From contig CALUTL010000001.1 of NCBI GenBank assembly GCA_944323655.1, forward strand, positions 124,001 to 188,000: 64,000 bases of DNA. Direction: 5' to 3'. This document shows, piece after piece, positions 1 to 64,000 of this stretch (the first letter of the stretch is position 1; each line of letters opens with the position of its first letter). The notes below the pieces were generated by a model, which was not told the DNA's origin, searched no databases, and saw only the letters and a program-made list of their open reading frames with translations. Origin of the DNA: Candidatus Gastranaerophilales bacterium (GTDB lineage Bacteria > Cyanobacteriota > Vampirovibrionia > Gastranaerophilales > Gastranaerophilaceae). Made by a program: the position numbers and the translations under genes.

Positions 1-869
1 TTTACATCATAACCTATTTTCTTAATATAATCCTCTGCTTTTATTAAATCAGGTCTTTTTTCGATTGCAGCAGCTGAAATGCTGTCCGGTATCATAGGCA
101 TTGAAAGAACTTCATATGAACTTCTTTTTACTTCATTAACATTTCTGTCACCAAGCAAAACAATTAATTGATTTAAAACTGTATCTTGCTTGTTCTTATA
201 ATCGTTAAGTTCTTCTTCAAAAATTGTTAATGCTTGTTTTTCAATCAAAACTTCGTCAATTGAACAAAGCCCGTTTGAATACTTTTTTTCTTCCATTTGA
301 ACGATTTTCTTTTGAATATCAACAAGACGTTCCTGATTTTTTATAAGCTTGTCCAATTTAACCAGATTAAAATAATTAGAAGCAACTTCTCCGGTCAAAT
401 TAATATAAGAAGCACGTTCGTTTTGCTTAATAATATCACGCTGCTTTTCAAGACTCTTAGTTTTCATCCTGTTTTCGCCCCAAATGTCAATTTCATAAGT
501 CATTGTAAGCGGTAACAAAAACCTTGTCTGTGAATAATCAGGAATTAAAAGATCTCCAAATCTTGTATCCGCTGAAGTAAGTTCTCTGCCGATATTTCCG
601 TTAAATCTTAAATTCGGAAGCTCATTTGCAAAAGCTTCCTTTACTGCCTGATCTGCTTGTTTTGATTTTATCGTTGCAATTTTTAAATCCTGATTGTTGT
701 TATACGCACTCATCATTATATTAATCAGGTTTTCATCATTGTAATTTTTCCACCAGTTAATATTGACGTATTCAAGCCTGTAATTATCAGCTTCAACAGC
801 TCCTTTTGCGTATACTGCAGAAAAATTGCATAACAAAACAAGGATAAATAGTATTTTATAAAATTTCAT
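1..869 (-). CDS. TolC/NodT-type outer-membrane efflux protein (partial, C-terminus beyond left edge)
   Basis: Outer-membrane factor that would form the exit duct of a tripartite efflux pump. 289 codons are readable from ATG at 869, with GGAAGGA about 10 nt upstream; no stop occurs before position 1. A hydrophobic signal peptide (residues 3-20) ends in VYA. The body has the long helical, Gln/Lys/Glu-rich stretches of the OMF family, including an NQDLKIATIKSKQADQAVKE-type helix near residues 58-77 and an EKRPDLIKAE motif near the right end of the visible part. It is divergent from the emrA/emrB-like pair at 1123-3856, which supplies the expected partners. The specific TolC subfamily cannot be fixed from a fragment. 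Confidence 0.88.
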   Translation of the reverse strand, partial: MKFYKILFILVLLCNFSAVYAKGAVEADNYRLEYVNINWWKNYNDENLINIMMSAYNNNQDLKIATIKSKQADQAVKEAFANELPNLRFNGNIGRELTSADTRFGDLLIPDYSQTRFLLPLTMTYEIDIWGENRMKTKSLEKQRDIIKQNERASYINLTGEVASNYFNLVKLDKLIKNQERLVDIQKKIVQMEEKKYSNGLCSIDEVLIEKQALTIFEEELNDYKNKQDTVLNQLIVLLGDRNVNEVKRSSYEVLSMPMIPDSISAAAIEKRPDLIKAEDYIKKIGYDV

Positions 870-1040
870 AATGATAAATTCCTTCCAAATTTAACTTAAC
901 ATAAAAAATTTTTTTTTGACAAGGGGAGGACAAAATTAAATTCCACTTACTAAAATTTTATATTTATTTTTTCTTCAATACAATTTTGCGACATTAAATT
1001 CCTCTAAAAAGCTTTTAGCACAATAGTTTTCGGTGGGGGC

Positions 1041-1070
1041 TTGTGTTTTTTTATTTTGTGCTAGTATAGA
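1041..1070 (+). promoter_or_regulatory. Candidate promoter of the emrA/emrB-like operon
   Basis: TTGTGT (1041-1046) precedes an extended -10, TGCTAGTAT (1059-1067); an alternative -10 TATAGA lies at 1065-1070. GAGAGG at 1111-1116 is the ribosome site for the ATG at 1123. The rest of the 253-base divergent spacer (870-1122) contains an odd palindrome CTAAAAAGCTTTTAG (1004-1018) that could be an operator. The call is by eye. Confidence 0.4.
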
Positions 1071-1122
1071 TTTAGAAGACAAATTTTGAATAATAATTTT
1101 ATTACACTTAGAGAGGTTTTTT

Positions 1123-2253
1123 ATGGACGAACAAAACACTAACCAACCTTTTGAGAATGAAGATAGCAACGAAATAAAACACATTGACAAAGAAGAACTT
1201 GAAAAAAAAGCAAAGAAAAAATTAAAAAGTAAACGCCCCGAATATCAGAAAAAAAGAGTAATTATCCCGTCAATTTGTGCAATAATACTTGTATTTATCG
1301 GGATTTTTATGGCAATAGAATCAACCTTTTACCAATCAACCGATGATGCATTTGTGGAAGGTCATATAATTCAAATTTCACCGAAAGTTGCAGGGCAAGT
1401 AATTAATCTATATGTAGATGACAACCAGGAAGTGAAACAAAATGATCTTTTAGTCGAAATAGATCCGACAGATTATCAGGTAAAACTTGATCAGGCGGAA
1501 GCAAAATTATCCGAAGCACAAGCCAAACTCGGAGTAATCGAGCGGCAAGTTGACGAAAACACTTCAAAAGTAGGGTTAACGATTCAAGAATTAAATTCAG
1601 CATCTTCAAAATTGGATTTTGCGGAAAAAGATTACACCCGCTATGCTGCTATGTATAAAGAAGGTATTGTATCCAAGCAAGATTATGACAAAAGCCTAAA
1701 TGCCCTGACAGTTGCACAAGCAAACCAAAAAGCTGCCGATGAAAATAACAAAGCCGTAAAAGCAGCGTTAGAAGCATATAAAGCACAGGTAGTTTCACAG
1801 CAGGCAGAAATAAAAAGACTTAAAGCTGAAGTTAATCAAGCAAAAATCAACTTATCCTACACAAAAATTTATGCCCCTGAAGATGGTATGATTTCAGCAA
1901 GAACAGTTGAAAAGGGAAACTATATTCAAATAGCACAGCCAATGTTTTCAATAGTTCCACAAAGGGTTTGGGTTGTCGCAAACTTTAAAGAAATACAACT
2001 TACAAACATGAAAAAAGGTCAGCCTGTATGGATTAAAGTTGACACATATCCTCACAAAAAATTCAAAGGACACGTAGACAGCATACAAAGATCAACCGGT
2101 GCAAAATCATCATTGTTTCCACCGGAAAATGCTGTTGGAAGTTACGTAAAAATCGTACAAAGAGTTCCTGTAAAAATATTATTTGATGAAAACCTTGAAG
2201 GTTATAATATAGTTCCAGGTATGTCAGTTGTACCGAAAGTAAAAGTTAAATAG
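1123..2253 (+). CDS. EmrA-like membrane-fusion (HlyD-family) efflux adaptor
   Basis: Periplasmic adaptor linking an inner-membrane exporter to an outer-membrane channel. The 376 residues comprise a charged cytoplasmic N-terminus (1-45), one membrane span (about 46-64), the first half of a biotinyl-lipoyl domain with the STDDAFVEGH motif of the EmrA family (72-81), a long alpha-helical hairpin (about 115-240) and a C-terminal beta-barrel with NFKEIQL. The start has GAGAGG 6 nt upstream. The EmrB-like transporter follows 49 nt downstream and the outer-membrane channel is divergent, so the three probably form one multidrug pump. Substrate is unknown. Confidence 0.9.
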   Translation: MDEQNTNQPFENEDSNEIKHIDKEELEKKAKKKLKSKRPEYQKKRVIIPSICAIILVFIGIFMAIESTFYQSTDDAFVEGHIIQISPKVAGQVINLYVDDNQEVKQNDLLVEIDPTDYQVKLDQAEAKLSEAQAKLGVIERQVDENTSKVGLTIQELNSASSKLDFAEKDYTRYAAMYKEGIVSKQDYDKSLNALTVAQANQKAADENNKAVKAALEAYKAQVVSQQAEIKRLKAEVNQAKINLSYTKIYAPEDGMISARTVEKGNYIQIAQPMFSIVPQRVWVVANFKEIQLTNMKKGQPVWIKVDTYPHKKFKGHVDSIQRSTGAKSSLFPPENAVGSYVKIVQRVPVKILFDENLEGYNIVPGMSVVPKVKVK

Positions 2254-2260
2254 ATATGAT

Positions 2261-2288
2261 AAGGCTTTACTAACAGGTAAAGCCTTTT
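2261..2288 (+). terminator. Perfect 10-bp hairpin between emrA- and emrB-like genes (attenuator or processing site)
   Basis: AAGGCTTTAC (2261-2270), loop TAACAG, GTAAAGCCTT (2277-2286), followed by only TT then AAAA. The stem is perfect but the U-tract is short, so partial termination or transcript processing inside the operon is more likely than full termination. Confidence 0.5.
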
Positions 2289-2302
2289 AAAAGATTAAAA
2301 TT

Positions 2303-3856
2303 ATGGCAGAAACACAAGAAAAACAAATAAACCCCTATATAGTAGCTATTGCTGTTTTACTGCCGTCATTTATGGCGCTTGCAGCATCCTCAGCAACTAA
2401 CGTATGTCAGCCGAACATTGCCGGATATTATGGTGCAACACAATACGAAGCAAATACAGTTATTACATCATACATAATTTCTGGTGGTATAATGCTTCCT
2501 ATTACCGGTTACTTGGTAAGATTAATAGGGAAAAAACTTTTATTTTATTACAGTATCTGGGGATTTTGTCTTGGTGCCGTTATGTGTATAGTAGCGCCAA
2601 ATTTGCAGATGCTTATTTTAGCAAGAATCGTACAGGGTATAGGAAGCGGCTGTATATTACCGCTTTGTCAAGCTGTATTGCTGGAGGTTTTTCCACTTGA
2701 GCAAAGAGGCGTTGCGATGGGTTTGTTTGGTGTTGCGGCTATGTTTTCACCGCTTGCAGGACCGTTTCTCGGAGGGTATTTAACTGACAATTACAGCTGG
2801 CAATGGGTTTTTATTGTTAATATTCCGTTATGTATGCTCTCATTTTTACTTATCAAATTGTTTGTAAAAAGTGACAAACCTCCAAAACAAAAATATAAAA
2901 AGAAATTTGATATCGTAGGGTTTACATCTGTTGTAATTGCAATGGGCTGTATGCAGGTAATTTTAGACAAAGGTCAACAGTATAACTGGTTCGACACCAC
3001 TTGGATATGCTGGCTTACGGGAATTTGCATATTCTCATTTGTTTTATTTTACGTATGGGAGCTTGAATATAAATATCCGATTATTGACATAAGAGTATTC
3101 AAGGACAAAAACTTTTTATTCGGGACAATAGCGTGTTCATTTATAAATATAATGTTATATTCCACCTTACTTCTTGTGCCGATGTTCGTACAAAGCCTTT
3201 TAGGTTACAGTCCATCAATGTCAGGCTTAACAATGTTTCCGAGAGCCGTAATCTGCTTTATAGGGCTTTTGGTAATGGGAGAAATCTCAAGATTTGTGGA
3301 AGCAAAGCTTCTTGCGATTATCGGGCTTTTAATAATGGGAGGCTCCATATTCTGGTTAAGCAGTCTTAATTTAACCGCCTCTATGGAAAGCGTAATTATA
3401 CCGAATATTCTTTTATGTATAGGAGTACCCGCAGCATTCATACCGATGACAGCACTTGCATTCCAGACTCTTGATCCGAAAAGAAACGATGACGCTGCAG
3501 CACTTCACGCTATGTTTAAAAACATCATAACCGCAGTTGCAACATCAGTATCTGCAACTTTTATAGCAAGAGTTTCTCAAGTACATCAGAATTATCTTGT
3601 CCAAAATCTTTCCGGCGAAAATCCGATGTTTCATTACAGGCTTATGGCAGCACAAACGAAATTCTCAGCCTTCTTCAATCATTACACCGCCGCAAGAAAA
3701 GCAGCCGGAAGTCTTTATAATCAAATGCTTGTTCAAGCAAAGCTCTGCTCTTTTTATGATGCGTTTCACGTTCTTGCAGTAATGTGTATTTTAGTTATAC
3801 CGCTTGTGCTGATTTTAAAAAACAACCGCAGAAAAAAAATTCAAAAAACTGCTTAA
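2303..3856 (+). CDS. EmrB/QacA-type MFS drug transporter (DHA2, 14 predicted spans)
   Basis: Proton-driven inner-membrane drug exporter of the major facilitator superfamily; 517 residues, the usual DHA2 length, with about 14 hydrophobic segments. Motif C appears as GPFLGGYL (about 150-157) and a motif-B-like RIVQGIGSG at about 112-120. The first span reads FMALAASSATNVCQPNIAG, where the family normally has an LDxTIVNVALP-like sequence; the acidic residue usually present there is absent. No clear Shine-Dalgarno precedes the ATG at 2303, so translation may depend on the upstream gene. A hairpin (2261-2286) lies between the two genes. Function is inferred from family and context; the substrate is unknown. 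Confidence 0.9.
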   Translation: MAETQEKQINPYIVAIAVLLPSFMALAASSATNVCQPNIAGYYGATQYEANTVITSYIISGGIMLPITGYLVRLIGKKLLFYYSIWGFCLGAVMCIVAPNLQMLILARIVQGIGSGCILPLCQAVLLEVFPLEQRGVAMGLFGVAAMFSPLAGPFLGGYLTDNYSWQWVFIVNIPLCMLSFLLIKLFVKSDKPPKQKYKKKFDIVGFTSVVIAMGCMQVILDKGQQYNWFDTTWICWLTGICIFSFVLFYVWELEYKYPIIDIRVFKDKNFLFGTIACSFINIMLYSTLLLVPMFVQSLLGYSPSMSGLTMFPRAVICFIGLLVMGEISRFVEAKLLAIIGLLIMGGSIFWLSSLNLTASMESVIIPNILLCIGVPAAFIPMTALAFQTLDPKRNDDAAALHAMFKNIITAVATSVSATFIARVSQVHQNYLVQNLSGENPMFHYRLMAAQTKFSAFFNHYTAARKAAGSLYNQMLVQAKLCSFYDAFHVLAVMCILVIPLVLILKNNRRKKIQKTA

Positions 3857-3914
3857 TATTGCAAATTGTAAATATAACCAATCATATTCAACAGTAATTT
3901 AAACATTTTTCTAT

Positions 3915-3939
3915 TATAATTGTAGTGGAAAAGGCAGGA
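3915..3939 (+). promoter_or_regulatory. -10 box and ribosome site deciding the start of the 3943 gene
   Basis: TATAAT at 3915-3920 would start transcription near 3927, inside a possible GTG start at 3925. AGGCAGGA (3932-3939) is well placed for the ATG at 3943. I therefore chose ATG 3943 over GTG 3925. Confidence 0.5.
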
Positions 3940-3942
3940 ATT

Positions 3943-4653
3943 ATGTCCACACAGATTACCATTACCAATCCCCCCCAAAAACCTTTTAATTCTTTTAAAA
4001 GCATCATAAATGCTAAAAAAAAGCATTTAACTTATGCTCAAACAACAAAAAGAAGCTACCGTAACCACACCACGGAACCTGTAGAACCTCACACAAAAAT
4101 AAAGTCTTTTCTTGGAGCGGCCGGAGGTGTTGGAATTTCAACTGCACTAATTGCAAGAAAACAAAAATTACCGCTTAAGAATCCGTTAAACATTTTTAAG
4201 CTAAAATACGGCATTCCGGAAATGATGGCAATAAGCGGGCTTGGGATAATCGGCGGAGTTTTAGGCGGTCTGATAGGCTCAAAAAAGAAAAAAGAAAAAA
4301 TTGATGAAGGGGTATTTCAATTTATGAATGCGACAGTTCCGCTTTTAGCTGTTCATCCTGTAACGAAAATTATTGATAATTCAAAATATAAAAACAATCT
4401 TCCGCTCAGAGTCGGTGCGATATTAGCAGCGTTGTTAGCAGGAATGAAGCTGGCTGCTGCTATTTCGAATAAAATTAACGATCCGAATGACAAGGTTCCG
4501 GACAGAAAGCTTACACTTATAGATTCTGTTGCAAACATTGACGATGCTGTCGGAGCTTTTGCAGTTGCAAAAATCCCTGTTATATCACAGTTAGAGAAAA
4601 TTTTACCTTTTATCTTTGTGTGGTGCGGTTACAGAGCCGGTCAAAGCAACTAA
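3943..4653 (+). CDS. Hypothetical multi-span membrane protein, glycine-zipper-like
   Basis: No family recognised. The 236 residues have a basic, Thr/Lys-rich N-terminus (1-52) followed by about four hydrophobic segments: 53-70 (GAAGGVGIS), 93-112 (GLGIIGGVLGGLIG, a glycine-zipper pattern), 156-174 (GAILAALLAG) and 218-232. A KKKKEK patch after the second segment suggests a cytoplasmic loop. There is no cleavable signal peptide. It has its own -10 and ribosome site and stands alone between the efflux operon and convergent genes. In architecture it resembles the orphan at 18645, with glycine-rich spans and polar flanks, though I cannot show sequence homology. Probably lineage-specific. Confidence 0.75.
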   Translation: MSTQITITNPPQKPFNSFKSIINAKKKHLTYAQTTKRSYRNHTTEPVEPHTKIKSFLGAAGGVGISTALIARKQKLPLKNPLNIFKLKYGIPEMMAISGLGIIGGVLGGLIGSKKKKEKIDEGVFQFMNATVPLLAVHPVTKIIDNSKYKNNLPLRVGAILAALLAGMKLAAAISNKINDPNDKVPDRKLTLIDSVANIDDAVGAFAVAKIPVISQLEKILPFIFVWCGYRAGQSN

Positions 4654-4729
4654 AATTCAAAATTTAAAAGCCTTCGGAATTTTAAATTCAAAAGGCTTAA
4701 AGTCATTAACAATAAAACATTAATGAATT

Positions 4730-5074
4730 TTATTGAATACTTTGAATTTTAATCTGCCCGTTCTTCTCAACGAACTGAACATTCTGCTGAGGTCTGCTGT
4801 TATAAATTTTCTGCATCGCAGGCTCCGTCAGTTTAAATTCCTTAGCGGCTTTTTCCTGCTTATTTTCCTGAACATCTTTATAATCATTGTATTCCTGATA
4901 TCTGAACTTCATATCATCAATCATTTTCAAATCATGGATTTGAGATCCGCCAACCCCCATCGGAGAGTTAATAATATTCATCATACTGCCTGCATCCATT
5001 GCAGGATTGGCAATTACAGGAATATTCCCGAAAATAAACATAAACGCTAATATTGCAAAACTAACCTTTTTCAT
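4730..5074 (-). CDS. Small exported protein of unknown function
   Basis: 114 residues with a signal peptide (MKKVSFAILAFMFIFGNIPVIA region, cleavage probably near residue 22), then a Met/Asn-rich segment (NPAMDAGSMMNIINSP), a charged helical middle (about 45-85) and a short beta-like C-terminus. No domain recognised. It starts 12 nt after the SIMPL gene, and its ribosome site (TAAGGAG) overlaps that gene's stop codon, so the two are co-transcribed and probably translationally coupled. Shared export suggests a common envelope role; this is inference. Confidence 0.8.
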   Translation of the reverse strand: MKKVSFAILAFMFIFGNIPVIANPAMDAGSMMNIINSPMGVGGSQIHDLKMIDDMKFRYQEYNDYKDVQENKQEKAAKEFKLTEPAMQKIYNSRPQQNVQFVEKNGQIKIQSIQ

Positions 5075-5086
5075 ATCTGAATCTCC

Positions 5087-5812
5087 TTACTTAACTCTGA
5101 AAACAACATTTGCAACAGAAGTTACTTTTTTATCAATAGTTGAAGTATCGTTAATTCCATAATCCGAAACATTTGTAGAATCGGCCGGAGTTATTTGGAA
5201 AACGCCCATTCTAACAGATTGAATCTTTCCTACCTTGTTATTTGTAGCTTTAAGCATAGCTGAAGCTCTTTCTTTAGCGTCAACAGTCGCTTCCTCAAGC
5301 AATTTCACCTTCAAATCTGAAATCCCAGAATAAAAATACAAAGGTAATGAAACATTCACATCTATCCCTTGAGAAATTAAACTATCTAAATTGGTTGAAA
5401 GCTCCTTAATTTTATCAACATCTTTAGAGGTAATAATAATAGGCTGCGCATGAACATAATTTTCAACTTCATTTGTCATATAACCGTTTAGAGTTCTTTT
5501 ATAATTGTAATACCCTCTTGATGCGCCAAGTTCGATATTTTCCTTATTAATTCCATTTTCTTCCAGATACTTTACTACAATCGGAAGCTGTTTTTGAGCT
5601 TCATTATATGCAGAAAGCTTGTCCGCCTTTTTAGCCGTAATTTCAAACTCTAATCTTGCACTGTCCGACTTAACAATTTGGAAAGCTGAGCCGGTAACGG
5701 TAATTGTATCTTTTGAAAAGGTTCCAGTAACAATCTTTGCTGCAGCAACTATTCCAAACGTAAGAATTATGGCTAATGTTACGACTTGCAATTTTTCTAA
5801 TTTTTCAAACAT
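5087..5812 (-). CDS. SIMPL-domain (DUF541, YggE-like) envelope protein
   Basis: 241 residues: an N-terminal membrane anchor or uncleaved signal (about 9-28), then a SIMPL domain beginning at ITVTGSAFQIVKSDSARLEF and ending at VANVVFRVK. The family (YggE, BP26, SIMPL) forms periplasmic or membrane-anchored oligomers; YggE has been linked to oxidative stress resistance, but no biochemical activity is settled. The Shine-Dalgarno GGAGTG lies just before ATG 5812. A small exported protein follows 12 nt downstream. Confidence 0.87.
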   Translation of the reverse strand: MFEKLEKLQVVTLAIILTFGIVAAAKIVTGTFSKDTITVTGSAFQIVKSDSARLEFEITAKKADKLSAYNEAQKQLPIVVKYLEENGINKENIELGASRGYYNYKRTLNGYMTNEVENYVHAQPIIITSKDVDKIKELSTNLDSLISQGIDVNVSLPLYFYSGISDLKVKLLEEATVDAKERASAMLKATNNKVGKIQSVRMGVFQITPADSTNVSDYGINDTSTIDKKVTSVANVVFRVK

Positions 5813-5967
5813 ATTTTCACTCCATTTAACTAACCATACATTTCATGATAACACAAATTCTAAAACATAACTTTATTTTAAGAAGTTTATATATAGAATT
5901 GTGAAGTAGTAGAATAATTTTAAGAGTCAATGTATAATCATAATAATTTATTGTAAGGAGTGGAAAT

Positions 5968-7320
5968 ATGAGTGATTATGTTAATGAAGTATTTGAGAAA
6001 GTAAAAGCAAAGAATCCAAATGAGCCGGAATATTTACAGGCAGTAGAAGAGGTTTTAGCAACAATAAAGCCGGTATTAGAAAAGCATCCGGAATATAAAG
6101 AATTAGGAATTCTTGAGCGAATGACAGAACCTGAAAGAATAATTTCATTCAGGGTAACTTGGGTTGATGACAACGGAAAAGTACAAGTAAACAGGGGCTT
6201 CAGAGTTCAATACAGCGGTTTAATAGGGCCATACAAAGGCGGATTAAGATTTGACAAAAGCGTAAACCAGTCAATAATGAAGTTTTTAGGATTTGAGCAA
6301 ATATTTAAAAATGCATTAACCGGTCTTCCGATAGGCGGTGCAAAGGGTGGCAGCAATTTTGATCCTAAAGGGAAATCCGATATGGAGATTATGCGTTTTT
6401 GTCAAAGCTTTATGACAGAACTTCAAAGACACATAGGTCCTGATATTGATGTTCCGGCGGGAGATATAGGTGTTGGAGCAAGAGAAATCGGCTACTTATA
6501 CGGACAATATCGCCGCATAAGAGATCGTTATGACGGCGGTGTTATAACAGGCAAAGGATTGGAATACGGCGGTTCACTCGTAAGAACAGAAGCAACGGGT
6601 TATGGACTTATATATTTTATGAGAGAAATGCTTAAAGCTAACGGCGGGCTTATCCTTGAAGGAAAAACCGTAACTATTTCAGGTTCAGGAAATGTTGCGA
6701 TATATGCTTGCGAAAAAGCTCAAATGCTTGGTGCAAATGTTGTTGCAATGAGTGACAGTTCGGGATGTATTTATGATCATAACGGCATTGATCTTGATAC
6801 AGTAAAGCATATTAAAGAAGTTGAAAGAGGAAGAATAAAAGATTATTTAAAAACACATCCGGATGCAAAGTATATTGAAAGAACAAATGAAGATTCTCCG
6901 ATTTGGGAAATCAAAACAGACATTGCACTTCCGTGTGCAACACAAAACGAAGTTACTCTGAATTCAGCTAAAAAGCTTGTAGAAAACGGAGTAATAGCAA
7001 TAGGAGAAGGTGCTAATATGCCTTGTGAAAAAGAGGCAACAGATTATTTCTTGGAACATAACGTGCTTGTAGGGCCTGCGAAAGCAGCCAATGCAGGCGG
7101 AGTTGCAACTTCAGCAATAGAAATGAGCCAAAACTCTATGAGATATTACTTGTCATTCGATCAAGTTGATAAAATGCTTGAAGCAATAATGATAAACATA
7201 TTTAACTCCTCTTGTGAAGCTTGTGCAAATTACAACTTAGGCTCCAATTATGTTGCAGGCGCAAACATAGCAGCCTTTACAAAACTTGCTAAAGCTATGG
7301 CAGCACAAGGAATTAACTAG
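5968..7320 (+). CDS. gdhA: NADP-type glutamate dehydrogenase (hexameric)
   Basis: Catalyses reversible reductive amination of 2-oxoglutarate with ammonia to glutamate. 450 residues, the length of bacterial hexameric GDH. Seen: the substrate-site region GPYKGGLRFDKSVNQS (about 86-101), the LPIGGAKGGSNFDPKG block with the catalytic-lysine segment, the PAGDIGVGAREIGY block, and a Rossmann loop SGSGNVAIY (about 233-241). AAGGAGTGG precedes ATG 5968, and TATAAT (5933-5938) lies upstream. A strong terminator follows at 7341. Stands alone, flanked by convergent and divergent genes. It is probably the ammonia-assimilating enzyme of this fermenter. Confidence 0.95.
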   Translation: MSDYVNEVFEKVKAKNPNEPEYLQAVEEVLATIKPVLEKHPEYKELGILERMTEPERIISFRVTWVDDNGKVQVNRGFRVQYSGLIGPYKGGLRFDKSVNQSIMKFLGFEQIFKNALTGLPIGGAKGGSNFDPKGKSDMEIMRFCQSFMTELQRHIGPDIDVPAGDIGVGAREIGYLYGQYRRIRDRYDGGVITGKGLEYGGSLVRTEATGYGLIYFMREMLKANGGLILEGKTVTISGSGNVAIYACEKAQMLGANVVAMSDSSGCIYDHNGIDLDTVKHIKEVERGRIKDYLKTHPDAKYIERTNEDSPIWEIKTDIALPCATQNEVTLNSAKKLVENGVIAIGEGANMPCEKEATDYFLEHNVLVGPAKAANAGGVATSAIEMSQNSMRYYLSFDQVDKMLEAIMINIFNSSCEACANYNLGSNYVAGANIAAFTKLAKAMAAQGIN

Positions 7321-7340
7321 AATTTATACTCAATTTATTT

Positions 7341-7371
7341 AAAAAGTCCCACTTAAAGGGACTTTTTATTT
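7341..7371 (+). terminator. Rho-independent terminator of gdhA
   Basis: AAAAAGTCCC (7341-7350), loop ACTTAAA, GGGACTTTTT (7358-7367), then ATTTT. The A/T flanks make it usable in both directions. Confidence 0.85.
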
Positions 7372-7390
7372 TGCTTATTTTTTAATTTCT

Positions 7391-7427
7391 ACAAAAACAA
7401 GCTTCTCCATATATTTATAGGAGAAGC
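7391..7427 (-). terminator. Terminator of the glycine-rich prepilin operon
   Basis: On the minus strand GCTTCTCC, 11-nt loop and GGAGAAGC (stem 7401-7408/7420-7427) are followed by TTGTTTTTGT. A second hairpin, ACCGGC-ATTAAA-GCCGGT (7464-7481), lies between this and the stop codon at 7491 and may be the first of a double terminator. Confidence 0.7.
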
Positions 7428-7490
7428 CCGCTTTTGCTCAATATAGCCTTTTATAGAAACAGAACCGGCATTAAAGCCGGTCTGTATCGT

Positions 7491-10373
7491 TTACCATTTT
7501 ATAAGAACAACACCTGAAGTACCTGCTTCCGGATCTGGAGTATGTCCCCAGTATGTACCTTTTCTGCAACCTCGAGTTTCAAGTTGGTTAGCATCAAGCG
7601 GACCGTATCTTTCCTCAATAGATTTGCCTTCAAAAGTACGAACCCATTCACTCGCCCAGCAGTCGTTATAAGAACCACCGCCGTTGCCGCCAGCACCTGA
7701 AGCTGCAATCCAAGCACCTAAGACAGTGTTGTCAACCGGAAGAACAAGGTTAAGGATATTTGACTTGTAATTTGTAACACTTGCCAGTTTACCATTTGTA
7801 CCCGGCTGCTCTGCGTTAAATACTCCGCCTTCATACCAGTACGGCAACTGTTCGGTAACTGTCGGGATACAACCTTTACCGCCCTTACCGCCTTTTGCGG
7901 TTAGAATATCACCGACAATAGTATCACCGCCATCTTGTCCGTTACAAATTGTACGGTCTGTTGAACCATCCGGAGGATGTGAACCAGCTGCACCGCCACG
8001 ACCTAGAGTTATCTCAATATCATCATCTTTAAAGGCTCTTATAATCTTAACTCTGTATTCACCGGCATCTCCGCCTTCTCCATATTGAAGATAGTTAGTG
8101 TTCCAAGTGTAACTATATGTATATTTACCGTTTTCTCTTATAGCATTATTAGTACCTGATGCTTTAAGACAAAATCCAACGTGATTACCTCCGCATTTTC
8201 TGGCGGTATTTTCTGAATATCCGGAACCGTCGATACTGCCTACTGCTGCTTCATTACCACCGGCATAAGGAGCATCCTGACCTTCAACCGGAACAGCCTT
8301 ACCGGCATTTTGTCTTCTTGCACCTTGACCTTTACCCGGCACTTTTGTTTTGTGAAGCTCACACCAATAGTTGCCGTTGCCACCAGTAATTTTTATCTCT
8401 GCTGACCCCTGAGAAGCGGTTCCGTTTTCTGCATAACCGCCATCCTGGTATTGCCATTCATTTTTTGTATAAAGGGTCTTGTATCCTGCTCCGGTTAAGA
8501 GTCTGTCACTTCCTCTTATGCCGGCAGTAATATTTGACTCACCTTTGTAATTCAAACCTGTTGTTACTGCTACATCATTTAATGCACAGAATTTACCTTT
8601 ACCAGCCTCTCCGCCTTTAACTACATCTGGTACATATGCACATGATATCGTTTCATTAGGATCATTTACTTGATCATAACTGAACATACATTCAAAACCG
8701 CTTGAACCCGGTACTTTCCTGTCACAAGTATAATAATCTATATACTGACGTGATTCAGTCCACGTTGATTCTGTTGATACTATACTCTTACCACTGCACG
8801 AACTTGTGTCATCATATGTATATGAATTTGACAATGAACAATTATTCTGTAAGTATTTTTTATCATTATAATTTGTTCCAGTAGCCGGATTGCGGAAATT
8901 TGTATCATAATTGTGTCTGTTACTTGAGTTTGCATCGCCACAAGTACCGTTAAATGTATTTGTACATGACTCGCCGAAAGCACTTAATCCTTCTTTTTCT
9001 GTCAACATAAACATTGGGAATTTTTCTTCTGTTCCGCCGGCTACTACATCATAAAATTCAGAAACTCCTCCGGTTTTTGTTGAATGAACTGATGTAGTGT
9101 TTGTGCCCATGCTAACCATTTGTTCACCAAATGCAGCACTTAAAGATGAATTATCACAAGTTACTCCCGGTATTTCTCCTGCCATAAACGAACCGAAAAT
9201 ACCTGTTCCTGTATATATTTGGTTGCTTCCATAGTTACATACCGTTTGAGATGTACCTGTATCACGCATTACAACACGCTCTTCAACATCTTTTCCATCT
9301 TCCAATGTCGGAGGACTGTCTGGAAGTTCCTCTCTATAAGGAGGTCTTGCGCTTACATTTTCTGCAAACCAGTTTTCTACATCAACCGTTAAATAAGCCT
9401 TGCGGGCTGAACAACTTGCATCGACAGGGATATCATAGGTCTCTGTACAGGTACTGTAACAGGTTGAATCATTGTATCCCCAATCACAGTCTCCTGTTCG
9501 TCTAGTACCATACCTACAGGTAGATTTAGTATATCCATAGATACACTCACGTTTCCCATCCTTATTTTTCCATTGATAACAATCGGACTCAGGACAATCA
9601 CTAGTACAACGCTTTTCATTCCAACTTCTACATTCCTCATCTGAACAATCACTTCCATAACATGTTTCAGTTTCCCAATCTTCACAATCATCACAAGTAG
9701 GACCATAACAGTACTCTCTACAATAATAACTATATTTCTTTTTCTTGTATGTCACAGTCTGATTAGCATAATGAGGAACACATTCTTTCTCTTGTGTTCC
9801 CGTATATTCCCATTCTCTGTATGCTAAACAGGCTCTATTTGCGCAATCCTGCCTGATGTAATAAACATCACCGCCAGCACCGCCATCGCCAAAGTCGCCG
9901 GTACCATCAGCATAAGCCCAAACTTTACCGCCGTATTTTTGAAGTTCATTTAGAGTCATACCCTTCAATTTTAAAATATCGTCAGTCCACCCGAAAGGTG
10001 AAAGGACTTCCGTTTTGGATTGGTATCTGAACAGAGTCCCGCCTTTATATCCGGAAGCACCGCCGCCGCCACCGCCGCCGGTGGCTTGAATATGTAAATA
10101 AGCAGCCCTTGCAGGTGGTGTAAATACACACTGATCTGTATCTTCATCCATTATCTTGTTTTCAAGTCCTATTCCAAGGTATTTTTCCTGATGAAGATTT
10201 CCATCCTTGTTGATATAGCATATATACGCACCGTGAGATGCTAAACGCGGTACTTTTACGTGTTTCTTGGATATTACGGTTACACCTGATGCCAGCATTA
10301 ATGATACTATTACCAGCAATAGCATCATCTCAACCATTGAAAAACCGCGATAAATTCTCGTTTTTTTATTCAT
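7491..10373 (-). CDS. Giant prepilin-like protein with Gly-rich and Cys-rich extracellular regions (960 aa)
   Basis: A class-III (type IV pilin/pseudopilin) leader ends at G10 (RGFSMVEMM); F11 is +1 and E15 the +5 glutamate, followed by a hydrophobic helix (about 14-35). A module shared with the next two genes follows: HGxxxCYxN (47-54), CxFxPP (82-87), YLHIQATGGGGGGG (92-105). Residues 177-321 hold 19 cysteines in patterns such as CYGPTCDDC and CYGSDCSDEEC, suggesting a disulfide-rich insert. The C-terminal half is Gly/Asn/Ser-rich, with GEGGDAGEY, TLGRGGAAG and AKGGKGGKG, and ends GTSGVVLIKW. Most pilins are under 250 residues. AAGGTGA precedes ATG 10373. Last gene of the operon from 12460. 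Probably a surface or pilus-tip protein; no function is known. Confidence 0.85.
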   Translation of the reverse strand: MNKKTRIYRGFSMVEMMLLLVIVSLMLASGVTVISKKHVKVPRLASHGAYICYINKDGNLHQEKYLGIGLENKIMDEDTDQCVFTPPARAAYLHIQATGGGGGGGASGYKGGTLFRYQSKTEVLSPFGWTDDILKLKGMTLNELQKYGGKVWAYADGTGDFGDGGAGGDVYYIRQDCANRACLAYREWEYTGTQEKECVPHYANQTVTYKKKKYSYYCREYCYGPTCDDCEDWETETCYGSDCSDEECRSWNEKRCTSDCPESDCYQWKNKDGKRECIYGYTKSTCRYGTRRTGDCDWGYNDSTCYSTCTETYDIPVDASCSARKAYLTVDVENWFAENVSARPPYREELPDSPPTLEDGKDVEERVVMRDTGTSQTVCNYGSNQIYTGTGIFGSFMAGEIPGVTCDNSSLSAAFGEQMVSMGTNTTSVHSTKTGGVSEFYDVVAGGTEEKFPMFMLTEKEGLSAFGESCTNTFNGTCGDANSSNRHNYDTNFRNPATGTNYNDKKYLQNNCSLSNSYTYDDTSSCSGKSIVSTESTWTESRQYIDYYTCDRKVPGSSGFECMFSYDQVNDPNETISCAYVPDVVKGGEAGKGKFCALNDVAVTTGLNYKGESNITAGIRGSDRLLTGAGYKTLYTKNEWQYQDGGYAENGTASQGSAEIKITGGNGNYWCELHKTKVPGKGQGARRQNAGKAVPVEGQDAPYAGGNEAAVGSIDGSGYSENTARKCGGNHVGFCLKASGTNNAIRENGKYTYSYTWNTNYLQYGEGGDAGEYRVKIIRAFKDDDIEITLGRGGAAGSHPPDGSTDRTICNGQDGGDTIVGDILTAKGGKGGKGCIPTVTEQLPYWYEGGVFNAEQPGTNGKLASVTNYKSNILNLVLPVDNTVLGAWIAASGAGGNGGGSYNDCWASEWVRTFEGKSIEERYGPLDANQLETRGCRKGTYWGHTPDPEAGTSGVVLIKW

Positions 10374-10508
10374 ACTCTGTTCACCTTATATATTGTTGTT
10401 CATATTACCTATTAAGTTATTCAAAGCATTTGCCTCTTTTTTAAACATCCGCTTTTTATAAATAACATTCTTTATTATGTTATTTGGCCGCAATAATAAA
10501 ATATACTA

Positions 10509-11384
10509 CTACCAAATAATTACAACGCCTCCTGGCTTTCCTGCCCTGCCGGGTTGTACGGCTGCTATTCCGTCTTCAATTCCTAATGAATCCAAATAGC
10601 TTTCCATCTGCGATACACTTGACAATGTTGTATCAAATGTAACTTCTATTGTATAAAAAGAATCATAAGAACCAGCAATATCCAGTAATGCTAAAGCATC
10701 CTGTGGTGCGATTCCATGTCCCGTAAAATCCGATAAATCTCTATATACAAGCTTATTACCTGAATAAGATGTTCTATATTTTTTTATGTCCGTAATCGGT
10801 ATTTTATTCGTAACAAAACCGCTATCATTACAAAATGCTATTGATAAATTCAAACCGTCTTGTTCACATCTTGGGGTTCCACAGTTATATTTATTGTAGG
10901 TAAATCGGCACTGAGAAACTATGTCAGCTCCGACACTTGCTGCATTCATATTACCTCGTCCTGCATCTGCCAATAAAATGACACTTCCGTCTATTTTAAT
11001 TGTAGTTTGACCATTTACATTGCCCGGCTCTACTGTGATCGGTTTGTCTAAAGAACTGTAAAATACTGACTTAAATTCTCCCGCATCACCGGCTGATCCT
11101 CCCCCTATTGCATTCAATAAAAGATATTTGGCATATCTTGGAGGTCTGAATACACAAGTATTACCTGTTACATTTCGGGGGTTATTATTTTCTACATATC
11201 GCTGCATCAAAGTTCCTGCAGCATTTTTATAACATTCATATCGGCCGTGACCATCTGATTCTTGGTATGTAACGTGCCTTTTAGAGTATGCATTTGCACA
11301 TAATGCTACAAATATCCCGACTATTAACATTACAACACAGGCTTCAAATAATGAAAATCCAGGCTTTAAATTCTTTTTTACCAT
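10509..11384 (-). CDS. Prepilin-like protein with glycine-rich body (291 aa)
   Basis: Leader KKNLKPG ends at G9; F10 is +1 and E14 the +5 glutamate (GFSLFEACVVMLIVGIF). The same module as the neighbouring paralogs follows: HGRYECYKN (46-54), CVFRPP (about 77-82), YLLLNAIGGGSAG (about 87-99). The protein ends KPGGVVIIW, matching VVLIKW and VVILW in the paralogs. Its glycine-rich part is much shorter than theirs. The ATG overlaps the stop region of the upstream gene by 7 nt, implying translational coupling. No pilus assembly gene is nearby, so the machine that exports it is presumably encoded elsewhere. Confidence 0.85.
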   Translation of the reverse strand: MVKKNLKPGFSLFEACVVMLIVGIFVALCANAYSKRHVTYQESDGHGRYECYKNAAGTLMQRYVENNNPRNVTGNTCVFRPPRYAKYLLLNAIGGGSAGDAGEFKSVFYSSLDKPITVEPGNVNGQTTIKIDGSVILLADAGRGNMNAASVGADIVSQCRFTYNKYNCGTPRCEQDGLNLSIAFCNDSGFVTNKIPITDIKKYRTSYSGNKLVYRDLSDFTGHGIAPQDALALLDIAGSYDSFYTIEVTFDTTLSSVSQMESYLDSLGIEDGIAAVQPGRAGKPGGVVIIW

Positions 11385-12460
11385 AATATTACCACCGCTC
11401 CATTTTTACCGGCTTGCGCTGGGCATGTATCTGATTCACTTCCGTCATCACACTGCGATGGATTATCACAGGTTATTTTTCTAACGTAATTACTTACATC
11501 AACATCCGTACCGGTACCTCCTGCTCTTATTGTATATGTTACAGTATAATCAGTAGTTATATTCCCATATCCGCCGGCTCCGCCGCTTCCTGCTTGTATA
11601 TCAGCTATAAGAGACTCCATTTTTTCGGTATTTTCATCCATTTCTATGCTGTCTGTAAAATCTGATAAATTCTGTTTTCGACCTTCCAAATCTTTTACTT
11701 GACAAATTGAACCTCTTCCGTCAAGCCACATCGGATATTGTCCAGAACCAGTGCCTGCGGCACCGCCTTCTGCTTCAAGGATTGGAACATCTTCTCCGTT
11801 AAATTTTACTATTGTTGTCTCGCCAGGCCGACCTAATGCTCCGCCTTTACCTGGCAACATCGTTATCTCTACATTTGTTAATTTCGGGAAAAATATTGAC
11901 TGTGTTTTTCCCGGCTTGCCGGCATTTCCGTACCTGATGGTTGCATAGCTGCCTTGTCTTTTTCCGACATAACTCGGAGGCATTGTTGTAGGCACAGGAA
12001 GCTGCCCAAAACCTTGCACATCCTGCATCCATTCAGGAAAATCATTTGCGGTTGTATAAGTGTTGTTTTCTGTCTTAGGAGTGACTGTTTTTCCACCGGC
12101 AGTATTCGAACCGCCGCCGCCACCGCCTACTGCGTGAATTAACAAATATACAGCATTCTTCGGAGGGGTAAACGTGCATCCTGCACCTCCTACTGCCGGA
12201 GTTTCACTGGCGCCTTCCTCATTTACATAATACGACATTAGCGTATTCCCGTTATAATAGCACTCAAACCGCCCGTGAAGACTGCGTTTCGTTTTTACTT
12301 CATTTTTCTTAAAATGTATCGCCGGTACACCTATTACAATAAATGACATTATAAGCATTACGACAAGCATTTCTGCTATCGAAAACCCGGCAATTTTTGC
12401 TTCACGTATTGCTATTAAACTCCCAAGCCTGATTCCTTCGGGTGAACCGCCTTGATGCAT
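11378..12460 (-). CDS. Prepilin-like protein with glycine-rich body (360 aa), first gene of the operon
   Basis: Unusually long leader: 25 residues up to G25 (AKIAGFSIAEML), F26 as +1 and E30 as +5. After the hydrophobic helix (about 27-46) come LHGRFECYYN (61-70), CTFTPP (95-100) and YLLIHAVGGGGGG (105-117). Further motifs MLPGKGGALGRPGETT and LEAEGGAAGTG match a glycine-rich domain often seen at the ends of phage tail and surface proteins. It ends KNGAVVILW. Start chosen at ATG 12460 with GAGG about 10 nt upstream and a good promoter at 12496-12524. No closer ATG would give a short leader. Coupled to the next gene by a 7-nt overlap. Confidence 0.82.
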   Translation of the reverse strand: MHQGGSPEGIRLGSLIAIREAKIAGFSIAEMLVVMLIMSFIVIGVPAIHFKKNEVKTKRSLHGRFECYYNGNTLMSYYVNEEGASETPAVGGAGCTFTPPKNAVYLLIHAVGGGGGGSNTAGGKTVTPKTENNTYTTANDFPEWMQDVQGFGQLPVPTTMPPSYVGKRQGSYATIRYGNAGKPGKTQSIFFPKLTNVEITMLPGKGGALGRPGETTIVKFNGEDVPILEAEGGAAGTGSGQYPMWLDGRGSICQVKDLEGRKQNLSDFTDSIEMDENTEKMESLIADIQAGSGGAGGYGNITTDYTVTYTIRAGGTGTDVDVSNYVRKITCDNPSQCDDGSESDTCPAQAGKNGAVVILW

Positions 12461-12495
12461 TCTCTTAAATCCTCATCTAAATTTGTTTATACTAT

Positions 12496-12524
12496 ATTAT
12501 AACACTTTATCCAAAATAATTCAA
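12496..12524 (-). promoter_or_regulatory. Promoter of the glycine-rich prepilin operon
   Basis: On the minus strand TTGAAT (12524-12519), 17-nt spacer ending TGT, then TATAAT (12501-12496): a near-consensus, extended -10 promoter. The predicted start near 12489 gives a leader of about 29 nt. Confidence 0.7.
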
Positions 12525-12542
12525 CCCTGTATCCACCAACCG

Positions 12543-13022
12543 CTAACGTCGGATACATAACCTTTCCAGCCCTCTTACTAAACGTACTACTTTTTTTTCG
12601 CTATCGGCTGTTATTGAATCTACCAATATAGTTTTACAGCCTAACCTTTTGCCAAATAATATATCTGTCAACGGTCTGTCACCTATCATTACGGATTTTG
12701 AAGGATCTACACCCTCTTTTTCCAAAAATATCCGACCTGCCTTTGAACGAGGTTTCCCGGCATCAAACAATACAGGAAAATCCGTCACTGACTTTACTTT
12801 TTCAATATAATCAGGATTTTTATTATTTGAAATTACGGCTACATAAAAGTCTTTACGCACGTTTTTAAGCCAAGAAATAGTTTCTTCGCTGTACTTCCCT
12901 GACTTTGACGCCATCAAAGTGCTGTCCAAATCAAACAATAAAGCTTTTATTCCTTGATTTTTTAAATCTTCCAAATCTATATCATAAATACTTTTTAAAT
13001 TATAATCAGGTTTAAGAAACAT
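12543..13022 (-). CDS. YqeG-family HAD phosphatase
   Basis: 159 residues, whole-length match to the YqeG/GEP4 type of HAD-IIIA phosphatase. Seen: motif I FDLDSTL with D31 and D33 (the family usually has DNT), motif II ISNN (about 64-67), the lysine region DAGKPRSK (87-94) and motif IV GDRPLTD (114-120). The eukaryotic relative dephosphorylates phosphatidylglycerophosphate; the bacterial role is not settled. It overlaps the upstream U32 gene by 11 nt, a clear operon. The prepilin operon 82 nt downstream has its own promoter, so it is probably a separate unit. Confidence 0.88.
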   Translation of the reverse strand: MFLKPDYNLKSIYDIDLEDLKNQGIKALLFDLDSTLMASKSGKYSEETISWLKNVRKDFYVAVISNNKNPDYIEKVKSVTDFPVLFDAGKPRSKAGRIFLEKEGVDPSKSVMIGDRPLTDILFGKRLGCKTILVDSITADSEKKVVRLVRGLERLCIRR

Positions 13023-14271
13023 TTGCTTTTACTCCGATTGTCCTTACAAGCGCATATTTATAATCCTCAGGTGCCTTATCAAACAACAGATAAACATCAT
13101 CATTCGTGTTTGCAAGCCCTAAATCTATTCCGTTTTCGTCTTTTACGGCAAGAAGCTTCGCCCTGAACTGCTCGTTCGGCGTTATTACCTCAACTTCATC
13201 CCCTATAAGCATTTTGTTTTTGATTTTTACAGGATAAAAAACACCCTCATCAAGCTTCAAAGGCTCCTTATTCCCTTTAAATTCGCAAAGAAAATCCGCA
13301 CCCGCAAGCCCTTTTGAAATATCATAACTGTAACTTTCACTGTCATTATTACCCAATGCAAACCCTGTTGTATAACCTCTGTTTCCGACTTTTTGAAGTT
13401 CCGTAAAATACTTTTTCATATCCGCATAAGGATTTTTCAACACTTCATCAATTGCCTCTCTGTAAGTTTTGGCAACGGCGGAAACATAATAAAGACTTTT
13501 TGTACGGCCTTCTATCTTTAATGAATCTACACCTGCATCAATCATTTCTCTCAAATGCTCAACAAGGCAAAGGTCCTTCGGGCTTAAGATATGAGAACCT
13601 CTTTCATCCTGATTAATTTCATAATATTCATCAGGTCTGGTGCTTTCAACAAGCTTGTAACTCCATCTGCAAGGCTGTGAACAATTCCCGTGATTTGCTT
13701 TTCTCTCACCCTTTGTAAAGTAATCACTTAACAAACATCTTCCGGAAAATGACACACACTGAGAGCCGTGAACAAAGCATTCAAGCTCAATATCAGGAAC
13801 ATTTTTCCTTATTTCGGCAATATCTTTTATCGGAAGCTCTCGTGCAAGAATAACCCTTGTCGCACCTAAATCTTTCCAAAATTTTACGCTTTCATAATTT
13901 AAGGTATTTGTTTGCGTGCTTACGTGAATCGGAACGTTCGGAGCTGACTTTCTTAACAAGTTAAAAATCCCGAAATCGCTTACTATAAAAGCGTCAGGCT
14001 CAGCTTCCTTAAACTTGTTCACACACTCTTCCAAAAGTTTTATATCACTGTTAAACGCAAAAATATTTAAAGTTACGTAAGCTTTTGCACCGAGTTTATG
14101 CGCCAGAGCAACGGCTTCTTTTAAATTCTCCAGAGTAATCAAGCTGCCTTTTCTCATTGCTCTCAGGCTGAAATCAACAACCCCCAGATATACGGCATCC
14201 GCCCCGTAACGTACTGCGTATTCAAGTTTTTCCATATTGCCCGCAGGCATTAAAAGTTCAATCTGTCCCAT
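13012..14271 (-). CDS. U32-family protein (TrhP/RlhA-like, RNA hydroxylation)
   Basis: 419 residues. The N-terminal TIM-barrel starts IELLMPAGNMEKLEYAV and is followed by AVYLG. The U32 signature cysteines lie at C165, C172, C179, C197 and C201 (FVHGSQC, SGRC, NHGNCSQPCRW), expected to bind a cofactor or Fe-S cluster. The C-terminus carries a beta-barrel-like segment. Members annotated as collagenase-like peptidases are now known in several cases to be prephenate-dependent tRNA or rRNA hydroxylation factors (TrhP, RlhA); that role is more likely here. There is no Shine-Dalgarno; the promoter lies directly before the ATG (14278-14306), so the mRNA may be leaderless. Overlaps the YqeG gene by 11 nt. 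Confidence 0.88.
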   Translation of the reverse strand: MGQIELLMPAGNMEKLEYAVRYGADAVYLGVVDFSLRAMRKGSLITLENLKEAVALAHKLGAKAYVTLNIFAFNSDIKLLEECVNKFKEAEPDAFIVSDFGIFNLLRKSAPNVPIHVSTQTNTLNYESVKFWKDLGATRVILARELPIKDIAEIRKNVPDIELECFVHGSQCVSFSGRCLLSDYFTKGERKANHGNCSQPCRWSYKLVESTRPDEYYEINQDERGSHILSPKDLCLVEHLREMIDAGVDSLKIEGRTKSLYYVSAVAKTYREAIDEVLKNPYADMKKYFTELQKVGNRGYTTGFALGNNDSESYSYDISKGLAGADFLCEFKGNKEPLKLDEGVFYPVKIKNKMLIGDEVEVITPNEQFRAKLLAVKDENGIDLGLANTNDDVYLLFDKAPEDYKYALVRTIGVKANVS

Positions 14272-14277
14272 AACCGG

Positions 14278-14306
14278 ATAATACCCTAAAGGTCTAAAAT
14301 AATCAA
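14278..14306 (-). promoter_or_regulatory. Promoter abutting the U32 start codon (leaderless candidate)
   Basis: Minus strand: TTGATT (14306-14301), 17 nt, TATTAT (14283-14278), then six bases CCGGTT and the ATG at 14271. The normal start point, seven bases past the -10, is the A of the ATG. Confidence 0.6.
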
Positions 14307-14380
14307 CCGATTAGGTGATGATATTTTTTGAAATATGTAGAAAATAGATAATGTAAGAAGAGAGTTTTCGGAGATTAATT

Positions 14381-14515
14381 ATGCAAACAATAGAAAATGC
14401 AGCATCCACAATTAAAGAAATCTGGCAATATCAGCATCCTGTAATGCACACTTGGTTTTTATTGAGTTCTGTTTCTCTTTGCTTTATGTTTGCTTTATTG
14501 TTTTTTATAGTTTAG
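14381..14515 (+). CDS. Small single-span membrane protein (44 aa)
   Basis: Short reading frame with GGAG 7 nt before ATG 14381 and a TAG stop at 14513. The product has a polar N-terminal half (MQTIENAASTIKEIWQYQHP) and a strongly hydrophobic C-terminal half (about residues 25-44, WFLLSSVSLCFMFALLFFIV). It would be a single-span, tail-anchored-like peptide. No family recognised. It lies in the divergent gap between the U32 gene and the ABC permease, 84 nt before the latter. The good ribosome site and amphipathic-plus-span layout argue for a real gene, but homologs would be needed to be sure. Confidence 0.5.
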   Translation: MQTIENAASTIKEIWQYQHPVMHTWFLLSSVSLCFMFALLFFIV

Positions 14516-14584
14516 AAATTTAAAGTTTGGTTTTAGGTTGTATTATATGCGCTTTCTATTTTAAATCTTCTGATTTAATTTCTA

Positions 14585-14593
14585 TGATATAAT
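14585..14593 (+). promoter_or_regulatory. Extended -10 promoter abutting the ABC permease start (leaderless candidate)
   Basis: TGATATAAT (14585-14593) is a perfect extended -10. Six bases later comes ATG 14600, with no Shine-Dalgarno. There is no convincing -35, as often with extended -10 promoters. Confidence 0.6.
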
Positions 14594-14599
14594 TCATTT

Positions 14600-15424
14600 A
14601 TGAGAAATTTCAGAATTTTTTCGGGTTATGTACTTTTAATCGGTATTGCAATAAGTATGCTCTACCCGTTTTTTGCGATGGTAAACCTGTCTTTTGCAGA
14701 CGATAGCGCAATATTTTCTCAAACTTCGAAATTATTTTACGGGAACCTTACTCTTGAGAATTACAGGAATGTCTTTGAGCAAATTCCGCTTGCAAGGTAC
14801 TTTTTTAACAGCCTGATTGTGGCATCTGTCACAACCTTTTTTACGGTAATTTTTGCTTCTTTTGCAGGGTATGCTTTTGCAAGGTTAAATTTCAAATATA
14901 AAAATATTTTGTTTCTTATAATCCTTATCACAATGCTTATTCCGCCGCAGGTTAACATTATTCCGCTTTTCTTTTTGATGAGGGAATTACATCTGATAAA
15001 TTCTTATGCAGCATTAATTTTGCCGGGGATTTTCGGGGGATTCGGAATATTTTTGATGAGGCAATATTTTTTGGGATTTCCGAAGGACTTGGAGGAATCC
15101 GCCAGAATCGACGGGTGCAATTTATTTGAAACCTTCTTCAAAATTGCGCTTCCGCTTGCGTTGCCGACTGTCGTAACCCTTGCAATATTTACGTTTGTCA
15201 CAACCTGGAATAGCTTTATGTGGCCTTTAATTGTGACAAATACCGAAAGTATGAGAACTTTGCCCGTCGGATTAGCGGTTTTTAAAGGAAGTTTTAGAGA
15301 AATTACGCTTTGGGGAGAACTTTTGGCGTGTTCGGTGATCTGCACAATTCCTGTTATCGGGGTTTTTCTTGCCGGTAAAAAGTATTTTATCAACGACATT
15401 ATGCAGGGCGGAGTGAAGGAATAG
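14600..15424 (+). CDS. Carbohydrate ABC transporter permease, MalG/UgpE type
   Basis: 274 residues with six hydrophobic segments. The cytoplasmic EAA loop that docks the ATPase reads LEESARIDGCNLFETFFKIA followed by LPLALP (about 165-190), typical of the MalG-type sugar permeases. Ends FINDIMQGGVKE, the family's usual C-terminal signature. No partner permease, ATPase or binding protein is in the window, and the next gene is a SulP transporter, so it is an orphan here. It must assemble with components encoded elsewhere, perhaps sharing a common ATPase. The sugar is unknown. Extended -10 directly at the start; no Shine-Dalgarno. Confidence 0.88.
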   Translation: MRNFRIFSGYVLLIGIAISMLYPFFAMVNLSFADDSAIFSQTSKLFYGNLTLENYRNVFEQIPLARYFFNSLIVASVTTFFTVIFASFAGYAFARLNFKYKNILFLIILITMLIPPQVNIIPLFFLMRELHLINSYAALILPGIFGGFGIFLMRQYFLGFPKDLEESARIDGCNLFETFFKIALPLALPTVVTLAIFTFVTTWNSFMWPLIVTNTESMRTLPVGLAVFKGSFREITLWGELLACSVICTIPVIGVFLAGKKYFINDIMQGGVKE

Positions 15425-15455
15425 TTTTGAATATTTCAGCAAAAATATTAAATAA

Positions 15456-15484
15456 TTGCACTGACGGTTTGTTTTTGTTAAACT
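15456..15484 (+). promoter_or_regulatory. Promoter abutting the SulP start codon (leaderless candidate)
   Basis: TTGCAC (15456-15461), 17-nt spacer ending TGT, TAAACT (15479-15484), then seven bases to ATG 15492. No ribosome site intervenes. Confidence 0.55.
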
Positions 15485-15491
15485 GCCCGTA

Positions 15492-17120
15492 ATGGATATC
15501 AAATCTAAAGTTCAGATTTTAACGGGGGATATTTTTGGCGGAATAAATTCGGCTATTGTTGCACTGCCGCAAGCGCTTGCATTTGGGGTTGCGACAGGCT
15601 TTGGTGCTTCTGCCGGAATTTGGGGGGCTATTGTTTTATGCCTTGTTGCAGGGATTTTCGGGTCTAAAATCCCGATGATTTCAGGCCCGACAGGACCGAT
15701 GACAATTGTTGTCGCTTCTGTTGCTGCTGCTTTAGGATATGACCTTTCTGCTGTAATCGTTGTGATTATGTTTGCAGCAATTTTACAGCTTATTTTTTCT
15801 TTAACAAGGATTTCTGATATCGTTAAATATGTTCCTTATCCAGTTATTTCAGGGTTTATGAACGGTGTCGGAATAATTATTATTCTTCTACAGCTTAACC
15901 TTTTAATCGGACACCCTTCAGTCTCAAATACTTTTGAGGGAATAAAAAGCTTTATCCTTAACCTCCAAAACACAAACATGCCGGCTTTAGGGCTTGGGAT
16001 GCTTACTCTTTTAATAGTTTTCGGGATACCTAAAAAGATAAATAAATATGTTCCGTCACAAATAATCGCACTTATTTTGTGCACTTTAATTTCAATTAAA
16101 CTCGGGCTTGATGTTCCGAAAATTTCGGAAATTACAGTCGGATTTCCTAAAATCGCTGTCCCAGTGTTTGAGATAATAAAACTTGCTGAATACTTGCCGT
16201 TTGCGCTCACTCTTGCGATTGTGCTTTCTGCCGAAAGTATGCTAACAGGACTTGTTGCAGACAGTTTGACAAAAAGCAGACACAACCCTAAAACGCTTTT
16301 GTTTTCTCAAGGATTAGGAAATGTCGCCTGCGCTCTGACCGGTTCTCTTTGCGGAACTGCTGCCACGATGAGAACTGTTGCAGCCTTAAATACAGGCGCA
16401 ACTACGAAATTTGCAGCTGTCGTTAATCCTGTTATCCTTGCTTTATTATTGTTTAAATTTTCAGGATTTGTCGCTGAAATTCCGCTTGCCGTGCTTGCCG
16501 GAATCCTTATTAAAATCGGGTTTGATATAATTGATGTTAAGCTCTTAAAAGTTGTGAAATTTGCGCCGAAAGATGATTTATACGTTTTAATTCTTGTATT
16601 TTTGCTGACTGTTTTCTACAATCTTATTTTTGCAGTCGGGGCAGGAATTACACTTGCGGCACTTTTATACGCAAAACGTGTCGCTGATAAAGCGAATATT
16701 ATTCAAAAATCAGTCTACGACAGAGATATTATGAAGCTTGAAAAAATCCTTGAAACTGATTACAAACACAAAATCCGCGTTGTTCATATTACGGGACAGT
16801 TTTTCTTCGGCTCAGCAACTCAGATGATATCAAAATTTGAGGATGTTCTCGGCACAAAATGCATTATTATAAACTATGAAGCGGATGATCTTCTTGATAT
16901 TTCGGCTATTTTTGCGCTGGAAGATATAATCATAAGACTTAAATCACAACATATTAAAATCCTTCTCGTAATCAAAAACGAACAAGTATTAAATCAACTC
17001 TCCCAACACTCTATAATCAGCCAAACAGGAGAAGAAAATGTTTTTTATGATGAGATTAAAGCGATAGAATACGCAAAAACGTCCCTTAAACAAATTGTAA
17101 AAAACAAAAAGAAAAAATAA
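15492..17120 (+). CDS. SulP-family anion transporter with STAS domain
   Basis: 542 residues: a membrane domain of many hydrophobic segments (about 10-400) and a cytoplasmic STAS domain (about 430-530; VVHITGQFFFGSA and the DISAIFAL loop). The early motif ALPQALAFGVATGFGASAGI matches SulP transmembrane helix 1, and SGPTGPMTIV helix 3. SulP proteins carry sulfate, bicarbonate or other anions; BicA-type cyanobacterial members are bicarbonate importers, but the substrate cannot be read from sequence. Own promoter at 15456-15484 with no leader; the amidase gene downstream also has its own promoter. Confidence 0.9.
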   Translation: MDIKSKVQILTGDIFGGINSAIVALPQALAFGVATGFGASAGIWGAIVLCLVAGIFGSKIPMISGPTGPMTIVVASVAAALGYDLSAVIVVIMFAAILQLIFSLTRISDIVKYVPYPVISGFMNGVGIIIILLQLNLLIGHPSVSNTFEGIKSFILNLQNTNMPALGLGMLTLLIVFGIPKKINKYVPSQIIALILCTLISIKLGLDVPKISEITVGFPKIAVPVFEIIKLAEYLPFALTLAIVLSAESMLTGLVADSLTKSRHNPKTLLFSQGLGNVACALTGSLCGTAATMRTVAALNTGATTKFAAVVNPVILALLLFKFSGFVAEIPLAVLAGILIKIGFDIIDVKLLKVVKFAPKDDLYVLILVFLLTVFYNLIFAVGAGITLAALLYAKRVADKANIIQKSVYDRDIMKLEKILETDYKHKIRVVHITGQFFFGSATQMISKFEDVLGTKCIIINYEADDLLDISAIFALEDIIIRLKSQHIKILLVIKNEQVLNQLSQHSIISQTGEENVFYDEIKAIEYAKTSLKQIVKNKKKK

Positions 17121-17142
17121 ACTTCCCCATAAATTAACATAA

Positions 17143-17171
17143 TTGTATTTTTAAATTTTAAGGGTTATAAT
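17143..17171 (+). promoter_or_regulatory. Near-consensus promoter abutting the amiC start codon (leaderless candidate)
   Basis: TTGTAT (17143-17148), 17 nt, TATAAT (17166-17171), six bases, ATG 17178. The predicted start point is the A of the ATG and there is no Shine-Dalgarno. Confidence 0.65.
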
Positions 17172-17177
17172 CGTGGA

Positions 17178-18545
17178 ATGAAATACAGGTTGTTTATTTT
17201 AACATTGTTATTAGGTTTAAGTATTCAAAGCGTTTTTGCACTCGACGTTGTTTATCCGAAACAAAATAACGTTACGATAAATTCACCCTCAACTTTTTTT
17301 GTCGGAAATTCTTCAACTGAAATTCCTCTGAAAATAAACGGGCAAGAAATTCCTGTTCACCCGTCAGGCGGGTTTGCTTATGCTGTAAAATTAAATACAG
17401 GAAACAACCAATTTGTGATTGAAGCAGGTGATGAAAAACAGATTTTCAATATCACAAGACCAAAACCTTTAGGTTCAGCCTACACAACAAGAAACACCGA
17501 ACTTCCTTATGATACGGCGCAATCTTTTATGACTGTAAAAGATAACACTCCGCTTAGATCCACTCCCATTGATAGCGGGATTAACAGAATAGCGCATTAC
17601 CAAAAAGGTATTCCGCTTCTTGTTATCGGTGAAAAAAGCGGGTTTTATAAAGTGAAGCTAAACGAAACAGAATCCGCTTGGATAAATATAAAAGATGTGG
17701 TTTCAGCAGATACGTTCACCCCCGCAAAACTTATTAAAAGAAACGTTATAGATGATAAAAATTATTATATTTTTAAAATAGATTTTGACAAAAAAGTTCC
17801 TTACGTAATTGAAGGGAAACACCCGTTTGTGGTTAAATTCTATAATATTGAAGGGTATCCAGAGAATACATTTTCCTTCACGTTTCCACTGAAACAAAAA
17901 CTTATCGGATACAGCGGAGAGTTTGAAGGAAACAGCTTTATTTTAAAGGTAAGAAAATTTCCTAAAATCAACGAAAAACGCCCGCTTAAAAACATAAAAA
18001 TAGTAATTGACGCAGGTCACGGCGGAGATGAAAAGGGAGCAATCGGCTGTTTAAGACATAATGAAAAAGACATAAATCTTGCAATATCAAAGATGCTTGC
18101 AACAGAATTAAAGCTTCGCGGGGCAAATGTGATTATGACAAGATACGGAGATGAAACTGTCGGTCTTTTAGACAGGGTAAAAAAGACAAATGAGAATGAA
18201 GCTTCTGTATTTATAAGCATTCACGGAAATGCGCTCCCTGACAATATGGATCCGAATGAACACTCAGGCACAAGTGTTTTCTACTACTACCCGCAGGCAG
18301 AACCTCTGGCTGACAGCATTCTAAAATCAATGACCTCACAGCTTCCGTTTTCTGATGATCAGGTAAGACAGGGAAGTTTTGCCGTTGTCAGAAACACCCA
18401 AGCCATCAGCTTATTAATTGAAGTAGGTTATTTGATTAACCCGTCAGATAACGCCTATTTAATTGATACGGAAACTCAACAAAATACAGGAAAAGCTATT
18501 GCTGACGGCATCGAAAACTTTTTTGCCGAAAAAAATTCAAATTAA
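17178..18545 (+). CDS. amiC: N-acetylmuramoyl-L-alanine amidase (AmiC type) with SH3-like domain
   Basis: Periplasmic peptidoglycan hydrolase that cleaves the MurNAc-L-Ala bond during cell separation. 455 residues: signal peptide (about 1-21), N-terminal beta-rich region (22-95), SH3-like domain (about 115-175, TVKDNTPLRSTP to AWINIKDV), linker, and an Amidase_3 domain (272-450). Zinc ligands H281 (DAGHGG), E296 (HNEKDIN) and H349 (ISIHGNA), with catalytic E415 (LLIEVGYL), are all present. The SH3-like part probably binds cell wall. The -10 box lies six bases before the ATG. Confidence 0.92.
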   Translation: MKYRLFILTLLLGLSIQSVFALDVVYPKQNNVTINSPSTFFVGNSSTEIPLKINGQEIPVHPSGGFAYAVKLNTGNNQFVIEAGDEKQIFNITRPKPLGSAYTTRNTELPYDTAQSFMTVKDNTPLRSTPIDSGINRIAHYQKGIPLLVIGEKSGFYKVKLNETESAWINIKDVVSADTFTPAKLIKRNVIDDKNYYIFKIDFDKKVPYVIEGKHPFVVKFYNIEGYPENTFSFTFPLKQKLIGYSGEFEGNSFILKVRKFPKINEKRPLKNIKIVIDAGHGGDEKGAIGCLRHNEKDINLAISKMLATELKLRGANVIMTRYGDETVGLLDRVKKTNENEASVFISIHGNALPDNMDPNEHSGTSVFYYYPQAEPLADSILKSMTSQLPFSDDQVRQGSFAVVRNTQAISLLIEVGYLINPSDNAYLIDTETQQNTGKAIADGIENFFAEKNSN

Positions 18546-18644
18546 AACGATTTGATTATTAAGATTTTTTACAATATAAGTTTTTTTTAAATTAAATAGC
18601 AATTTTTTAAATTCACGAACATTAAAAAAAAAGGAAGTGTAGTT

Positions 18645-19322
18645 ATGCCAATAGAAAACGTAAACATTGTACAAAAAAATAATAATAGCCAAACAGCATT
18701 TTATACAGCTGCAGGTGTTGGTACAGGAGCAATTGCAGGAGGTGCATTCGGTTATTACCAAAGACCCTGGATTAAAAACGGAGAACTTACTGATACTTTT
18801 GTCAAAAAAGTGAGTGAAAAAGAATTAAAATTAGAAGAAGAAGATTGTAAAGTTTTAATCAGCGATCTAAAAAAAATTGCAGCTTCAGGTTCACTTGAAA
18901 ACACCCAAGATTCAACAAAAGCTTATTTTAAGGGTTTATCTAACTCTGAAGTGATAAAAACTCTAAGTAATAATATTTTAGATGGACTAAAAGAAGAATT
19001 TGGCGACGGGATTCTTGACGGAAAGTTTGACAAATATAGAGAAACGGTGAAATTTTCTCCTGAAGATATGTCTGAACAAAAAGAAAGAATTAAAAACTTG
19101 TTTGACATAAAAAATAAGAAATTAAAACCGCTTGATAAAAATGCAGATTTAGACGATTTGAATTTACATACGGCCGTAAAAGAAATAATGAGTAATCTTG
19201 ATAAGAAAAACGCCTTAAAATGGGGCGGAATAGGTGCTGCAATTCTTGGTATCGCAGGGCTTGGTGCAAGTTTTATAGCAAATTCAAAATCATCATCTGC
19301 TACAGACGACCAACAGTCTTAA
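18645..19322 (+). CDS. Hypothetical protein with N- and C-terminal glycine-rich membrane spans
   Basis: No family recognised. 225 residues: a short polar N-terminus, a glycine/alanine-rich span (about 18-37, GVGTGAIAGGAFGYY), a long acidic and lysine-rich helical middle (45-185) and a second glycine-rich span (about 190-213, GGIGAAILGIAGLGASFIA) with a Ser/Asp tail. No signal peptide. The hairpin-like layout, two spans with a soluble loop, recalls other orphans in this window (3943, 49421) but homology is not demonstrable by eye. GGAAG precedes ATG 18645. A bidirectional terminator follows. Confidence 0.75.
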   Translation: MPIENVNIVQKNNNSQTAFYTAAGVGTGAIAGGAFGYYQRPWIKNGELTDTFVKKVSEKELKLEEEDCKVLISDLKKIAASGSLENTQDSTKAYFKGLSNSEVIKTLSNNILDGLKEEFGDGILDGKFDKYRETVKFSPEDMSEQKERIKNLFDIKNKKLKPLDKNADLDDLNLHTAVKEIMSNLDKKNALKWGGIGAAILGIAGLGASFIANSKSSSATDDQQS

Positions 19323-19344
19323 TAAATTCTAAATACTTATAATT

Positions 19345-19374
19345 AAAAAAGACAGGCTCTAAAACCTGCCTTTT
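19345..19374. terminator. Bidirectional terminator between convergent genes
   Basis: AAAAGACAGG, loop CTCTAAAA, CCTGCCTTTT with one A.C mismatch: A-tract on one side and T-tract on the other, between the orphan ending at 19322 and thrS ending at 19397. Confidence 0.75.
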
Positions 19375-19396
19375 AACATTATTAAAGTTTAAGTTT

Positions 19397-21202
19397 TTAA
19401 GCGTTCACAAGAGATTTTGCGAAAGAATCAATATTTCTGTTTTTGATTTCATCTTCAATTTTTGAGATAAATTCATCAACAGCAAAAGTACCGACCTGTC
19501 CGATACCTCTTGCTCTGACAGCCAAAGTTTCCGATTCCATTTCCTTGTCGCCGACAACTACTACGTACGGAATTTTCTTATCCTGAAGGCTTTCACGGAT
19601 TTTGTAATTCATACTTTCCGATCTGTCGTCAAGTTTAGCTCTGATTCCTGCAGCACGCATTTTTTTGTAAACTTTTTCTGCAAAATCAGCGTGTTTTTCA
19701 TTAGAAATCGGAACTATTGCCACCTGAGTCGGCGCAAGCCAAGTCGGGAATGCACCTGCAAAGTGTTCAATTAAAATTCCGTGGAAACGCTCCATAGAAC
19801 CGAAGATTACTCGGTGAAGCATAACAGGAGTTTTCATTGAGCCGTCTTTATCCTGATATTTGATATCAAATCTTTCAGGAAGGTTAAAGTCAAGCTGGAT
19901 TGTCGCACATTGCCAAGTTCTGCCGATTGCATCTTTAACTTTGAAATCAATTTTCGGCCCGTAGAATGCTCCGTCGCCTTCGTTAATCTCATATTTCATT
20001 CCGCGTCTTTCCATTGCTTCTTTCAAGCCTGCTTCCGCTCTGTTCCAGTTTTCAAGTTCGCCGACATAACTTTCAGGACGTGTTGACAACTCAACCTCAA
20101 ATGACATATTAAATATTGCCATTGTGTCAGCTACAAAGTCGATAATTTCGTTAATCTCATCAACCAACTGTTCCGGCGTACAAAATACGTGCGCATCGTC
20201 CTGCGTAAACCCTTGAACACGAGTTAAACCTGCAAGTGCGCCTGATTTTTCTTTTCTGTAAACAGTTCCAAGTTCAGCCATTCTTAAAGGCAATGAACGA
20301 TATGAGTGTCTGTTTGCCTGATAAATCAAAATATGGAAAGGACAGTTCATAGGTTTTAAAACAAACTGTTCTTCAGAATCTTCGTCTTTTTGAATAAAGA
20401 ACATGTTTTCTTTATAGTGTCCCATATGTCCTGAAATTTCCCAGAGTTTTGATTTAGCTATATGCGGAGTGTTTACGATAACATAACCGCGTTTTCTATG
20501 TTCTGTTCTCCAGTAGTTTTCAATTTCTTCTCTGACGATTGCAAGGTTCGGATGCCACAATACAAGGCCTCCGCCAAGTTCATCTCTTGTAGAGAACAAA
20601 TCAAGCTTTGCGCCGAGTTTTCTGTGATCACGCTTTTCTGCTTCCTCAAGGAATGTCAAGTAAGCTTGCAAATCTTCTTTATTCCAAAATGCCGTTGCAT
20701 AAATTCTCTGAAGCATTTTATTCTTTTCGTTACCTCTCCAGTAAGCACCGGCAACTTTTAACAACTTAATCGCATTTGCCTTAATAAACGAAGTGTTCGG
20801 AATATGAGGCCCTGCACAAAGATCGTTAAACAAAACATTTCCGTCTTTATCTTTTGTTAAATACAAAGTCGGATTGTCATTTTTGTGCTCCTCAAGAAGT
20901 TCAGCCTTGTAAATTTCGCCTTCTTCTTTAAATTGTTTGATCTGCTTTTCAACATCAGGAATAACATATTTTTCAAACGTTAAATTTTGTTTGATAATAT
21001 TTTTCATTTCTTCTTCGATTTTGCCCAAATCATCCTGCGTAAAAGCATGCCCGTCGGTCAAATCGAAATCATAATAAAAGCCGTTTTCAACAGCAGGTCC
21101 GATTGCTAACTTTGCAGACGGAAACAGCTTTTGAACAGCCTGCGCCATGATGTGAGAGCAAGAGTGCCTCAAAGTGTGTAAAGTTTCGTTGTTTTTTTCC
21201 AT
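19397..21202 (-). CDS. thrS: Threonyl-tRNA synthetase without TGS domain
   Basis: Charges tRNA-Thr. 601 residues starting directly in the editing domain: H13xxxH17 (RHSCSHIMAQAV) and, further on, the NDLCAGPH zinc/editing site. The catalytic core follows, with class II motif 2 (TVYRKEKSGALAGLTRVQGF) and motif 3 near VIFGSMERFHGILIEHF, then an anticodon-binding domain ending at the C-terminus. The N-terminal TGS (N1) domain of the 640-residue enterobacterial enzyme is absent. GGAAAGGA precedes ATG 21202, and a strong promoter lies at 21281-21309. The 72-nt leader is too short for a T-box. Confidence 0.95.
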   Translation of the reverse strand: MEKNNETLHTLRHSCSHIMAQAVQKLFPSAKLAIGPAVENGFYYDFDLTDGHAFTQDDLGKIEEEMKNIIKQNLTFEKYVIPDVEKQIKQFKEEGEIYKAELLEEHKNDNPTLYLTKDKDGNVLFNDLCAGPHIPNTSFIKANAIKLLKVAGAYWRGNEKNKMLQRIYATAFWNKEDLQAYLTFLEEAEKRDHRKLGAKLDLFSTRDELGGGLVLWHPNLAIVREEIENYWRTEHRKRGYVIVNTPHIAKSKLWEISGHMGHYKENMFFIQKDEDSEEQFVLKPMNCPFHILIYQANRHSYRSLPLRMAELGTVYRKEKSGALAGLTRVQGFTQDDAHVFCTPEQLVDEINEIIDFVADTMAIFNMSFEVELSTRPESYVGELENWNRAEAGLKEAMERRGMKYEINEGDGAFYGPKIDFKVKDAIGRTWQCATIQLDFNLPERFDIKYQDKDGSMKTPVMLHRVIFGSMERFHGILIEHFAGAFPTWLAPTQVAIVPISNEKHADFAEKVYKKMRAAGIRAKLDDRSESMNYKIRESLQDKKIPYVVVVGDKEMESETLAVRARGIGQVGTFAVDEFISKIEDEIKNRNIDSFAKSLVNA

Positions 21203-21280
21203 TTTTATCCTTTCCGGTCAGTTGATAACATTCAAAAGACCTAAATACGGGGCGGATCCCCCTAACTAACTACAAACAAA

Positions 21281-21309
21281 ATTTTAACACCTGCACAATA
21301 ATATTACAA
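21281..21309 (-). promoter_or_regulatory. Promoter of thrS
   Basis: Minus strand: TTGTAA (21309-21304), 17-nt spacer ending TGT, TAAAAT (21286-21281), an extended -10. The leader carries a short GGGG/CCCC hairpin (around 21249-21262) of unknown role. Confidence 0.6.
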
Positions 21310-21317
21310 GGAAATCT

Positions 21318-22244
21318 CTATTTCTTTTTTCTGGGAATTATAATATTAAAACCTAATATAGTTATTACTTTATTATAATCATCTTCATTTCTGACATTGA
21401 AGATATTTCGTCCTATTATACTTGACAAGCTGCTCAAAAATAAACGTAAAAACTCTATTTTATAATCTGTTTTCATAGCTATAGGAAATGCCATAAAAAC
21501 AAAGTCTCTTTTTCCTATTGCAATAAAATGAATTAAATTTCCTTCTTTATATTCTTTTCTAAATTTTACACTCTTTAAAATACCCTGCAGATTCCACTTT
21601 TTATCAAGGAATTTAACTTTATCCGTAAAATACAAATTCAAAACATCTTGATCATGAAATACAATTTGATCTTTATGTACAGCAATCCAATCAAAGACTT
21701 TTGAAGTAAATTTATTTTCTCTGAATTTAGCTAAATTTAACAGCAAAACACCTGAATTAAAATATTTTTTCAGATTTAGACGATTACTGTTTTTTACTTC
21801 ATCTATATCCTCAACTGCTGCAAGATAATAGTCTTTAATATCAGAAGAAAACAGCTCTTTTAAAGATGATTTTACCTGAATATCACAATCCATATATAAT
21901 ATTTTATCCACATCAGGAATAAAATCTGCTATTAATAGCCTGTAATAAGCTGCTCTGGTTAATCGAGCACCTTGTTCAAGCGGACAATCTTTAAATATTT
22001 CCTCATCTACACTTATAAAATCAATATCAAAATCAGCTATCTTTTTCAAATTCAAAAGTTTTCGTTTTGCAACATCTGAAATACCGCCATCTAAAATATA
22101 AAAATGAAGATTATCATCATCCTCTTTTGAATCCAATATTGTTGCAAGCGATAAAGCTAAATACCTTGCATAATTATTATCACTCGAAAAACATACATTA
22201 ATCACATCTTTATTTTTTAAGCTTTCGCCTGCCAAAACCGCCAT
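21318..22244 (-). CDS. Glycosyltransferase family 8 protein
   Basis: 308 residues of the GT8 (LgtC/GspA-like) retaining transferase fold. Seen: the nucleotide-sugar start VINVCFSSDNNYA (about 14-26), the metal-binding DxD motif D119-C-D121 (KILYMDCDIQVK), YFNSGVLLLNL and the HDQDVLN segment. GT8 enzymes add galactose or glucose to LPS core or to protein O-glycans; the acceptor is unknown. AAGGAT precedes ATG 22244. The downstream thrS has its own promoter, so this gene seems monocistronic. Base use matches its neighbours apart from a high A/T third-position content. Confidence 0.88.
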   Translation of the reverse strand: MAVLAGESLKNKDVINVCFSSDNNYARYLALSLATILDSKEDDDNLHFYILDGGISDVAKRKLLNLKKIADFDIDFISVDEEIFKDCPLEQGARLTRAAYYRLLIADFIPDVDKILYMDCDIQVKSSLKELFSSDIKDYYLAAVEDIDEVKNSNRLNLKKYFNSGVLLLNLAKFRENKFTSKVFDWIAVHKDQIVFHDQDVLNLYFTDKVKFLDKKWNLQGILKSVKFRKEYKEGNLIHFIAIGKRDFVFMAFPIAMKTDYKIEFLRLFLSSLSSIIGRNIFNVRNEDDYNKVITILGFNIIIPRKKK

Positions 22245-22370
22245 AAATTAATCCTTTATAAAATTTTAATCTAAATCATCTCATTATAAAAACAATTTTA
22301 TTATGTGAATTTTAAAAATCTATACTTTATATTAAAAATATTTCTTTTTTTTACAAATAGCAATGTGAAT

Positions 22371-22399
22371 TTGAGAAGTTTTTATTTTTATAGTAGAAT
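22371..22399 (+). promoter_or_regulatory. Promoter of the ssb operon
   Basis: TTGAGA (22371-22376), 17 nt, TAGAAT (22394-22399); start predicted near 22406. AGAGG (about 22433-22437) serves ATG 22443. Confidence 0.6.
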
Positions 22400-22442
22400 A
22401 CGAAATGTAGTTCAGATTAAGGGATTTTGAAAAGAGGTTTGA

Positions 22443-22787
22443 ATGAACACAGCAACAGTTGTAGGCAGAGTAGGCAGAGATGCTGAAATCAGATATTTTG
22501 AATCAGGTAAAGTAAAAGCACAGTTTTCAATGGCTGTAAACCGCTGGGATTCAAAAACGAAATCAGAAGTAGCAGATTGGTTCACAATTGACGTTTGGGA
22601 TAAACTTGCAGAATTTGCAGGCGAATACATTAAAAAAGGCATGCAGGTTGTAGTAGACGGACGCATAAGCACTAACAAATGGACCGATAAAGCGACAGGT
22701 AATGAAAGAGAATCTTTCTTTATTATTGCAAATAATATAAGACTTCTCGGTTCAAAAAGAGATTTGGAAAATGATAATCAGTTCTAA
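22443..22787 (+). CDS. ssb: Single-stranded DNA-binding protein, short form
   Basis: 114 residues: one OB fold (MNTATVVGRVGRDAEIRYFE, WFTIDVWDKLAEFAGEYIKK, VVVDGRI) and a very short tail ending ENDNQF. Most bacterial SSBs are 160-180 residues with a long glycine-rich linker and a DDDIPF tip; here the linker is missing and the tip only partly conserved. Cyanobacterial SSBs are similarly short. It may be the housekeeping SSB or a secondary copy. It overlaps the sugar-acid kinase gene by 17 nt, an odd operon partner. Confidence 0.9.
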   Translation: MNTATVVGRVGRDAEIRYFESGKVKAQFSMAVNRWDSKTKSEVADWFTIDVWDKLAEFAGEYIKKGMQVVVDGRISTNKWTDKATGNERESFFIIANNIRLLGSKRDLENDNQF

Positions 22788-24078
22788 TATTACAGGAATT
22801 ATAGCAGATGATCTAACCGGAGCAAACGATACAGGTTTGCAGTTTCACCTGCGCGGAGCAAACACTCAAATCCTTTTAAATTATGATGCAGAACCTTTCA
22901 ATATAAAAGGGACGCAAACTTGGGTAATGTCGACAGAAACAAGAAATGCCGATCCGGAAACTGCTTATCATGCAGTTAAAGATGCAACAAAATTCCTTAT
23001 TGACAAAGTTAATCCTGATTATTTTTATAAAAAAATAGATTCAACAATTCGAGGCAACATTGCAATAGAAGTTCTTGCAATGCTTGAGGTTTTGAATTGG
23101 GATGCTGCCGTTATAATACCGGCTTTTCCGTCCGAAGGCAGGGTTACAATCGGCGGATATCATCTTTTAAAAGGTATCCCGATAGAAAGAACGGAAATGG
23201 CAAGAGATCCTCATTCTCCAATCAGAGAATCCCATCTTCCGACACTTTTAAAAAGCCAGCTTGATGAAAGTTATGAACACCTTGTAGGTGCGATTGAATT
23301 AAAGACAGTTATGAAAGGCGCAGGGCCGATTTTAAAATGTCTTAATGACCTGATAAAAGAGGGGAAAAAGCTTATTGTAGCAGATGCGGTGTCAACAACG
23401 GATATAGAGCAGGTAATGCTGGCAATAACAAAATCTGATTTTAATATTCTTCCGACCGGAACCGCAGCTGCAGCACAGGTTTTAAGTGATTTGTGGTATT
23501 CGGATTTGAAGCCTCACGATATAAATAAAACAATTCCTGAACTTCCAAAACTTGTAATTTCAGGGAGTGCAACAGAAATTACTGCAAAACAAATTAAACG
23601 ACTCGAAGAATGCGACGAATTTGAAAACACACTCTTTATAGAACCTGATCTTAAAGACATAATAAGCTGGAATTTTGGGGATCTTGCAGACAGAATTGTG
23701 AATAACTTAGGGCAGAATAATACGGTTGTTGTCCACACCTCAGATTTAATAACCGACTTTGACGGCTTCAGCGAGGAGCTTTTGGAGGCAGATTTAACAA
23801 AATCTAGTTTGGCTTGTCTTATAACCGATTATCTTTCCGAACTCACAAAACAAGCTGCTTCAAAAAAAGCCTTTATTCTTATCACACTTGGCGGAGAAAC
23901 CTCCTACAAATGCTGTCAGGCAATAGGGGCAACTCAGCTTCAGCTTGTAGATGAAGTTGCGCCGGCAATTGCGCTTTCTCTTGATCATAATGCTCAATGG
24001 ATTATTACAAAATCAGGAAACCTCGGCGGACTCAACACTTTAATTGACATTTTAAAATATTGCGAACATCACGAATAG
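22771..24078 (+). CDS. Four-carbon acid sugar kinase family protein (DUF1537; DtnK/OtnK-like)
   Basis: 435 residues with the two-domain layout of the family. N-terminal acceptor domain: GIIADDLTGANDTGLQF (about 9-25), STETRN, and KKIDSTIRGNI (about 87-97). C-terminal ATP domain: LITLGGETSYKCCQAIG and ITKSGNLGG near the end. These kinases phosphorylate D-threonate, D-erythronate derivatives or 3-oxo-tetronates. The PdxA-family dehydrogenase 74 nt downstream matches the DtnK-PdxA2 pair that converts D-threonate to dihydroxyacetone phosphate. The start overlaps ssb by 17 nt; TTGGAAA is a weak ribosome site, so coupling is likely. Confidence 0.88.
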   Translation: MIISSNITGIIADDLTGANDTGLQFHLRGANTQILLNYDAEPFNIKGTQTWVMSTETRNADPETAYHAVKDATKFLIDKVNPDYFYKKIDSTIRGNIAIEVLAMLEVLNWDAAVIIPAFPSEGRVTIGGYHLLKGIPIERTEMARDPHSPIRESHLPTLLKSQLDESYEHLVGAIELKTVMKGAGPILKCLNDLIKEGKKLIVADAVSTTDIEQVMLAITKSDFNILPTGTAAAAQVLSDLWYSDLKPHDINKTIPELPKLVISGSATEITAKQIKRLEECDEFENTLFIEPDLKDIISWNFGDLADRIVNNLGQNNTVVVHTSDLITDFDGFSEELLEADLTKSSLACLITDYLSELTKQAASKKAFILITLGGETSYKCCQAIGATQLQLVDEVAPAIALSLDHNAQWIITKSGNLGGLNTLIDILKYCEHHE

Positions 24079-24152
24079 ATTTCAATGTTTAAAACCCGAC
24101 CAAAATGGGTAAAATACAGAGAAGTGCTTTTTTAATTTTTGGAGGATTAGTT

Positions 24153-25067
24153 ATGAAAAAAATTGCCGTTACTACTGGCGATCCAAACGGTATAGGTCCT
24201 GAGATTACAATAAAAGCTCTCAATAAACTTCAATTACCAAAAGAAAATATCGTTTTAATATCTAATAAACGGATTTTGGACTATTACGGCAAATTGGATA
24301 TAAATTATGAAATAATTGAAATTCCTTACAACGCACAGGTTTTGCCCGGAAAAGTTATGGCTGAATGCGGAGAGTTTGCGTTTCAATCCGTAAAAAAAGC
24401 CTGCGAATTAAAACCTGATGCCATTGTCACTGCACCGGTAGCTAAAAATGCGCTTTATTTTGCAGGACATAAATTCAAAGGACAAACAGAAATTCTTCAA
24501 AAATACCTTGCAAATAAAAATCAGAAAGCTGAAATGCTTTTTGTTGCAAAAGACTTTAGAGTTCTGCTTCTTACACGCCACTGTGCATTAAAGCGAGTTA
24601 AAGTAACAAAAGAACTTGTAACTGAAAAAGTAAAAAATTTACAGGAATTTTTCAAGTCACACCTTGGGATTGTAGCCCCAAAATTTGCCCTATGCGCATT
24701 CAACCCGCATTCGGGTGAAGACGGAATTCTCGGGAAAGAAGAACTTGATATTCTCAATCCCGCTGTAAAAGCGCTTTTGAAAAAGGGAATTAACATAACC
24801 TATCCGCACCCTGCTGACACTCTTTTTATTGATGCCGGAAAAAATTACAGAGAAGGCAAAAAACTTCCTTACGACTGCTATATTGCAAACTATCACGACC
24901 AAGGGTTAATTCCGATAAAAACAGTTGCTGGCGATAGCACAGTTAACATGACAATAGGGCTTGATATTTTAAGAACCTCCCCCGGACATGGAACGGCCTT
25001 TGATATCGCAGGGAAAAACCTTGCAAGAGAAGAAGGTATGATTGCGGCTATTAACGCAGCCTTGTAA
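24153..25067 (+). CDS. PdxA-family 4-phospho-hydroxyacid dehydrogenase (PdxA2 or PdxA)
   Basis: 304 residues covering the whole PdxA fold: KIAVTTGDPNGIGPEI at the N-terminus, TAPVAKNAL, the metal-site histidines in HKFKGQTE, NPHSGEDG and NYHDQGLIPIK, and the C-terminal TSPGHGTAFDIAGK. Start chosen at ATG 24153 because GGAGG (24141-24145) lies 7 nt upstream; a start at 24105 lacks a site and adds 16 unrelated residues. Next to a DUF1537 kinase this is most likely PdxA2 (4-phospho-D-threonate dehydrogenase). The alternative is true PdxA for pyridoxal phosphate synthesis; sequence reading alone does not separate them. Confidence 0.87.
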   Translation: MKKIAVTTGDPNGIGPEITIKALNKLQLPKENIVLISNKRILDYYGKLDINYEIIEIPYNAQVLPGKVMAECGEFAFQSVKKACELKPDAIVTAPVAKNALYFAGHKFKGQTEILQKYLANKNQKAEMLFVAKDFRVLLLTRHCALKRVKVTKELVTEKVKNLQEFFKSHLGIVAPKFALCAFNPHSGEDGILGKEELDILNPAVKALLKKGINITYPHPADTLFIDAGKNYREGKKLPYDCYIANYHDQGLIPIKTVAGDSTVNMTIGLDILRTSPGHGTAFDIAGKNLAREEGMIAAINAAL

Positions 25068-25123
25068 TGATATTTCCATACTTTAGTAAAAAATAATTTT
25101 TCTAATATTAAAAAAAATACAAT

Positions 25124-25155
25124 AAAAAAGACCTCCTTTAAAAGAAGGTCTTTTT
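25124..25155. terminator. Bidirectional terminator between pdxA-like gene and secF
   Basis: A-tract plus GACCT (25130-25134), 11-nt loop and AGGTC (25146-25150) followed by TTTTT; works for both convergent genes. Confidence 0.75.
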
Positions 25156-25179
25156 ATTTACAATTTCAAATACTAAAAC

Positions 25180-26166
25180 CTAAACCGCAATTTTTCTTGC
25201 TTTTTGCTGCCTGTCATTCCAGAAATCAACAAGCATTGAGCAGAAGAAAATTGAAGAATAAGTTCCGATAATAATACCGAGAATCATTGCAAAGACAAAG
25301 TCTTTAGTCGTAACCCCGCCCCAGAAATAAAGAGCAAGAAGTGTAATTAAAGTTGTAAGAGAAGTATTAATACTTCTTGTCAAAGTCTGGTTAACCGAAG
25401 CATCAACGATTTCCCCGAAAGACATTTTCTTAGAATAATATCTCAAATTTTCTCTGATTCTGTCGAAAACAACGATTGTATCATGGACAGAGAAACCAAT
25501 TACGGTTAGCACCGCCGTAATAAACAACCCGTCAATCTGCACATCATAGAATAGTCCCAAAATTGAAAATACCCCTGCAACAAACAACACATCATGGAAA
25601 ACCCCGAGTATCGCAGCAAGCGCATAATCAAACCTGAACCTGAATGAAAGATATGCGATAATTCCTAAGAACGCCAAAGTAACGGCAATTAAAGAATTTT
25701 TAAACAACTCTTTACCCATTGTAGGGCCGACAGAACTTACCGACATCAATTCAGGATTTTTATATTGAGAACCCAAAACTTCCGTAATTGTTTCGGTGTC
25801 ATTTGAATCTTTATCAATAAACTTTGTTCTGACTGAAATTATTGACTGAATTTCAGACTTTGTATTTTTTTGCTGGTCACTGTTAACGTTTAAGATTTGA
25901 AGATAAGGATTTTCAATTCCTTTTTGTTCAAGATTTTCACGAGTCTTGGCAAGCTCTTTATTTGTAATTTTTTCCTCAACTCCATACTGAAGAATAGTTC
26001 CGCCGGTATAATCAATACCGACTTTTAATGGTGCGTGGTTCGGGTATGTAAAGCAAGAATAAAACATTGCGACAATTCCCGGCACCAGAAGAAGTAATGT
26101 AAGCGCCATCCACCACCATCTGTATTTAACAACATGAACTAAGTGTTTTCTGCCTGTATTAAACAT
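25180..26166 (-). CDS. secF: Protein translocase subunit SecF
   Basis: 328 residues, six spans. Contains the SecF start region (YRWWWMALTLLLLVPG), the periplasmic loop after GIDYTGGTILQYG, GPTMGKEL, and the conserved helix-4/5 block VIGFSVHDTIVVFDRIREN. Works with SecD to pull exported proteins across the inner membrane using the proton gradient. It follows secD by 28 nt with AAAGG upstream. Expected to matter here for the many exported proteins of the window. Confidence 0.95.
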   Translation of the reverse strand: MFNTGRKHLVHVVKYRWWWMALTLLLLVPGIVAMFYSCFTYPNHAPLKVGIDYTGGTILQYGVEEKITNKELAKTRENLEQKGIENPYLQILNVNSDQQKNTKSEIQSIISVRTKFIDKDSNDTETITEVLGSQYKNPELMSVSSVGPTMGKELFKNSLIAVTLAFLGIIAYLSFRFRFDYALAAILGVFHDVLFVAGVFSILGLFYDVQIDGLFITAVLTVIGFSVHDTIVVFDRIRENLRYYSKKMSFGEIVDASVNQTLTRSINTSLTTLITLLALYFWGGVTTKDFVFAMILGIIIGTYSSIFFCSMLVDFWNDRQQKARKIAV

Positions 26167-26194
26167 TTTTATTTTACCTTTCTAAATTTCCTGA

Positions 26195-27502
26195 CTAATC
26201 CAATATACCGAAGCGTGCTTTTTCTCTTTGAGTTTCAGCAGCCTGATAAGCAGCACCGATTTCTTCTTTTTTAAGCCCGAACAATCCCGGATGTTTAAGT
26301 TCGCCTGTTCCGAAGATTAAGTGCATAAAGTTTTTAGTAACCGTAATTGCGGTAAACATTGAAACCATAACACCTAAAGCAAGAGTTAAAGCAAACCCTT
26401 TAACAACACTTGTTCCAAGAAGATAAAGGATTAAGCAGGTAATTATTGTTGTCATATTTGAGTCGAAAATACTTGTGAAAGCTCTATCGAACCCTGAATT
26501 AATAGCAGTAAATAAATTTCTTCCTGATCTAAGTTCTTCTTTAGTTCTTTCAAAGATAAGAATATTAGCATCAACCGCCATACCGATAGACAGGATAAAA
26601 CCTGCGATACCTGCAAGAGTCAACGTAACAGGGATTGTCTTGAATAAAGCAAACAGGATTAAGCTATAAATAACAAGTGCAATATCCGCAATAAATCCCG
26701 GCACATGATAGAACAAAATCATAAATATCATAACGGTAGAAAGCCCGATTATACCGGCCTTTTTGGAAGCCGCAACACTGTCAGCACCAAGAGTAGGCCC
26801 GACCGTATTTTCTTCAACGATTTCAGCAGGCACAGGAAGTGCGCCGGCATTCAACAAATCAACCATTCTTTGAGCTTCTTCATAAGCAAAGCCGCTGTCG
26901 CCGCCGGAAATTTGAGCATTTCCGCCGTAAATCGGCTCTCTGATTACAGGAGCAGATTGAAGTTCTCCGTCAAAGAAAATTGCCATCTGCTGATTTACAA
27001 GAGCCTCTGTAAGTTCCGCAAATTTCTTTGCCCCTTCAGCGTTAAACTCTAAAGATACAACCCACTGGCCTGTTGAATCGGTTGTAAGCTGCGATTTTGA
27101 AAGATCTTTACCCGTAAGCCCCGAAGATTCCCAGGTTACAACACCATTTTCTGCTTTACCCGGTTTTTTAAATTCTAATTGAGCAGTTTCACCGATAAAA
27201 GCTTTAGCTTCTTTTAAATCGGTAACGGCAGGAATTTCAACAAGCAGTCTTTTATCCCCGACCTGTTGAACAACAGTTTCAGCAACCCCAAGCTTGTTAA
27301 CTCTCTGTTCGATTGCAAACTGTAAATGGCTTAAAGTTTCAGGTGTAATTTCCTTAACCTGTTCGGTAGGCTGAGCTTCCAGAACAAGTCTTGAACCGCC
27401 GACCAAATCAAGTCCTAATTTTGTGGGCTTCATCAATATTACGGCAATCGCTGTTACTACAATTGCTATAATTACCCAGAACATAATAATTTTGTTTTTC
27501 AC
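26195..27502 (-). CDS. secD: Protein translocase subunit SecD
   Basis: 435 residues with GTG start at 27502 (AGAGGA upstream). Seen: KLGLDLVGGSRLVLEAQP after the first span, the P1 domain (TPETLSHLQFAIEQRVNKLGVAE region), GGNAQISGG, and the membrane block LSIGMAVDANILIFERTKEE. Shorter than enterobacterial SecD (615), normal for cyanobacteria and Firmicutes. A C-terminal tail of about 40 residues ends KARFGILD. dapA lies 70 nt upstream, so dapA-secD-secF may be one transcript. Confidence 0.95.
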   Translation of the reverse strand: MKNKIIMFWVIIAIVVTAIAVILMKPTKLGLDLVGGSRLVLEAQPTEQVKEITPETLSHLQFAIEQRVNKLGVAETVVQQVGDKRLLVEIPAVTDLKEAKAFIGETAQLEFKKPGKAENGVVTWESSGLTGKDLSKSQLTTDSTGQWVVSLEFNAEGAKKFAELTEALVNQQMAIFFDGELQSAPVIREPIYGGNAQISGGDSGFAYEEAQRMVDLLNAGALPVPAEIVEENTVGPTLGADSVAASKKAGIIGLSTVMIFMILFYHVPGFIADIALVIYSLILFALFKTIPVTLTLAGIAGFILSIGMAVDANILIFERTKEELRSGRNLFTAINSGFDRAFTSIFDSNMTTIITCLILYLLGTSVVKGFALTLALGVMVSMFTAITVTKNFMHLIFGTGELKHPGLFGLKKEEIGAAYQAAETQREKARFGILD

Positions 27503-27572
27503 TTTTTTATTCCTCTTATAATGTATTTTTTATCTTTAATTTTAGTTAAAAATATAAAACTAAACTACAGCC

Positions 27573-28475
27573 CTAATCGGCTAATTCTGCCTTAGTTCTG
27601 TCAATAACCGCAAACAATTCTGCTTTCTGATCTTCATCAAGCTCGACGAGCGGACGTCTTAGATACTCTTCAATTAAGCCTTTATGCTTCAACGCTGCCT
27701 TAACGGGAACCGGGTTAGGCGCCATAAAGAGCTTTTTAAATATTCCGAACAAAGTTTTGTGCATATTTCTTGAAGCAAGTACATCCCCGGTCTTAAAGTT
27801 TCTGATCATAGATTTAATTTCAGATCCGAACAGATGGGATGCAACAGAAATTACACCGTGCGCCCCGAGAGAAAGCATCGGGAGAGTAAGACTGTCGTCG
27901 CCTGAGTAAATTGCAAAATCAGACGGGCAGATTAGTTTAAGCTCCGATATCAAATCCAAATCTGGGCAGCTTTGTTTTAAAGCAACGATATTCGGAAATT
28001 TTTCCGCAAGAAGCGCAACCGTTTCAGGCAGCATATTAACACCTGTACGGGATGGAATATTGTATAAAATAATCGGCAAATCCGCAGCTTTAGCAACTGC
28101 TGAAAAATGTTCAACCATCCCTTTTTGAGAAGGTTTGTTATAATAAGGCACAACCGATAAAATTGCATCTACACCTTCTTTATAAGCAAGTTTAGTCATT
28201 TTAACGGCAGTTTCGGTTGAATTTGAACCGGCGCCGAAAATAACTTTAGCTTTACCTGCTGCCGCACGCTTAACTGTGCTTAAAAGTTCAAGTTCTTCTT
28301 CGTGGGTTAAAGTCGGACTTTCTCCTGTAGTTCCAGCGACAAGAAGGGCTTCACTCCCGTTACTTGCAAGATACTTAGCAAGTTCTTCAGCTTTGTTATA
28401 ATCAACTTCCCTGTTCGCATTCATAGGTGTAACCATAGCTGTAACAACTTCGCCGGCGTCATATCTTAATGCCAT
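27573..28475 (-). CDS. dapA: 4-hydroxy-tetrahydrodipicolinate synthase
   Basis: First committed step of lysine and diaminopimelate synthesis: pyruvate plus aspartate semialdehyde. 300 residues of the DapA TIM barrel with GTTGESPTL (substrate binding), VVPYYNKPSQKG, YNIPSRTGVN and the Schiff-base lysine in IVALKQS. AGAGG precedes ATG 28475; promoter TTGCTT-18-TATAAT at 28546-28517. Supplies meso-diaminopimelate for peptidoglycan. The lysine riboswitch often found in front of such genes is absent; the leader is only about 35 nt. Confidence 0.95.
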   Translation of the reverse strand: MALRYDAGEVVTAMVTPMNANREVDYNKAEELAKYLASNGSEALLVAGTTGESPTLTHEEELELLSTVKRAAAGKAKVIFGAGSNSTETAVKMTKLAYKEGVDAILSVVPYYNKPSQKGMVEHFSAVAKAADLPIILYNIPSRTGVNMLPETVALLAEKFPNIVALKQSCPDLDLISELKLICPSDFAIYSGDDSLTLPMLSLGAHGVISVASHLFGSEIKSMIRNFKTGDVLASRNMHKTLFGIFKKLFMAPNPVPVKAALKHKGLIEEYLRRPLVELDEDQKAELFAVIDRTKAELAD

Positions 28476-28516
28476 ATAAAACCTCTTTTCTTTTCACAAT
28501 ATCCCTTTATAGGCTA

Positions 28517-28546
28517 ATTATATTACAAAAGAAATTTATAAAGCAA
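28517..28546 (-). promoter_or_regulatory. Promoter of dapA
   Basis: Minus strand TTGCTT (28546-28541), 18-nt spacer, TATAAT (28522-28517). Confidence 0.55.
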
Positions 28547-28583
28547 AAAATCTTTTTGAAATATTAAGATATTTAATCTGATT

Positions 28584-28613
28584 TTGTCTAAAATTTAAAG
28601 TTTGTGATAACAT
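28584..28613 (+). promoter_or_regulatory. Promoter abutting lptC (leaderless candidate)
   Basis: TTGTCT (28584-28589), 18-nt spacer, extended -10 TGATAACAT (28605-28613), seven bases, ATG 28621. No ribosome site. Confidence 0.5.
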
Positions 28614-28620
28614 TTTTGAT

Positions 28621-29214
28621 ATGGACTGGTGGACGAAATTAGACAGAAAGAAGAAGGCTTATATACTGGCGGGTTTAACACTTATAGGAGTGCTTGCCTG
28701 GGCGTTTATATCTGCAGGAGTTATCACGCACAATTTTAACAGAAGCCAGCTTCAAACGCAGGAAGATAAGCAGGAAGCATTAATTAACGGGCTTATTTTA
28801 ACAGAGACCAAAGAAGCTACGAAATATTGGGAAATTTACGGTGAGACCGGAACCTATAACAGTACAAATGAAATTGCATTGATGAATAATGTTATAGGGA
28901 ATTTTTATGACGAATACGGAGAAGTTTCAATGAGTTTTGAATCTTCGCACGGGACATACAATTCAAAGAAAAACGAGATTATCCTGTATGAAGGAACAAG
29001 AATTGTAATAAAAGACGGCACAATGCTTTTGACAGACAGACTAACCTGGGCAGGCTCAGACAAACCCGTAAAAATTCGCGGAAACGTAAGAATAATTAAA
29101 AACGGAGAATTTTACGCACACGCAGAGGAAGGTGAAATTGCGCCGGGTTACGAAAGATTTAAAATAACAGGGCATGCCCGCTCTGAGCTTTATGATAAAA
29201 AGGAGAATAAATGA
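28621..29214 (+). CDS. lptC: LPS export periplasmic/membrane protein LptC
   Basis: 197 residues: a short basic N-terminus, one membrane anchor (about 15-36) and a periplasmic LptC domain with the repeating YNxxxxEIxL pattern (TGTYNSTNEIALMNNV, GTYNSKKNEIILYEG). LptC passes lipopolysaccharide from the LptBFG extractor to LptA, so its presence indicates a diderm envelope with LPS or a related glycolipid. The stop (TGA) overlaps the lptA-like ATG (ATGA). First gene of an operon running to aroE at 35292; the promoter abuts the start codon. Confidence 0.85.
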   Translation: MDWWTKLDRKKKAYILAGLTLIGVLAWAFISAGVITHNFNRSQLQTQEDKQEALINGLILTETKEATKYWEIYGETGTYNSTNEIALMNNVIGNFYDEYGEVSMSFESSHGTYNSKKNEIILYEGTRIVIKDGTMLLTDRLTWAGSDKPVKIRGNVRIIKNGEFYAHAEEGEIAPGYERFKITGHARSELYDKKENK

Positions 29215-30188
29215 AAAAAGTTTTAATATCTCTGACTGTAATACTGTTACTGTTTGGAGCTGCAACTCAAGCAGCGGATCTTATAATAGAATCCAAGACA
29301 CAAACATATAATGAAGAAGACAGCAAAATTAAATTTAACGGCGACGTTAAAGTGACGGTCGGCGATATAAAGGTTGAAGGGCAAAAGGCCGATGTCGGAG
29401 TAACAAAGGATCAAAAGCTTGACACAGCAACTTTTTACGACAAGCCTTACGCATATCAAATAACCAAAAACAAAAAAAGAGAAGTTAAAGCAAACATTTT
29501 AAAGCTTTCACTAATCACAAAAGTTGTAAGAGCGGAAGGTGATTCGCAGTCAATAGTATTTGAGGGTAAAAAACCTATAGTCGTAATTAACGCAGACGTA
29601 CAGGAATACGATACCAAAACAGGTGTAATGACAGCAACAGGCGCTGTTACGATTTTGTATAAGGAAATATCAACTTTCTCAAACAAGGCCGTAATAAAAA
29701 CAACCAAAGACGGGGATTTGCAAAATCTTGAACTTGTTGGAAATGCAAGGGTAAAAAGAGAAGAGAATGAAACTTTTGCAGACAAATTCTACTATGATGC
29801 CTCGACTAAAATTTTGACGGCAACGGGAAACACTACGTCAAACGCAACAATGGATAATGGGGAAACCTTAACCTTAAAGTCCAAAATACAAGAATATTCA
29901 CAAGATACAAACACATTTAATGCAAGCGGAGATGTTCGAATTTGGTATCAGGATTATTTTGCGCAGGGTCCGAAAATTGCGGTATATCCTGACAAAGTAA
30001 CAAAAAAACCGAATGAAGTATATTTTGTAGGCCGCTCGAGTATAACTCAAGGTCCCAGAACAATTTACGCAGACAAAATAAGAATGATAATTAATCCGAA
30101 AGACTTCCATGCCGAAGGCAACACCAGAACAGTCATCAAAAACATCGGCGACAGCGGTGATGATGACGATATGAAGCTTGGATTATAG
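29211..30188 (+). CDS. lptA: LptA/OstA-like periplasmic protein, double length
   Basis: 325 residues with a signal peptide (about 1-21, ending TQAA). At least two OstA/LptA beta-jellyroll stretches follow: about 24-130 (KIKFNGDVKVTVGDIKVEGQ) and 150-320 (VMTATGAVTILYKEISTFSN, ILTATGNTTSNATMDNG, FNASGDVRIWYQDYFAQG). E. coli LptA is about 185 residues, so this is nearly twice the length and may span more of the periplasm. Acidic tail (DSGDDDD). The ribosome site AAGGAG lies inside the lptC end; the ATGA overlap indicates coupling. Confidence 0.85.
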   Translation: MKKVLISLTVILLLFGAATQAADLIIESKTQTYNEEDSKIKFNGDVKVTVGDIKVEGQKADVGVTKDQKLDTATFYDKPYAYQITKNKKREVKANILKLSLITKVVRAEGDSQSIVFEGKKPIVVINADVQEYDTKTGVMTATGAVTILYKEISTFSNKAVIKTTKDGDLQNLELVGNARVKREENETFADKFYYDASTKILTATGNTTSNATMDNGETLTLKSKIQEYSQDTNTFNASGDVRIWYQDYFAQGPKIAVYPDKVTKKPNEVYFVGRSSITQGPRTIYADKIRMIINPKDFHAEGNTRTVIKNIGDSGDDDDMKLGL

Positions 30189-30196
30189 GAGTAAAA

Positions 30197-30973
30197 ATGA
30201 CAAAAACAGAACAAGCCTTAGAAGCATTTAAAAAACGAGATTATAAAACAGCACTTGATGTATTTTCTTCCGTTGTAGAAAAAGGTCAGGACACCGCAGA
30301 AATAAGAAATAACATCGGGCTTTGCTACTACAATTTAGACAACCTGGAAAAGGCCGAAGATAATTTTCTAAAAGCCATTAAGCTTAACCCGAAACTTCCG
30401 CAAGTCTACATAAACCTAGCAGATGTATACTATAAATCCCGCGATTTTGACAGCGGAATACAACTGCTTTCTCAAGGGATTTACGAAATGCCTGAAGAAA
30501 TGACAATTGCGCATTACCTTGCAAGGTTTTACATGGAAGATGCCAGACTTGATTTAGCGATTGACGAATTGGAAAAAATTCTCGAAAAACAACCCGAAAA
30601 TTATGATGCTTATTATGATTTAGGCAAAGTACATTTTGAACTTGGAAACTACGCACTTGCAGCGGAAAACTTTGAAAATGTTCTGGAATACAAAGACAAC
30701 AACGAATGGATTTACTTTTACCTTGGCGAAGCCTACGAAGCAAATGACGAAATTGATAAAGCATTGTCAAACTTTTTAAAAGCAATAGCGGTAAATGACG
30801 CTTGCAGCCCTGCATATAAAAAAGCAGCAATTCTGTTTTTAGCAAGAGGGGATTACGACGATGCGCTTGAATATTTTGAATCATATTGCGAAATGAATAT
30901 TCCGGACGAAGAAAAAGCTTCCGTAAAAAGTTTAATGGAAAGAATTAAGAAGAAACAGATCAATGACAAGTAA
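30197..30973 (+). CDS. Tetratricopeptide-repeat protein
   Basis: 258 residues made almost entirely of about seven TPR units; clear ones begin near residues 19 (GLCYYNLDNLEKAEDNFLKA), 69, 103 (LDLAIDELEKILEKQPENYD), 137 (GKVHFELGNYALAAENFENV), 172 (GEAYEANDEIDKALSNFLKA) and 206. No signal peptide, so probably cytoplasmic scaffold or adaptor. It sits between lptA and dprA, overlapping dprA by 11 nt. Partner unknown; the position suggests envelope assembly or simply operon membership. Confidence 0.88.
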   Translation: MTKTEQALEAFKKRDYKTALDVFSSVVEKGQDTAEIRNNIGLCYYNLDNLEKAEDNFLKAIKLNPKLPQVYINLADVYYKSRDFDSGIQLLSQGIYEMPEEMTIAHYLARFYMEDARLDLAIDELEKILEKQPENYDAYYDLGKVHFELGNYALAAENFENVLEYKDNNEWIYFYLGEAYEANDEIDKALSNFLKAIAVNDACSPAYKKAAILFLARGDYDDALEYFESYCEMNIPDEEKASVKSLMERIKKKQINDK

Positions 30974-32051
30974 ATATTGGGTAGCATTTTCATCAATAGA
31001 ACAAATTGACAGTTCTTTTACTTTAAAGCTTTTTGAATATTTCAAAGATATAGAAAAAGCCTTTAATGTTTCTTCAAATGATTTAAAAAATATTGAAGGT
31101 TTAAGTGTTAAAAAAGCCGAGAATTTTTTGAAGCTGCGAGACAAAGTTAAGCCAGAAAAAACTTTGTCAGAAGTCACAAACCGAGGGATAAAATATCTGA
31201 CTTTTGATGATGAAAGATATCCTTTTATGCTTAAAAACATTGATAATCCGCCATCAATTCTTTATTACAAAGGTGATTTAGAGAGCATAAATTTTGAAAA
31301 AACTTTAGCCGTCGTCGGTTCAAGAAGGACCAGCAAATACGCAAAGGATGCCGTAAATCTAATAATTTCACAGCTTGCAAACACTGATATCTGCATAGTT
31401 TCAGGTCTTGCCTCCGGAATAGACACGTCAGCCCATACAGCTGCGATTGAGAACGGCTTAAAAACAATTGGAGTAATCGCAAGCGGCTTTGACTTTGTAT
31501 ACCCGACAGCAAACGCCGATTTGTACCGCAAAATCGAAAACGGAAGCGGGGTAATTTTTACTGAATATTACCCGACGTTTGAGCCTTTGAAATTCAGATT
31601 TCCGCAAAGAAACCGAATTGTATCGGGGCTTTCATACGGAACTCTTGTTGCGGAAGCCTCAATAAAAAGCGGCGCTTTAATTACTGCGCACCTAACTTTA
31701 GAACAGGGTAGAGAATTGATGTGCATCCCGGGGCTTATCACAAACCCGAATACGGAAGGGATTTACAAGCTTCTCAAAAACGGCGCAACGCTTGTGACAT
31801 CCTCAACTGATATTCTGGAAGCTCTTAATTGGGAAATTAAAATCACAGAACAGTTAAAAATAAATTTGACCGATATAACCGAAACCGAAGAAAAGATTTT
31901 AAAATCAATAGAGATAGAAGAAAAAGGCGTTGACGAAATTATGACAGAAACAGGGCTTGATTTTGATACGCTTTTAATCAACTTGACAACCATGGAGCTT
32001 AAAGGCATAATAAAACAAGTCAACGGCGACAGATATAAGAGGGTAGGATAA
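30963..32051 (+). CDS. dprA: DNA processing protein DprA
   Basis: Binds incoming single-stranded DNA during natural transformation and loads RecA. 362 residues: N-terminal helical domain with a helix-hairpin-helix-like segment (about 40-60), the Rossmann-like core with VVGSRRTSKYA, IVSGLASGIDTSAH, FPQRNRIVSGLS and SGALITAHLTLEQGRE, and a C-terminal winged helix (about 295-362). Overlaps the TPR gene by 11 nt and precedes topA by 7 nt, the common dprA-topA order. No other competence gene (comEC, comEA, comF) lies in the window. Confidence 0.95.
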   Translation: MTSKYWVAFSSIEQIDSSFTLKLFEYFKDIEKAFNVSSNDLKNIEGLSVKKAENFLKLRDKVKPEKTLSEVTNRGIKYLTFDDERYPFMLKNIDNPPSILYYKGDLESINFEKTLAVVGSRRTSKYAKDAVNLIISQLANTDICIVSGLASGIDTSAHTAAIENGLKTIGVIASGFDFVYPTANADLYRKIENGSGVIFTEYYPTFEPLKFRFPQRNRIVSGLSYGTLVAEASIKSGALITAHLTLEQGRELMCIPGLITNPNTEGIYKLLKNGATLVTSSTDILEALNWEIKITEQLKINLTDITETEEKILKSIEIEEKGVDEIMTETGLDFDTLLINLTTMELKGIIKQVNGDRYKRVG

Positions 32052-32058
32052 AGTATAA

Positions 32059-34425
32059 ATGGCAAAAGCAGCAACGGCAAAAAAGACAGACGAAGCCGCA
32101 GAAACAACAGGTTCCACAAAATCAAAATCTAAAAAAGAGAAAGCGCTAGTAATAGTCGAGTCTCCAGCAAAATCGAAAACTATCAGAAAGATTTTAGGTG
32201 ACAGCTTTGCAATAGAGGCAAGCTTTGGTCATGTAAGAAATCTTCCGACAAAAGACCCCTCAACAGAGAATTTGGGCTTTGATATTAAGGATCATTTCAA
32301 GCCAAAATTTGAAATTATCCCTGGCAAACAAGCCGTTGTAAAAAAATTGAATGATCTGGCGCAAAAAGCGGACAAAATCTATCTTGCATCCGACCCTGAC
32401 CGTGAAGGAGAAGCGATAGCATGGCATGTTCGCCAGCTTTTAAAAGTTCCTGACGAAAAGATAGCAAGAATTGTATTCAACGAAATTACGCCAAAAGCCG
32501 TAAAATATTCCGTAGAAAACCCCAGAAGCATTGATATGGATATGGTAAAAGCCCAGCAGACCAGACAGATTCTGGACAAACTTGTAGGCTACAAATTAAG
32601 CCCCGTACTTTGGAAACAAATTGGAAACAGAAACCTGTCAGCAGGTCGTGTTCAATCGGTTGCCCTAAGGATGATTTGCGAAAGAGAAGATGAAATAGAA
32701 GCTTTTGTTCCGCAGGAATACTGGTCAATACATGCTGATTTGGACAAAGACGGCAAAATATTTGAGGCGGAGCTTTCAAAATATAAAAACAAAACAATAG
32801 AGAAAACGATTAAAAATCAGGAAGAAGCGCAAAAAATAGTTGATTATCTTCAAAGTCCTGATCGGGAATTTGAGGTTGATAAGGTTACGAAAAAAACGCT
32901 AAAACGCAAACCAACCGCACCTTTTATAACTTCCACACTGCAAAGAGCCGCAAGTTCAAAACTCGGCTTTGGCGTACAAAAGACAATGCAGGTAGCGCAA
33001 AAATTATATGAAGGTATAGAAATAGACGGAACCCCTGTCGGTTTAATCACCTATATGAGAACGGATAGTGTCAGAGTGTCAGATGATGCTCAAGGTATGG
33101 CAAAAGATTTTATTTTAAATAATTACGGCGAAAAATATTATCCCGAAACCCCAAACATCTATACCAAAGGGAAACAAAATGTTCAGGACGCACACGAAGC
33201 TATTCGCCCTTCCTACCCTGAGCGCACTCCCGAAAGCATAAAAAAATATCTGGATAATGACCAATTCAAGCTCTACAAACTAATCTGGAACAAATTTATG
33301 TCCTCCCAGATGGCAAACGCAGAAATTGCGAACAAATCAATAGAAATTAAAGCAGGTGACTGTATTCTAAAAGCCGGCACCTCAAAAATAACCTTTGACG
33401 GTTTTTTGAAGCTTTACAACGATGCGGAAGAAGACGAGCAGGAAGCCGAGAGCAAAATTCCCGACCTTGAAAAAGGCGACAAAGTGGTTTGTAAGAAAAT
33501 AAACCCGAAACAACACTTCACCCAGCCTCCGCCGAGATATAATGAAGCTTCTCTTGTAAAAGCTCTTGAAGAACACGGAATCGGCCGTCCGTCAACTTAC
33601 GCAACAATTATCACGGTAATTCAGACAAGAAAATACGTAGAAAAACGAGATAAAGCTTTGCACCCGACACTATTGGGCAGAACGGTTTCAAAACAGCTTG
33701 TAAATCAATTCGCAGATATTATGGATTATAAGTTTACAGCCGGCATGGAGAGTAAACTTGACGAAATCGCAGAAAAGAAAGCCATTTGGAATGAAGTTCT
33801 TGAAAAATTTTATGAGCCGTTCATTGCGGAAGTTAATAAAGCTTTAGGAAACACCGAACGGGTAAAAATAGAAAGCAACATCAAATGCCCGAACTGCGGA
33901 CGTCCGATGTTAGTAAAAACAAGCAGAAAAGGGCAGCAGTTTTTGGGCTGTTCCGGGTATCCGGAGTGCAAAACGGTAATGTCAATGAATGCACTTACCG
34001 AAAATTTTGAAGATGAACCGGCAGAAGAGCCCAAATGCGAAGAAAAATGCGAAAAATGCGGATCTGATATGGTATTCAAACAAGGTCCGTATGGCAAATA
34101 TCTTGAATGCACAAACGAAAATTGTAAATTCCGCAAACCCTACCGCCGCTCAACCGGTGTAACCTGCCCGAAGTGCGGTAAAGGTTTAATCGTAGAAAGA
34201 AAATCAAAACGCGGAACGGTATTTTTCGGATGTGATAAATACCCTGAGTGCGATTTTGTATTATGGAATGAACCTACAGGCCAAACTTGCCCGGATTGTG
34301 GCGCATTACTAGTCAAAAAGGTTCTTAAAAAAGGGACTACAATAGAATGCTCAAACCGCTCCTGCGGATACAAAACAGTTGAAGAACAAACTTCTGACAC
34401 AAGCGAATTAACAGAAGAAAATTAA
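32059..34425 (+). CDS. topA: DNA topoisomerase I with four zinc ribbons
   Basis: Relaxes negative supercoils by single-strand cleavage. 788 residues: lysine-rich N-terminus (1-28), TOPRIM domain (ALVIVESPAKSKTI; DPDREGEAIAWH), the cleavage domain with the active-site tyrosine Y332 (GLITYMRTDSVR), and KALEEHGIGRPSTYA. Four C-terminal zinc ribbons follow, starting CPNCGRPM, CEKCGSDM, CPKCGKGL and CPDCGALL, each with a second Cys pair. AGGATAAAG precedes the ATG. Acidic tail. Part of the lptC-aroE operon. Confidence 0.96.
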   Translation: MAKAATAKKTDEAAETTGSTKSKSKKEKALVIVESPAKSKTIRKILGDSFAIEASFGHVRNLPTKDPSTENLGFDIKDHFKPKFEIIPGKQAVVKKLNDLAQKADKIYLASDPDREGEAIAWHVRQLLKVPDEKIARIVFNEITPKAVKYSVENPRSIDMDMVKAQQTRQILDKLVGYKLSPVLWKQIGNRNLSAGRVQSVALRMICEREDEIEAFVPQEYWSIHADLDKDGKIFEAELSKYKNKTIEKTIKNQEEAQKIVDYLQSPDREFEVDKVTKKTLKRKPTAPFITSTLQRAASSKLGFGVQKTMQVAQKLYEGIEIDGTPVGLITYMRTDSVRVSDDAQGMAKDFILNNYGEKYYPETPNIYTKGKQNVQDAHEAIRPSYPERTPESIKKYLDNDQFKLYKLIWNKFMSSQMANAEIANKSIEIKAGDCILKAGTSKITFDGFLKLYNDAEEDEQEAESKIPDLEKGDKVVCKKINPKQHFTQPPPRYNEASLVKALEEHGIGRPSTYATIITVIQTRKYVEKRDKALHPTLLGRTVSKQLVNQFADIMDYKFTAGMESKLDEIAEKKAIWNEVLEKFYEPFIAEVNKALGNTERVKIESNIKCPNCGRPMLVKTSRKGQQFLGCSGYPECKTVMSMNALTENFEDEPAEEPKCEEKCEKCGSDMVFKQGPYGKYLECTNENCKFRKPYRRSTGVTCPKCGKGLIVERKSKRGTVFFGCDKYPECDFVLWNEPTGQTCPDCGALLVKKVLKKGTTIECSNRSCGYKTVEEQTSDTSELTEEN

Positions 34426-34452
34426 TATTTCTGCAAAAATAAAGGAGGTAAT

Positions 34453-35292
34453 ATGGAAAAATTCGGACTTATAGGATTTCCCTTGGGACATTCGGTTTCT
34501 GCATATATTCATAAAGCCGGATTTGAAAGCCTCGGAATAAAGGCCGATTATCAAATTTTAGAGACCGATCCGGAAGATTTGGTTGATAGAGTTAAATTTT
34601 TCAAGCGTGAAAATTATTCAGGTTTTAACGTTACAATTCCGCTTAAGCTTCCGATTTCACTATTTGTTGATAGCGTTGACAAATACGCAGATATTGCAGG
34701 CGCTATTAACACCGTAAAAATAAGCTCCGATAAAACATTTAAAGGCTACAACACTGATGCTTCAGGATTTAAGAAAGCTATTCCTAAAGATATTAATTTG
34801 CAGAATTCTTCCGTTGCCTTGCTTGGCACAGGAGGAGCCAGCAGGGCGGCAGTTCTTGCTTTATCAGAATGCGGCGTAAGTTATATAGGGGTTTACACAA
34901 GAAATATCCCCAATGCCATGGATTATATGGCTTATATGAGAAGAAAATTTCCTCAAATTACATTTGATGCATACCAAATTGATCAAGTAAGAGATTTGTC
35001 AAAATACGATATGCTGGTAAATACGACCCCTATTGGAATGCAAGGGCGTTCTGCCGATATGACACCGATTGAAAAACCGGTTTTAGAAACAATGAAAGAA
35101 AACGGAATTGTCTACGATGTAATTTACAACCCTAAAAAAACAATTCTACTTAAAACAGCGGAAGAATTGGGCTTAAGAACAATTAACGGTCTTGACATGC
35201 TTATTTATCAGGCAATAAGCGCACAAGAAATCTGGTTTGGACAAACTCCCGATTTTAACGCAATGAAAATCGCGGCTTTGGAAAATTTGTAA
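34453..35292 (+). CDS. aroE: Shikimate dehydrogenase
   Basis: Reduces 3-dehydroshikimate with NADPH in aromatic amino acid synthesis. 279 residues: IGFPLGHSVSAYIH (shikimate binding), GFNVTIPLKLP with the catalytic lysine, GAINTV, NTDASGF with the catalytic aspartate, the nucleotide loop LLGTGGASRA, and NTTPIGM. A full AAAGGAGGT ribosome site lies 4 nt before the ATG. Last gene of the operon that starts at lptC; a strong terminator on the opposite strand follows. Confidence 0.95.
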   Translation: MEKFGLIGFPLGHSVSAYIHKAGFESLGIKADYQILETDPEDLVDRVKFFKRENYSGFNVTIPLKLPISLFVDSVDKYADIAGAINTVKISSDKTFKGYNTDASGFKKAIPKDINLQNSSVALLGTGGASRAAVLALSECGVSYIGVYTRNIPNAMDYMAYMRRKFPQITFDAYQIDQVRDLSKYDMLVNTTPIGMQGRSADMTPIEKPVLETMKENGIVYDVIYNPKKTILLKTAEELGLRTINGLDMLIYQAISAQEIWFGQTPDFNAMKIAALENL

Positions 35293-35316
35293 CCGAATTT
35301 AAAATTTTTTTAAATT

Positions 35317-35346
35317 AAAAAAGGCGCCGAGCAAATGCTCGGCGCC
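35317..35346 (-). terminator. Strong terminator of the HU gene
   Basis: Perfect 10-bp GC-rich stem GGCGCCGAGC (35323-35332), loop AAAT, GCTCGGCGCC (35337-35346). Read on the minus strand it is followed by TTTTTT. It is the most GC-rich stem of the window and may also stop readthrough from aroE. Confidence 0.85.
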
Positions 35347-35371
35347 AAAGCTTTCTTTTAAAATCCTCAAA

Positions 35372-35650
35372 CTATTTTCCGTTAACAACAGTTTTGAATT
35401 TTTTACCAGCTGAAAATGCAGGAACTGTTTTTGCAGGGATTTTTAATTCCTTGCCAGTTTGCGGGTTTCTGCCGGTTCTTGCAGCTCTTTTACGTGCTTC
35501 GAAAGTTCCAAAGCCTACTAAAGTTACTTTTTTACCTTTAGCAACTGTTTTTTGGATTGTATCAACCCAAGCTGAAATTACTTCTGCAGCTTCTTTTTGA
35601 GTAACATTAGCTTTTTTTGCAACTTCTTGTACTAACTCTTCTTTGTTCAT
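35372..35650 (-). CDS. hup: HU-family nucleoid protein
   Basis: 92 residues; dimeric DNA-bending protein that compacts the nucleoid. Typical HU order: MNKEELVQEVAKKANVTQKE helices, VTLVGFGTFEARKRAARTGR, then NPQTGKELKIPAKTVPAF with the intercalating-proline segment. Start chosen at ATG 35650 with AAGGAG 7 nt upstream, not the TTG two codons earlier. Promoter TTGCAT-16-TATAAT at 35710-35683. No IHF-type specialisation visible. Confidence 0.96.
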   Translation of the reverse strand: MNKEELVQEVAKKANVTQKEAAEVISAWVDTIQKTVAKGKKVTLVGFGTFEARKRAARTGRNPQTGKELKIPAKTVPAFSAGKKFKTVVNGK

Positions 35651-35682
35651 AATCAAACTCCTTTACTTTATGTACATGCTCT

Positions 35683-35710
35683 ATTATAGCCAAAATTCAA
35701 ATATATGCAA
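35683..35710 (-). promoter_or_regulatory. Promoter of the HU gene
   Basis: Minus strand TTGCAT (35710-35705), 16-nt spacer, TATAAT (35688-35683). The leader is about 26 nt with AAGGAG. Confidence 0.65.
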
Positions 35711-35841
35711 GTATTTTAAGGAATTTTTACATTATTTATGCGATTTTGTGCCATTTTTTCTGTTTTTTTGGTACAATATTTATTGATGTTACTTGATTAG
35801 GGAGAGGAATTTAAGAATATAAGCTTAATACAGAGGTTATT

Positions 35842-37179
35842 ATGAAGGAACGAATCGTTTTATTTATAATAGTTTTCGGCATGGGGATATTTATTTACAT
35901 ATTCCAAAGTTACTTCAATACGATTTGGGGGCTTGCTTTATTATGCTCAGCAATGGCAATTTACGTTTTGTTTATGAACCTTGCATACAAATTAAAAAAA
36001 AGGCATCTTCAAAAACACCCCAAAATTATAAATCCTGATTACAAGCCGTTTGTAAGCATTCTGGTTCCATGTCATAACGAAGAATCGGTTATTGAGCATA
36101 CGGCGGCAAACATTATGAGCCTTAATTATCCAAACTTTGAGATTATTCTGATTGACGACAGAAGTACGGATAATACAGCAGAAGTTATTCAAAAACTGGC
36201 AGAAAGATTTACACCGATTACGGCACTTATTAGAGATAAAGATGCTTTTCCGGGTAAATCCGCTGTTTTAAATGATGCTTATGAAATCGCTAAAGGTGAT
36301 GCAATTCTGGTTTTTGACGCAGATGCCACAGTTGAAGCGGATTTTTTGTCTAAACTTGTTCCTGAATTAGAACCGAAGGATGTTGGGGCTGTTCAAGCAA
36401 GAAAGGTTATCAGAAACAAAAATTACAACCTTCTCACTCGCTGCCAAAATAATGAATACACTATGGATACTCATTTTCAAATAACCCGTAACTGTGTTAA
36501 GGGAGCTGTTGAATTAAGAGGAAACGGCGAACTTATTAAAAGAGAAGCTTTAGAAGATATCGGAGGCTGGAATAATTATACAATTACAGACGACCTTGAT
36601 ATGTCTACAAGGCTTCACATTAAGGGGTGGGATATAAGATTTTGTTCTGATGCTATTGTTTATGAAGAAGGAATTATATACATCTGGCCGCTTTTCAGAC
36701 AGAGAAGACGATGGCTTGAGGGAACAATTCGAAGATATCTTGAATATTTCGATCAGGTGCTTTTCTCAAGAAAAATGTCATTAAGAGCAAGCTTAGATAT
36801 GACGGCATACGTATCAGAATTTATTATGCCGGGGTGGTTTATATTAGAAATTCTAATCAGACTTTTCAAAATTCTTGCAAAAGACGCACCGACTCAAACA
36901 CTTTATTCATCAATAGTTTTAGGCTGCATTATCGGGTTAGGCTTCTTTCTTGCAGCTCGTTACGCTCTAAGACGTTACGATAATTTACCAAGGCTTGATG
37001 CTATGTTTGAAGCGCTGCAAACCTCGGTTTACCTTTTCATAATATGGTTCCCGCTGGTATTATTCATAACATTTAAAATCCTGTTTTTCAAAAAAGACAT
37101 GGAATGGGGTAAAACAGCTCACGGACTTGTTATGGAAGAACAAGCAAATATTGACGAAGAAAAATTAACTAAAATATAA
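35842..37179 (+). CDS. Processive family 2 glycosyltransferase (membrane polysaccharide synthase type)
   Basis: 445 residues: two N-terminal spans (about 5-22 and 28-48), a cytoplasmic GT-A domain and three or four C-terminal spans (about 320-430). Catalytic motifs are complete: DD105-106 (LIDDRSTD), DAD159-161, TDD249-251 and QRRRW287-291, the last marking processive enzymes such as cellulose or poly-N-acetylglucosamine synthases. The polymer is unknown. No partner (BcsB, PgaA/B, PilZ domain) lies beside it. AGAGG precedes ATG 35842, and an extended -10 TGGTACAAT lies at 35769-35777. apt follows 18 nt downstream. Confidence 0.9.
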   Translation: MKERIVLFIIVFGMGIFIYIFQSYFNTIWGLALLCSAMAIYVLFMNLAYKLKKRHLQKHPKIINPDYKPFVSILVPCHNEESVIEHTAANIMSLNYPNFEIILIDDRSTDNTAEVIQKLAERFTPITALIRDKDAFPGKSAVLNDAYEIAKGDAILVFDADATVEADFLSKLVPELEPKDVGAVQARKVIRNKNYNLLTRCQNNEYTMDTHFQITRNCVKGAVELRGNGELIKREALEDIGGWNNYTITDDLDMSTRLHIKGWDIRFCSDAIVYEEGIIYIWPLFRQRRRWLEGTIRRYLEYFDQVLFSRKMSLRASLDMTAYVSEFIMPGWFILEILIRLFKILAKDAPTQTLYSSIVLGCIIGLGFFLAARYALRRYDNLPRLDAMFEALQTSVYLFIIWFPLVLFITFKILFFKKDMEWGKTAHGLVMEEQANIDEEKLTKI

Positions 37180-37197
37180 AAGGAGAATAAAATTAAA

Positions 37198-37731
37198 ATG
37201 ACAACAATTACAATTCAGAATGTTAAAAATAAAATAAGAAGCGTTGAGAATTTCCCTAAAGAAGGAATTATATTCAGAGATATTACGACAGCTCTTAAAG
37301 AACCGGAAACATTAAGAATTATGATAGATTATCTTTGCGACCAGTTCAAAGATATAAAGATTGATTATGTCGCAGGAATTGAGTCAAGAGGGTTTATATT
37401 CGGAATGCCGATGGCATATAAAATGAATGCCGGATTTGTACCTATCAGAAAACCGAATAAGCTTCCTGCTGAAACTTATTCTCAGGAATATGCTCTTGAA
37501 TACGGCACTGATAAAATTGAAATTCATAAAGATGCACTTCCTGAGGGAGCAAATGTTTTGATAGTTGATGACCTTCTTGCAACAGGCGGAACGGCTGAAG
37601 CGGCTTGCAAACTTGTCAAAAAGACAGGCGCTAATCTTGTCGGAATTGCTTTTCTAATTGAACTTGAAGCTTTACAAGGACGTGAAAAGCTTAACGACTG
37701 CGGCAAAGTTGTTTCTATGCTTAAATATTAA
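37198..37731 (+). CDS. apt: Adenine phosphoribosyltransferase
   Basis: Salvages adenine with PRPP to AMP. 177 residues, the usual length: start IRSVENFPKEGIIFRDITT, GIESRGFIFG, the PRKPxKLP-like IRKPNKLPAETYSQEY loop, and the PRPP motif VLIVDDLLATGGTAEAA. GGAG lies upstream of ATG 37198, 18 nt after the GT2 gene, probably the same transcript. Function of the pairing is not obvious. Confidence 0.95.
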   Translation: MTTITIQNVKNKIRSVENFPKEGIIFRDITTALKEPETLRIMIDYLCDQFKDIKIDYVAGIESRGFIFGMPMAYKMNAGFVPIRKPNKLPAETYSQEYALEYGTDKIEIHKDALPEGANVLIVDDLLATGGTAEAACKLVKKTGANLVGIAFLIELEALQGREKLNDCGKVVSMLKY

Positions 37732-37749
37732 ATTTCACAAACGCAAAAA

Positions 37750-38409
37750 TTAATCTTTTTTGTATAATTTATAAGCTTTTCCAAGAGTTTGGATTGCAGA
37801 AGTTTTCACGATTGTGTTTTTGTCTTCCGTCATTTCAATTAATGAAGGCAAAATCTTTTCGGGATTAACGGTTTCATTATCAATCAAGCGGGAAAAGGTT
37901 ATAAGGGCGGAATTTCGTCTTACCCAATTTTCATCTTTTAAAGCTTGAAGAAGTTTTTCTGTTCCTGCTTCGCCGAAAGTCAAAATGGAATTAATTGCGC
38001 TTGTTCTTACAGAATCATTATCCTCGCCCATTTTTTCTATAAATAGGTCGATTAATTTTATATCCCCTAATTCGCCAAGTGCTGTGATTGAAGCTGCAAC
38101 AACGGACGGATTTATGTCATTAACCTGTTTTATCAGAGTATTATAAACCATATCATCAATATTATTGTTTAAGGGCTGTTCTTTTTTTGCCTCTAGAGGC
38201 TTTGTGCCATCAGGAAGAATATACTTAAACCCCGAAAGCTCGGCAGAACGTATCGCATCTTCAAGAGTGTTAAATTCCAAATAATCGTCCCCTAAAGGAT
38301 GAGCTATTCTTTGTTTTGTTGCACCTTGAGAATTTTTTAAATTTAGTGCAGGAACCTGAAAAACTTCTCTGCCATCTTTTATAACTTTTTTTATCGAAAC
38401 ATATTGCAT
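37750..38409 (-). CDS. HEAT-repeat protein
   Basis: 219 residues. An N-terminal beta-like domain (1-75, MQYVSIKKVIKDGREVFQVP to FKYILPDG) is followed by about four HEAT-like helical repeats (85-215: VVAASITALGELGDIKLIDL, VRTSAINSILTFGEAGTEKL, VRRNSALITFSRL, VKTSAIQTLGKAY). Such repeats bind proteins; related ones act in phycobilisome lyases and their non-photosynthetic relatives. No pigment gene is present, so a general scaffold role is more likely. Last gene of the rny operon, 9 nt after the LOG gene. Confidence 0.85.
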   Translation of the reverse strand: MQYVSIKKVIKDGREVFQVPALNLKNSQGATKQRIAHPLGDDYLEFNTLEDAIRSAELSGFKYILPDGTKPLEAKKEQPLNNNIDDMVYNTLIKQVNDINPSVVAASITALGELGDIKLIDLFIEKMGEDNDSVRTSAINSILTFGEAGTEKLLQALKDENWVRRNSALITFSRLIDNETVNPEKILPSLIEMTEDKNTIVKTSAIQTLGKAYKLYKKD

Positions 38410-38418
38410 ATCTTTGCC

Positions 38419-39006
38419 TTATTTAACGTATATGTCTTCTTTTGTAACCGGTTTAGTATCTGCTTTGTAATTTTTCAAATACTTAACAACATCTTCAGGA
38501 GTTTCTGCAATATAATAAATTTCCTGATGTCCGCCTTTCCCAAAATTCTGCATTATAATCGTGTCAAAAAATTCAACAAGCTTGTTATAAAAACCGTTTG
38601 TATTTAATATAATCACAGGTTTGTTATTATATCCAAGCTGCTTTTGAACAATCATTTCCGACAATTCTTCTAATGTGCCAAAACCTCCCGGAAGTGCAAC
38701 AACAGCATCTGACATTTTGTCCATCTCGGCTTTTCTTGTTCGCATACATTCTGTAACCGTTAATTCTACTCCGCTGTCTGTTGCAACACCCATATTATAA
38801 AGCCTTTCGGGCATAACACCATATACATTTGCACCGTTTTTGTAAGCAGTTCCCGCACAAGCCCACATCAAACCTAATGAACTTCCGCCATATACAATAT
38901 CAAAGCCGTTCTCTGCCAAAAGATATCCTAACTTTTCCGCTGCTTCATTATAACATTTATCAACTTTTGAACTCGAACTTGCAAATACACATACCTTTTT
39001 AATCAT
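38419..39006 (-). CDS. LOG-family nucleotide phosphoribohydrolase
   Basis: 195 residues of the TIGR00730 Rossmann family. The signature PGGFGTLEELSE (active-site Glu and Arg region MRTRKAEM) is intact, and the N-terminus KKVCVFASSSSKVDKCYNEA binds the nucleotide. Family members hydrolyse N6-modified or plain AMP to base plus ribose phosphate; no cytokinin role is implied in a gut bacterium. ATG 39006 chosen over GTG 39015 because GGCGGTGG is then correctly spaced. It overlaps the upstream orphan by 8 nt. Confidence 0.88.
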   Translation of the reverse strand: MIKKVCVFASSSSKVDKCYNEAAEKLGYLLAENGFDIVYGGSSLGLMWACAGTAYKNGANVYGVMPERLYNMGVATDSGVELTVTECMRTRKAEMDKMSDAVVALPGGFGTLEELSEMIVQKQLGYNNKPVIILNTNGFYNKLVEFFDTIIMQNFGKGGHQEIYYIAETPEDVVKYLKNYKADTKPVTKEDIYVK

Positions 39007-39634
39007 TAAATCCACCGCCTATATTGTAATAGTAAGAACACCCTATACCTGTTCCGTTTTTGGAACAATCCTGCTGTAATTTTTCCATCAATAAATCTGC
39101 CCCAAAAGGTTTTATTGAACCTTTTTTTATGTCAACACCGTAAATATCCTTACCCCAAGTGTTCGGCGGCAAAATCCCGTTTATATCAAACATCATCATA
39201 AATTCCAATTCGTCGGAGTTTTTGGTGTCAATATCTTTTATCCCTACAATCAGACCGTTCTCGCCAAAGTACAAGTCTTCAAAATAATACTTGTCGGTTA
39301 TCGGAACTTTATTATTATTCAAAAATTTTACAGTATAACGTTTAGGCAATTTTTCCTTATGTAGTCTAAAGTACGGCTTTATCAAATTCATCAAAATTGT
39401 TTCACGTTCTTCTGAATTTTGGGCTCTTTTAAAACTCTTTAAAATCTCATCTTTTTCATGCGTTGAAATTACGTCAAACATATATTCTAATCTGGCAAAC
39501 TTATCATTCCACCTTGATATAAAATTTGCCTGAACGGTACTTTCTATATCTATCGGAATTATTATAAGAATTACCGCAATGATAATAAATATAGTTACCA
39601 TATATTCAAGTTTTAAAAGTTTTCTCTTTGCCAT
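38999..39634 (-). CDS. Membrane-anchored protein, possible divergent pilin-like
   Basis: 211 residues with one hydrophobic N-terminal segment (about 12-28, MVTIFIIIAVILIIIPI) and the rest extracytoplasmic. The C-terminal motif FDINGILPPNTWGKDIYGVD resembles the DxNGxxxPNxxGxDxF motif that I associate with many prepilin-type proteins of this lineage. Unlike the true prepilins in the window it lacks a Gly-Phe cleavage site, so processing is doubtful. Two cysteines near the end (DCSKNGTGIGCSY) could pair. Its ATG directly follows the PHP gene's stop codon. Function unknown. Confidence 0.72.
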   Translation of the reverse strand: MAKRKLLKLEYMVTIFIIIAVILIIIPIDIESTVQANFISRWNDKFARLEYMFDVISTHEKDEILKSFKRAQNSEERETILMNLIKPYFRLHKEKLPKRYTVKFLNNNKVPITDKYYFEDLYFGENGLIVGIKDIDTKNSDELEFMMMFDINGILPPNTWGKDIYGVDIKKGSIKPFGADLLMEKLQQDCSKNGTGIGCSYYYNIGGGFND

Positions 39635-40489
39635 TTATGCCATATCCATTAATTTCTTTTCCTTGATGAGCTTGTCATAAACCCATTCCGGAACAAAATG
39701 TTTGCCTAAGATTATCTGTCCGTTTACGAGATTCGGAGCGTGAAAATCCGATCCGCCTGTAACAATCAATCCCAAACTTTCGGCCATTGATGAAAAATAT
39801 TCCACACACGCGGGTGAATGCTTTCTGTGATATGCTTCAATCCCCCTTAAACCGTAATTCATAAGCTCTTTTATTAAGTTTTCAGCAATATCAATATCAT
39901 GAGGATGCGCAATTACAGGAATTCCGCCCGCATCATATATAATCTCAACTGCATCATGCGGAGAAACCGTTTTTCTCGGAACATAAACAGGGCTGTCATC
40001 GTGAATATATTTTGCATAAGCCTCCATAACATTTGATGTCCCGCCTGCATTTGTAATTGCTTTTGCAATATGCGGACGACCTATACTTCCGCCTTCTGCA
40101 ACCTGTTTTACTATGTCTTCAAACTTTATTTTTATTCCTTCTTTTTTGGCTAATAAAGAAATTATTTCGTTAGTCTGTTCAATACGTGCATCCTGCTGGA
40201 TTTTCAACAATCTTTTAAAGTCACTGTTCTGAGAATCAAAGAAATAACCTAAAATATGAACTTCATAATTTTTATAAAGTGTATTAATTTCAACACCCTG
40301 AATAATTTCAAGTTTATCTTCCGCGCCGACTTCTTTCAAATGATTTTTTGCGACATCATAAGAAAGCACATTGTCGTGATCTGTCAAAGCTATAACCTCT
40401 AGCCCTACATCAAGCGCAGTATCAACGATTTTTTCCGGACTGAAAACACCGTCCGAATAATATGTATGAATATGCAAATCGCTCTTCAT
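39635..40489 (-). CDS. PHP-domain phosphoesterase (RNase AM / YciV-like)
   Basis: 284 residues. Metal-binding motifs of the PHP family: DLHIHTYYSDG (4-14), ALTDHDN (about 34-40), IQGVEIN, RPHIAKA, VIAHPHD and GGSDFHAP. The insertion between motifs fits the YciV/RNase AM group, which hydrolyses 3',5'-bisphosphonucleosides and trims short RNA 5' ends. Its place directly after ymdB and rny, two RNA-decay genes, supports a role in nucleotide or RNA turnover. ATGA overlap with ymdB indicates coupling. Confidence 0.87.
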   Translation of the reverse strand: MKSDLHIHTYYSDGVFSPEKIVDTALDVGLEVIALTDHDNVLSYDVAKNHLKEVGAEDKLEIIQGVEINTLYKNYEVHILGYFFDSQNSDFKRLLKIQQDARIEQTNEIISLLAKKEGIKIKFEDIVKQVAEGGSIGRPHIAKAITNAGGTSNVMEAYAKYIHDDSPVYVPRKTVSPHDAVEIIYDAGGIPVIAHPHDIDIAENLIKELMNYGLRGIEAYHRKHSPACVEYFSSMAESLGLIVTGGSDFHAPNLVNGQIILGKHFVPEWVYDKLIKEKKLMDMA

Positions 40490-41316
40490 TGACTTTCATC
40501 CTTTTCTACTTTATCTATGCTACAAAAAATCCTTCTTATAGCAGAAGTATAACCCATATTCAAATTAATTTCAGCCTCTACGGCATTAATTTGCGCAATA
40601 TCGCCTTCTGCTATATCATAACGCTCGGGAATCCCTTTCAAAAATCGGTTCAATGAAGTCTGATACTCCATTCCGATAACCGAATCAATTGTACCGCAAA
40701 ATCCGGCATCTGTTATATATCCCGTTTTTTCATTTAAAATCTGTTCATCCGCAGTCTGCACATGTGTATGCGTTCCTAAAAATAAGCTCACACCTAATTC
40801 CGCACAAAACTTTGCAAGACATATTTTTTCTGCTGTTGCCTCTGCGTGAAAATCCACTATCACAATCGGAGTTATCTCTTTTATCTTTTTAATTTCTCTT
40901 TCCGCAATTTTAAACGGATCATCCACAAGGTTCATAAAAACCCTGCCCAAGAGATTTATAACACCGATTTTATATTCTCCGAATTCAAAAATTCGGCTCC
41001 CAAACCCTTGAACTCCTTCCGGATAATTCATAGGACGCAAAAGTTTCTCGGCACTGTCTATGTAGTTAAAAATATCCTTCTTATCCCAAATATGGTTGCC
41101 TGATGTCATACAATCTATTCCGTAAGAGGACAATTCATGGTAATTTTTCTCGGTCAGACCAAAACCGTGCGATGCATTTTCTACATTTGCAATCACAAAA
41201 TCATATCTTTCATTTTCAGGAATATTTTCAAGATACGTTTTTACGGCATTTCTTCCGGGTTTTCCGACAATGTCGCCAAAGAATAGTATTTTTATATTTT
41301 TTTCATCACCTGACAT
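40486..41316 (-). CDS. ymdB: YmdB-family metallophosphoesterase
   Basis: 276 residues matching the TIGR00282/YmdB family. Metal-site motifs ILFFGDIVGKPGR, VIANVENASHGFG, TSGNHIWDKKD, VDFHAEATAEK and GTHTHVQTADEQIL are complete. The Bacillus enzyme hydrolyses 2',3'-cyclic nucleotides and affects biofilm and motility choice. Located next to rny as in Firmicutes. ATG 41316 is preceded by AAGGTGA. A long perfect hairpin separates it from rny. Confidence 0.93.
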   Translation of the reverse strand: MSGDEKNIKILFFGDIVGKPGRNAVKTYLENIPENERYDFVIANVENASHGFGLTEKNYHELSSYGIDCMTSGNHIWDKKDIFNYIDSAEKLLRPMNYPEGVQGFGSRIFEFGEYKIGVINLLGRVFMNLVDDPFKIAEREIKKIKEITPIVIVDFHAEATAEKICLAKFCAELGVSLFLGTHTHVQTADEQILNEKTGYITDAGFCGTIDSVIGMEYQTSLNRFLKGIPERYDIAEGDIAQINAVEAEINLNMGYTSAIRRIFCSIDKVEKDESQ

Positions 41317-41340
41317 CAATTCACCTTTTAAATTTTTATT

Positions 41341-41382
41341 TTGAAAAAACTTTCGCTTTTTTATTCACGAAAGTTTTTTCAA
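41341..41382 (-). terminator. Perfect 15-bp hairpin between rny and ymdB
   Basis: TTGAAAAAACTTTCG (41341-41355), 12-nt loop, CGAAAGTTTTTTCAA (41368-41382). On the minus strand the stem ends GTTTTTTCAAAAT, so it could end part of the rny transcripts or be an RNase target between the two genes. Confidence 0.6.
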
Positions 41383-41392
41383 TATTCTTTAT

Positions 41393-42913
41393 TTATTTTG
41401 CAATCTCTGTTGTTCTGAATTCTCGAACTACCGTTACTCTGATTTGTCCCGGATAATCCAGCTCATCCTCAATTCGTTTTGCAACGTCTCGAGCAAGTTT
41501 TTGAGATGCTAAATCATCAAATTTTTCAGCCTCTACGATAATTCGAACCTCACGTCCTGCCTGTACTGCAAACGATTGTTTTATACCATCGTAACTGTTT
41601 ACGATTTCTTCAATTTTTTGAAGACGTTTGATATAAATTTCCAAAGTATCACGTCTTGCGCCGGGGCGGCCTGCGGAAATCGCATCTGCAACTTTTACCA
41701 ACACAGCCTCTATTGTATTTGCGACTACGTCATCATGGTGTGCTTCAATTGCGTGAATTACTTCCGGACGCTCGCCATATCTTGAAGCCAGTTCTACACC
41801 TAGCTGAATATGCGTACCTTCTTGTGTTTGGTCAACAGCTTTCCCGATATCATGCAACAAGCCTGCTCGTTTTGCTATCATTTCATTTGCGCCTAATTCT
41901 GCTGCTAGCATTCCTGCAATATGACCGACTTCAAGTGAATGTTTTAAAACATTTTGACCGTAGCTTGTTCTGTAATATAAGCGTCCTAAGGTTTTTGTAA
42001 GCTCTTTATTTAAACCCATTACACCCATCTCTAAAGCTGCATTCTCACCCTCTGTCCAAATTTTCTTTTCTATCTCTTCTCTGGCTTTTTCTACCATTTC
42101 TTCTATTCGAACAGGGTGAATTCTGCCGTCTACAATAAGTTTTTCCAAAGCAAGTTTTGCAATTTCCCTTCTTACAGGATCAAAACTTGATAATACAACA
42201 GCTTCAGGAGTATCATCAATGATTAAATCTACTCCTGTCAAAGTTTCTAAGGCTCTGATGTTTCGGCCTTCTCGACCGATTATGCGGCCTTTCATCTCAT
42301 CATTCGGCAACGCTACTACTGATACCGTTGTTTCTACTACCTGCTCTATCATACATCTCTGCATTGTTGTAGATAATATCTCTTTTGATTTCTCCAGTGC
42401 AGATTCTTTTATTTTCGCTTCGTTTTCTCTTATTAATTGCATTTGCTCCTGAGCTAAATCATGCTTTAATTGATCAAGCAGCATATTTTTTGCTTCTTCT
42501 GCGCTCATGCCGGCAATTCTTTCTAATTCTGTTGTCTGTTTCTGAACTATTTCCGCAAGATAATCTTCTTTATCTAAAAGTTCATCTAACTTCTTTTGAA
42601 CTTGTACTTCTTTGTCTGTATATTCCTGAATTTTATCCTCAAGAACATCCTCTCGTTTTGCCAACTTTGTTTCTAATCTTGCAATTTCCTGTCTGCGTTC
42701 TCTTTCTTCTTCGTTTAATTTGTCCCTGTCGTTTTGAAGTTCTTCTATTGCCTTAATTTTAGCTTCCTTTAATAGTAACTTCTCTTTCTCTTCTAATGCG
42801 TTTCTGTCTTTTTCAATGTCACTCAATACGGACTTAACTTTGTTTTGCTGGATAATCAGCACAGCGACTAATGCTATTACCACAATAATCGCGATAATTA
42901 ATAAAAAATCCAT
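41393..42913 (-). CDS. rny: Ribonuclease Y
   Basis: Membrane-bound endonuclease that initiates mRNA decay. 506 residues: one N-terminal span (about 3-21), a long coiled coil rich in Glu/Lys (24-190), a KH domain ([20 protein letters not shown]) and an HD domain ([23 protein letters not shown]). All conserved elements are present at normal length. AAGGATAAGG lies upstream of ATG 42913. First gene of the operon running to 37750. Confidence 0.96.
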
Positions 42914-43118
42914 GAAGTTTTTTACCTTATCCTTTTCTATTTTTTAATAATACACGCAATGCCCGATACATATATCCTATCGAGCTTTCACTAAATTAAT
43001 ATCTAAATGAATTTCATTGCATATATATCCAAAAAATATTTACCTACTACATCTGTCAATATCATATCATGCAAATACTCATTTGTATAGTAGTTATTTA
43101 TTTTTTGATACATTGTTT

Positions 43119-43679
43119 TTAAAAATGTGTACTTAAAGTTTTCAACATTTGTTCTTTCATTTTTTCAACATCTATCTTCTCAAAAACTATTTCTGTATCT
43201 GACTTTTGAACTATTGAAGGATACTTTGAGGATTCATATTCAATAAGAAGTCTTGTGGTTGGTGCAAAATTATATGATTTTAATAAATTATATAAGCTCT
43301 GTTTATTTTTATTATGCAAAAATAATCTGTTTATAAGCCCGCTTTCGTATCTGTTAACATTACTTCTGCTGTTAAACGCTCTTAACATTTCCAAATAAGG
43401 ATTGCTTGAGGTTTCATTTGTTTTTAACTTAGCCTGATAAACAAGCTTTCCCATTTGGGTATTTGAAACTCTTACCAAACCGTCATAAGAACATTCTATT
43501 AATGTATTCCTATCTCCCATTCTGCCTACATTGTCCAAAATTTCACTTATCTCACTTAATTGAAACGAATCTTTTGCAGATTTTATTGCACTCCTCACAG
43601 CTGATCCTCTTAGCTGAGCCGTAAATATCTGTTGTTTTGTGTTTGTTAACCCTAAATTTTGATTTGTCGTAATTTTCAT
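43119..43679 (-). CDS. Hypothetical protein paired with CheR-like methyltransferase
   Basis: No family recognised. 186 residues, soluble, mostly helical, lysine- and asparagine-rich, no signal peptide or span. The N-terminus contains QQIFTAQLRG (about 16-25), which loosely resembles NINFTSLKQ in the upstream methyltransferase. AAGGGA precedes ATG 43679. It begins 13 nt after the methyltransferase gene ends, so the two form a bicistronic unit. It might be a substrate or partner of the methyltransferase, which is speculation. Confidence 0.75.
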   Translation of the reverse strand: MKITTNQNLGLTNTKQQIFTAQLRGSAVRSAIKSAKDSFQLSEISEILDNVGRMGDRNTLIECSYDGLVRVSNTQMGKLVYQAKLKTNETSSNPYLEMLRAFNSRSNVNRYESGLINRLFLHNKNKQSLYNLLKSYNFAPTTRLLIEYESSKYPSIVQKSDTEIVFEKIDVEKMKEQMLKTLSTHF

Positions 43680-43692
43680 AATTATATATCCC

Positions 43693-44736
43693 TTATTTTT
43701 CTACCTTTTGCCACACCGTATATACAGTTAAATCACCCATTGACGATGTCTCACATTTTGTTGAACATACAGGTACAAATTTCCCATCTTTTTTCAACGC
43801 TTTTAGAAGCGGTGATTTTATTCTTAAATATTCCATACTACGCTCATCAAAAAATATTTCTTCTTTTGGTGTATATTTATCTGCTTGATATATATGCTCT
43901 TTTTCATCGTTACCCAGCACCAAAAATCCGCCGGGTAAAAGCTTTTCATAAACCTTATCCACCACATCCTGAATCGCTGCGTATTTATCCGTATTCCAAA
44001 TTCTATCAATTGTTTGTTTGTCATAAACATTGTCAAATACATGATTATTTGTGATGTGATATAGCGCATTTCTAAAAAATACTGCTCCTACCTGCTTATC
44101 TGGTTCAATATTTAAAATATTTCTTATATCGCCTTTTTCAAATTTAAAATTGTGTTTATATTGGTCTTTCACTTTATAATATTTTTCATTAAAATATACG
44201 CTAATTGTTTTTAGATATTCAACATATCTTTCGTCATTCAGGTTAATATCAGGCCGAGAAATTTCTTCCATTAAATCATTAAAACATCTTCTTACATCTG
44301 ATTTGAGTTTATCATTATTTGAATATAATAAAAAATAATCATAATGATTATGATTATTAACTGAATATATGTTATTTCTTGCTAACTCTATTGCTTTATC
44401 TGAGGTATCATAGCAATGAATTTTATATTTTGGGGCATCCTTATCATTTAACAGGGAATATAGTGAAATTGCCTCTTCTCCGTTTGAGCAAGCAAAATCC
44501 ATTATATCCGCACCGTCGGGAAATTGTTCTTGCATTAACTTGGTAAACCCTATTAATGTAGGTAAATCTCTATAAAATGCAGTATCTATAAAAAGATTTT
44601 CATTTCCTGTTGTTTGCTTCAAGCTCGTAAAATTAATATTGTAAGCGCATACCGAATTTGATCCATATAAATTATTTTTCTTAGATGGAAATTTGGAGTA
44701 AGTAATTCTATTAGATTGTACCGGAAAAATTTTCAT
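43693..44736 (-). CDS. CheR-type SAM-dependent methyltransferase, divergent
   Basis: 347 residues. SAM motif I reads IMDFACSNGEEAISL (78-92), where CheR has WSAGCSTGEEPYS-like sequence; YDTSDKAIELARNNIY (109-124) and a late FFRNALYHI match the CheR C-terminal domain, followed by LLPGGFLVLGNDE. The N-terminal CheR helical domain is replaced by about 45 Asn/Ser-rich residues. No receptor, CheA, CheB or flagellar gene is in the window. It probably methylates a protein glutamate or other acceptor outside classical chemotaxis. ATG 44736 was preferred to TTG 44757, though GAGG upstream fits neither perfectly. Confidence 0.8.
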   Translation of the reverse strand: MKIFPVQSNRITYSKFPSKKNNLYGSNSVCAYNINFTSLKQTTGNENLFIDTAFYRDLPTLIGFTKLMQEQFPDGADIMDFACSNGEEAISLYSLLNDKDAPKYKIHCYDTSDKAIELARNNIYSVNNHNHYDYFLLYSNNDKLKSDVRRCFNDLMEEISRPDINLNDERYVEYLKTISVYFNEKYYKVKDQYKHNFKFEKGDIRNILNIEPDKQVGAVFFRNALYHITNNHVFDNVYDKQTIDRIWNTDKYAAIQDVVDKVYEKLLPGGFLVLGNDEKEHIYQADKYTPKEEIFFDERSMEYLRIKSPLLKALKKDGKFVPVCSTKCETSSMGDLTVYTVWQKVEK

Positions 44737-44788
44737 TCTGAGTATGTAAAACCTCAAAACAGTTTTTTTAAACCTTATAAAAAATAAA

Positions 44789-44817
44789 TTTACAATTCTT
44801 CAAAATATGTGTATAAT
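44789..44817 (+). promoter_or_regulatory. Promoter of pepA
   Basis: TTTACA (44789-44794), 17 nt, TATAAT (44812-44817). AAGGAGAG precedes ATG 44842. Confidence 0.7.
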
Positions 44818-44841
44818 TAAGTCGTTAAGAAGGAGAGAACC

Positions 44842-46242
44842 ATGGAAATTAAAGTATCTGAAAACGTAAACTCTACCCCTTGCGAAGTCCTTGTTATCGG
44901 CAAGTTTGAGGGAGAGAAAACTACCGTGGAACTTGCTAATAAATACGCTGTCGAAAAAGACCGTTTTGAAGGGAAGTTTTGCGAAACATATTTAATGCAC
45001 ACTTTAGGTCAAATTCCCGCTGATAAAATTCTTATCATCGGACTTGGCAAAAAAGAAGAATTTGATGCAAACAAAATGCGCCAAGCTGTTGCTAAATCAG
45101 TTAAAAAATTACAGCAGATTAAAGCTAAAAATGCCTGCTTTGATTTTGATGTTAACGCTGATTACGGCAAGTCTGCCGCTATCGGAGCTTTGATAGCTGA
45201 TTACGCTTTTGACAAATACAAAAATAAAAAAGTCGACAAAGTTGACGAAATTACTTTTGCAAAATTCAGCGAAAAAGAAGTTAAAGAAGGAGTAATTTTT
45301 GCAAACGCAATGAAGCTTACAAGAGATCTTGCAAACGAATCTGCGCAAATTGTTACTCCGGCTAAGCTTGCAGATGTCGCTAAAAACCTTGAAGGAATTA
45401 CAACTCAAATTTATGACAAAGACGAAATCGAAAGAATGGGAATGGGTGCATTTCTTGCTGTCGGACAGGGAAGCGTTAATCCGCCAAAATTCATTCACAT
45501 GAAATATACAGGCAAAAACGTAAAGAGAAAAATTGCTCTTATCGGAAAAGGAATCTGCTTTGATTCGGGCGGGCTTGATATTAAACCGGCATCGTCAATG
45601 CTTACAATGAGAGATGATATGTCAGGTGCAGCTTGCATTTTAGGGGTTATGAGCGCATTAAAATATCTTGAACCTGATGTTGAAGTTCACGGGATTATCG
45701 CAGCTTGCGAAAATATGCCGTCAGGAAGCTCTTACAAACCAGGAGACATTTTAACTGCCAAAAACGGTAAAACAATCGAAGTTGACAACACTGATGCCGA
45801 AGGCCGTTTGACTTTAGCTGATGCGCTTTGCTATGCTTGCGAACTTGGTGTAGATGAGGTTATTGATATCGCAACACTTACAGGTGCCTGCATGGTTGCT
45901 CTTGGAACAGTAGCTTCAGGAATTATGGGCAACGATGAAGATATGATTAACCGTCTTATTGATACCGCAAAATCAAGCGGCGAAACCTACTGGGAACTTC
46001 CGATGTTTCCTGAATACAAAGACAGCCTTAAATCTGACATCGCCGATATGAAAAATACCGGTTCACGTCAAGGCGGCGCATCTATTGCTGGAATTTTCCT
46101 TAAAGAATTCGTTTCCGGCCCGAAATGGTGCCACATTGATATCGCCGGAACTGCGTTCCTTGAAAAACCGCAAAAAGAATTTATTGCAGGTGCAACAGGC
46201 GCAGGTGTTAGAACTTTCTTAAATTATCTAAAAAATATTTAG
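44842..46242 (+). CDS. pepA: Leucyl aminopeptidase (M17)
   Basis: 466 residues; cytosolic dizinc enzyme releasing N-terminal residues. The catalytic C-terminal domain shows the lysine/metal motif GKGICFDSGGLDIKP, MRDDMSGAA and the family signature NTDAEGRLTLADAL, with the later TLTGACMVALG. The N-terminal domain is less conserved, as usual. It stands alone with a good promoter and terminator. DNA-binding/Xer roles known for E. coli PepA cannot be assumed. Confidence 0.95.
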   Translation: MEIKVSENVNSTPCEVLVIGKFEGEKTTVELANKYAVEKDRFEGKFCETYLMHTLGQIPADKILIIGLGKKEEFDANKMRQAVAKSVKKLQQIKAKNACFDFDVNADYGKSAAIGALIADYAFDKYKNKKVDKVDEITFAKFSEKEVKEGVIFANAMKLTRDLANESAQIVTPAKLADVAKNLEGITTQIYDKDEIERMGMGAFLAVGQGSVNPPKFIHMKYTGKNVKRKIALIGKGICFDSGGLDIKPASSMLTMRDDMSGAACILGVMSALKYLEPDVEVHGIIAACENMPSGSSYKPGDILTAKNGKTIEVDNTDAEGRLTLADALCYACELGVDEVIDIATLTGACMVALGTVASGIMGNDEDMINRLIDTAKSSGETYWELPMFPEYKDSLKSDIADMKNTGSRQGGASIAGIFLKEFVSGPKWCHIDIAGTAFLEKPQKEFIAGATGAGVRTFLNYLKNI

Positions 46243-46257
46243 AAAATTTTTGATTAT

Positions 46258-46297
46258 AAGGCGGCAGGATTTATCAAATCCTGCCGCCTTTTTTATT
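46258..46297 (+). terminator. Rho-independent terminator of pepA
   Basis: Perfect 15-bp stem: AAGGCGGCAGGATTT (46258-46272), loop ATC, AAATCCTGCCGCCTT (46276-46290), then TTTTTA. Confidence 0.92.
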
Positions 46298-46302
46298 TCA
46301 AA

Positions 46303-46334
46303 ATCAAAAAAAACGGGCTTTTTAAACCCGTTTT
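46303..46334 (-). terminator. Terminator of the perR-flavodiiron operon
   Basis: Minus strand AAAACGGG (46334-46327), 9-nt loop, CCCGTTTT (46317-46310) running into TTTTTGATTT. Confidence 0.85.
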
Positions 46335-46342
46335 AATTTTAA

Positions 46343-47527
46343 TTATGCAATTCCTATTGATTTATGTTTCTCAAGAATTGTTTTTGCCATTTCGTCAACT
46401 TTTTTGAAATCATCTTCTGTCGGTTTTCCTTTAACTTGAATAGGTTCAATCAAATCAAGTTTTAAAGGAGCAAGAAGGTTTACGATTATATCAAAAAGCT
46501 TGCCGCCCCAGCCGTATGAACCGATAAGGGAAGCAAATTTTGCTTTCGGTCTTAAGATAGCTGCAAGATAAGCGACATTAACTGCCATCGGATGAGGGCC
46601 CGCAAGCACCATTGATGTTCCCATAACTATTGTCGCAGCATCGACTAATGCCATTGCCAAATCACCCAAATCATCGTCAACTATATCGAATTTAAAAGTT
46701 TCAATTCCTTCCGCATTTAATTTTTCTGCCAAACGATCAATCATCTCTTTTGTGCTGTTATACATTGAAACATAAGGAAGAACAACCAGATTTTTCGGTA
46801 AATCAGAAGTCCAATCTGCATAAAGATCAAGTATGAATGACGGATTTTTGTAAACAGGCCCGTGGCTTGGCAAAATCATATCGACATTCAAATCTTTAAT
46901 CATTTGAGTATATTTTTTGCACATCATTCTAAATGGCATCATAATTTCCGCATAATATCTCTTTGCACTTTTTTCAAGCTCTTTGCTTTCCACTGCAAAC
47001 ACATCCGAAAATGTATAATGCGCACCCAAAAAGTCGCAGGTACAAATTACGTTATCTTCTTTTATGTAAGTAAACATTGTATCAGGCCAATGAACTCCGG
47101 GGGCAAAAATAAATTTCAAAGTTTTGTCGCCTAAAGAAACTTCTTCACCGTCTGCAACTTCTCTTATTTTTTCAGAAGGAACATGAAGCATATTTTTAAT
47201 ATTCTCGGCACACTTTGAATTAGTCAAAACTACCGCATTCGGAAATTTTTCCAAAAGTGCGGGAATCGACCCTGAATGATCCTGTTCACCGTGGTTTGCA
47301 ATTATATAATCAACTTTGCCAAGCTGATTTTCCGCAAATCTTTTTAAATACTCAACAGTTTTTGGCGGATACATTGTATCTATTATTGCAGTTTTCTCGC
47401 TGCCTTTTACAAGGTATGAATTGTAACTTGTTCCGTGTTCAAGCGGAATAAGCTCATCAAAAATTCTTCTATCGCAATCATTAAGACCGCAATAAAAAAT
47501 GTTGTTTTTAATTTCTTGAAATTTCAT
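46343..47527 (-). CDS. fprA: Flavodiiron protein (class A, FprA/Roo type)
   Basis: Reduces O2 to water or NO to N2O without releasing radicals. 394 residues: metallo-beta-lactamase domain with the diiron ligand motif NHGEQDHSGS, then GVHWPDTM, CTCDFLGAH and LPSHGPVY, followed by a flavodoxin domain starting VLPYVSMYNSTKEM. No NAD(P)H-flavin reductase domain, unlike the oxygenic cyanobacterial flavodiiron proteins. Electrons probably come from the rubredoxin encoded in the same operon. AAGGAG precedes ATG 47527. Last gene of the operon from perR. Confidence 0.94.
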   Translation of the reverse strand: MKFQEIKNNIFYCGLNDCDRRIFDELIPLEHGTSYNSYLVKGSEKTAIIDTMYPPKTVEYLKRFAENQLGKVDYIIANHGEQDHSGSIPALLEKFPNAVVLTNSKCAENIKNMLHVPSEKIREVADGEEVSLGDKTLKFIFAPGVHWPDTMFTYIKEDNVICTCDFLGAHYTFSDVFAVESKELEKSAKRYYAEIMMPFRMMCKKYTQMIKDLNVDMILPSHGPVYKNPSFILDLYADWTSDLPKNLVVLPYVSMYNSTKEMIDRLAEKLNAEGIETFKFDIVDDDLGDLAMALVDAATIVMGTSMVLAGPHPMAVNVAYLAAILRPKAKFASLIGSYGWGGKLFDIIVNLLAPLKLDLIEPIQVKGKPTEDDFKKVDEMAKTILEKHKSIGIA

Positions 47528-47554
47528 TTCAATTACTCCTTTACTATTTATATT

Positions 47555-48091
47555 CTAATTATTCGGGTTTTTATAGAAGAAAACATTCTCCTTAACGCAC
47601 AGCGGGCAGTAATTCGGCTCATCCACCTGTCTGAATATCGCACCGCATACAGAACAAGCCCAATTATAAGTTCCGTCATAATTCGGCTCCACATCATCTT
47701 TAAGCTTCCATATAGCTTTTTTCAATCTTTCAAGGTGAACTCTTTCTATATTTGCTATATTTTTAAACAATCCTGCAATATGTTCAAAACCTTCTTCTTG
47801 AGCTTTTTTAGCGGCAGCCTCATATTCGCCTTCAATTTCTTCTTTTTCTTGTTCCAATGCCTTTTCAAGACAGCTTGTCAAATCCGGAATTTCGCCGTCA
47901 TTAAGCCATTTATACCATAATTTTGAATGTTCTTTTTCCATTTCGGCAAACATTGTTAATAATCTGCTTATATCTTCATACCCGTTCTTTTCGGCTATAA
48001 GAGCATAAATCTCATACTCTGTTCTTCTTTTTGTTACAAAATCAAATGCCTGTTGTATTTTTTTTCCTGTTTCTGATCCTTGTATATTCAA
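47555..48091 (-). CDS. Rubrerythrin-like protein with incomplete diiron site
   Basis: 178 residues; aligns without gaps to the rubrerythrin upstream over the first 65 residues. TTG 48091 is taken as start (GAAGGGA 8 nt upstream), giving MNIQGSETGKK against [11 protein letters not shown]. The C-terminal rubredoxin domain is present (CSVCGAIF, CPLC). In the four-helix part the first ligand Glu of the GESEAR segment is Val (AFDFVTKRR), and the residue matching Asp in NYEWTDMY is Gly (IEGEYE). So the metal site may be altered. MEKEH and IERVH remain. It may be a specialised or inactive partner. Confidence 0.85.
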   Translation of the reverse strand: MNIQGSETGKKIQQAFDFVTKRRTEYEIYALIAEKNGYEDISRLLTMFAEMEKEHSKLWYKWLNDGEIPDLTSCLEKALEQEKEEIEGEYEAAAKKAQEEGFEHIAGLFKNIANIERVHLERLKKAIWKLKDDVEPNYDGTYNWACSVCGAIFRQVDEPNYCPLCVKENVFFYKNPNN

Positions 48092-48145
48092 TTTAGCAAT
48101 CCCTTCCGATTTATTTAAACACAAATATATAATATCACATTAAAA

Positions 48146-48169
48146 AAGACTTTGCAAAAGCAAAGTCTT
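48146..48169 (-). terminator. Attenuator hairpin between the two rubrerythrin genes
   Basis: Minus strand AAGACTTTGC (48169-48160... stem), loop TTTT, GCAAAGTCTT (48155-48146) followed by TTTTAATG. The perfect 10-bp stem plus U-tract would reduce expression of the two distal genes relative to perR, rubredoxin and rubrerythrin. Confidence 0.7.
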
Positions 48170-48179
48170 AATTTTTTTA

Positions 48180-48719
48180 TTAATAGTTTTTGGCTTTCAT
48201 AAAGAAATAAGCTTGAGGATGCTTACAGACCGGACAAATTTGAGGAGCTTTTTCGCCTTCCGCAACGTGTCCGCAATTTCCGCATTCCCATAGGACTTTT
48301 TCGGATTTTTCAAAAACCGTTCCCTCTTTTACTGCTTTAAGAAGTGCTCTGTATCTTTCTTCGTGTTCTTTTTCGATTTTAGCAACCATTTCAAACAATG
48401 CCGCAATTGTATCAAAGCCTTCTTCTTTAGCTTCTCTGGCAAATCGAGCATACATATCGGTCCACTCGTAATTTTCGCCTGAAGCTGCATCTTCAAGGTT
48501 CGTCATTGTATCAGCGATTTTGTCGCCGTGAAGTGCTTTAAACCAAAGTTTTGCGTGTTCTTTTTCATTATTTGCAGTTTCTTCAAATATTCTGCTTATT
48601 TGAACGTATCCGTCTTTCTTGGCTTGAGAAGCATAGTATGTATATTTATTTCTTGCTTCTGATTCGCCTGCAAATGCTGCTTGCAGATTTTTTTCGGTTT
48701 TGCTGCCTTTTAATTCCAT
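48180..48719 (-). CDS. rbr: Rubrerythrin (NADH peroxidase type)
   Basis: Reduces hydrogen peroxide to water with electrons from rubredoxin. 179 residues: four-helix diiron domain with [42 protein letters not shown] and [11 protein letters not shown], then a C-terminal rubredoxin domain ([17 protein letters not shown]). Relative to the Desulfovibrio protein the ligand Glu97 position holds Asp. CAGGAG precedes ATG 48719, 30 nt after the rubredoxin gene. Confidence 0.95.
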
Positions 48720-48749
48720 CTTAACTCCTGTTCTTTTTAATATTTGTGC

Positions 48750-48887
48750 TTATTGCTTTTCAAACATATCTTTGCCAACACCGCAAAGAGGGCAGGTATA
48801 ATCATCCGGAAGATTCTCAAATTCTACATTGTCATTTTCTGCCGGATCGTAAACATAACCGCATACTGTACATACAAATTTGTCCAT
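48750..48887 (-). CDS. rd: Rubredoxin (45 aa)
   Basis: 45-residue electron carrier with one Fe bound by four cysteines: [20 protein letters not shown] starts the protein, and [13 protein letters not shown] ends it, giving the CxxC...CxxC rubredoxin pattern (VCTVCGY and TCPLCG). Slightly shorter than the usual 52-54 residues, with a shortened middle loop. AAAGGAG precedes ATG 48887. It lies between perR and rubrerythrin and would feed electrons to rubrerythrin and the flavodiiron protein. Confidence 0.93.
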
Positions 48888-48904
48888 TACTTTCTCCTTT
48901 ACTG

Positions 48905-49291
48905 TTAATTATCCACATTACTACGGCAATCTTTGCAAATGCCGGAAAATATTATATCATGATTTTCTATCAAAAATCCCGTTGACGCCTCCGTCTTACG
49001 GATTAAGTCAGGTGCAACTTCAGAAGGTATATCAAATACTCTTTTGCATTTTCTGCACATAAAGTGATAATGTTCATGCGTATTATGATCAAAATGCGCA
49101 GAATCATAAAATCCGTCTATCTTTTTTATAATCCCGTTTTCTACAAGCTGATTTAAGTTTCTGTATAATGTTGCAAGACTTATTTTCGGATCTTTCTCCT
49201 GAACTTTTACATACAAACTTTCCGCTGTCGGGTGGACAACGTATTCTTTTAATGTATTTAATATAGCTTCTCTTTGCCTTGAATAATTCAT
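48905..49291 (-). CDS. perR: PerR-type peroxide-sensing repressor (Fur family)
   Basis: 128 residues. Winged helix with HPTAESLY and [14 protein letters not shown], then the metal sites. Compared with Bacillus PerR, the regulatory ligands align as H20, D68, H74, H76 and D87 ([15 protein letters not shown]), and the structural zinc cysteines as C79, C82, C119 and C122 (MCRKC, GICKDC). The Asp at position 87, where Fur proteins have Glu, favours PerR. ATG 49291 chosen with GGTGAAAAG just upstream; longer in-frame starts add 33 unrelated residues. An operator-like palindrome overlaps its promoter, predicting autorepression. Confidence 0.9.
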
Positions 49292-49305
49292 CTTTTCACC
49301 ATAAG

Positions 49306-49320
49306 TGATAATAATTCTTA
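49306..49320 (-). promoter_or_regulatory. PerR-box-like operator
   Basis: TGATAATAATTCTTA matches the PerR consensus TTATAATNATTATAA at 11 of 14 fixed positions. It lies between the -10 box and the perR start codon, covering the predicted transcription start. Confidence 0.6.
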
Positions 49321-49348
49321 TTTTATAGCATTTCATTTTTCTTGTCAA
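49320..49348 (-). promoter_or_regulatory. Promoter of the perR operon
   Basis: Minus strand: consensus TTGACA (49348-49343), 17 nt, TAAAAT (49325-49320). A strong promoter whose start point is covered by the PerR-like box. Confidence 0.75.
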
Positions 49349-49420
49349 GGTTAATCGTTTTTTAATTTTTAAAACTTTACAAAAAGGCAATTTTTAAATG
49401 ATTTATGTTTTTATATAAAT

Positions 49421-49702
49421 ATGGCAGATAGTGTAGCAGTGAATAATGTTGTAAATAATCAAATGCAAAAGCCTTTGAATGTGGGAATTCTTACCCCGCC
49501 AAACGCCCTACATAAGCCTGTTTTGTATAACGACAAAGAGGCTGATTATCAATTTAAGCAGATTGCTAAAGATATTTATCAAAAAGAAAATTCTCAAAAA
49601 TTTGAAAAGAAAAGAAAAACTCCGCTTTCGGTAATTTTAACGCTTATTGCTGCTGCCGCAGGAGGCGGATGGCTTGTGTTCAAAAAAGCTTTAAAATGGT
49701 AA
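49421..49702 (+). CDS. Small hypothetical protein with C-terminal membrane anchor
   Basis: 93 residues: Asn/Val-rich polar N-terminus (MADSVAVNNVVNNQMQKPLN), a lysine-rich middle (44-67) and one C-terminal span (about 69-87, VILTLIAAAAGGGWLVF) with basic residues on both sides. No signal peptide. No family recognised and no Shine-Dalgarno. It is divergent from perR, sharing the 129-base spacer, so it might respond to the same operator, but the box lies far from its start. The M16 gene downstream has its own extended -10. Confidence 0.65.
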   Translation: MADSVAVNNVVNNQMQKPLNVGILTPPNALHKPVLYNDKEADYQFKQIAKDIYQKENSQKFEKKRKTPLSVILTLIAAAAGGGWLVFKKALKW

Positions 49703-49744
49703 TTTTTTAAGCCGATTGTCTTATTTTCGGTATAAAAAAAATTA

Positions 49745-49753
49745 TGCTATAAT
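49745..49753 (+). promoter_or_regulatory. Extended -10 promoter of the M16 protease
   Basis: TGCTATAAT (49745-49753), perfect extended -10; GAGAGGGGAT lies directly before ATG 49784. Confidence 0.6.
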
Positions 49754-49783
49754 AATTTTGAAAAATAAAAAAAGAGAGGGGAT

Positions 49784-52381
49784 ATGATAAAAAGAGCTTT
49801 ATTTATAATTGCATTTCTTGCAGCGGGGAATTTAGTATTTGCTTCCGAAGCTTCGGTTTACAATCTTGATAACGGGCAGACGGTTATCATTAAGGAAGTT
49901 CACACAAATCCGATTGTCACAATTGACACTTGGATTAAAACCGGTTCAATTAATGAAGATGATTCCAACAACGGGGTTTCGCATTTCTTGGAACACTTGT
50001 TCTTTAAAGGCTCCACAAACCATCCGCCGGGAGAATTTGATAAAATTCTGGAATCCAAGGGTGCAATCACAAACGCTGCGACAAGCAAAGATTTTACGCA
50101 TTATTACATAACAATTCCGTCGAATTATTTTGACCTTGCGCTTGAATTGCATGCTGATATGCTTCTTCACCCGCTTATCCCAAGAAAAGAGCTTGAAAAA
50201 GAAAGAAAAGTTGTTATAGAAGAGATTGCAAAAGACGAAACCGAACCGCAAAGCGTTGTTTATGACAATTTGATGGAAATGTTATACACAACCCACCCTT
50301 ACAAGCGTCAGGTTATCGGAACTCGTGATATTATAAGCACAATTCAAAGAGAAGAAATTTTGAATTATTACAACAAATTCTACACTCCCTCTAATATGAT
50401 TACCATAATCTCAGGGGATGTCGATTCCGAAAAAACAATTGCGCTTATAAATAAATATTTTACCTCTGACGACAGAAAAGCCGCAAAATTAACTTTCCCC
50501 TCAGAAAAACCTCTCACAGAGCAAAAAACAAAAACAGAATATCTTCCGGCGCAAGCAGGTTATATGCTTATCGGATTTCGCGGTGTAAAAGCTGACGATA
50601 AGGACGGATATGCTCTTGATGTTTTATCAACAATCCTCGGTGACGGGCGCTCTAGCGTGTTTTATAAAAATATAAAAGATTCAAAACAGCTTGCATACTC
50701 AATTGGAGCTTCCAACGCAGGTTTCAGGGATGACGGGATTTTCTATATTTCGGCAAATTTTGTTCCGCAAAACCTTGAAAAACTTCAAAATGCAATCTTT
50801 GAAGAAATTTCAAACATACAAAAAAACGGTGTAACCGAAAAGCAAGTCGAACTTGCCAAAAACGTAATTGAAAGAGATACATATTATTCAAGAGAATCCG
50901 TTTCAAATATTGCGCAGGAAATCGGATACATATACGTTGTGACAGGCGACATAAAATATTACGAAAACTATCTTGAAAACATAAAAAAAGTTACCCCCTC
51001 AGACGTGAAACGTGTTGCAAACAAATACCTCGGACTTGATAAATCCGCAATTTCAGTAGTTCTGCCGGAAGACACTAAGGAAGTTGGAATTTCCTCTAAA
51101 ACTCCGACAAAAGAAGCAACGCCGGCAACACTTTTGAGCGAAAACAACGAAACAAAAAAACACAAACTTTCAAACGGTGCAGAACTAATCCTTACCCCGA
51201 ATGACGTGAATGAAATAATCGCAATCAGCATTCAGGCAAAAGGCGGAACCTTCCTTGACAAAATTCCCGGAACCTCAACAATGACAGCAGATGTTATGAT
51301 GAGAGGAACCCGCAAATATTCTCCGACAGAATTTGCGCAAATTTTAGAAGACAACGGGATTAAAATATCTCCCTCTGTCAAAGCTGATGCATTTCAGGTG
51401 AATATCTTAACCACAAAACCCGAATACGAAAAAACAATTGAACTTATTAACGAAGTAATTAATAACGCAACTTTTGACGATTACGAAATCGAAAAAACAA
51501 GAACAGAGAAGTTAAATAAAATAAAACAAAATCGTGATATTCCGCTTCAAGTTGCGATTGAAAATTACAAAAATCTTATCTTTGAAGGGACTCCGTATTC
51601 ATACACCAGCAAGATTTTTGAAAAAACATACCCGCAAATAGACCACGAGGAAATCGTGAATTATTACAACAAAATTTTCTATCCCGAAAACGTCGTAATT
51701 TCAATAAACGGTGACGTTGACAGCCAAAAAGCAATAGAAGATTTTACAAAAATTTTCGACAACAGAAAAGAAGGCGAAAAATTTGACTACCAAACATACT
51801 CACAAATAATGGGGCGCCTGACATCACAAAAAGAAGCCGTAAAAATTATGCCTCAAACTAAAACCGATTGGGTATTCATAGCTTGGCAAACCTGCGGAGT
51901 GGACGGTAAGAAAGATTATGCAGCCTTACAGGTTATGGATTCGTTGCTGGGTTCCGGGATGAGTTCAAGATTATTCAAAAACCTGAGAGATCAAGAAGGG
52001 CTTGCTTATCAACTGGGTTCCGGATATATTCCGAATGTTCTGAAAGGTTCTTTTATTGTCTACATAGGCACAAATCCACAAAACCTAGATAAAGCTAAAG
52101 ACCTTTTATTAAAAGAAGTTTTCAGGCTTAAAAAAGAGTTTGTCGGCACAAAAGAACTTAAAGAAGCGAAAGACAAACTTATCGGAAATTACATAATAGC
52201 AAGAGAAACCAATCTTGAAAAAGCGTCAAGTCTTGGCTGGTACGAAATTTCAGGCAGAGGATACGAGTTTGACGATGAATACATAAAACTCATAAATTCC
52301 GTAACCGAATCGGACATAATCGAAGCCGCCAATAAATATTTCAATAACAATTACGTAATATCAATAGTAAAGCCTCAATAA
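49784..52381 (+). CDS. M16-family zinc metalloprotease, fused double unit, exported
   Basis: 865 residues. Signal peptide (about 1-20, ending VFA), then two M16 halves. The first is catalytic: the inverted zinc motif HFLEH (H67, E70, H71) and the distal glutamate region KERKVVIEEIAKDE. The second half (about 460-865) lacks HxxEH (ADVMMRGTRKYS) and is the usual inactive partner, with the substrate-binding motif region near GMSSRLFKNLRDQEGLAYQ. Bacterial enzymes of this kind degrade peptides in the periplasm. The terminator stem begins inside the last codons, with the stop codon in its loop. Confidence 0.93.
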   Translation: MIKRALFIIAFLAAGNLVFASEASVYNLDNGQTVIIKEVHTNPIVTIDTWIKTGSINEDDSNNGVSHFLEHLFFKGSTNHPPGEFDKILESKGAITNAATSKDFTHYYITIPSNYFDLALELHADMLLHPLIPRKELEKERKVVIEEIAKDETEPQSVVYDNLMEMLYTTHPYKRQVIGTRDIISTIQREEILNYYNKFYTPSNMITIISGDVDSEKTIALINKYFTSDDRKAAKLTFPSEKPLTEQKTKTEYLPAQAGYMLIGFRGVKADDKDGYALDVLSTILGDGRSSVFYKNIKDSKQLAYSIGASNAGFRDDGIFYISANFVPQNLEKLQNAIFEEISNIQKNGVTEKQVELAKNVIERDTYYSRESVSNIAQEIGYIYVVTGDIKYYENYLENIKKVTPSDVKRVANKYLGLDKSAISVVLPEDTKEVGISSKTPTKEATPATLLSENNETKKHKLSNGAELILTPNDVNEIIAISIQAKGGTFLDKIPGTSTMTADVMMRGTRKYSPTEFAQILEDNGIKISPSVKADAFQVNILTTKPEYEKTIELINEVINNATFDDYEIEKTRTEKLNKIKQNRDIPLQVAIENYKNLIFEGTPYSYTSKIFEKTYPQIDHEEIVNYYNKIFYPENVVISINGDVDSQKAIEDFTKIFDNRKEGEKFDYQTYSQIMGRLTSQKEAVKIMPQTKTDWVFIAWQTCGVDGKKDYAALQVMDSLLGSGMSSRLFKNLRDQEGLAYQLGSGYIPNVLKGSFIVYIGTNPQNLDKAKDLLLKEVFRLKKEFVGTKELKEAKDKLIGNYIIARETNLEKASSLGWYEISGRGYEFDDEYIKLINSVTESDIIEAANKYFNNNYVISIVKPQ

Positions 52382-52400
52382 TCTGAGGCTTTTTATTTTA
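52370..52400 (+). terminator. Terminator overlapping the M16 stop codon
   Basis: AAGCCTCA (52370-52377), 6-nt loop containing the TAA stop, TGAGGCTT (52384-52391), then TTTATTTTATT. Confidence 0.85.
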
Positions 52401-52622
52401 TTACTCATCAAACATAAATAATTTCGCACTGCTTATATCAAGAGCATTTGCAATCTTATTAACCGTTTTTAGCGTCAAATTACATTTACCGTTTTCAATC
52501 TGACTTATTCTATGCTCAGATATATCAACCATTTCCCCTAATTGAGCCTGTGTATAATTTCTTTTTAATCTGTAAAGTTTCAACTTGAAACCAAACTCTT
52601 TTAAAAATTCATCTTCTAACAT
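52401..52622 (-). CDS. XRE-family helix-turn-helix regulator (73 aa)
   Basis: 73 residues that are nearly all HTH: FGFKLKLYRLKRNYTQAQLG, the recognition helix region SEHRISQIENGKCN, and LKTVNKIANALDISSAKLF. No sensor domain. There is no toxin or phage gene nearby. It is divergent from the prepilin at 52714, and two back-to-back TATTATAATA palindromes lie between them, so it probably regulates itself and perhaps the prepilin. No Shine-Dalgarno; an extended -10 lies six bases before the ATG. Confidence 0.88.
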   Translation of the reverse strand: MLEDEFLKEFGFKLKLYRLKRNYTQAQLGEMVDISEHRISQIENGKCNLTLKTVNKIANALDISSAKLFMFDE

Positions 52623-52628
52623 AATGAA

Positions 52629-52637
52629 ATATTAACA
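52629..52637 (-). promoter_or_regulatory. Extended -10 abutting the XRE start codon (leaderless candidate)
   Basis: Minus strand TGTTAATAT (52637-52629), six bases TTCATT, ATG at 52622. The -35 is weak (TTTAAT). Confidence 0.45.
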
Positions 52638-52665
52638 ATCATATATTGCTAATTAAATTACACTA

Positions 52666-52697
52666 TGTTATAATAAATATTATAATATATTATAATA
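52666..52697. repeat. Tandem 10-bp AT repeat with back-to-back palindromes and three -10 boxes
   Basis: ATATTATAAT occurs twice in exact tandem (52677-52686, 52687-52696). In another frame this gives two adjacent perfect palindromes TATTATAATA (52678-52687, 52688-52697). Together with TGTTATAAT at 52666-52674 there are three TATAAT boxes (52669, 52681, 52691). Likely promoter and operator of the prepilin gene; AAGAGGAAG precedes ATG 52714. Confidence 0.6.
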
Positions 52698-52713
52698 TTT
52701 AAAAGAGGAAGAT

Positions 52714-53421
52714 ATGAACAGAAATAGCACCTTCGGATTTACTATGGCAGAAGTTCTCATAACTATAGGGATTATAGGTCTTGTGGCTTCCATGACCTTG
52801 CCAACCTTAGTTCAGAAATATCAAACACACGTTGTAGAAACCAGATTAAAAAAATTCTACTCAATAATAAATCAAGCAGTATTACTATCAAAAAATGTAA
52901 ACGGAGATTTTGAAGGCTGGACATACTGGATAAAAGAAGAAAAAGATGAGGATGGAAACTATATAAACAAAGCTGATTCTACAGACCAAGCTTTCCAATT
53001 ATATTTAGCACCGTATTTAAATATTCTGTATAAAAAAGAATTTACAGACGGAAATGGACAAAAACGTTATTTATACGAATTAACAGACGGGAGTGCGTTT
53101 GCTTTTCAGGCTCATGAAAATCGCGAGATAATATTTTTTCCAAGCAATGCGGAAAAATGCCTAAAATTACCCAAAAAAGAAAGTTTTGGCTTATGCGCAT
53201 TTGCATTTCAATTTTACCCGATAGAAAATACTGACCTTTGGAAATATTTGTACAATAAAGGAGTAGAACCATATATGCACGCTTGGGACGGTAAAGATGA
53301 ATCATTATATACAGGAAGCACCTATTCTTGTGATGGAAACAACCCTAACTACTGCACAGCAATAATTGCACGCAACGGTTGGAAAGTTCCCAAAAATTAT
53401 CCGCGTAAAATCCGATGGTAA
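52714..53421 (+). CDS. Type IV prepilin-like protein
   Basis: 235 residues with a canonical class-III leader: NRNSTFG cut before F9, glutamate E13 at +5 (GFTMAEVLITIGIIGLVASM), then a long N-terminal helix (about 10-60). The globular part is aromatic and acidic, with cysteines at about 147, 157, 210 and 218, and ends ARNGWKVPKNYPRKIRW, a C-terminal pattern I associate with many prepilin-type proteins of this lineage. It differs from the glycine-rich prepilins at 7.5-12.5 kb, lacking the HGxxxCYxN module. Likely a minor pilin or pseudopilin. No assembly gene nearby. Confidence 0.88.
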   Translation: MNRNSTFGFTMAEVLITIGIIGLVASMTLPTLVQKYQTHVVETRLKKFYSIINQAVLLSKNVNGDFEGWTYWIKEEKDEDGNYINKADSTDQAFQLYLAPYLNILYKKEFTDGNGQKRYLYELTDGSAFAFQAHENREIIFFPSNAEKCLKLPKKESFGLCAFAFQFYPIENTDLWKYLYNKGVEPYMHAWDGKDESLYTGSTYSCDGNNPNYCTAIIARNGWKVPKNYPRKIRW

Positions 53422-53441
53422 ATATTTAATAAAAAATTTGT

Positions 53442-54032
53442 TTAGTTTTCATCTTCTACATCTTCAAAATTTGGTCGACTTCCGCTTCTGTTATAGAGAT
53501 TCCCTTCCGTATCCACAACCCCCTGGAATGCGCCTTTGCCGCTAAATGCACAAGAAAAATTTTTATCTATCGGAATAATTATCTGTGCCAATCTCCCCGT
53601 ATTTGAATAAATTGCCTTATATTTTTCATAAATATAGGCTATTTGATATAAACTTCCTGAAACGTTATAAATATATTCTCTATTAGGTTTTGTATCATAA
53701 ATTACGGAATAATTTAAAAGAATTTTTATCTCATTTTTGCGCCCGCAATTTGCCCTAACTTTATAACCTTTTTCCGACTCTGTTTTTTCTTTCAAAGCCC
53801 TTTGAACATTTTCCTCATAATTAATATCTTTTTGATGAGCAGCAATTTCTGATTTTAAGTCAGGAATTTCCTTTTCCTTAATTTCAAATTCCGATATAAA
53901 ATCTTTATACTCTCTAAGTTTTTCATTCGTAATAACTGGAGGCTGAACTTTGCTTTCTTCGGCGATTGCAGCAGAATTTCCGCCCGCAAAAATAAAAGAT
54001 AAAAATACTAAAAGATTTAAAAATTTTTTCAC
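53442..54032 (-). CDS. Exported tandem-family protein, copy 1 (most distal)
   Basis: 196 residues. Signal peptide (about 1-24), an acidic helical region (30-90), then the family's C-terminal beta-rich part: SVIYDTKPNREYIYNVSGSL, AIYSNTGRLAQII, FSGKGAFQGVV, GNLYNRSG. This shares the order of motifs YDxxPxxEYxYNxxGxLY ... YxxxGxL ... GxxQGVV ... LYNxxG with the copy at 54077. GTG start with AAGGGA upstream. Transcribed last, 44 nt after copy 2. The short Tyr/Gly units resemble MORN/YwqK-like beta-hairpin repeats, which is a weak structural guess. Function unknown. Confidence 0.78.
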   Translation of the reverse strand: MKKFLNLLVFLSFIFAGGNSAAIAEESKVQPPVITNEKLREYKDFISEFEIKEKEIPDLKSEIAAHQKDINYEENVQRALKEKTESEKGYKVRANCGRKNEIKILLNYSVIYDTKPNREYIYNVSGSLYQIAYIYEKYKAIYSNTGRLAQIIIPIDKNFSCAFSGKGAFQGVVDTEGNLYNRSGSRPNFEDVEDEN

Positions 54033-54076
54033 TGAAATTCCCTTATATTAATTTAAAAATTTCCTAAGCCTCAGAA

Positions 54077-54691
54077 CTATAAAAGCCAAACTTTAACAGG
54101 CCGTCCGACTTTATTGTACAATTTGCCGTCCACAACAACCCCTTGTAATTTTCCTGTCGGCAGAAAAATATAATCGTACCCGTCAATAGCTGTAAAAATA
54201 ACCCTTTGAAGATACCCGTTAAAAGCGTAAACTATTTTGTAATGAGGCAGAATATGTTCTTCTCCCTTCAAAACAATCACCTCATACAAATCTCCCAAAG
54301 TATTATAAACGTATTCAACATAAGGATTATCGTCATAAATTATTGAATATCCTGAAAGAATTTTATCAGCCATCTTATAGTAGTTGCCCTTAACTGTGTA
54401 ACCTTTCTTGGGCAAGGGTTTGCCGTGTTTTATATGATTAAGATTTGCTCTGGAATCTTCATCTTTACGGTACTTTTTATAAGCTTCTTTTCTTGCGTAA
54501 TGATCTTCGTCAAAAATCCCTTCATTTTCAAGATATTCCTGATAAGCTTTTATTCTTTTGTTTCTGTCCTGCTGAGTCGTAAACCTGTAATCCTTCTGAA
54601 CTCTCACACCATAAGCATAAGAAATTTCACAATTAAAAACTTGAGAAATTACGGCAAATAAAACAGCAAAAATTATCAAAAACTTTCTCAT
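54077..54691 (-). CDS. Exported tandem-family protein, copy 2
   Basis: 204 residues. Signal peptide (about 1-26), a charged helix with TTQQDRNKRIKAYQEYL (about 38-54) and Lys/Arg-rich spacer, then SIIYDDNPYVEYVYNTLGDL, KIVYAFNGYLQRVIF, FLPTGKLQGVVVDGKLYNKVG. Closest to copy 1 in the C-terminal half and to copies 3 and 4 in the TQxxRxxxIxxY helix. Six nt separate it from copy 3, and no Shine-Dalgarno is evident, so coupling is likely. Function unknown. Confidence 0.78.
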   Translation of the reverse strand: MRKFLIIFAVLFAVISQVFNCEISYAYGVRVQKDYRFTTQQDRNKRIKAYQEYLENEGIFDEDHYARKEAYKKYRKDEDSRANLNHIKHGKPLPKKGYTVKGNYYKMADKILSGYSIIYDDNPYVEYVYNTLGDLYEVIVLKGEEHILPHYKIVYAFNGYLQRVIFTAIDGYDYIFLPTGKLQGVVVDGKLYNKVGRPVKVWLL

Positions 54692-54697
54692 AAAATT

Positions 54698-55318
54698 TTA
54701 CCAGTTAGACCTTGTAAGAGTTTGTTTAGCGTTTCTGTCATACATTTTATCCATAAACCAAACGCCCTGAAATTCGCCATCGGGTTCGTACATATACTGC
54801 ATATCGTGCGACACAAAATAAATAGCGCTGACCATTTTGCCGTTTACCCGATACTGCTTTGACCAGTATGGGAAATTCGGGTAATTTTCAGATATCATAT
54901 CAACATACTGTAAATGCCCGATTGCATCATAATAATAAACAGTTCTTGGATTATTTTTGTATTGAATTGCGTAACTAATTAAAATTTTGCCTTTAAAAAA
55001 TGCGCTTAATCTATACAAAGGAGTTTCCGTAATTCCGTTTTTCGCTTCTATATAATGGTATTTAACATCTTCATCTTTGACAAACCCATCGTGCATTTTT
55101 TTAAATTCTTTACGTTTATATTTGTAGACGGTATCATCGTCAAAAATTATATTTTTATAATTCTGGATAATCGTATCCCGCTCAATCTGCGACATATCAA
55201 GCCAATTAAAAACAGCCTCCCCTTTTAAAACAATATTATCCTCAGAGGTTTTCTCTGCGAAAACCTGACCTGTACAAAAACCCAAAATTATAAAAAACAA
55301 AATCAAAAATCTTTTCAT
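54698..55318 (-). CDS. Exported tandem-family protein, copy 3
   Basis: 206 residues. Signal peptide (about 1-21), helix MSQIERDTIIQNYKNI (about 43-58), then AIQYKNNPRTVYYYDAIGHL, KQYRVNGKMVSAIYF, YEPDGEFQGVWFMDKMYDRN. ATG 55318 has AAAGGG upstream; a TTG two codons earlier is less well placed. It begins two bases after the stop of copy 4. The same motif order as copies 1 and 2 with weaker identity points to old duplications. Confidence 0.78.
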   Translation of the reverse strand: MKRFLILFFIILGFCTGQVFAEKTSEDNIVLKGEAVFNWLDMSQIERDTIIQNYKNIIFDDDTVYKYKRKEFKKMHDGFVKDEDVKYHYIEAKNGITETPLYRLSAFFKGKILISYAIQYKNNPRTVYYYDAIGHLQYVDMISENYPNFPYWSKQYRVNGKMVSAIYFVSHDMQYMYEPDGEFQGVWFMDKMYDRNAKQTLTRSNW

Positions 55319-55320
55319 AT

Positions 55321-55935
55321 TCAACCCTTTAACTTAATTTTCTTTCCTCTAATATTGTAAGCCTGACCGTATTCAAATATTTTTTCTACCTCGTTATTGC
55401 TATCAAAAATAACCCGATAGGGATAATCATAATATATAGTAGATTTAAGATTCAAATTTTTACTGTATATTTTCTCAAAATAAATCCCCTCAGAAGTTTT
55501 ATCTGATCTTACGGTTACAAACTGAAAACTACCGTTTTTATTAAATTCAAGCATATAATTATCTTTATTAATAACATAGCCGACCTGAACATCAGCAACA
55601 GGACTTTTTGTACCCATTAGATAAAGACCCTGAGGCTGATAACGGGTAAAAGTTCTGGTAGAATTTGCGCCATTAATATGAGTTATCCCCTGACTATGAA
55701 GTTTAAAATTCGGATCTCTGTTTGTCGAAAGCCCGAATTCATCTTCCAATATTTTTTCTGAAATTTCGGGAACTTGGATAGAGCCGATATTTTTTAGGCA
55801 ATTATCAACATATTCCTGACGTTCTTTTTGCGTAAGCTCACTCCACAATTCAGAACAAAAAACAGGTAAAATTCCTGTCGCAAAAACACCCAAAAATACA
55901 AAAAATAAAAGTAAAAATTTTAAAACCTTTTTCAT
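55321..55935 (-). CDS. Exported tandem-family protein, copy 4 (first in operon, most divergent)
   Basis: 204 residues. Signal peptide (about 1-28), then LTQKERQEYVDNCLKNI, matching the helix of copies 2 and 3, and a beta-rich region with GYVINKDNYMLEFNKNGSFQ, YYDYPYRVIFDSNNEVEKIF and AYNIRGKKIKL. Start chosen at ATG 55935: a good promoter sits immediately before it and the signal peptide begins there. The reading frame stays open to 56157 but that extension has no start signal or protein-like composition. Function unknown. Confidence 0.75.
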   Translation of the reverse strand: MKKVLKFLLLFFVFLGVFATGILPVFCSELWSELTQKERQEYVDNCLKNIGSIQVPEISEKILEDEFGLSTNRDPNFKLHSQGITHINGANSTRTFTRYQPQGLYLMGTKSPVADVQVGYVINKDNYMLEFNKNGSFQFVTVRSDKTSEGIYFEKIYSKNLNLKSTIYYDYPYRVIFDSNNEVEKIFEYGQAYNIRGKKIKLKG

Positions 55936-55941
55936 TCCAAC

Positions 55942-55970
55942 AATATAGCAGAAAGTTTTGCAATGCGCAA
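55942..55970 (-). promoter_or_regulatory. Promoter abutting the first gene of the exported tandem family (leaderless candidate)
   Basis: Minus strand TTGCGC (55970-55965), 17-nt spacer ending TGC, TATATT (55947-55942), six bases GTTGGA, ATG at 55935. The TTGGA stretch is at best a very weak ribosome site. Confidence 0.55.
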
Positions 55971-56119
55971 GTTTTGGGGATTTAGCAAAACTTATAAAAC
56001 CGACAGGATTAAGCAAGCCCAAACGCAGTAACAAAGAAAGTTTTATGCCCAAATAGCAAAAATTTATAACGCAATGTAAAGAAAATTTAAGATGAATTTT
56101 AAAAACGATTGGAAATTTC

Positions 56120-56147
56120 TTGACTAAAAAAATTGATGTATTACGAT
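56120..56147 (+). promoter_or_regulatory. Candidate rpoB operon promoter
   Basis: TTGACT (56120-56125), 16 nt, TACGAT (56142-56147). Other AT-rich boxes nearer the gene are possible. Confidence 0.4.
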
Positions 56148-56321
56148 GAAGTAACATGAAAAATTAAAGTCGGGAGAGTTGTGCCCAAATTAAAATTCCC
56201 CCGAATGACATATAAAAGTTTATCAGTCTAAAAAGCAGACAGATAAAAGGTTTACAGCCTTAAGTTAGATAGTTAAAATATTTTTTTGTAGTACGTACAC
56301 CATTATTAATGAGGTGAATTG

Positions 56322-59300
56322 ATGTCTAAGACAAAATATGCAGAAAGAGTAACGCCGATGGGTATTCCTCATACCCGTTTGGACGATTTACCGGATCTTA
56401 TTGAAGTGCAAAAAAAATCATTTGAGTGGTTTTTAAAAGAAGGATTGAAAGAAGAATTACTTTCATTTTCTCCGATTAAAGACTACACAGGCAGATTAGA
56501 GCTGCACTTTTTACCGAACTATACGTTCGACAATGCGAAATACACAGTTGAAGAAGCAAGAATTCATGACGCAACTTATGCAAAACAATTACGCGTGATG
56601 ATAAGACTTGTAAACCGTGACAGCGGTGAAATTAAAGAGCAGGAAGTATATATCGGCGACATTCCGACAATGACCGACAAGGGTACATTCATTGTAAACG
56701 GTGCGGAACGTGTAATCGTATCACAGATTGTACGTTCACCCGGCGTATACTTCAAACGTGAAATATCACCTGCCGGAAAACGTTTATACAACGCAACCAT
56801 GATACCAAACCGCGGCGCTTGGTTGAAAATAGAAACAGATTCCAACGATTTAATCTACGTAAAAATCGACAAGAACAGAAAAATCTTAGCTACAACATTG
56901 TTGAAAGCTATGGGTATCACAGTTTCAGAAATGGAATCATTGTTCACTCACTTTGAATTTTTAAAGAAAACATTAGATAAAGACACAGCAGAAACAACAG
57001 ACGATGCATTAATCGAAGTTTATAAAAAGCTAAGACCGGGAGATCCTGCATCTCCGCAGGGCGGCCGCCAAATTTTGGAAGCTCGTTTCTTTGATGAAAA
57101 GAAATACGATATCGGTCGTGTAGGTCGTTATAAATTAAACAAAAAATTAAACTTGAACATACCGAAAAACCAGAGAACATTAACAGTTCAAGATATCGTA
57201 GCATCAATCGAATACTTGATTAACTTAACCTACGATGAAGGAACGGTTGATGATATCGACCACTTGGGCAACAGAAGAATCCGTTCAGTCGGCGAACTTC
57301 TTCAAAACCAGTTCAGAGTAGGTCTTTCAAGAATTGAAAGAATCGTTAAAGAAAGAATGACACTTCAGGATTCAGAAACTTTAACACCTTTGAACTTGTT
57401 AAACACAAAACCTTTGGTCGCATCATTAAAAGAATTCTTCGGAAGTTCACAGTTATCACAGTTTATGGATCAGACAAACCCGTTAGCTGAATTAACACAC
57501 AAAAGACGTATATCAGCATTAGGACCCGGCGGTTTGATGAGAGAACGTGCAGGATTTGCAGTTCGTGACATTCACCCGTCACACTATGGACGTATATGTC
57601 CGATAGAAACACCTGAAGGTCCGAACGCAGGTTTGATCGGTTCATTAGCAACGCACGCAAAAGTAAATGACTACGGATTTGTAGAAACTCCGTTCTTTGT
57701 AGTTAAAGACGGCGTTGTAACCGATGAAGTTCACTACTTGACAGCAGATGAAGACGAAAACTTCCGTGTAGCGCCTGCTGACATTCAGTTGAACCCTGAC
57801 AGAAGCATCAAAGCTGAATACGTACCTGTACGTTACAGATCAGAATTCACAATGGGCGAATCGAAGAAAGTCGACTATGTCGGTGTATCTCCGATTCAGG
57901 TAATCTCAGTTGCGACATCATTAATTCCGTTTATCGAACACGATGACGCTAACCGAGCATTGATGGGATCAAACATGCAACGTCAGGCAGTACCGCTTTT
58001 GATTACTCAAAGACCGGTAGTCGGAACAGGCTTAGAAGCAAGAGCCGCAAAAGATTCAGGTATGGTTGTAGTATCAGAAGTTGACGGAACGGTTGAGCGT
58101 GTAGTTGGTGAAGAAATTATCATCAGAGATAAGAATAACAAACCTCACGTTTACCAGTTAATGAAATATTTAAGAAGCAACCAGGATACCTGCATTAACC
58201 AAAAACCAATCGTTCACGAAGGCGACAAGGTTAAAGCGGGTGACGTAATAGCAGACGGTGCGTCAACAAACTTCGGAGAACTTTCTTTAGGTAAAAACGT
58301 AATAGTAGCGTATATGCCTTGGGAAGGTTATAACTATGAAGACGCGATTTTGCTTTCAGAAAGATGCGTACACGATGATATCTTTACATCAGTACACATT
58401 GAAAAGTTAGAAATAGACGCACGTCAGACAAAACTCGGACCGGAAGAAATCACAAGAGAAATTCCGAACGTATCAGAAGAAGCATTAAGACACCTTGATG
58501 AACGCGGAATTGTACGTATCGGTGCAAGAGTATATGCAGATGACATCTTGGTAGGTAAAGTAACCCCGAAAGGTGAATCAGAACATCCGCCTGAAGAAAA
58601 ACTTTTACGAGCAATATTTGCGGAAAAAGCAAGAGATGTAAAAGATAACTCATTAAGAGTACCTCACGGCGAAGGCGGAAGAGTTCTTGACGTTAAGGTA
58701 TTTGACAGAGAAAAAGGGGACGAATTACCGCCCGGCGCAAATACTGTAATTAGAGTTTATATAGCTCAAAAACGTAAAGTATCGGTCGGTGACAAACTTT
58801 CAGGCCGTCACGGAAACAAAGGTATCGTATCAAGAATATTACCGAAAGAAGATATGCCGTTTATGCCTGACGGAACACCGGTAGATATCGTATTGAACCC
58901 GCTTGGTGTACCTTCTCGTATGAACGTAGGTCAGACTTATGAATTGTTGTTAGGTTTGGCAGCATATTTGACAGGTAACTATTATGAAGCACCTTCGTTT
59001 GATGAAATGTACGGCGATAACAAGTCAGAAATCACAACAAAACAAGAACTTTTAAAAGGTATAAAAGAATCAGGTTGTGATTGGGTAACAGAAGACGGAA
59101 AAGTAAGATTGATAGACGGACGTACAGGTGAACCGTTTGATGAACCTGTAGCAGTCGGACTTTCATACATCCTGAAACTTGTACACCTTGTAGACGATAA
59201 AATTCACGCACGTTCAACAGGTCCATACTCACTCGTAACCCAACAGCCGTTAGGCGGTAAAGCTCAGTTTGGCGGCCAGAGGTTCGGAGAAATGGAAGTT

Positions 59301-59639
59301 TGGGCACTGGAAGCTTACGGTGCAGCTTACACACTTCAGGAAATGTTAACAATCAAATCCGATGATGTAAACGGCAGAAACAGAGCATACGAAGCAATCG
59401 TTAAGGGTGACAATATACCAAGACCGGGAATTCCGGAATCATTCAAGGTATTGGTTCGTGAATTGCAGTCAATCGGCCTTGATATAACGGTAGCCAAAAA
59501 GGATGGCGCAGAAGTTGACTTGATGACAGATATGGATGATTTGAGAAAATCAGCTCCGAAAAGAACTCTGTCAGATATAGATTCAGAGTTACTGAACATC
59601 AACTTTTTTGAAACACCGACAACATTCGGAGATTTATAA
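56322..59639 (+). CDS. rpoB: RNA polymerase beta subunit
   Basis: 1105 residues, the cyanobacterial length, well short of the 1342 in E. coli because lineage-specific insertions are absent. Seen: [19 protein letters not shown], the rifampicin region [30 protein letters not shown] with sensitive-type residues at the usual resistance positions, [12 protein letters not shown], and the C-terminal [23 protein letters not shown] 56322 has GAGGTG upstream; TTG one codon earlier is a less likely start. Ribosomal-protein genes do not precede it, unlike in proteobacteria and as in cyanobacteria. Confidence 0.97.
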
Positions 59640-59725
59640 TTAAGTGGAAAAGATGAGTGAAGGGAATTAACCCCCTTCACCCGTCAAAACGCTTTTTACT
59701 CAATAACAAAGGAGAAAAATATAAA

Positions 59726-61435
59726 ATGTCAACAAGTATTGATTATTTTGACTATATACGAATCAGTATAGCGTCACCGGAAAGGATTCTAAAATGGTCC
59801 TACGGTGAAGTTACAAAACCGGAAACAATCAACTACCGTACATTAAAACCTGAGCGTGACGGTTTATTCTGCGAAAGGATTTTTGGACCGTCAAAGGACT
59901 GGGAGTGCTATTGCGGTAAGTACAAAAGAGTACGTCACAAAGGTATAATCTGCGAAAGATGCGGTGTTGAAGTTACAGATTCAAAAGTAAGACGTCAGAG
60001 AATGGGGCATATCAAATTAGCGGCACCTGTTTCTCACATTTGGTTTTTAAAAGGGATTCCTTCATATTTAGGCTTGCTTCTTGATATGACTTTAAAAGAT
60101 CTTGAACAGGTAATTTACTTCAACAATTACGTAGTTTTAGATCCGGGCGACAGCCAATTCAAAAAGCTTCAGCTTTTAGGCGAAGAAGAATATGAAGATT
60201 ACATGGCAGAAAACGAAGATTCTACATTAAAAGTCGGAATCGGCGCAGAAGCAATAAAAGAACTTTTGTCAGAAATTAACACCAAAGATTTGGCAGAAGA
60301 AATCAGAACAGAATTAGCAGGTTCTGTAAATTCAGTTCAAAAGAAAAGTAAATTAATTAAACGTCTAAGATTGTTAGACAGTTTAATTTCATCAGAAACA
60401 GATCCTACCTGGATGATAATGGACGTGCTTCCTGTAACCCCACCGGATTTAAGACCGATGGTACAGTTAGACGGCGGACGTTTTGCAACATCAGATTTAA
60501 ACGACTTATACAGACGTGTAATCAACAGAAACAACCGTTTGCAGAGATTGTTGGAAATGGGCGCACCGGAAATCATCGTAAGAAACGAAAAACGTATGCT
60601 TCAGGAAGCTGTAGACGCATTGATTGATAACGGCAGAAGAGGCAGAACGGTAGTAGGCCCGAACAACAGAGCATTAAAATCATTATCTAACATTATTGAA
60701 GGTAAACAAGGACGTTTCCGTCAGAACTTGTTAGGTAAACGTGTTGACTACTCAGGTCGTTCAGTAATTGTTGTAGGTCCGCAATTAAGCTTAAATCAGT
60801 GCGGTTTGCCAAAAGAAATGGCGATTGAATTATTCAAGCCGTTTGTAGTAAACAAGCTAATCGAGCGCGGATACGTACAAAACATAAAATCAGCTAAAAA
60901 GAAAATCGAACGTTCCGAAGCAATTGTTTGGGATATCTTGGAAGAGGTAATTGACGGACATCCGGTATTATTGAACCGTGCCCCGACACTTCACAGATTA
61001 GGTATACAGGCATTTGAACCGAAATTGGTAGAAGGACGTGCAATACAGCTTCACCCGCTTGTTTGTACAGCATTCAACGCAGACTTCGACGGTGACCAGA
61101 TGGCAGTACACGTACCGCTTTCAATTGAAGCACAGACAGAAGCAAGAATGTTAATGCTTGCAACAAACAACATCCTTGCACCTGCAACCGGAAAACCGAT
61201 AATTACACCGACACAGGATATGGTCTTGGGTATGTATTACCTGACAATCCTAAAAAATCCGGAATCAGATCCGAAAGGATATTTCTACAATTTCCAAGAT
61301 GCAATATCAGCATTGGAAGTCGGTGTAATAGATCTTCACGACAAAATCGTAGTTCGTGACGAACACGGCGGAAGAATAGAAACAACAGCAGGAAGAATAA
61401 TCTTCAATGAAGCGGTAAGAAAAGCACTTGCTTAA
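59726..61435 (+). CDS. rpoC1: RNA polymerase gamma subunit (N-terminal beta')
   Basis: 569 residues corresponding to the N-terminal part of beta'. Contains the first zinc site ([20 protein letters not shown]), the NKRNRLQRLL-like lid region, and the catalytic magnesium motif [12 protein letters not shown]. It stops cleanly at TAA 61433-61435 after [10 protein letters not shown], and rpoC2 starts 50 nt later with its own ribosome site. So this is a natural split, not a frameshift. ATG 59726 chosen: AAAGGAG lies upstream and the homologous N-terminus begins there; the frame is open back to 59657. Confidence 0.97.
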
Positions 61436-61485
61436 TTCAAAACCGAAATTAAATGTAAACTATATTAAGAAAAAGGAAATATAGA

Positions 61486-64000
61486 ATGGAAACATATACA
61501 AATTCAAAGAAAACTCTTGAATATATTAACAAACAGATGGATAAAAAAGGATTAAACAACCTTCTGTCGCAAATTTATCTTGAGTTTGGCGGGGCAAAAA
61601 CCGCAGAACTTGCAAACAGCCTGAAGAATTTAGGATACAAATACGCAACAAAATCAGGCACAACAATTTCAATTTCGGACTTGCAGGTTCCGTCAGTAAA
61701 GAAAGAACTTTTACAGGAAGCAGAAAAAGAAATTGAAAAATCAACAAACAGATACTTAAAAGGTGAAATCACCGAAGTAGAAAGATACACAAAGGTTATC
61801 GACACCTGGTCAGAAACAACAGAAAAATTAACAGCACAGGTAGTTGAGAACTTTGATAAATTAAATCCGGTATATATGATGGCATTCTCCGGAGCGAGAG
61901 GTAACTTATCACAGGTATCCCAGCTTGTCGGAATGAGAGGTTTGATGGCAGACGCACAAGGTCAGATTATCGACCTTCCGATTAAAGCAAACTTCAAAGA
62001 AGGCTTATCCGTTACAGAATACATCATTTCCTCATACGGTGCACGTAAAGGTCTTGTAGATACGGCGTTAAAAACAGCTGACTCCGGATACTTAACCAGA
62101 CGTCTGGTTGATGTTGCACAGGACGTAATTATTAGAGCAGACGACTGCCACACAACAAAATCAATCAATATGAAACCGATTACAAACGGAGATGCAGTAA
62201 TTGTACCGTTAATTGACAGACTTTTAGGCAGAACGATAGCAGAAGATATTGTTGATACAGACGGAACAGTTCTTGTAAAATCAGGGACAACAATGAACCG
62301 TGACGATATCAGAAAAGTAGCACATTTGAACCTGCAGCAGTTGAAAGTTCGTTCAGGATTAACCTGCGGACTTGAATACGGTATTTGCCAGAAGTGCTAC
62401 GGTTGGGCAATGACAACTCAAAAACTTGTTGATATCGGTGAAGCAATCGGTATTATAGCAGCCCAGTCAATCGGTGAACCCGGAACACAGCTTACAATGA
62501 GAACCTTCCACACGGGCGGTGTATTCAAAGGTGCCGGTGCAATGAAGTCAATAGAAGCAAAATCAGCAGGTGAAATTGTTTCTAACGTAAGAACCCGCGA
62601 AGTAAGAACACGTCACGGGGACGTAGTTAAAGTTGCAAACTATGAAGCAGATATCGAAATTAAAAGTGCAAAACGAACCGATAAATACCACATTCCAGCG
62701 GGTTCAACCGTATACTTTGAAAACGGAATGCAGGTAGAAAAAGGCTTTAAGTTAGCGACATACGAACCTGTATCATCAGGAGACGGTTCACGTTTAACCG
62801 AAAAAGCGACAAAAGATATTACATCGGATTTGTCAGGTGAAGTTATCTACGAAGACTTCATAGCAGATGAAAAGAAAGACCGTCAAGGAAACATTTCAAG
62901 AACAACAAACAAACAAGGTATCATTTGGGTTCTTGGAGGCGATGTATACAACCTTCCGGGCGGATCTAAAGTTCTTGTAAAAGACGAACAGAAAGTTACC
63001 GAAGGCGAAAAACTTGCCGAGACATTAATGCTTTCTGAACACGGCGGAGAAGTTCGTTTTGGAGAAGATCTTGTAATAGAAGATGTTAAATTTGAAGGCA
63101 AAAACATAAAGAAAATTGTTCAAGGTAAAGAATTGACAATTGTTATAGCATCATTACAGCCTGAAAATGCAACATTTGAGCAAACCAAAAAAGAACAACT
63201 TTGGACAGTGGACAAAACAGGTGAAAAATACATCGTTAAAGCTCCTGTAGATACACCGGTAGAAAACGGAATGATAATAGCAGAGCTTTTGGATGATGAA
63301 TGTGCAGTAACATCTTCAGGTGAAATCAGATACGTTGACGTTGAAGTTGATGAAAACCAGATTATAACAAAACCTGGATCGGTTGTGTTTATCCCTGAAG
63401 AAATTCACCAGATATCCAAAGACAGTTCATTGAAGATGGTTGAAAACGGAACATTCGTTACAGCAGGCACAGAAGTTGTAAAAGACGTGTACTGCCACAT
63501 TGACGGTATTGTTGAATTTAAAGAATTTAACGATATTATCCACGAAATTACCGTAAGACCTGGTGAAGTACATCAACTTTCAAGCATATCAGAGCTTAAA
63601 GTTGACGAAGGCGAAGTTGTTAAGAAAGGTACAGTAATAGCTGACGGAATCAAGGCAAAAGAAACATCAATCATCACAATTATGGATTCAGCAAATGATG
63701 ACATTGATATTGATGATTTGGATGAAGAAATTGATACAACATTGTCACTTGACGAAGACAACATCGCAAATCAGCCTGTACAAATTCTTATAAGACCTGT
63801 TCAGGTATTGGAAGTTCAGCAGAAGGATGTTTCAATTAAATTTAACACAACAGACGATTTAATTGACATTGTTCCTGTAACTCAACTTCAATACAAAGAC
63901 GGTGCAAGAGTAAGAAACCTAGACGGTTCAACAATTACCAGAACAAGTCTTGTTTTACAAATGCAGGGTTACCTGTCACACCTAAAAGGTATGGTAGAAC
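61486..64000 (+). CDS. rpoC2: RNA polymerase beta' subunit, C-terminal part (partial at right edge)
   Basis: 838 codons are visible from ATG 61486 (AAAAGGAAAT upstream); the end is outside the window. Seen: [20 protein letters not shown] (bridge-helix region), the second zinc site with Cys in ADDCHTT and [11 protein letters not shown], and the trigger-loop first half [20 protein letters not shown]. After that comes a long insertion of repeated beta-rich units ([58 protein letters not shown]). This placement matches the SI3 insertion of cyanobacterial beta'. The second half of the trigger loop is not yet reached at the edge. Confidence 0.96.

Follow-up and report, generated by a model that had tools for sequence, protein, structure and literature searches.

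Modular adhesive pilins are already known. In S. sanguinis, the minor pilins PilA, PilB and PilC have been proposed to form a tip complex, and adhesive or glycan-binding activity was shown for PilB, which carries a vWA module, and for PilC, which carries a lectin module (PMC9934059, PMC8179133). Large modular pilins form a known class, the most extreme case cited there having 860 residues (PMC8179133). Among phages, the cyanophage Pam3 was described with a conserved glycine stem and a hypervariable distal tip as the proposed site of receptor binding, and S16 gp38, a Salmonella phage adhesin that likewise has a glycine-lattice receptor-binding domain, was described with a beta-helix where Pam3 gp24 has its TNF-like domain (PMC9608196). 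The extracellular domain of ALK/LTK was reported as a glycine-rich polyproline-II-type bundle (PMC13243192).

The locus described here lies in a window of 64,000 nucleotides, which is the whole stretch of DNA analysed, and its genes A, B and C resemble the S. sanguinis system as a putative operon of three proposed minor-pilin genes with large extra parts and a presumed tip complex. In S. sanguinis the extra module is attached to an ordinary pilin moiety, whereas here the head itself is predicted to be a TNF-like plus glycine-lattice (TG) domain; the PilA of S. sanguinis lacks Glu5, which A, B and C all have, and the host here, unlike S. sanguinis, is a secretin-bearing member of the Vampirovibrionia. 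We propose, with a probability of roughly two in three, that A, B and C act as minor pilins and expose, at the tip of a type IVa-like pilus, a variable binding head resembling that of phage fibres.

Gene A (11378..12460, 360 aa), gene B (10509..11384, 291 aa) and gene C (7491..10373, 960 aa) are all on the minus strand and together cover exactly 7491-12460, with a 7-base overlap between ORFs A and B. This agreed with the preliminary description, which had reported three neighbouring paralogs, one of them of 960 residues. Two co-directional genes of 419 and 159 aa (12543..14271, minus strand) are located upstream of A. Promoter and terminator scans performed no better than in shuffled sequences (27 promoters found against 23.0, and 5 terminators against 5.5), which leaves strand, spacing and the overlap of A with B as the grounds for regarding A-B-C as a single transcription unit.

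The prepilin leaders with Glu at +5, which had been claimed for all three proteins, were found in the ORF translations (...KIAG/FSIAE in A, ...LKPG/FSLFE in B and ...IYRG/FSMVE in C). Read from the sequence, each protein has the features of the class III leader of type IV pilins: the residue at -1 is Gly or Ala, position +5 is Glu, and there are ~20 hydrophobic residues. The Pfam N_methyl scores from hmmscan (A 17.5, B 12.6 and C 13.1 bits) were all below the cut-off of 21.2, the DNA-level search placed A marginally above it (21.4), and TIGR02532 listed A alone (10.6 vs. a cut-off of 16.3). The profiles of the core minor pilins GspI-J-K and PilV-W-X gave leader scores only, far below cut-off, for A, B and C. 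In the literature the K subunit is marked by the lack of Glu5, but A, B and C all keep it. Among the relatives, one protein of genome G028 has Thr and one of genome G048 has His at the +5 position.

In other bacteria, DNA is taken up by type IV pili that bear minor pilins at the tip, and A weakly matched ComGC (E 5e-4) and ComGD (E 0.009). That the heads serve DNA uptake on a competence pilus and not adhesion is nevertheless very improbable: these matches span only the generic leader and helix and are far below cut-off, the family searches with A, B and C found no DNA-binding family, and such a role gives no reason for the fast-varying inserts of C that are described below.

The leader end and helix are followed by a shared module in A (12092..12394), B (11070..11366) and C (10044..10352), all on the minus strand. 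As described before, the module has the form HGxxxCYxN...CxFxPP...YLxxxAxGGG and the proteins have a common C-terminal end. The module contains HGRFECYYN in A, HGRYECYKN in B and HGAYICYIN in C, then CTFTPP, CVFRPP and CVFTPP, and then YLLIHAVGGG, YLLLNAIGGG and YLHIQATGGG, respectively; the proteins end in VVILW, VVIIW and VVLIKW. Twenty-five modules of the A, B and C types from several genera were picked with a prepilin pattern, and one was dropped as truncated. The 24 aligned modules shared five invariant columns (Cys in two, Gly in two and Phe in one), and kept Gly/Ala at -1, Ser/Thr at +2 and, in 23 cases, Glu at +5. Judged from these invariant columns and from the profile-profile matches of A with B (99.9% probability) and with C (99.3%), the likeness of the modules is not due to chance.

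A glycine-rich body had been ascribed to all three proteins, and this held for A and C. PF21722 (Gly_rich_2, cut-off 24.3) matched A with 25.0 bits and C with 31.9 bits, whereas none of 16 B proteins matched it at E<=0.01; by this measure B, which has the N-terminal module and the C-terminal strand seen in A and C, is glycine-poor and does not count as glycine-rich when judged by Pfam. From PHROG, family 863 ('tail fiber assembly') matched C at residues 759-839 (E 6.1e-9). Both families cover only part of the domain, their matches in A and C fall in glycine-rich stretches, and neither matches B. A and C therefore combine a pilin leader with a known domain that is not pilus-specific (PF21722), as modular pilins in the sense of Raynaud et al. 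do, and B does not.

Structure prediction, which the preliminary description had proposed as a check, gave a confidently folded body for A and not disorder alone (mean pLDDT 77.4, pTM 0.66), with low confidence in the leader and linker (residues 1-26 and 45-60). For C, the mean pLDDT was 45.7 and the pTM 0.34, and residues 159-593 were mostly below 50. The models were compared by VIA, which re-aligned Foldseek candidates only (135 chains in the case of C). Residues 59-360 of the A model matched the Pam3 fibre 7ypx with Z 10.4 (148 residues, 3.5 Å), and residues 58-360 matched 9d93_Pa, a chain of the glycine-rich tail-tip proteins of mycobacteriophage Bxb1, with Z 10.0. Residues 46-960 of the C model matched 7ypx with Z 13.1 (152 residues, 2.5 Å, 25% identity), and C matched 9d93_Qb with Z 11.6. 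ALK/LTK is an animal receptor kinase that binds a cytokine; its TG extracellular domain matched A (Z 7.4-8.6) and C (Z 7.4-8.5) with lower Z and with rmsd of 3.6-8.2 Å, the latter value for A against 7lir. Since the notes of VIA itself caution that Z below 8 may reflect a common arrangement, the ALK/LTK rows on their own would be weak support for the fold. In both models the whole-domain match stood far above unrelated rows (Z 10.4 vs. 4.2 for A and 13.1 vs. 4.2 for C). The row following ALK/LTK for A was at Z 4.2, and for C all 15 of the matches listed above Z 4.2 were TG folds, the row at Z 4.2 being a TNF-family ligand.

In the Foldseek search of the A model against the PDB there was no match at E<=0.001, the best being 9d93_Pa (E 1.3e-3, TM-score 0.25). 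Against viral models, 65 matches for A and three for C were found at E<=0.001; among the best 50 of the 65, 22 were named glycine-rich-domain proteins and seven tail proteins. The link to glycine-lattice phage tips that had been suggested before thus gained structural matches, by VIA and by viral Foldseek, for the predicted models of both A and C. PDB sequence searches with A and C for solved relatives gave nothing below E 0.3, including the Pam3, Bxb1 and ALK chains, and when A was compared by tblastn with 50,697 phage records, no hit reached E<=0.1.

These models predict that A and C each have one TG domain, which begins shortly past the helix and runs to the last Trp. Both proteins have the parts listed before (module, glycine-rich body and common end); these are not separate in the models, where the module would be the start of the TG domain, the glycine-rich body its middle and the common C-terminus its last strand. 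The TG match began at about residue 58 in A and about residue 46 in C, soon after the helix, which would leave no room for a separate pilin head in these predicted structures. The glycine-lattice packing would follow that of the matched folds, and B may adopt the same fold. Pam3 gp24, the best fold match of both proteins, differs as a phage homotrimer with a three-helix shaft, its own chaperone gp25 and no prepilin leader, and the 9d93 chains of Bxb1 are phage tail proteins. The earlier analogy with S16 gp38 was apt as to the kind, a glycine-lattice phage tip, but the closest solved folds were those of Pam3 gp24, the Bxb1 tail tip and ALK/LTK; gp38 was absent among the matches listed for A and C, although a fold of its type is possible.

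The size of C, described before as very large for a pilin, was confirmed, and it appears to be due to Cys-rich inserts rather than to glycine. In the model, the predicted TG scaffold (residues ~46-180 and 731-960) is interrupted by variable inserts of low model confidence, which would account for the length of C. The first, Cys-rich insert (9249..9833, minus strand) comprises residues ~181-375 and the second (8604..8963, minus strand) residues 471-590, with a more conserved block at residues ~376-470 between them. Compared with the C protein of genome G002, the scaffold was 96% identical in residues 1-180 and 95% in residues 731-960, and the inserts 39% (181-400) and 50% (401-590). The dN/dS between these two genes was ~0.4-0.5 in the most variable blocks and 0-0.06 in residues 1-180 and 731-960. 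A simple count did not show positive selection on the inserts, with dN/dS below 1 and synonymous sites near saturation. In the comparison of variability, three of 17 C proteins, from other genera, were dropped, and the set of C proteins (A3) was used without the cut C of G003 and without the C of G009.

A search in relatives had also been proposed, and the conserved module was found. The A6 profile at E<=1e-6 matched 226 of the 288 genomes of the family, but such weak matches may cover the leader and helix only, and the threshold of E<=1e-10 was therefore chosen for the module profile, which matched 117 of 288 genomes in 17 of 41 genera. A, B and C were consecutive in 10 of the 14 genomes that represent the genus, the source genome among them, and three such genes in a row occurred in further genera, with the same order of medium, short and long in loci from genera g1, g2, g11 and g41. 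A contig scan gave at least eight loci, but five of eight (L073-L077) apparently repeat genomes G010, G004, G011, G012 and G150, so that the scan contributes few independent genomes. Matches were counted in genomes whose best match reached 1e-10, with the first ~16 candidates scored in each, and some counts include weak leader-only matches; the number of matches (E<=1e-6) was exactly three in 8 of 14 g1 genomes, 10 of 12 g2 genomes, all four g41 genomes and 7 of 8 g124 genomes. Other genera deviated from three: g6 mostly had at least five matches (16 of 21 genomes) and g21 often one (6 of 11).

In each of the 12 further genomes of the genus that showed an A-B pair, the 419-aa and 159-aa genes are likewise located immediately upstream of A. 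The idea that the operon came from a phage recently was rejected, since its chromosomal surroundings are conserved in most of the genus and A-B-C is in this respect unlike a mobile segment of phage DNA. It is possible that the TG domain was exchanged with phages long ago.

In several relatives, two ordinary prepilins lie beside genes of the A-B-C type. They were identified by inspection of leaders and gene tables, and they had no score for the GspI-J-K/PilV-W-X families beyond the leader. The patterns used for neighbours are loose: some ordinary membrane proteins are labelled as prepilins, and some prepilins are missed (e.g., the first gene in locus L060). In g6, short TG proteins of ~230 aa with a plain hydrophobic anchor and no prepilin motif were found (L103 and L063), so the domain can be displayed without a pilus. 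A, B and C might by analogy be surface proteins on an uncut or cut pilin-like helix, outside any filament. This is quite improbable given that the residues at -1, +2 and +5 are kept, even though the modules were picked by a prepilin pattern, that ordinary prepilins adjoin the genes and that the genome has a prepilin peptidase.

A type IVa-like pilus machine, two PilT included, is encoded in the genome. The genes of a PilB-like ATPase, a platform protein and a secretin are side by side, the two PilT-family ATPases scored 507.9 and 415.9 (curated cut-off 319.1), and one prepilin peptidase has A24_N and A24 domains. The set of extension and retraction ATPases, platform, secretin and prepilin peptidase was thus found, the PilB-like, platform and secretin proteins passing their Pfam cut-offs and not reaching the NCBIfam equivalog cut-offs. 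A fourth protein above the T2SSE cut-off (463 aa, L128) was found, and no family matched the 272-aa gene adjoining the secretin. A search for PilY1 (PF05567) in 40 genomes gave no match, and its control gave no match anywhere either. The top family for the only secretin found was GspD (168.1 bits), and for the platform protein it was GspF (305.2); neither score reached its cut-off. Together with three adjacent minor prepilins that recall GspI-J-K, this would suit pseudopilins of a type II secretion-like machine, whose periplasmic heads would bind secretion substrates on a short pseudopilus. We consider this unlikely, as two retraction ATPases are above cut-off and the extension ATPase scored best against PilB; the size of the heads (~300-1200 residues), their fast-varying inserts and their phage-fibre-like fold would also fit an exposed binding site better.

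As minor pilins of a type IVa-like pilus, A, B and C would have, behind a normal prepilin leader and assembly helix, a TG domain in place of the usual pilin head. This domain would be a beta-sandwich of the TNF-like type that bears glycine-rich loops arranged in a lattice, like those at the receptor-binding tail ends of phages Pam3 and Bxb1 and in ALK/LTK. The prepilin peptidase would process the three proteins, which would be the first to assemble and would travel to the tip of the filament. There the glycine lattice would serve as a stalk, and the ligand would be bound by the distal loops, chiefly by the Cys-rich inserts of C, whose cysteines may form disulfides, after which PilT would retract the filament. 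A further, tentative idea is that A, B and C contribute a chain apiece to a single heterotrimeric TNF-like head at the pilus tip, a cellular counterpart of the trimeric phage fibre end on a retractable pilus, with C as a fast-changing Cys-rich recognition surface; we regard this as possible but doubtful. The recurring count of three fits such a head and is no proof of it.

The open-licence literature that was searched yielded no report of a pilin helix bearing a TG head. The proposed arrangement joins the retractable type IV pilus and the glycine-lattice phage receptor-binding head, a fold also present in ALK, which have so far been studied apart. If it is true, the pilin head is not bound to the classical fold. 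The near-constant scaffold with its fast-varying inserts offers a natural variant set for finding the ligand of the tip. Our results suggest that a retractable pilus carrying a binding head of the phage type lets the bacterium grip its targets; were the head heterotrimeric, it would catch other microbes, mucin or food particles. The hard-to-grow gut Vampirovibrionia would thereby gain a testable means of attachment.

The interval 7491–12460 of the window, which the preliminary description had read as an operon of three glycine-rich prepilin paralogs, was filled by genes A, B and C, and all of the motifs it listed in their products were found. Gene A (12460–11378, minus strand, 360 aa), the first in transcription order, overlapped gene B (11384–10509, minus strand, 291 aa) by 7 bases, and gene C (10373–7491, minus strand, 960 aa) was the third. 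Upstream of A, genes of 419 and 159 aa lay on the same strand, and the 450-aa gene downstream of C was convergent. A terminator-like stem of 7 pairs was present directly behind C (7463–7482, minus strand); shuffled sequence yielded sites of this kind at least as often. When the own genome was searched with A, the three proteins were the sole matches at E ≤ 1. They were classed as pilins on the basis of their leader and context. For modular pilins, 264 architectures have been reported, the most extreme of those described being an 860-residue protein (PMC8179133). The open-licence literature searched contained no description of a TG head (a TNF-like plus glycine-lattice fold) set directly on a pilin helix.

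The Pfam family Gly_rich_2 (PF21722) was present in A and C. Among the relatives, it was matched at E ≤ 0.01 by 9 of 16 A proteins and 10 of 17 C proteins, and by none of 16 B proteins. C also matched PHROG 863, annotated as tail fiber assembly, with an E-value of 6.1e-9. These two families only hinted at a sequence kinship of the heads with phage proteins, and the searches linked the heads by sequence to none of the solved Pam3, Bxb1 or ALK chains. For A, an AlphaFold2 model built on an alignment of seven sequences had a mean pLDDT of 77.4; at E ≤ 0.001, Foldseek returned no match to it in the PDB and 65 among viral models. In a second-look alignment with solved structures, residues 58–360 of A aligned with TNF-like plus glycine-rich domains, scoring Z 10.4 against the fibre of cyanophage Pam3, 10.0 against the tail tip of Bxb1 and 7.4–8.6 against ALK/LTK, and the next rows after the TG-fold entries were BclA and TNF, at Z ~4. 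The model of C (nine aligned sequences, mean 45.7) was poor overall, with better parts at both ends; its residues 46–960 gave Z 13.1, 11.6 and 7.4–8.5 against the same structures, and 4.2 in the next row. The models thus point to the TG fold for the heads. Going by the structural alignments of the A and C models, the shared N-terminal module of the preliminary description seems to form the opening strands and initial glycine run of the TG domain, and the common C-terminal end, VV(I/L)xW, its last strand. We infer the same fold for B, because profile comparison linked B to A in the N-terminal portion, and C to A in the glycine-rich C-terminal portion.

Other proteins carried similar elements. 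Those of ~230 aa at L103:1312–2001 and L063:6310–6996 (genus g6) combined a simple membrane anchor with a TG-like module and shared the C-terminal strand of A, B and C, but had no prepilin motif. A 604-aa prepilin (L118:93–1907), unlike A, B and C, contained 28 Cys, many of them in Cys-rich units ahead of a strong Gly_rich_2 match (63.5 bits).

Compared with G002, the nearest of the relatives compared with the window, A, B and four neighbour proteins were 85–97% identical. The identity of C was 96% over residues 1–180, 39% over 181–400, 50% over 401–590, 79% over 591–730 and 95% over 731–960, and its divergence was concentrated in two blocks (~181–375 and 471–590). The dN in the divergent blocks was mostly 0.6–0.8 (0.31 in 331–400), compared with 0.00–0.04 in 1–180 and 731–960. 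Across 14 C proteins from 12 genomes of the genus, the mean pairwise identity was 0.76 for leader and helix, 0.28–0.29 for the inserts interrupting the TG scaffold, and 0.52–0.59 for the C-terminal scaffold. Residues 181–590 held 27 of the 38 Cys of C, and the longest C proteins of the genus reached 1203 aa.

Matches to P0001 were detected in 21 of 59 genomes, including all 14 of the own genus (own genome counted). A, B and C were consecutive in 10 of these 14, likewise with the own genome; in G011 a C copy adjoined A-B on the opposite strand, in G008 and G012 C was located away from A-B, and in G003 solely a cut C was seen, at a contig end. G006 (L047, L048) and G011 (L054, L055) each had two C genes, one beside A-B and the other elsewhere; the two are perhaps alternative tips. 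Three such genes were also consecutive in genera g2, g11, g41, g6 and g16 and in loci L079 and L080, for which no genus was given; in g3 (G015), the third gene of the set ran off the contig. The middle protein of L079 was short and glycine-poor, and the order there was A, B, C, then two ordinary prepilins. Two ordinary prepilins also lay within a few kilobases of the A/B/C genes in several members of the genus, and ~8 kb from them in the own genome (L070).

The profile search with the shared module suggested by the preliminary description matched 117 of 288 family genomes, in 17 of 41 genera, at E ≤ 1e-10. Across 244 genomes sampled from the phylum, matches at E ≤ 1e-6 occurred in 93, every one of them a member of the window's own family. 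G048, from another family of the same order, had two such genes. At least eight contig records held a relative of C; among those listed, seven carried the label Candidatus Gastranaerophilales or Melainabacteria, and the remaining one that of an uncultured bacterium. Full-strength module matches were seen in the lone genomes G419 (g7) and G161 (g8), other sampled members of these genera giving weak matches or none; either horizontal transfer or contamination would account for this. One protein per set lacked Glu at +5 in G028 (L064:8984–10720) and G048 (L069:1048–2640), with Thr and His, respectively, an absence likewise described for the K subunit.

The own genome encodes a type IVa-like system that includes retraction ATPases, although several of its parts scored below equivalog cut-offs. 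A PilB-like ATPase, a platform protein and a secretin were encoded side by side; the genome also has a single prepilin peptidase, and its PilT-family ATPases number two. The PilB-like extension ATPase (L115:9346–11358) contained an MshE-type c-di-GMP motif (48.4 bits against a cut-off of 38), and therefore pilus extension may respond to c-di-GMP. The 24 N_methyl matches, scattered over the 1.95-Mb genome, represented many prepilins, whereas there was one platform protein and one secretin. A 235-aa prepilin in the window (52714–53421, plus strand) strongly matched the uncharacterised DUF6613 (PF20318, 101.4 bits).

In other filaments, minor-pilin complexes are described as sitting at the tip and initiating assembly, and PilA, PilB and PilC of S. 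sanguinis, the last two of which bear adhesive modules, have been proposed as such a complex (PMC9934059, PMC8179133). By analogy, A, B and C would enter the filament first and would then be carried to the pilus tip. Since Pam3 gp24 is described as a trimer of similar make-up, with a helix, a TNF-like domain and a glycine domain (PMC9608196), the three pilins could pack as a mixed trimer.
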